A stretch of 14,226 nt of DNA from assembly GCA_003450555.1 (NCBI GenBank), contig DMFQ01000430.1, positions 1,031-15,256 of the forward strand. Direction: 5' to 3'. This DNA comes from Ktedonobacter sp. GTDB lineage: Bacteria > Chloroflexota > Ktedonobacteria > Ktedonobacterales > Ktedonobacteraceae. Below the pieces are notes generated by a model. The model searched no databases, was not told the DNA's origin, and saw only the letters and a program-made list of their open reading frames with translations. Of this stretch, positions 1-14,226 are shown in pieces. A program made the translations under genes and the position numbers. Position 1 is the first letter of the stretch, and each line of letters opens with the position of its first letter.

Positions 1-8
1 TCCTTTTC

Positions 9-989
9 TTAGTGATCCGGTGAAAGAGCGTTGCCCCATTCAATGGCGCGCGCCTCACGAAAGGCTGCTTTGTCCTTGCGGGTCACAATAGAATTCTGCA
101 AGCCCTCTGGTGTACAGAGTTCCAGGTGGATGTGTCCGGGCCGAATCTGCGGGTGCCTGAGGACGCGAGCGCGGATGGGCAAACCTTTCGTGCGAGACGC
201 CGCAATATAAGAAAATTTCTCATCCTCGTATGAAAGAGTGGCTTGCTTCGCCTGGCGCTGCAGCTGGCTGCGTGCTATACGCTGCGCGAAATGGCACCAA
301 TCATTATTGGCCATGGGACAAGGAAGGTTGTGAGGACAGGGCGCGACGATGTTGGCACCTGCGGCAATCAGTTGCTGGCGCGCTTGTAGGATGTGGGAGA
401 AACCGATGGGAGTACCGGGTTCAATGATGACCAGCGTGTCCGTCGTGATCGACCACAGTTTATTGATCAATGTCTCGCGCTGTGAAGCGGGCAACTCGTT
501 GAGCACATAGGCTGTGGTCACAAGGTCTTTTGGTTCGCTTTCCCACTGTCCCAGCAGGTCAACTTTCTGCCAGGTGGCCTCGCGTACAGCGGCAGAGCGA
601 GCGTGGGTGGCCAACTGCTTGCCAAAGGCGATCATGTCATCATCTCGTTCAAGCAGCGCTATCTGCGCTAAATCTGGCCATACCTGACTTGCTGCCCACA
701 GCGCGGTACCAGGACCAGCGCCTGCATCGAGCATTGTACGTGGCTGCCAATCAGGGCGGCGCTTGCGCGTTTCGTTGAGCGCGGCATAGATTGCCGCGAA
801 TGTTGCGGGCAGGCGGTAGGCAGCATAGGCAATCACGTCCGCGCTTGTATGCAGAAACGTCCCTTCCGCTGGTGGATGGCCGCCACGGTAGCGATTTGAG
901 AGCCTTTCAACCGTGGCAGCGATGCTTTTTTGCGGGATGTTGGCTAATTCATTCGTCAGGGCAAGGCGCAGATCGGTGGGCAAATCCAT
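9..989 (-). CDS. Rsm22-like ribosome-associated SAM-dependent methyltransferase
   Basis: A 326-aa protein of the Rsm22/METTL17 family. It has a class I methyltransferase fold with motif I LDAGAGPGT (residues 87-95), an acidic segment LLERD (112-116), AYVLNEL (160-166) and VIIEPGTPIGF (187-197). A cysteine cluster follows: C218 and C224 in CPHNLPC, C232 in DWCHF, and C292 in LELCTP. Family knowledge: mitochondrial Rsm22 and METTL17 bind the small ribosomal subunit during assembly and hold a [4Fe-4S] cluster with a similar cysteine layout; whether bacterial members methylate rRNA is not settled. The ATG at 987-989 follows an AGGAAAA ribosome site. The gene is last in an operon, 12 nt after the second ABC exporter gene, and the TAA stop lies at the window edge. 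The family call is strong; the substrate is unknown. Confidence 0.85.
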   Translation of the reverse strand: MDLPTDLRLALTNELANIPQKSIAATVERLSNRYRGGHPPAEGTFLHTSADVIAYAAYRLPATFAAIYAALNETRKRRPDWQPRTMLDAGAGPGTALWAASQVWPDLAQIALLERDDDMIAFGKQLATHARSAAVREATWQKVDLLGQWESEPKDLVTTAYVLNELPASQRETLINKLWSITTDTLVIIEPGTPIGFSHILQARQQLIAAGANIVAPCPHNLPCPMANNDWCHFAQRIARSQLQRQAKQATLSYEDEKFSYIAASRTKGLPIRARVLRHPQIRPGHIHLELCTPEGLQNSIVTRKDKAAFREARAIEWGNALSPDH

Positions 990-1001
990 AACACTTTTTT
1001 C

Positions 1002-2798
1002 CTACTGGGCGTATTGAAACTCGTATAACCTGCGATAGACGCCCTGGCGGTTCAGCAGCTCCTCGTGGCTGCCCTGCTCGACAATGCGCCCTTTGTGCAG
1101 GACGATTATGCGGTCGACATTGCGGATCGTTGACAGGCGGTGGGCAATAATAATCGAGGTGCGATTGATCATGAGCTTATTCAAAGCATCCTGGATCAAT
1201 ACCTCCGTCTCCGTATCGACGCTGGAAGTCGCCTCGTCCAGGATGAGTAGAATTTCGGGGTTGAAAGCGACCGCCCTGGCGAAAGCCAGGAGCTGCTTCT
1301 GGCCCACTGAAAGTCCCGCACCGCGCTCGCGGATTTCCTCATTATACGTGTTGGGCAATTGCCCGATGAAGTGGGCGGCATTGACATATTCCGCCGCTTT
1401 GCGGATCATCTCATCGCTGATCTGTTCCTCGTGCAGGCGGATATTGCTGGCGATAGTGCCGGAAAAGATAAAAGGATCTTGCAGTACGGCGCCAATATGT
1501 TTACGCAGGTCTTGCTGGCGTATTTCACGTATGTCGATGCCATCGACGTAGATAGCGCCTTTTTGGACATCGTAGAAGCGCGACATGAGACTGATAATCG
1601 AGGTTTTACCGGCGCCCGTGGCTCCAACAAAGGCTACACGCTCGCCAGGTTGAATCTTGAAAGAGATCCCTTTTAGTATCCAATCGCCGGGATTATAGGC
1701 AAACCATACGTCGCGAAACTCGATCTCACCACGCACTGACCCCAGTTCTTTTGGCTTTGCGGTATCCTGAATGGTGATTGGCTCATCGAGCACTTTAAAG
1801 ATGCGCTCGGAACTTGCCATGGCCGATTGGAGGATATTGTACTTCTCGGCGAGGTCGCGAATTGGCAGGAAGAAGCGATCCACGTATTGCAAATAGGCAA
1901 CCAATGCACCCAGCGTAAGCGCCCCCAGCAGGATTCTCCCGCCGCCATACCAGATAATCAGGGCAATTGCCAGTGAACTAAAGAAATTTGTGATTGAGCT
2001 GAACAGGACAAAATAGCGCAAGGAGCGAATCGTTTGCTGCAGGTAATCACGGTTCAGCACGTCAAAGTGCTCATAATTGCGCTGTTCGCGATTAAACAGT
2101 TGGACAACATTCATGCCGGCGATATTTTCCGCGATGTAAGCGTTGATGCGGGCAAGGCGAACGCGGATGGCGCGAAAATTATCGCGCATAGCAACGCGGA
2201 AATAGGAGGCGGTCCACAAGAGCGGCGGTATGACGATAAACGTGACGAGTGCGAGCTGCCAGTTGATAATCAGCAGTGCGATGGTCACGCCAACCAGTGT
2301 CAAGACATCACCAAGGATGGAGATGGCTCCAGAAGTGAACATTTCGTTCAACGAATCTACATCATTGGTCAGGCGGGTCATCAACCGACCCACCGGATTG
2401 TGATCGAAATACGCGAGTGAGAGACGTTGAAAGTGTTCAAACATCTGGGAACGCATATCGAACATGATGCGCTGCCCAACGATACTGAGGAGGAGGACAT
2501 GCAGATAACGCAGCGCAAAACCCAGTATTAAGATGAAAAAATAGAGGCTTGCCACCATCAGTAAACCAAAACTGCGCTGATTTGAGTCCAGCCCCTGTAC
2601 TTTAGGCACGATATAGTGGTCAATGCCGTAATACGTCAAAGCTGGTCCAACAAGGTCGATAAGCGAGACGAGCACAAGCAACACCATCGCCAGCGAGGTC
2701 AGCCATGTGTAAGGACGCACATAGGTGAGCAGGCGGCGCATGATACGCGCATCGTAGGCTTTACCCAGTATTTCATCTTCCTGAAAAAATGTCGCCAT
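1002..2798 (-). CDS. ABC exporter half-transporter, catalytic-site subunit (heterodimer partner B)
   Basis: A 598-aa half-size ABC exporter: an N-terminal six-helix type I exporter membrane domain (about residues 30-320), then a nucleotide-binding domain. The NBD has Walker A GATGAGKTS, Q-loop LQDPFIFSG, signature LSVGQ (496-500, V replacing the usual first G of the GG pair), Walker B LLILDE with catalytic Glu522, and H-loop IIAHRLS. The altered signature with an intact catalytic Glu is what is expected of the TM288/LmrD/YheH-like member of a heterodimeric exporter. The ATG at 2796-2798 lies 1 nt after the stop of the upstream half-transporter, and its ribosome site (AGAGGAT) is inside that gene, so translation is probably coupled. 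The substrate cannot be read from sequence; drugs or lipids are typical of the family. Confidence 0.9.
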   Translation of the reverse strand: MATFFQEDEILGKAYDARIMRRLLTYVRPYTWLTSLAMVLLVLVSLIDLVGPALTYYGIDHYIVPKVQGLDSNQRSFGLLMVASLYFFILILGFALRYLHVLLLSIVGQRIMFDMRSQMFEHFQRLSLAYFDHNPVGRLMTRLTNDVDSLNEMFTSGAISILGDVLTLVGVTIALLIINWQLALVTFIVIPPLLWTASYFRVAMRDNFRAIRVRLARINAYIAENIAGMNVVQLFNREQRNYEHFDVLNRDYLQQTIRSLRYFVLFSSITNFFSSLAIALIIWYGGGRILLGALTLGALVAYLQYVDRFFLPIRDLAEKYNILQSAMASSERIFKVLDEPITIQDTAKPKELGSVRGEIEFRDVWFAYNPGDWILKGISFKIQPGERVAFVGATGAGKTSIISLMSRFYDVQKGAIYVDGIDIREIRQQDLRKHIGAVLQDPFIFSGTIASNIRLHEEQISDEMIRKAAEYVNAAHFIGQLPNTYNEEIRERGAGLSVGQKQLLAFARAVAFNPEILLILDEATSSVDTETEVLIQDALNKLMINRTSIIIAHRLSTIRNVDRIIVLHKGRIVEQGSHEELLNRQGVYRRLYEFQYAQ

Positions 2799-2799
2799 T

Positions 2800-4554
2800 T
2801 TAGCTATCCTCTAGCTCTTCGCCGATCAATTGTCTGCGATACATTTCAGCGTAGAGTCCACGCAACTGCAGCAGCGATGCATGCGTTCCCTCCTCGACGA
2901 TTCTGCCCTCGTCGAGCACAACAATATGGTCTAAATTCTTGACTGTAGAACAGCGGTGGGAAATAATGATGGTGGTGCGTCCCTGCATCACGCGCTGTAA
3001 ATGCTTGAGAATATCTGCCTCAGTATGTGTGTCGACGCTTGACATGGCATCATCGAGAATAAGAATAGCCGGTTCTTTGGCGATTGCACGAGCAAGCGAC
3101 GTACGCTGTTTCTGCCCACCGGAGAGGGTGACTCCACGTTCACCAATCATTGTCGTCACCCCTTCTGGAAAATCCTCAACGTCTTTAGTGAGTTGAGCGC
3201 TCTGCATAACCTCTTGTAGCCGTTTCGTGTCTAGTGCCTCTAACCCAAAGCTAATATTCTCGGCGAGGGGTACTGAAAACAAGAATGTCTCCTGCGGTAC
3301 ATACCCTATCTGGCGGCGTAGCAGGGCTAGCGGTATCTTTCGTACATCAACATCATCAATCAGCACCTGGCCTTTGCTTACATCAAACATGCGCGGCAGC
3401 AGGTTGACGAGAGTAGATTTACCGGAACCTGTTGGTCCGACAATGGCCAGTGATGAACCAACTTCTACTGTAATGTTGATATCATGCAATACTTCTCGAT
3501 CTCCATAGGAGAAAGAAACGTGTTGGAACTCCACTTTTCCCTCTAAGTGATCCCGTAATGGTTCATTAGTGCTCTCGAGTGAAGGCTCCGGCCCTACAAT
3601 AGTAGGCTGATGATCCATGACCTCATTAATACGCTTCATCGAAGCAGATCCCTGTTGAAAGAGGTTAACGACCCAACCGAACGCTATCATAGGCCAGGTA
3701 AGCTGTGCTAAATATCCTGTAAATTGTACCATTTGTCCCAGTGTGATACGCCCTTCAATAACATCCAGACCTCCGCGCCAGAGTAGAATGACCGCGGCCA
3801 ATCCAGCCAGAAAGTACATCGCTGGCCACAATAGCGCATAGAACCTGGCATAGATGATACTGAGCCGGACGTACTCCTGGTTAGCGGTGCGGAACGCGTG
3901 TAATTCATATTCTTCCTGGGTATAGGCTTTAACAGTGCGGATACCCGAAAAATTTTCCTGGGCCTGAGCTGACACTTCGCCGAACTGATCCTGGACCGAC
4001 TTGTAGCTTCGCTCTATTTTACGTGCCAACACAATAAAGACGACGGAGATCAGAGGTAAGACTGAAGTTGAGTAAATGGTCAGCCGCGCATCGATAGTGA
4101 GCATTAAGATAATGGTAGCCGTGAAGGCCACGGTGGTATTCAAGAGATTGCTAATGCCTGGACCAAGTAGACCACGAACGGCAGTGAGGTCATTGATTGC
4201 GCGAGCGACAAGGTCGCCTATTTTGTTGTGCTGGAAGTAATCAAGTTCAAGTTTCTCAAAATGCTTAAAGAGGTCAGCGCGCAGCTCATACTCAATGCGG
4301 CGCGACACCTCTGCTTGAATGAATCGGCCGTAATAGCTGAGGATAGCCTGAACTAATCCCACTAAAACGATCAACAGGCCAATGCGCAGCAGCACTCCTG
4401 GATCGGTCCTAACCTGAAGGCTATCCACAGCCAGGCGAATCAGGTAAGGCAGAATGAGCGCAACACCATTGGCTATTATAAGAAATAAAAAGCCGCCAAT
4501 CATGGCGACTCTGTACCTGAAAAGGTACGAACGCAGAGCTATTAATGCAGACAT
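2800..4554 (-). CDS. ABC exporter half-transporter, degenerate-site subunit (heterodimer partner A)
   Basis: A 584-aa half-size ABC exporter with an N-terminal type I exporter membrane domain (about residues 15-310) and a C-terminal ATPase domain. The NBD shows Walker A GPTGSGKST (about 371-379), Q-loop YVPQETFLFS, canonical signature LSGGQ, Walker B LILDD and H-loop IISHRCS. The position after the Walker B aspartate (Asp501) is Asp502 instead of the catalytic Glu, which is the mark of the TM287/LmrC/YheI-like partner. Its LSGGQ would complete the active site of the downstream subunit, while its own site pairs with LSVGQ. It is first in the operon ABC-A, ABC-B, Rsm22-like. The ATG at 4552-4554 has no clear Shine-Dalgarno sequence, and a -10-like TAGAAT lies only 7 nt upstream, so a leaderless message is possible. 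Confidence 0.9.
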   Translation of the reverse strand: MSALIALRSYLFRYRVAMIGGFLFLIIANGVALILPYLIRLAVDSLQVRTDPGVLLRIGLLIVLVGLVQAILSYYGRFIQAEVSRRIEYELRADLFKHFEKLELDYFQHNKIGDLVARAINDLTAVRGLLGPGISNLLNTTVAFTATIILMLTIDARLTIYSTSVLPLISVVFIVLARKIERSYKSVQDQFGEVSAQAQENFSGIRTVKAYTQEEYELHAFRTANQEYVRLSIIYARFYALLWPAMYFLAGLAAVILLWRGGLDVIEGRITLGQMVQFTGYLAQLTWPMIAFGWVVNLFQQGSASMKRINEVMDHQPTIVGPEPSLESTNEPLRDHLEGKVEFQHVSFSYGDREVLHDINITVEVGSSLAIVGPTGSGKSTLVNLLPRMFDVSKGQVLIDDVDVRKIPLALLRRQIGYVPQETFLFSVPLAENISFGLEALDTKRLQEVMQSAQLTKDVEDFPEGVTTMIGERGVTLSGGQKQRTSLARAIAKEPAILILDDAMSSVDTHTEADILKHLQRVMQGRTTIIISHRCSTVKNLDHIVVLDEGRIVEEGTHASLLQLRGLYAEMYRRQLIGEELEDS

Positions 4555-4560
4555 ACTGAT

Positions 4561-4590
4561 ATTCTATGCTACGATTGAGGAATAAAGCAA
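4561..4590 (-). promoter_or_regulatory. Weak candidate promoter of the ABC exporter operon
   Basis: On the minus strand TTGCTT (4585-4590) is followed after 18 nt by TAGAAT (4561-4566). The -10 matches 5/6 but the -35 only 3/6. The predicted start falls on or next to the exporter ATG at 4554, which would give a leaderless transcript. Confidence 0.25.
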
Positions 4591-4645
4591 TGGTTACCTT
4601 ATGGCAAATGTCGCGCTACGGAAGACAAATGCGCACCTTTTTGCC

Positions 4646-4668
4646 AGACGTGAGGCTAGCGCACGTCT
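4646..4668. repeat. Inverted repeat upstream of the ABC exporter operon
   Basis: AGACGTG (4646-4652) and CACGTCT (4662-4668) form a perfect 7-bp dyad with a 9-nt spacer that contains the palindrome GCTAGC. It has no T-run on either side, so it is not a standard terminator. It sits about 90-115 nt upstream of the exporter start and downstream of the 66-aa gene, so it could be an operator or a 3' stem-loop. The remainder of 4555-4741 shows no gene I can support. Confidence 0.35.
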
Positions 4669-4741
4669 CATTATCATGCTGTTTACAACTGCAAAAGCAG
4701 AAGTATTGGCAACAGAAAAAGAGGGATGTGAACGGGAGGGA

Positions 4742-4942
4742 TTAAATCAGAGCTTCTTCGAAATCGCCTACCAGTTTTTGTATTTCACGCAGGCGGCGTT
4801 CGGCCAATTCCACGTTCTCCAAAGCCTGTGCCAAAATACGAGCCTCGATCGACGTGTAGGACTCCTCGATTTCTGGATCGATAGAGCTGCCGAGTAGCTC
4901 AAGTGCGCGGTTGAGTTTGTTTTCCATGATTGCAGCAGCCAT
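4742..4942 (-). CDS. Small helical protein of unknown function (66 aa)
   Basis: I do not recognise the family. The 66-aa product is almost entirely predicted helix, rich in Glu, Leu, Ala and Arg (for example RILAQALENVELAERR), and lacks Cys, Trp and any membrane segment, so a short soluble coiled coil or helical bundle is likely. I chose the ATG at 4940-4942 because GAAGAGGT lies 7 nt upstream; the in-frame ATG 11 codons earlier would place that ribosome site inside the gene. A promoter at 5031-5060 and a dyad at 5064-5096 lie upstream, so it is probably its own unit. The long plus-strand frame over it (4601-4897) lacks a ribosome site and is treated as a shadow. Confidence 0.6.
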   Translation of the reverse strand: MAAAIMENKLNRALELLGSSIDPEIEESYTSIEARILAQALENVELAERRLREIQKLVGDFEEALI

Positions 4943-5030
4943 TGTTGTTACCTCTTCGTGGTCAAAAAATTGCATCGCATTTCCAACGAGACTATGTAAG
5001 TGAGTGGGAAACTACTATGAACAAGCACGC

Positions 5031-5060
5031 ACTATAAACGAAACTTCTTTCACTACTCAA
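5031..5060 (-). promoter_or_regulatory. Candidate sigma70 promoter for the 66-aa gene
   Basis: On the minus strand TTGAGT (5055-5060), an 18-nt spacer and TATAGT (5031-5036). Predicted start is near 5024, giving an 80-nt leader to the ATG at 4942. Confidence 0.5.
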
Positions 5061-5063
5061 TAC

Positions 5064-5096
5064 GTTGTCCAATGGCAATTGGTTACATTGGATAAC
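5064..5096. promoter_or_regulatory. CCAAT/ATTGG dyad, candidate regulator-binding site
   Basis: GTTGTCCAATG (5064-5074) and CATTGGATAAC (5086-5096) form an 11-bp inverted repeat with one mismatch. The spacer carries a further CAATTGG. The dyad lies directly upstream of the -35 at 5055-5060, a position typical for an activator. The rest of 4976-5305 holds no gene I can support. Confidence 0.45.
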
Positions 5097-5244
5097 TACG
5101 ATATTTTCTGCTTTATCTACCTACTCTAAACGTGCATCTAAGCTTATATTACACTAGACGCAAGAAAATACCAAATCGGGTCTACTACAGCTACCAACAG
5201 TCCTATACGAAGGATGATGAGTGAGCTTTTTTGATGGGTGGATA

Positions 5245-5288
5245 GGACAATGTAGCGAACGAACTCTTTGTTTTCTCGAACATTGTCC
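5245..5288 (-). terminator. Stem-loop after the cupredoxin gene, possible terminator or 3' end
   Basis: GGACAATGT (5245-5253) and ACATTGTCC (5280-5288) pair perfectly over 9 bp across a 26-nt loop, starting 18 nt after the cupredoxin stop. No T-run follows on the minus strand, so it is not a canonical intrinsic terminator; it may protect the mRNA 3' end. Confidence 0.35.
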
Positions 5289-5305
5289 CGCCACTGATTG
5301 CTCAG

Positions 5306-5743
5306 TTACTTTACAGTAATCGTCAGATTCATATTCACGTGAATCGTACAATAGATATGGAACGTCCCCGCCGTGGTAAATGGCCCAATATCATGTGTAT
5401 CGCTGCCCGCGTAATTGACGCTAACAGTTGGTGCGCCCGGCTCCTTACTGGGTTTCGGCGTCCCGTTCGCATCGTACATGCCATTCTGAAGAATATGCGG
5501 AACCGCAACATCGTCAATGATGGTAAGCTTAGAACCTTTGGGAATAGAAATGGTAGACACCAGGAAATTCGATGAGCCCATGTGCACGGCTGTGCCACTT
5601 CCCCCCGTTCCTGCTGCCGGTGTATTACCACCGTTTCCTGAAGTAGTGGCAGTGCCTGGGCGTGTACAGGCTGCAAACAAAATGCTGCCAATTGCTAAAA
5701 TAACAAGCAGCAAGGTCAAAGATCCAAGTCGCTTTGAATTCAT
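5306..5743 (-). CDS. Cupredoxin (type 1 copper) lipoprotein
   Basis: A 145-aa exported blue-copper-type electron carrier. The N-terminus has a basic start, a hydrophobic stretch (9-25) and a lipobox-like LFAAC with Cys26, so it is probably lipid-anchored outside the membrane. Residues 27-52 are a Gly/Thr/Pro-rich linker. The plastocyanin-like domain follows, with likely copper ligands His83 (AVPHIL) and Cys132, His135 and Met138 in YCTIHVNM. Spacing C-x2-H-x2-M is that of amicyanin rather than plastocyanin (x4 before Met). The ATG at 5741-5743 follows GAGAGGA by 9 nt; an upstream in-frame TTG would put that site inside the gene. It may pass electrons to or from membrane redox enzymes, but no partner gene is in the window. 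Confidence 0.8.
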   Translation of the reverse strand: MNSKRLGSLTLLLVILAIGSILFAACTRPGTATTSGNGGNTPAAGTGGSGTAVHMGSSNFLVSTISIPKGSKLTIIDDVAVPHILQNGMYDANGTPKPSKEPGAPTVSVNYAGSDTHDIGPFTTAGTFHIYCTIHVNMNLTITVK

Positions 5744-5797
5744 TACATTAGTTCCTCTCAAACTATCTTTCTACAGTACATCACCATGCTATTTCAT

Positions 5798-5826
5798 ATC
5801 ATAGAACGAGATGCAAGCCTTGTGAA
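5798..5826 (-). promoter_or_regulatory. Candidate sigma70 promoter of the cupredoxin gene
   Basis: On the minus strand TTCACA (5821-5826), a 17-nt spacer and TATGAT (5798-5803), each 5/6 to consensus. The predicted start is near 5791, about 48 nt before the ATG. Confidence 0.55.
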
Positions 5827-5870
5827 ATAGGGCAACTACCTGAGTTTTTATCGGGTAATACCTGATAGTA

Positions 5871-5896
5871 TGTTTTGTCAACGAGGCAACAAAACA
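5871..5896. repeat. Inverted repeat between divergent promoters
   Basis: TGTTTTGT (5871-5878) and ACAAAACA (5889-5896), a perfect 8-bp dyad with a 10-nt spacer. It lies between the cupredoxin promoter and the SRPBCC promoter, so it is a candidate shared operator. The near-palindrome TCGGGTAATACCTGA nearby is weaker. Nothing else is supported in 5762-5970. Confidence 0.35.
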
Positions 5897-5973
5897 ATAG
5901 TTAATCTCATCATTTATAAAAGAGATTTTAGATTAATCAATGATAAGAATTGAATATGGAAGTGCTTTATTTA

Positions 5974-6003
5974 TTGACTTTGAGCGAAACGTAATGTTAT
6001 GCT
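5974..6003 (+). promoter_or_regulatory. Candidate sigma70 promoter of the SRPBCC gene
   Basis: TTGACT (5974-5979), an 18-nt spacer and TATGCT (5998-6003). The start would be near 6010, giving a leader of about 130 nt. Confidence 0.55.
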
Positions 6004-6040
6004 AAATGAGGTGCTTGAATACGGAGGAAGAAAGAAGAAA

Positions 6041-6093
6041 GTCTGATACAGACACTCTGCGTGTGATTTCGAAGAGATGATCTGGTACCAGAC
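6041..6093. repeat. Pair of related short palindromes in the SRPBCC leader
   Basis: GTCTGATACAGAC (6041-6053; 5-bp arms, 3-nt centre) and TCTGGTACCAGA (6081-6092; perfect 12-bp palindrome followed by C). Both fit TCTG-R-TA-C(C)AGAC and their starts are about 39 nt apart, near four helical turns. They lie in the predicted untranslated leader. Confidence 0.35.
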
Positions 6094-6139
6094 CGGTTAG
6101 AAGTATTAGAAGATACAACTCCAGAAGGAGGAAATTTGT

Positions 6140-6814
6140 ATGGCAGATACACAAGGAATGGCTGAACATCGCGCTTCAGTAACAGTAAATGCTCCGGTGC
6201 ATCAAGTATATGGGCTTTTCACGCACTTCAATGACTTTCCAAAGTTCATGAGTTTTGTGAAGGAAGTCACTTACTACGATGAGCAGCGCAGTCACTGGGT
6301 AGCCGAGATCGCCGGGCGTCACGAATGGGACGCCGTCAACGAAAATTGGGTTGAGGATCGTCAGATTGGCTGGCGTTCAACCAATGGCGTGGAAAATGCT
6401 GGCCGGGTGATTTTTGAGTCATTAGGAGCAAATCAGACGCGCGTTGATGTGTTAATTCGCTACAATCCACCTGCTGGCGTACTTGGTGACGTAGGTGAAA
6501 ATCTGGTTGTTGGCGGCCGCTTTGACAAGGCATTGCAGCAAGATCTGGACAATTTCGCCCGTATGGTCGACCAGGCTCCAGCTGGTGCACTAGATCCAAC
6601 TTCCTCTAACTACCTTTTCCATAGCGGCAGTGCCGCGGCGAAGGGTACAACCACCAGCCGGCAGAATGAAACGATGGATGAGAGTTCATCAACAAGTTAT
6701 GCAGGTACAGGCTCAACTATGGAACGTCCAGTACTGGACCAGGATATTATCAGCGGTGATTACGACAGACAGACGACTCAGGGCAGCTTGAGCGATCGTA
6801 ACACGGGCTACTAA
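6140..6814 (+). CDS. SRPBCC / COQ10-type polyketide-cyclase-like protein with disordered tail
   Basis: A 224-aa protein. Residues about 8-148 form an SRPBCC (START/Bet v 1-like) helix-grip domain of the cyclase/COQ10 kind, recognisable from the opening ASVTVNAPVHQVYGLF with the FNDFPKFM segment, the central RQIGWRSTNG and a closing amphipathic helix (DKALQQDLDNFARMV). Such domains bind hydrophobic ligands; the ligand here is unknown. Residues about 150-224 are Ser/Thr/Gly/Asp-rich and probably disordered. There is no signal peptide, so it is cytosolic. AAGGAGG lies 8 nt before the ATG, one of the best ribosome sites in the window. It appears monocistronic, with a promoter near 5974 and a terminator right after the stop. 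Stress-linked expression is common for close relatives but not shown here. Confidence 0.8.
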   Translation: MADTQGMAEHRASVTVNAPVHQVYGLFTHFNDFPKFMSFVKEVTYYDEQRSHWVAEIAGRHEWDAVNENWVEDRQIGWRSTNGVENAGRVIFESLGANQTRVDVLIRYNPPAGVLGDVGENLVVGGRFDKALQQDLDNFARMVDQAPAGALDPTSSNYLFHSGSAAAKGTTTSRQNETMDESSSTSYAGTGSTMERPVLDQDIISGDYDRQTTQGSLSDRNTGY

Positions 6815-6838
6815 GCTAGAGCGCAAGCTAAGTTGAGT

Positions 6839-6878
6839 GATGGCACGGTGAATATTCACCGTGCCGTCTGGTTGTTTT
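6839..6878 (+). terminator. Intrinsic terminator after the SRPBCC gene
   Basis: GGCACGGTGAAT and ATTCACCGTGCC (6842-6865) form a perfect 24-bp palindrome, extendable outwards by a G-T and two more pairs, followed by a T-rich tail ending in TTTT at 6875-6878. Confidence 0.85.
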
Positions 6879-6908
6879 AAGAGATTTGCTGTATGCTGAA
6901 GCGATTAG

Positions 6909-6937
6909 TCAACAATATACGTGTTCTGCATTATGTA
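6909..6937 (+). promoter_or_regulatory. Candidate promoter of the DUF1003 gene
   Basis: TCAACA (6909-6914), a 17-nt spacer and TATGTA (6932-6937). The start would be near 6944, which supports the ATG at 6979 over the in-frame TTG at 6886. Confidence 0.4.
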
Positions 6938-6978
6938 CAGAAGAGTTAGAATACCAACAAGTATTGGATGAACAGAGT

Positions 6979-7578
6979 ATGAATGAACTTGAGCGAGCTG
7001 CGAAAGAGAGCAGCGACTCAAACACCGATTTCGACAAGAAAACAAAGGAACAAGTAGATCCGATTGGTCAGAATATAGAGACAATAGCAGATCTGCACAT
7101 TCGCATGGAGAAGAAGGTTGATCGGCACCAGCGATCCATAGAGACTGTTACGGCTTTCCTTGGGCGCCCCAGATTTCTTTATATTATTCTCACTTTTGTC
7201 GCCCTCTGGATACTCATGAACGTTGCACTTATACTTTCGGGCTTTCACCCTATTGATCTTCCTCCATTTAACTTGCTGCAGGGAATCATCAGCCTAAGCG
7301 CATTATTGATGACCACTATTGTCCTTATAACTCAACAAAGACAAAATAGAGTGACCGAGTTGCGTCGGCAGTTAGATCTACAGGTTAATTTGTTGGTTGA
7401 GCAAAAAGTAACCAAGTTGATCGCGCTAGTTGAAGAATTACGTCAAGATTCACCCCATGTCCAGAATCGACAAGATCCGGAAGTTGAAGCGCTGATGGAG
7501 CCTGTGAACCCGCATGAAGTCGTTACTACGCTGAACCAGATGATAAAAGATTCAGCCAGGAAAATGGAAAAAGGGTAA
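6979..7578 (+). CDS. DUF1003 family two-helix membrane protein
   Basis: A 199-aa membrane protein with the DUF1003 core. After a charged 60-residue N-terminus comes the family segment DRHQRSIETVTAFLGRPRF, a first membrane helix (about 66-86, containing the conserved W-x3-N of ALWILMN), a short loop with DLPPFNLL, a second helix (about 99-118), QQRQNR, and a long amphipathic, coiled-coil-like stretch (about 120-165, ELRRQLDLQVNLLVEQKV). Both ends are probably cytosolic. The family is widespread and uncharacterised, often read as a stress or transport accessory protein. The frame is open back to a TTG at 6886, but that would start within 10 nt of the preceding terminator and before a candidate promoter. 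The ATG at 6979 is preferred, though its ribosome site (GGATG) is weak. Confidence 0.8.
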   Translation: MNELERAAKESSDSNTDFDKKTKEQVDPIGQNIETIADLHIRMEKKVDRHQRSIETVTAFLGRPRFLYIILTFVALWILMNVALILSGFHPIDLPPFNLLQGIISLSALLMTTIVLITQQRQNRVTELRRQLDLQVNLLVEQKVTKLIALVEELRQDSPHVQNRQDPEVEALMEPVNPHEVVTTLNQMIKDSARKMEKG

Positions 7579-7616
7579 AGCTCGCTACACTCTTATCTTT
7601 TTTGAAGTGCCTCAAC

Positions 7617-7645
7617 TTGACTTTTTTGGTACACCGTGGTATAAT
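7617..7645 (+). promoter_or_regulatory. Near-consensus sigma70 promoter driving a non-coding region
   Basis: TTGACT (7617-7622), a 17-nt spacer and TATAAT (7640-7645): 5/6 and 6/6 to consensus with ideal spacing. No long gene follows on this strand. Confidence 0.8.
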
Positions 7646-7743
7646 TAAGAGTGTTCCGAACAATAAGGAACGGTCCAGGGAAGCAAAGAGACCCTGGCAC
7701 AGGGCGTCGGCTCTGCCATTGGTAAAATCCGAAAGGAGATATT

Positions 7744-7803
7744 ATGAAGCCAATGAAGAAACCAGTACGCATTCTAGGGATGGTCTATCAAATTGACAAG
7801 TAG
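7744..7803 (+). CDS. Possible 19-aa short peptide within the structured RNA
   Basis: ATG at 7744 with AAAGGAG ending 5 nt upstream, 19 codons (MKPMKKPVRILGMVYQIDK), TAG at 7801-7803. The peptide is basic and I do not recognise it. The ribosome site is also the 3' arm of the GAAA-tetraloop hairpin at 7728-7737, and the ATG lies within the larger CATTGG/CCAATG stem-loop, so initiation could be gated by structure, as in leader peptides. Equally, the purine-rich stretch could be purely structural. The frame stays open for many codons after the TAG, without looking like a known protein. Confidence 0.3.
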   Translation: MKPMKKPVRILGMVYQIDK

Positions 7804-8021
7804 GGCCCGTACAGGCGGGCATCCGAGCCTCTGAGCGTCTGTCCATTTCCTATAACTTACCGGGTCTATTTCATGGTTGCACAGAATAGCCGGTCTTTTC
7901 GACGGCCTACGTCGCAGGTTGGCAGGGGTACACAGAGGGGTGTTGCTAAGGGCATACTTAAAAACTATCTTGCCCATATGTTTTGCAATAAATCTCGGTT
8001 GACGTGACACGGGAGTTGTGC

Positions 8022-8067
8022 AGAAAAGAAACACACAAGGACTAGATACCAAGAGTATCTAGTCCTT
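8022..8067 (-). terminator. Terminator of the mnmA-lepA operon
   Basis: AAGGACTAGATAC (8037-8049) pairs perfectly over 13 bp with GTATCTAGTCCTT (8055-8067) across a 5-nt loop, 27 nt after the lepA stop. On the minus strand it is followed by a T-rich stretch (complement of 8022-8036). The tract is interrupted by G and C, so efficiency is uncertain. The stem could also serve as the 3' end of the plus-strand RNA converging on it. Confidence 0.65.
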
Positions 8068-8093
8068 GCTGGTATTACAAGCGTTTTTGCTCC

Positions 8094-9896
8094 TTAATCG
8101 AGCGATAGTATCGCCATAAACGCCTCCTGGGGAATCTCCACGTTACCAACCATTTTCATACGCTTCTTGCCCTCTTTTTGCTTCTCCAACAGTTTGCGCT
8201 TGCGTGAAATGTCACCGCCGTAACATTTAGCGAGCACATCTTTGCGCATCGCTTTCACGGTTTCACGGGCAATGATACGTGAGCCAATGGCAGCCTGGAT
8301 GGGCACCTCGAAAAGTTGACGGGGGATAAGGCTGCGCAGCTTCTCAACCAGCGTTCGTCCCTGCACATAAGCCTTGTCGCGGTGGAGAATCAGCGACAGG
8401 GCATCTACTGGATAGCTATTGACGAGGATATCCAGTTTCACCAGGTCAGCTTCCTGGTAGCCGCCAAAGCTGTAGTCGAGCGAGCCGTAGCCCTGGGTGC
8501 GCGACTTGAGATGGTCGTAAAAATCAACAATCAGCTCCTGCAGCGGCATTTTATAGGTCAATAAGACACGCTCGGCCTCGATATACTTCATCTCTTTGAA
8601 GGTTCCCCGTCGTGAGGTCACCAGGTCCATAATCGTGCCAATATAGCGCGAGGGTGTGAAAATGGAGATATCCATCCAAGGTTCTTCGATTGTCTCGATG
8701 TCGCCAGAGGCGGGAAAATCCGACGGGTTATCTACTCTGACCATCGTCCCATTCAAGGGTGTGACATAGTACTCTACGCTGGGAGCTGTAGCGAGGATGT
8801 CCAGGTTGTACTCGCGCTCAAGTCGTTCCTGGACAATTTCCATGTGCAGCAGACCTAAGAAACCACAACGGAAGCCAAAGCCTAACGCATTTGAGGTTTC
8901 TGGTTCATAGAAAAGCGAGGCGTCGTTTAGCTTGAGACGATCCAACGCATCGCGCAAGAGCGGATAATCGCTTCCCTCAACCGGATAGATACCCGCGAAG
9001 ACCATTGGTTTGGCGGGTTTGTATCCGGGCAATGCCTCGACCCTGCCGAGGGCATGAGGAGTAGTTACTGTGTCGCCCACGCGACAATCTTTTACATGTT
9101 TGAAACCTGTCGCGATATAGCCAACCTCTCCCGCGGTCAAGCGACCGGAGGAGACCATGCGTGGTTGGAAGAAGCCCGCTTCTAAAATATCGGTCGTACT
9201 ACCAGCCGCCATCATCGACAGGCGTTCACTTTCGCGTAGCTGTCCGTCAACAATGCGCACATAGGCAATCACACCCTTGTACGCGTCATAATGCGAGTCG
9301 AAGACCAGGGCGCGCAGTGGCGCATCAGGATCGCCCTTGGGAGGCGGAATCTGTTTGATGATGGCCTCGAGAATCTCTTGCGTGCCGATACCTTCTTTGG
9401 CTGAGGCGAGGATGCACTCGTCTTTGGGCAGACCAATGACCTCCTCGACTTCTTGCTTGACACGTTCGGGGTCGGCGCTGGGCAGGTCGATCTTATTAAT
9501 GACTGGAATGATACTCAAATCGGCTTCCACAGCCAGGTATAGATTGGCTAACGTCTGTGCCTCGATGCCCTGGGTGGAGTCGATGACCAGTAGAGTCCCT
9601 TCACAGGCGGCGAGGCTGCGCGACACTTCATAGGTGAAGTCGACATGCCCCGGTGTATCGATCAGGTTCAATTCATACTCTTCGCCATCAAGCGCCGTGT
9701 AGCGCATGCGCACTGCCTGAGCTTTTATGGTGATGCCCTTTTCACGCTCCAAATCCATCTGGTCAAGCGTTTGCTCCACCAAATCCCGTTTGGAGACTGT
9801 TCCGGTAAATTCTAACAAACGATCGGCCAGGGTCGATTTGCCATGATCAATGTGGGCGATAATACAGAAATTGCGAATATGTGCTTGATCGGTCAT
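8094..9896 (-). CDS. lepA: Elongation factor 4 (LepA), ribosome back-translocating GTPase
   Basis: A 600-aa LepA of normal length. The GTPase domain has P-loop AHIDHGKS (14-21), switch I region [11 protein letters not shown]3 DTPGHVDF (about 81-88), G4 NKID (about 135-138) and G5 SAKEG. EF-G-like domains II, III and V follow, then the LepA-specific C-terminal domain with [25 protein letters not shown] and [24 protein letters not shown]. Family knowledge: LepA binds ribosomes, acts in translation under ionic or pH stress and helps 30S biogenesis. The ATG at 9894-9896 overlaps the mnmA stop (ATGA, 4-nt overlap), with GGAGG inside the mnmA end, so the two are co-transcribed and probably translationally coupled. 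A hairpin terminator follows the TAA at 8094-8096. Confidence 0.97.
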
Positions 9897-11065
9897 GCTT
9901 CAATAATTCCTCCACACAGCACCTCATCACCATCCTGGCCACCATAAAAGACGGCTGCTTGTCCAGGTGTAATCGAACGCTGTGGGCGTGAAAGTGTCAC
10001 TTTTAGACGATTTCCCTCGATAGGGGTTAGCAGGGCATGCGCTTCGGGTGCCTTATAACGAATACGCACGTTTGCTTCGAATGGCTCGGTTGGAAGATCA
10101 CCGCTGAGGTAGTGCATTTTCCCGACGATACAGTCCGTTCGTTCGAGCGCAGCAGCGGGGCCAACGATCAGCGAGTTTTGAGCGGCATCGATTTTGAGTA
10201 CATGCAAGGGTTCCAGGGAGGTGAGGCCGAGGCCCTTGCGCTGGCCGATCGTATAAAAAGCCAAGCCACGATGGCGCCCCAATAGCGACCCATGCTGATC
10301 AAAGATCGGCCCGGGTTTTGGCAGTGTAATCAGAGGCTTCGCGCTCGCCGCTGCTCCTGATACGCCAGCGCCGACAGCTTCTCGTTCCACCATGGTATTG
10401 GCTGCATAGCGATCAATAAAACCGCGATAATCGTTTTGCGCGACAAAACATATCTCCTGGCTCTCTGCCTTCGTCGCTACCGTCATTCCGCGCTCAGCCG
10501 CCATCGCCCGCACCTGTGACTTCGTGTATGGCCCCAGGGGGAAGCAGGCATGGGAGAGTTGCTGCTGGTTGAGGACATGCAGGACATAGGACTGGTCTTT
10601 GTCAGGATCAATGCCACGCCGCAACCTGCGCTTACCCGTAACAGGATGGTCATCCACGCGCACATAATGTCCTGTCGCCATATAATCTGCATCAAGCGCG
10701 AGTGCCCGGTTAAGCATTACTGTGAAGCGGATGTGGCGGTTGCATGTCAGACAAGGGTTGGGCGTGCGGCCAGCGACGTACTCTTCGTAGAACATGTCCA
10801 CGACCGTATGCTTAAACTCTTGCTCAACGTTAACCAGGTAAAATGGAATATCGAGCATACGCGCGACGCGTCTTGCATCATCAACTGATTCCAAGGAGCA
10901 GCATTTATTCTGGACAACTCGTTCTACGCCGTCATCTTCGATAACGCCCGGTTCTGACCACAGGCGTAGCATAATACCAATGACCTCGTGACCCTGTTCT
11001 TTCAAGAGGGCGGCGGCTACCGAGCTATCTACGCCGCCGCTCATGGCGACGACTATTCGTGACAT
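9893..11065 (-). CDS. mnmA: tRNA-specific 2-thiouridylase MnmA
   Basis: A 390-aa MnmA, which makes the 2-thio group of U34 in tRNAs for Lys, Glu and Gln, using ATP and relayed sulfur. Visible signatures are the PP-loop SGGVDSS (9-15), [12 protein letters not shown] with catalytic Cys108, TGHYVR (131-136), DKDQSY (156-161), ESQEICFV with Cys206 as persulfide cysteine, and [10 protein letters not shown] (271-280). Cys105 gives a C-x2-C motif where E. coli has Asp-x2-Cys, and a Cys-Cys pair sits at 55-56. A Gly/Ala-rich insertion at about 230-243 makes it slightly long for the family. The ATG at 11063-11065 follows CAGGAG closely. It heads a two-gene operon with lepA. Its leader carries an extended -10 promoter and a terminator-like hairpin. 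Confidence 0.96.
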
Positions 11066-11113
11066 AATTCTCCTGCTCCTACTATCTATCTTGCTAGCTA
11101 TATTGTCAGGTAG

Positions 11114-11145
11114 AAAAAAGGACTAGCCTCTGATGTGGGCTAGTC
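11114..11145 (-). terminator. Terminator-like hairpin in the mnmA leader (possible attenuator)
   Basis: GACTAGCC (11121-11128) and GGCTAGTC (11138-11145) form an 8-bp stem with a 9-nt loop, extended after one mismatch by three A-T pairs. On the minus strand the stem is followed by C and six Ts (11114-11119). It lies between the mnmA promoter and ATG, so transcription must pass it. Confidence 0.6.
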
Positions 11146-11176
11146 TTTTCCTGTTCCACGTGTTGTAAACAAGCCT

Positions 11177-11182
11177 ATTATA
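11177..11182 (-). promoter_or_regulatory. Extended -10 promoter of mnmA-lepA
   Basis: On the minus strand TATAAT (11177-11182) is preceded by TGC, giving a TGn extended -10 element; no good -35 is visible. The start near 11170 would give a leader of about 105 nt that includes the 11114-11145 hairpin. Confidence 0.55.
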
Positions 11183-11240
11183 GCATACTCAAAGAGAGAA
11201 TGAATAGTGGCCCAAATTTCATTTCATGGCCATGACCCCC

Positions 11241-11269
11241 TCGACTGAATCCGTTCCTTCGTGTATAAT
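11241..11269 (+). promoter_or_regulatory. Candidate sigma70 promoter of the small membrane protein gene
   Basis: TCGACT (11241-11246), a 17-nt spacer and TATAAT (11264-11269). The start near 11276 implies a leader of about 190 nt. It diverges from the mnmA promoter. Confidence 0.55.
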
Positions 11270-11335
11270 GGCCTCAATATACTCGTTGTGTTCATCTTCC
11301 CGCGTTGGACAATGACGAAAATCTATAGGGCTGTA

Positions 11336-11360
11336 GAAGCGTATTGAATACGAATGCTTC
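11336..11360 (+). other. Leader stem-loop 1 of the small membrane protein gene
   Basis: CGTAT (11340-11344) and ATACG (11348-11352) pair around a TGA loop; outer GAAG (11336-11339) and CTTC (11357-11360) extend the stem across a 4-nt bulge. It lies within the predicted leader. Confidence 0.3.
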
Positions 11361-11414
11361 CTGATAGCAGGTTAGTCAGCGAAGCACACAAGAAAGCAAC
11401 TATCTGTAAATATC

Positions 11415-11449
11415 CCCGAAGAGGATGGAATTACTCGAGAACCTTCGGG
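11415..11449 (+). promoter_or_regulatory. Leader stem-loop abutting the ribosome site
   Basis: CCCGAAG (11415-11421) and CTTCGGG (11443-11449) form a perfect 7-bp stem with a 21-nt loop. AAGGAG follows at 11451-11456, just 1 nt after the stem, so the fold could limit ribosome access. Confidence 0.4.
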
Positions 11450-11465
11450 CAAGGAGTGATGAAGG

Positions 11466-11918
11466 ATGCCAAAGAAGACCGCGACCGCGCGAGGTGGAGC
11501 ACAACGCAATAGACCAAAAGTACAGAAAAATATTGAATTGGTGCAACCGGCCTCTGATGATCAGGAACTTGAAGTCAGTACGCCCCGTAGCGCTGTTGAT
11601 CCAGGTGCCGCTAGCATAACGGCTGTCACGACACCCACAGCAACTAAGCGGGGTGAATCTAAGCGGAGTGGGACTACGCAGAGCGAGGCTAAAACGGAAC
11701 CTGCTGCACCTGTCAATGCCACTAAAGGAAGCGCAGCGGCGCGTCTAGCCGATCGACGTCAGACGATAGTAAAGGCTCAGCAGCGAGCAGCCGCTTCCCT
11801 GGTCACTGTAGAGCATTATGCTTATGTGCGCCGGGACCTGATTTTTATCGCGATATTAGCTGGAATTATGTTTACTGCTATTATCATCTTGCGCTTCGTC
11901 CCTGGTATCGGATCTTAA
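11466..11918 (+). CDS. Small single-TM protein of unknown function (150 aa)
   Basis: I do not recognise a named family. The first 110 residues are basic and Ala/Thr/Ser/Lys-rich (opening MPKKTATARGG), with no hydrophobic core, and are probably disordered. After an AHA-like helix (about 88-112, AAARLADRRQTIVKAQQRAAA) and VEHYAYVRRDL comes one membrane helix (about 124-145) ending in RFVPGIGS. With no signal peptide this suggests a tail-anchored protein with its long charged part in the cytosol, perhaps touching nucleic acid or acidic partners, which is inference. AAGGAG precedes the ATG at 11466 by 9 nt. An overlapping frame at 11425-11619 is a shadow. The gene has its own promoter, a structured leader and a strong terminator. 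Confidence 0.75.
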   Translation: MPKKTATARGGAQRNRPKVQKNIELVQPASDDQELEVSTPRSAVDPGAASITAVTTPTATKRGESKRSGTTQSEAKTEPAAPVNATKGSAAARLADRRQTIVKAQQRAAASLVTVEHYAYVRRDLIFIAILAGIMFTAIIILRFVPGIGS

Positions 11919-11930
11919 GCATACAATAGG

Positions 11931-11970
11931 AGAAGCACTGAGCTGTATGGTCTCAGTGCTTCTTTTTATT
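11931..11970 (+). terminator. Intrinsic terminator after the small membrane protein gene
   Basis: AGAAGCACTGAG (11931-11942) and CTCAGTGCTTCT (11952-11963) form a perfect 12-bp stem with a 9-nt loop, followed by TTTTATT. It lies 13 nt after the stop and also sits between convergent genes. Confidence 0.92.
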
Positions 11971-12030
11971 GCTGCGGGTGGCTTGTACAGAGGCCGGATA
12001 GCCCTCAACGCCATATATGCGAAAATCAGG

Positions 12031-12312
12031 TCAGTGTACGAGCGGGCTGGTACCTAACCCGGCGGGAATACCATGTCGATGGGCCGCGGGAATAGTGACG
12101 CCCAGAACGCGCTGCATAGCCATAGTGTGGCTGCAGTCTCCCCAGTCATTAAAGAAACGGCAGGTACAAGTCCACTCTCCATTGTCAAAAATGGTAGTGT
12201 GAATATCATTTTCGCCCCGGAACGTTGCTTCAAAGCGAGTGAATTGTATTCGCTCTGGTTCTTCCGCATAACGCTTGGCTTTTGCGATCTTACTGATCAT
12301 ACTTGAGTTCAT
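12031..12312 (-). CDS. Small SWIM zinc-finger protein
   Basis: A 93-aa protein that is little more than a SWIM zinc finger. The zinc ligands are Cys49, Cys51, Cys60 and His62 in WTCTCRFFNDWGDCSH, a C-x-C-x8-C-x-H pattern that fits the SWIM signature. The N-terminal 45 residues (SKIAKAKRYAEEPERIQF, then a strand-rich FEATFRG) match the stem that usually precedes the finger. SWIM domains act in nucleic-acid or protein binding and normally sit in larger proteins such as SWI2/SNF2 helicases or transposases; here no such partner is near. AAGGAG lies 11 nt before the ATG at 12310-12312. The gene converges on the terminator at 11931-11970. The domain call is strong; the role is unknown. Confidence 0.8.
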   Translation of the reverse strand: MNSSMISKIAKAKRYAEEPERIQFTRFEATFRGENDIHTTIFDNGEWTCTCRFFNDWGDCSHTMAMQRVLGVTIPAAHRHGIPAGLGTSPLVH

Positions 12313-12374
12313 GATCGGTACTCTCCTTTATATTTAGCAACCACTCCGTGTCCACATCTTCGTTCATTCGCACT

Positions 12375-12392
12375 CTCTATACACTTATAGAG
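12375..12392. repeat. Inverted repeat upstream of the SWIM gene
   Basis: CTCTATA (12375-12381) and TATAGAG (12386-12392), a perfect 7-bp dyad with a 4-nt spacer, 63-80 nt upstream of the SWIM start. It overlaps -10-like TATAAG/TATAGA on the minus strand, so it may be an operator; no good -35 is visible. Nothing else is supported in 12393-12625. Confidence 0.3.
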
Positions 12393-12625
12393 GCGTATCT
12401 TTTCTGGTTGCGCACCTGTTAGATTTTCCAAACTTCCTTCATCCAGCACTGGGCTTGAATGCTCTACTCAAAAGAAAGCGTTCTTACCTCCTCTCTTAAA
12501 AATAGTGATCTGGCCTACGCCTGTTTCAATTTTGCCTAGCAATCAGGCTAAGCTCAATGGCCATCGAAAACTGAAGAAGATGAATCGATGATCCCTGTAT
12601 CCGGTGCGCATATAATAAAGGTCTG

Positions 12626-12662
12626 AAAAATAAAAAACACCAGGGCAAAAATTCCCTAGTGT
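12626..12662 (-). terminator. Intrinsic terminator of the minus-strand candidate RNA
   Basis: ACAC-C-AGGG (12637-12645) pairs with CCCT-A-GTGT (12654-12662), a 4+4 bp stem with one mismatch. On the minus strand it is followed by TTTTTT-A-TTTTT (complement of 12626-12637). Confidence 0.75.
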
Positions 12663-12857
12663 GTGTTTATGAGTCACCGCGAGTCATCACCGCGTCTCTC
12701 AGTGATGTAACCTGTGATGCCAATGAGACTGAATCCATGTTTTTATATATCATCCTCACCCGGCCAGAAAAAAGAGGCCGAATGCAACGCCTACATGACC
12801 GACTGTAGGAAATATAGGCTGAACGTAACTTGTAAACTTGGAAATCTCCTTGTGATT
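12626..12857 (-). ncRNA. Candidate small RNA of about 230 nt
   Basis: The transcript is bounded by a good promoter (12864-12892) and an intrinsic terminator (12626-12662), with no convincing gene between. Internal stems are CCTACA/TGTAGG (12790-12795/12804-12809, 8-nt loop) and CGGCC/GGCCG (12761-12765/12776-12780, 10-nt U-rich loop on the RNA). Near the 3' end a direct repeat containing GAGTCA (12671-12676, 12681-12686) overlaps a possible ATCAC/GTGAT pairing. An AAGGAG lies about 18 nt into the RNA but no ATG, GTG or TTG follows at proper distance. A 23-codon frame (12667-12738) ends just before the terminator but lacks a well-spaced ribosome site. The family is unknown to me. Confidence 0.5.
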
Positions 12858-12863
12858 GGATTG

Positions 12864-12892
12864 ATTATACCATACGAAAAGGGGATTGTCCA
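12864..12892 (-). promoter_or_regulatory. Strong promoter of the minus-strand candidate RNA
   Basis: On the minus strand TGGACA (12887-12892), a 17-nt spacer and TATAAT (12864-12869), preceded by TGG, which also makes an extended -10. Matches are 5/6 and 6/6. Confidence 0.75.
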
Positions 12893-13020
12893 TCCCAAAA
12901 TCTCACAAAAATGTCTCATTGTTTGAGAATGATCGTGCGGAAGACGAAGAGATGTAGCAAAGTAGCATAGCTCACTGTCCCAGTATTGCCCTCCTCACTG
13001 CAATTAGTCTTTATAGCCAC

Positions 13021-13052
13021 TATACTACAGGTAATGAATCCTGATATACTAC
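13021..13052. repeat. Direct repeat upstream of the S53 protease gene
   Basis: TATACTAC occurs at 13021-13028 and 13045-13052, 24 bp apart, each followed by AGG or GGA. Both include -10-like TATACT on the plus strand, so they could be tandem promoters or a repeated site 67-98 nt before the protease start. Nothing else is supported in 12893-13118. Confidence 0.3.
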
Positions 13053-13118
13053 GGATGCTCAAAAGTGGAAGAGTTTCGCGCTGTAGTTCTACCTTATCAA
13101 CTTTACCAGGAGGAACGT

Positions 13119-14226
13119 GTGAACCGCAAATGTACATCTACGCTCTGGCTTCCCCTGCAACTCGCGCTTGGTCTCGTCATCATTGGCCTTTTAGTTAGCG
13201 CGTGTTCGCTGCCAGGCGTTCAATCTACTACCAATACCAACACCACAAGCCTTACTCCAAAGCCAACGCCTAAGAAATCTACGCATACAGTGGCAAGTCA
13301 ACCATCCGGCACAGGCAAGCTTCCCTCTGGCACACCCTTACCGCAGGATGAAGTCAAACCGCTGACCTTCAACCTGGCCTATAACGATGGAGCTATGGAG
13401 CAAGATGTGGCGCAAATCTTCACACCTGGCTCCGCCACATTCCACCAATACCTGACCCCGGATCAGATTGTACAGCGCTACGCGCTCTCGGGTGTCCAGC
13501 AGCAGCAAGTAACGGACTGGCTGACACAGCATGGCTATACCATTGATGCAACCGATTCACTCCACACGTCTATCAAAGTCCACGCCACTGTTGCCAACAT
13601 CGAACATACCTTGAATATCAAACTCAATTCCTATACGATCGACGGCTATCAGTTCTTTTTGCAGCAGGGTGAACCTAAGCTACCGGAACCTGTATCCTCG
13701 CTCGTCACTTCGGTTATCGGTCTGGATAATTTTGCTTTTCCGCAATTTCAGCCGCCATTCGGTTTTGCATCGCATACTGCCACCACGCTCTCCAGCGATT
13801 GTAGCAAGTATGGAGCAAAACAGACGCTGACGCGCAACAAATTGGCTGCCGCGTACCAGGTCTCTCAGCTCTATCAACAAGGGTACCAGGGAGAGGGTAT
13901 GACGATTGGTGTAGCTGAATTCGGCGATACCTACAATCCCCAGGACCTGGCGGCCTTATGCCACCTGCGCCGGTATTGCCGGCTCCAAATGTCCAGAATA
14001 TTGATGTGGACGGCCACCTCGCGTCTGGTACGGGACAAGGCGAGGCAACTATGGACCTGGAACTTATAGCCGGGCTTGCTCCAAAGGCGCAAATTCTCGA
14101 TTACCAGACCGATGGCAAGAGTACTTCCTTTGCTCAGTCGATGGTCGATGTCTTCAATCGGGTTGCCTCAGACCACAAAGTACAGGTGTTAAGCGTCAGT
14201 TATGGCACTTATGAAAGCGCTTTCAG
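13119..14226 (+). CDS. S53 family (kumamolisin-like) protease precursor lipoprotein, frameshifted and partial
   Basis: A secreted acid-type serine-carboxyl protease precursor. The GTG at 13119 is chosen because AGGAGG lies 5 nt upstream; an in-frame GTG at 13065 would precede that site. The signal peptide (residues 1-28) ends in lipobox LVSAC with Cys29, followed by a Thr/Pro/Lys-rich linker. The pro-kumamolisin activation domain spans about residues 85-220 (HQYLTPDQIVQRYALS, WLTQHGYTI). The peptidase domain begins around TRNKLAAAYQVSQLY and GMTIGVAEFGD. The frame then breaks near 13956: continuing it ends at 14069 in unrelated residues, while the -1 frame from 13958 gives the family sequence, including E-x3-D (GEATMD, codons at 14042-14056), the catalytic Glu and Asp of sedolisins, and LSVSYG. 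The catalytic Ser lies beyond the window. Confidence 0.85.
13950..13960 (+). other. Frameshift site in the S53 protease gene
   Basis: GCG-GCC-TTA-TGC in the upstream frame; one extra T in the TT at 13956-13957 would read GCG-GCC-TTT-ATG-CCA and join the two halves. It is not a standard slippery heptamer, so a real deletion or a base-calling error is more likely than programmed shifting. Confidence 0.75.

Follow-up and report, generated by a model that had tools for sequence, protein, structure and literature searches.

Comparison with relatives indicates that the apparent intergenic gap between a DUF1003 gene (6886-7578) and the opposite-strand gene lepA (8094-9896) holds a genuine small-protein gene that occurs across the order and is carried on a structured RNA (positions are those of the window, i.e., the whole 14,226-nt stretch of Ktedonobacter sp. 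DNA that was analysed). We give a probability of roughly 60% to the reading that this element is a standalone gene for a trans-acting, very small peptide, encoded on a structured and possibly dual-function RNA of ~300-420 nt. Judged from its sequence, the element has a promoter layout, a Shine-Dalgarno site, and an ORF under amino-acid selection; in many copies the Shine-Dalgarno lies in the loop of a predicted stem that holds or abuts the start codon, in most copies a predicted hairpin lies just past the stop codon or contains it, and the main copy carries a further paired domain. The features of the copy in the window are collected in Table 1.

Table 1. Features of the element in the window.
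Feature	Position	Strand	Sequence or remarks
Promoter	7617-7645	+	-35 TTGACT 7617-7622; -10 TATAAT 7640-7645; 17-nt spacer; extended -10 TG
Predicted transcript, ~418 nt	7652-8069	+	ends inferred from the promoter position and the 8035-8069 stem
Three 5' hairpins	7653-7715	+	P1 7653-7657/7667-7671; P2 7675-7680/7692-7697; P3 7700-7705/7710-7715
Start-codon stem	7717-7755	+	CATTGGT 7717-7723 / GCCAATG 7749-7755; Shine-Dalgarno in loop
Shine-Dalgarno	7733-7738	+	AAGGAG (in AAAGGAG)
Small ORF, 19 codons + stop	7744-7803	+	MKPMKKPVRILGMVYQIDK; ATG at 7744, stop 7801-7803
Stop hairpin	7805-7820	+	GCCCG-TACAGG-CGGGC; begins 1 nt past the stop codon
Outer helix P4, closing the 3' domain	7823-7998	+	CCGAG 7823-7827 / CTCGG 7994-7998
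Helix P5	7828-7938	+	CCTCTG 7828-7833 / CAGAGG 7933-7938; inner hairpins 7859-7894, 7900-7914
Conserved 3' module	7990-8025	+	around CTCGGTTGACGTGACACGGGAGTTGTGCAGAA
Long stem	8035-8069	.	probable terminator, also serving the convergent lepA operon

An initial annotation of this DNA had described the region as lacking a gene. It is correct that no long gene follows the promoter, since the plus strand has no ORF of at least 80 aa from 7579 to 8068; the 19-codon ORF, which is conserved as protein, was overlooked. A coding test was applied to the 45 main copies among the 58 found (39 distinct 42-nt cores; the 12 extra copies and the match in genome G167, both described below, were left out). The mean pairwise residue identity of the core, whose consensus over the relatives is KKPIRLLGMVFQID, was 0.767, compared to 0.542 (sd 0.038) for permuted alignment columns, with none of 2000 such shuffles, which ignore the kinship of the copies, reaching as high. 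The non-consensus fraction at codon positions 1, 2, and 3 was 0.13, 0.04, and 0.36, respectively, and no in-frame stops occurred. K1, K2, P3, V10, Q12, and D14 are invariant in all 39 cores, each being written with at least two codons, and G8 is mostly conserved. Selection on the amino acids, as looked for in a small-protein gene, is thus found, although part of the ORF's conservation may not be driven by the peptide, because the ORF near its start and stop is also constrained as RNA. The reading frame tolerates in-frame insertions (six additional codons in Dictyobacter-type copies and one in Ktedonobacter copies), and 40 of the 45 main copies encode peptides of 17-24 residues. Searches of Pfam, NCBIfam, and the PDB gave no match for the peptides tried, as expected at such a size.

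BLASTN with positions 7600-8080 recovered the element in 26 of 41 genomes, the window's own included, mostly as one copy each, and the 27 aligned matches share the promoter, leader, ORF, hairpin, and 3' part. A search of 84,980 species genomes with a degenerate pattern yielded 34 loci, of which 32 are titled Ktedonobacteria (Ktedonobacter, Thermogemmatispora, Dictyobacter, Thermosporothrix, and others) or Ktedonobacterales, Ktedonobacteraceae, or Chloroflexi; there was no exact pattern match in viral contigs and no BLASTN match in plasmids or phages. The other two pattern loci are titled Proteobacteria and Acidobacteria (L054 and L062), the first of these titles being probably wrong because L054 corresponds to a genome (G029) that is placed in the window's order. 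A covariance model of the ORF and stop hairpin (R1), built from 31 pattern loci and hence partly circular for those, matches 44 of the 47 genomes of Ktedonobacterales, including all 14 with at least 90% completeness and at most 5% contamination; the three genomes that gave no match are 84-89% complete. The element was probably present in the common ancestor of the order.

Outside the order, the model matched one of 353 Chloroflexota genomes, weakly (G167, E 0.0045), and one or two E-values of this kind are expected by chance over that many genomes. The match (L141:6087-6184), in another Chloroflexota family, comprises an ORF reading MNRKEPLALYGVLQVDR and a stop, a Shine-Dalgarno, and a hairpin past the stop, and may be either chance or a distant relative; eight of the nine genomes of that family gave no match at this level, with a second genome there reaching E 0.19. 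A scan of 56 loci returned 59 hits, of which 58 copies were kept after removal of a PAS-like hit in L112; the 45 main copies comprise one from each of the 44 genomes and L062. Mimicry of a PAS domain was considered in view of one weak model match (E 0.009) in a region that reads as PAS-like (GKPIRLVGVVYDIT). A peptide-profile search of eight genomes returned only scattered low-scoring matches outside the element, 13 of which were translated and displayed no PAS trend by eye, and the idea was rejected.

The sequence TTGACT-17-TATAAT, with a TG upstream of its -10 box, stands where the initial annotation placed it. The accompanying claim that this is the best promoter in the window holds insofar as its score (11/12) is the highest, and fails insofar as a minus-strand site at 12892-12864 (TGGACA-17-TATAAT, with TG) equals it; the whole window contains 21 promoter-like sites, compared to 16.3 (sd 3.3) in shuffles. 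Among the main copies with enough upstream sequence, 41 of 43 have the TTGAC-spacer-TA layout and 35 have the TG, as scored with a pattern that was written after the sequences had been seen and has no shuffle control. The long stem at 8035-8069 was listed as terminator-like for the minus strand alone, on which its T-rich tail is better, and terminator-like stems were found by scan or reading. Further along the window, at 13065-14224, a secreted S53-like protease (sedolisin-type, by reading) appears to be split over two overlapping frames (13065-14069 and 13958-14224), perhaps through a frameshift or an assembly error.

The setting of the element is often preserved. In 32 of the 44 related main copies, an opposite-strand lepA is found no more than 3.2 kb downstream, and in 25 the distance is at most 0.6 kb; in the window, lepA adjoins the element. 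Of the 12 without a nearby lepA, four have less than 1.6 kb of sequence, six are members of family f2, and L135 and L136 are members of f4. This synteny makes the main copy look orthologous across families f1, f3, and f4. lepA itself, which faces the element, is an improbable target.

Very short ORFs with a strong Shine-Dalgarno and hairpins after them are characteristic of leader peptides such as TnaC and the erm leaders. The element resembles these in all three respects, and in the Pro-stop ending of some copies, and 11 of the 45 main copies have a same-strand ORF as their nearest downstream neighbour of at least 90 aa, 365-915 nt past the conserved lysine codon. That the ORF serves as a leader peptide or attenuator for a downstream gene is nevertheless very unlikely: in 33 of the 45 main copies, that of the window among them, the first gene downstream is read from the opposite strand (lepA at up to 0.6 kb in 26, i.e., the 25 above and the window, and another ORF in 7), with one copy having too little sequence to count, so that a same-strand gene to be regulated is generally missing. 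Loci with extra copies (L106, L107, L108, and L111) also face an opposite-strand gene, the same-strand gene in L134 reads as ribosomal protein L19-like, and a terminator-like stem intervenes in L109 and L134 (by reading). Barring read-through into an unseen gene, this explanation is refuted at most loci.

The stems named in the initial annotation are present, namely TCC-GAAA-GGA within CATTGG/CCAATG (7717-7755) and ACCGG 7859-7863 paired with CCGGT 7890-7894. P1-P3 are recognisable in relatives of family f1 and absent from the f4-type leaders examined, and a purine-rich, Shine-Dalgarno-type site precedes the ORF in nearly all listed copies. Elsewhere, start stems of differing sequence (CATAAG/CTTATG, GGAAC/GTTCC, and others) enclose the Shine-Dalgarno. 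Over 40 of the 58 copies, the summed helix score of the start stem was 537.5, compared to 427.9 (sd 17.8) in shuffles, controls that, like those for the stop hairpin, P4, and P5 below, ignore kinship; about 10 of the 40 stand out individually, and the stems of L118, L122, L128, and L130, among others, are no better than their own shuffles. The 18 omitted copies were 14 near-duplicates, the truncated L111, and also L039, L107 copy 2, and L108 copy 3, which are not near-identical to any row kept. We infer that translation is restricted by the start stem, which may be responsive to some signal.

The stop hairpin is paired in all 155 cells of 31 sequences, its outer pair changing from G-C to A-U in four and its other four pairs being invariant, with two of the five measures in its test equalled by 240 of 500 shuffles. 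Among the 45 main copies, the hairpin begins 1 nt after the stop codon in 8 and 4 nt after it in 29, and contains the stop codon in 4; in the remaining 4, the ORF reads through it. The stop codon is inside the hairpin in 10 of the 12 extra copies. A ribosome occupying the stop codon would keep this hairpin from forming, and translation and 3' folding would therefore be coupled.

Beyond the stop hairpin, the main copy carries a 3' domain whose pairing is seen chiefly in P5. Where clear, this helix begins 5-11 nt past the stop hairpin and its closing arm follows ~90-125 nt on; the arms vary between families, and the pairing is kept in many copies (CCTCTG/CAGAGG, CCCCTG/CAGGGG, CATCTCCTGA/TCAGGAGATG, GGGTCTGC/GCAGACCC, GGGTCTACCG/CGGTAGATCC, CCTTCTCG/CGGGAAGG, and more). 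Its summed score was 737.5, compared to 628.6 (sd 19.2) in controls, over 43 copies, about 10 of which stand out individually; P5 is not clear in L128, L129, L121, L127, L062, L136, L138, and L122, and is weak in four Ktedonobacter-type copies. For P4, a score of 249.0 versus 201.7 (sd 14.5) over 21 copies is suggestive only. The sequence GGAGTTGT occurs in 21 of the 45 main copies and is absent from the aligned Thermogemmatispora-type copies.

In an alignment of 11 sequences, selected from 16 prepared (L145, L123, L117, L139, and L115 were left out) and with the structure written from the window's sequence, four helices pair in 94.1% of cells, compared to at most 52.4% when slid. Changes on both sides were found in 5 of their 20 pairs, a count reached in none of 500 shuffles, and the number of further pair types, reached in 158 of 500, was no better than chance. 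Compensating changes occur in the start stem, the stop hairpin, and the 3' domain, and structure is conserved beyond the ORF, as in dual-function RNAs, by statistics that ignore kinship.

The same region had initially been singled out as hairpin-rich, a description that by itself does not rise above chance in the window. The fold energy of 7652-8075 has a z of -4.14, which becomes -0.83 when the terminator stem is removed (-0.77 for 7652-7942 and -1.14 for 7820-8012). Much of the first value is owed to the terminator-like stem, so that the energy of the window's own fold counts as weak evidence. The rest folds at ordinary energy, and the case for structure rests on the relatives. Among 13 hand-picked copies, ten have a z of -2.39 or below and three are near zero, with the window among the latter at 0.47, a value due in part to a cut that removed the end of P5.

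Nine genomes have extra copies, 12 in all. They comprise three tandem ORFs in L108, two in L107, and single ones in L106, L109, L110, L111 (cut by the contig end on its 5' side), L113, L114, and L115. By reading, 11 of the 12 keep the ORF and hairpin without the 3' (P5) domain; in all except that of L115, the hairpin is followed by the next ORF or by a terminator-like stem. The copy in L115 is full-length and may be contamination, the assembly being rated 6% contaminated. In L108 (329-682), the three small ORFs, each with its hairpin, lie in one presumed transcript that faces a spermidine-synthase-like gene, and the first of them has no start codon. Those neighbours of the extra copies that were read have no common theme and include a YbaK-like gene, a histidine kinase, a spermidine-synthase-like gene, and a cupredoxin (named by reading, the cupredoxin by its similarity to the window's gene).

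The smallest unit that is repeated consists of the ORF and the structures at its two ends, and we therefore place the function in the peptide first; because the extra copies mostly dispense with the 3' domain and differ in their neighbours, the peptide would act in trans, on a partner common to Ktedonobacterales. It might bind a protein by strand addition, a guess prompted by the alternation of the invariant V10, Q12, and D14 (with the mostly conserved G8), as on one face of a beta-strand; the invariance of K1, K2, and P3 falls outside this pattern. The 3' domain may stabilise the RNA or provide a second, RNA-based role, as in a dual-function RNA. Counting against the peptide reading, the 3' domain is conserved beyond what a plain mRNA tail needs, the ORF passes through the hairpin in four main copies, and one tandem copy lacks a start codon.

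The roles could also be reversed, with the RNA as the effector and the ORF as a sensor. In this scheme, a ribosome that pauses at the conserved peptide or on the stop codon would keep the hairpin from closing and thereby change how the 3' domain folds or how long it lasts. The placement of the hairpin 1 or 4 nt past the stop codon or around it fits this explanation, as does the paired domain that the main copy keeps across families. A proline before the stop codon makes termination slow, and Pro-stop endings are found in 10 of the 12 extra copies and 4 of the 45 main copies. Most main copies, however, end in Asp or Asp-Lys/Arg rather than Pro, the read-through of the hairpin in four of them is hard to accommodate, and 11 of the 12 extra copies retain the ORF and hairpin but lack, by reading, the 3' domain; we regard this alternative as doubtful. 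A combination of the two, in which a conserved short peptide and a ribosome-coupled switch form one unit (the start stem, the stop hairpin, and the position of the ribosome setting the fold of the ~180-nt 3' domain) and yield both a trans-acting peptide and a regulated RNA, is put forward tentatively as a possibility short of even odds.

The tiny size of the peptide, the tandem arrays in two genomes, and the tolerated N-terminal extensions would suit a peptide that acts between cells, as a secreted signal, as a toxin, or otherwise, in place of an internal regulator. A promoter-like site on the minus strand inside the small ORF (TTGTCA-17-TAGAAT, 7799-7771, 10/12), which could be chance, also makes an antisense RNA conceivable. 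With respect to a type I toxin-antitoxin system, in which a hydrophobic toxin peptide is paired with an antisense RNA, the peptide reads as mixed in charge, and this site is the one promoter-like site seen on the minus strand inside the ORF. Against such a role, the peptide has, by reading, no signal sequence or membrane-span-like stretch, and most signal or toxin genes do not occur, as this one does, as a single and often syntenic copy in almost all genomes of the order, which makes this explanation unlikely.

The preferred reading, a peptide gene on a structured RNA, also has to be set against known RNA families. No match at the gathering score was obtained when the window and 18 related loci were searched against Rfam, as had been suggested; among the sub-threshold matches in these loci were microRNA models and a plasmid antisense-RNA model with a cut-off of 50 bits, which scored 24 bits in L012 (E 0.8) and 23 bits in L022 (E 1.1), in both cases over the terminator stem. 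The lowest E-value, 0.0026 (L014), fell some 400 nt upstream of the ORF. The initial annotation noted that Ktedonobacter genomes carry many HEARO RNAs and proposed that this may be such a relic. HEARO/omega RNA (RF02033) does share the genome with the element, its model giving three RNAs above the gathering score (131-135 bits; G000:C372:5794-6024, C405:7276-7508, and C57:1912-2145, i.e., L174-L176) and none at this locus. In tmRNA, too, a structured RNA contains an ORF, whose stop is at or in a hairpin (helix 5). The element shares both traits and differs in having its own Shine-Dalgarno and AUG; no tRNA or tmRNA (RF00023) and no tRNA-like ends were found in the window, and tmRNA is a separate gene above cut-off in ten of ten relatives (not above cut-off in the window's own incomplete genome). 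RNase P RNA and SRP RNA are separate from the element in five of five genomes, and 6S RNA (RF00013) had no match in the window's genome. With these families found elsewhere or unmatched, it is extremely improbable that the element is a relic of HEARO/omega RNA or a divergent form of tmRNA, 6S RNA, RNase P RNA, or SRP RNA. The other proposal of the initial annotation, a new class of structured RNA, gains support from the spread among relatives, the compensating changes, and the Rfam result.

By kind, the element most resembles bacterial dual-function RNAs, the subject of three papers (PMC8672173; PMC8152036; PMC4021124). Like SgrS/SgrT, SR1/SR1P, and VcdRP, it would combine a standalone promoter and a probable terminator with a small conserved ORF in a structured RNA; unlike them, it has a start-codon stem, a stop-codon hairpin, and, in two extra loci, tandem ORF arrays. 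No sequence relation to them was found in a comparison by Rfam only, and VcdP, the peptide of VcdRP, is reported to have 29 residues, compared to 19 for the window peptide. The element was not found described in Rfam 15 or in the open-licence papers searched, and the RNA-seq in one such paper is for Thermomicrobium, which is not a Ktedonobacterium (PMC6776052). It therefore stands as an undescribed element, related by sequence to nothing found in these sources and by kind a candidate dual-function RNA.

With only 19 codons in an apparent intergenic gap, the gene is easy to miss, despite its matches in nearly all genomes of the order. Ktedonobacteria include filamentous, spore-forming members. 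The near-universal and often syntenic presence of the element suggests that it has a core function in these bacteria.
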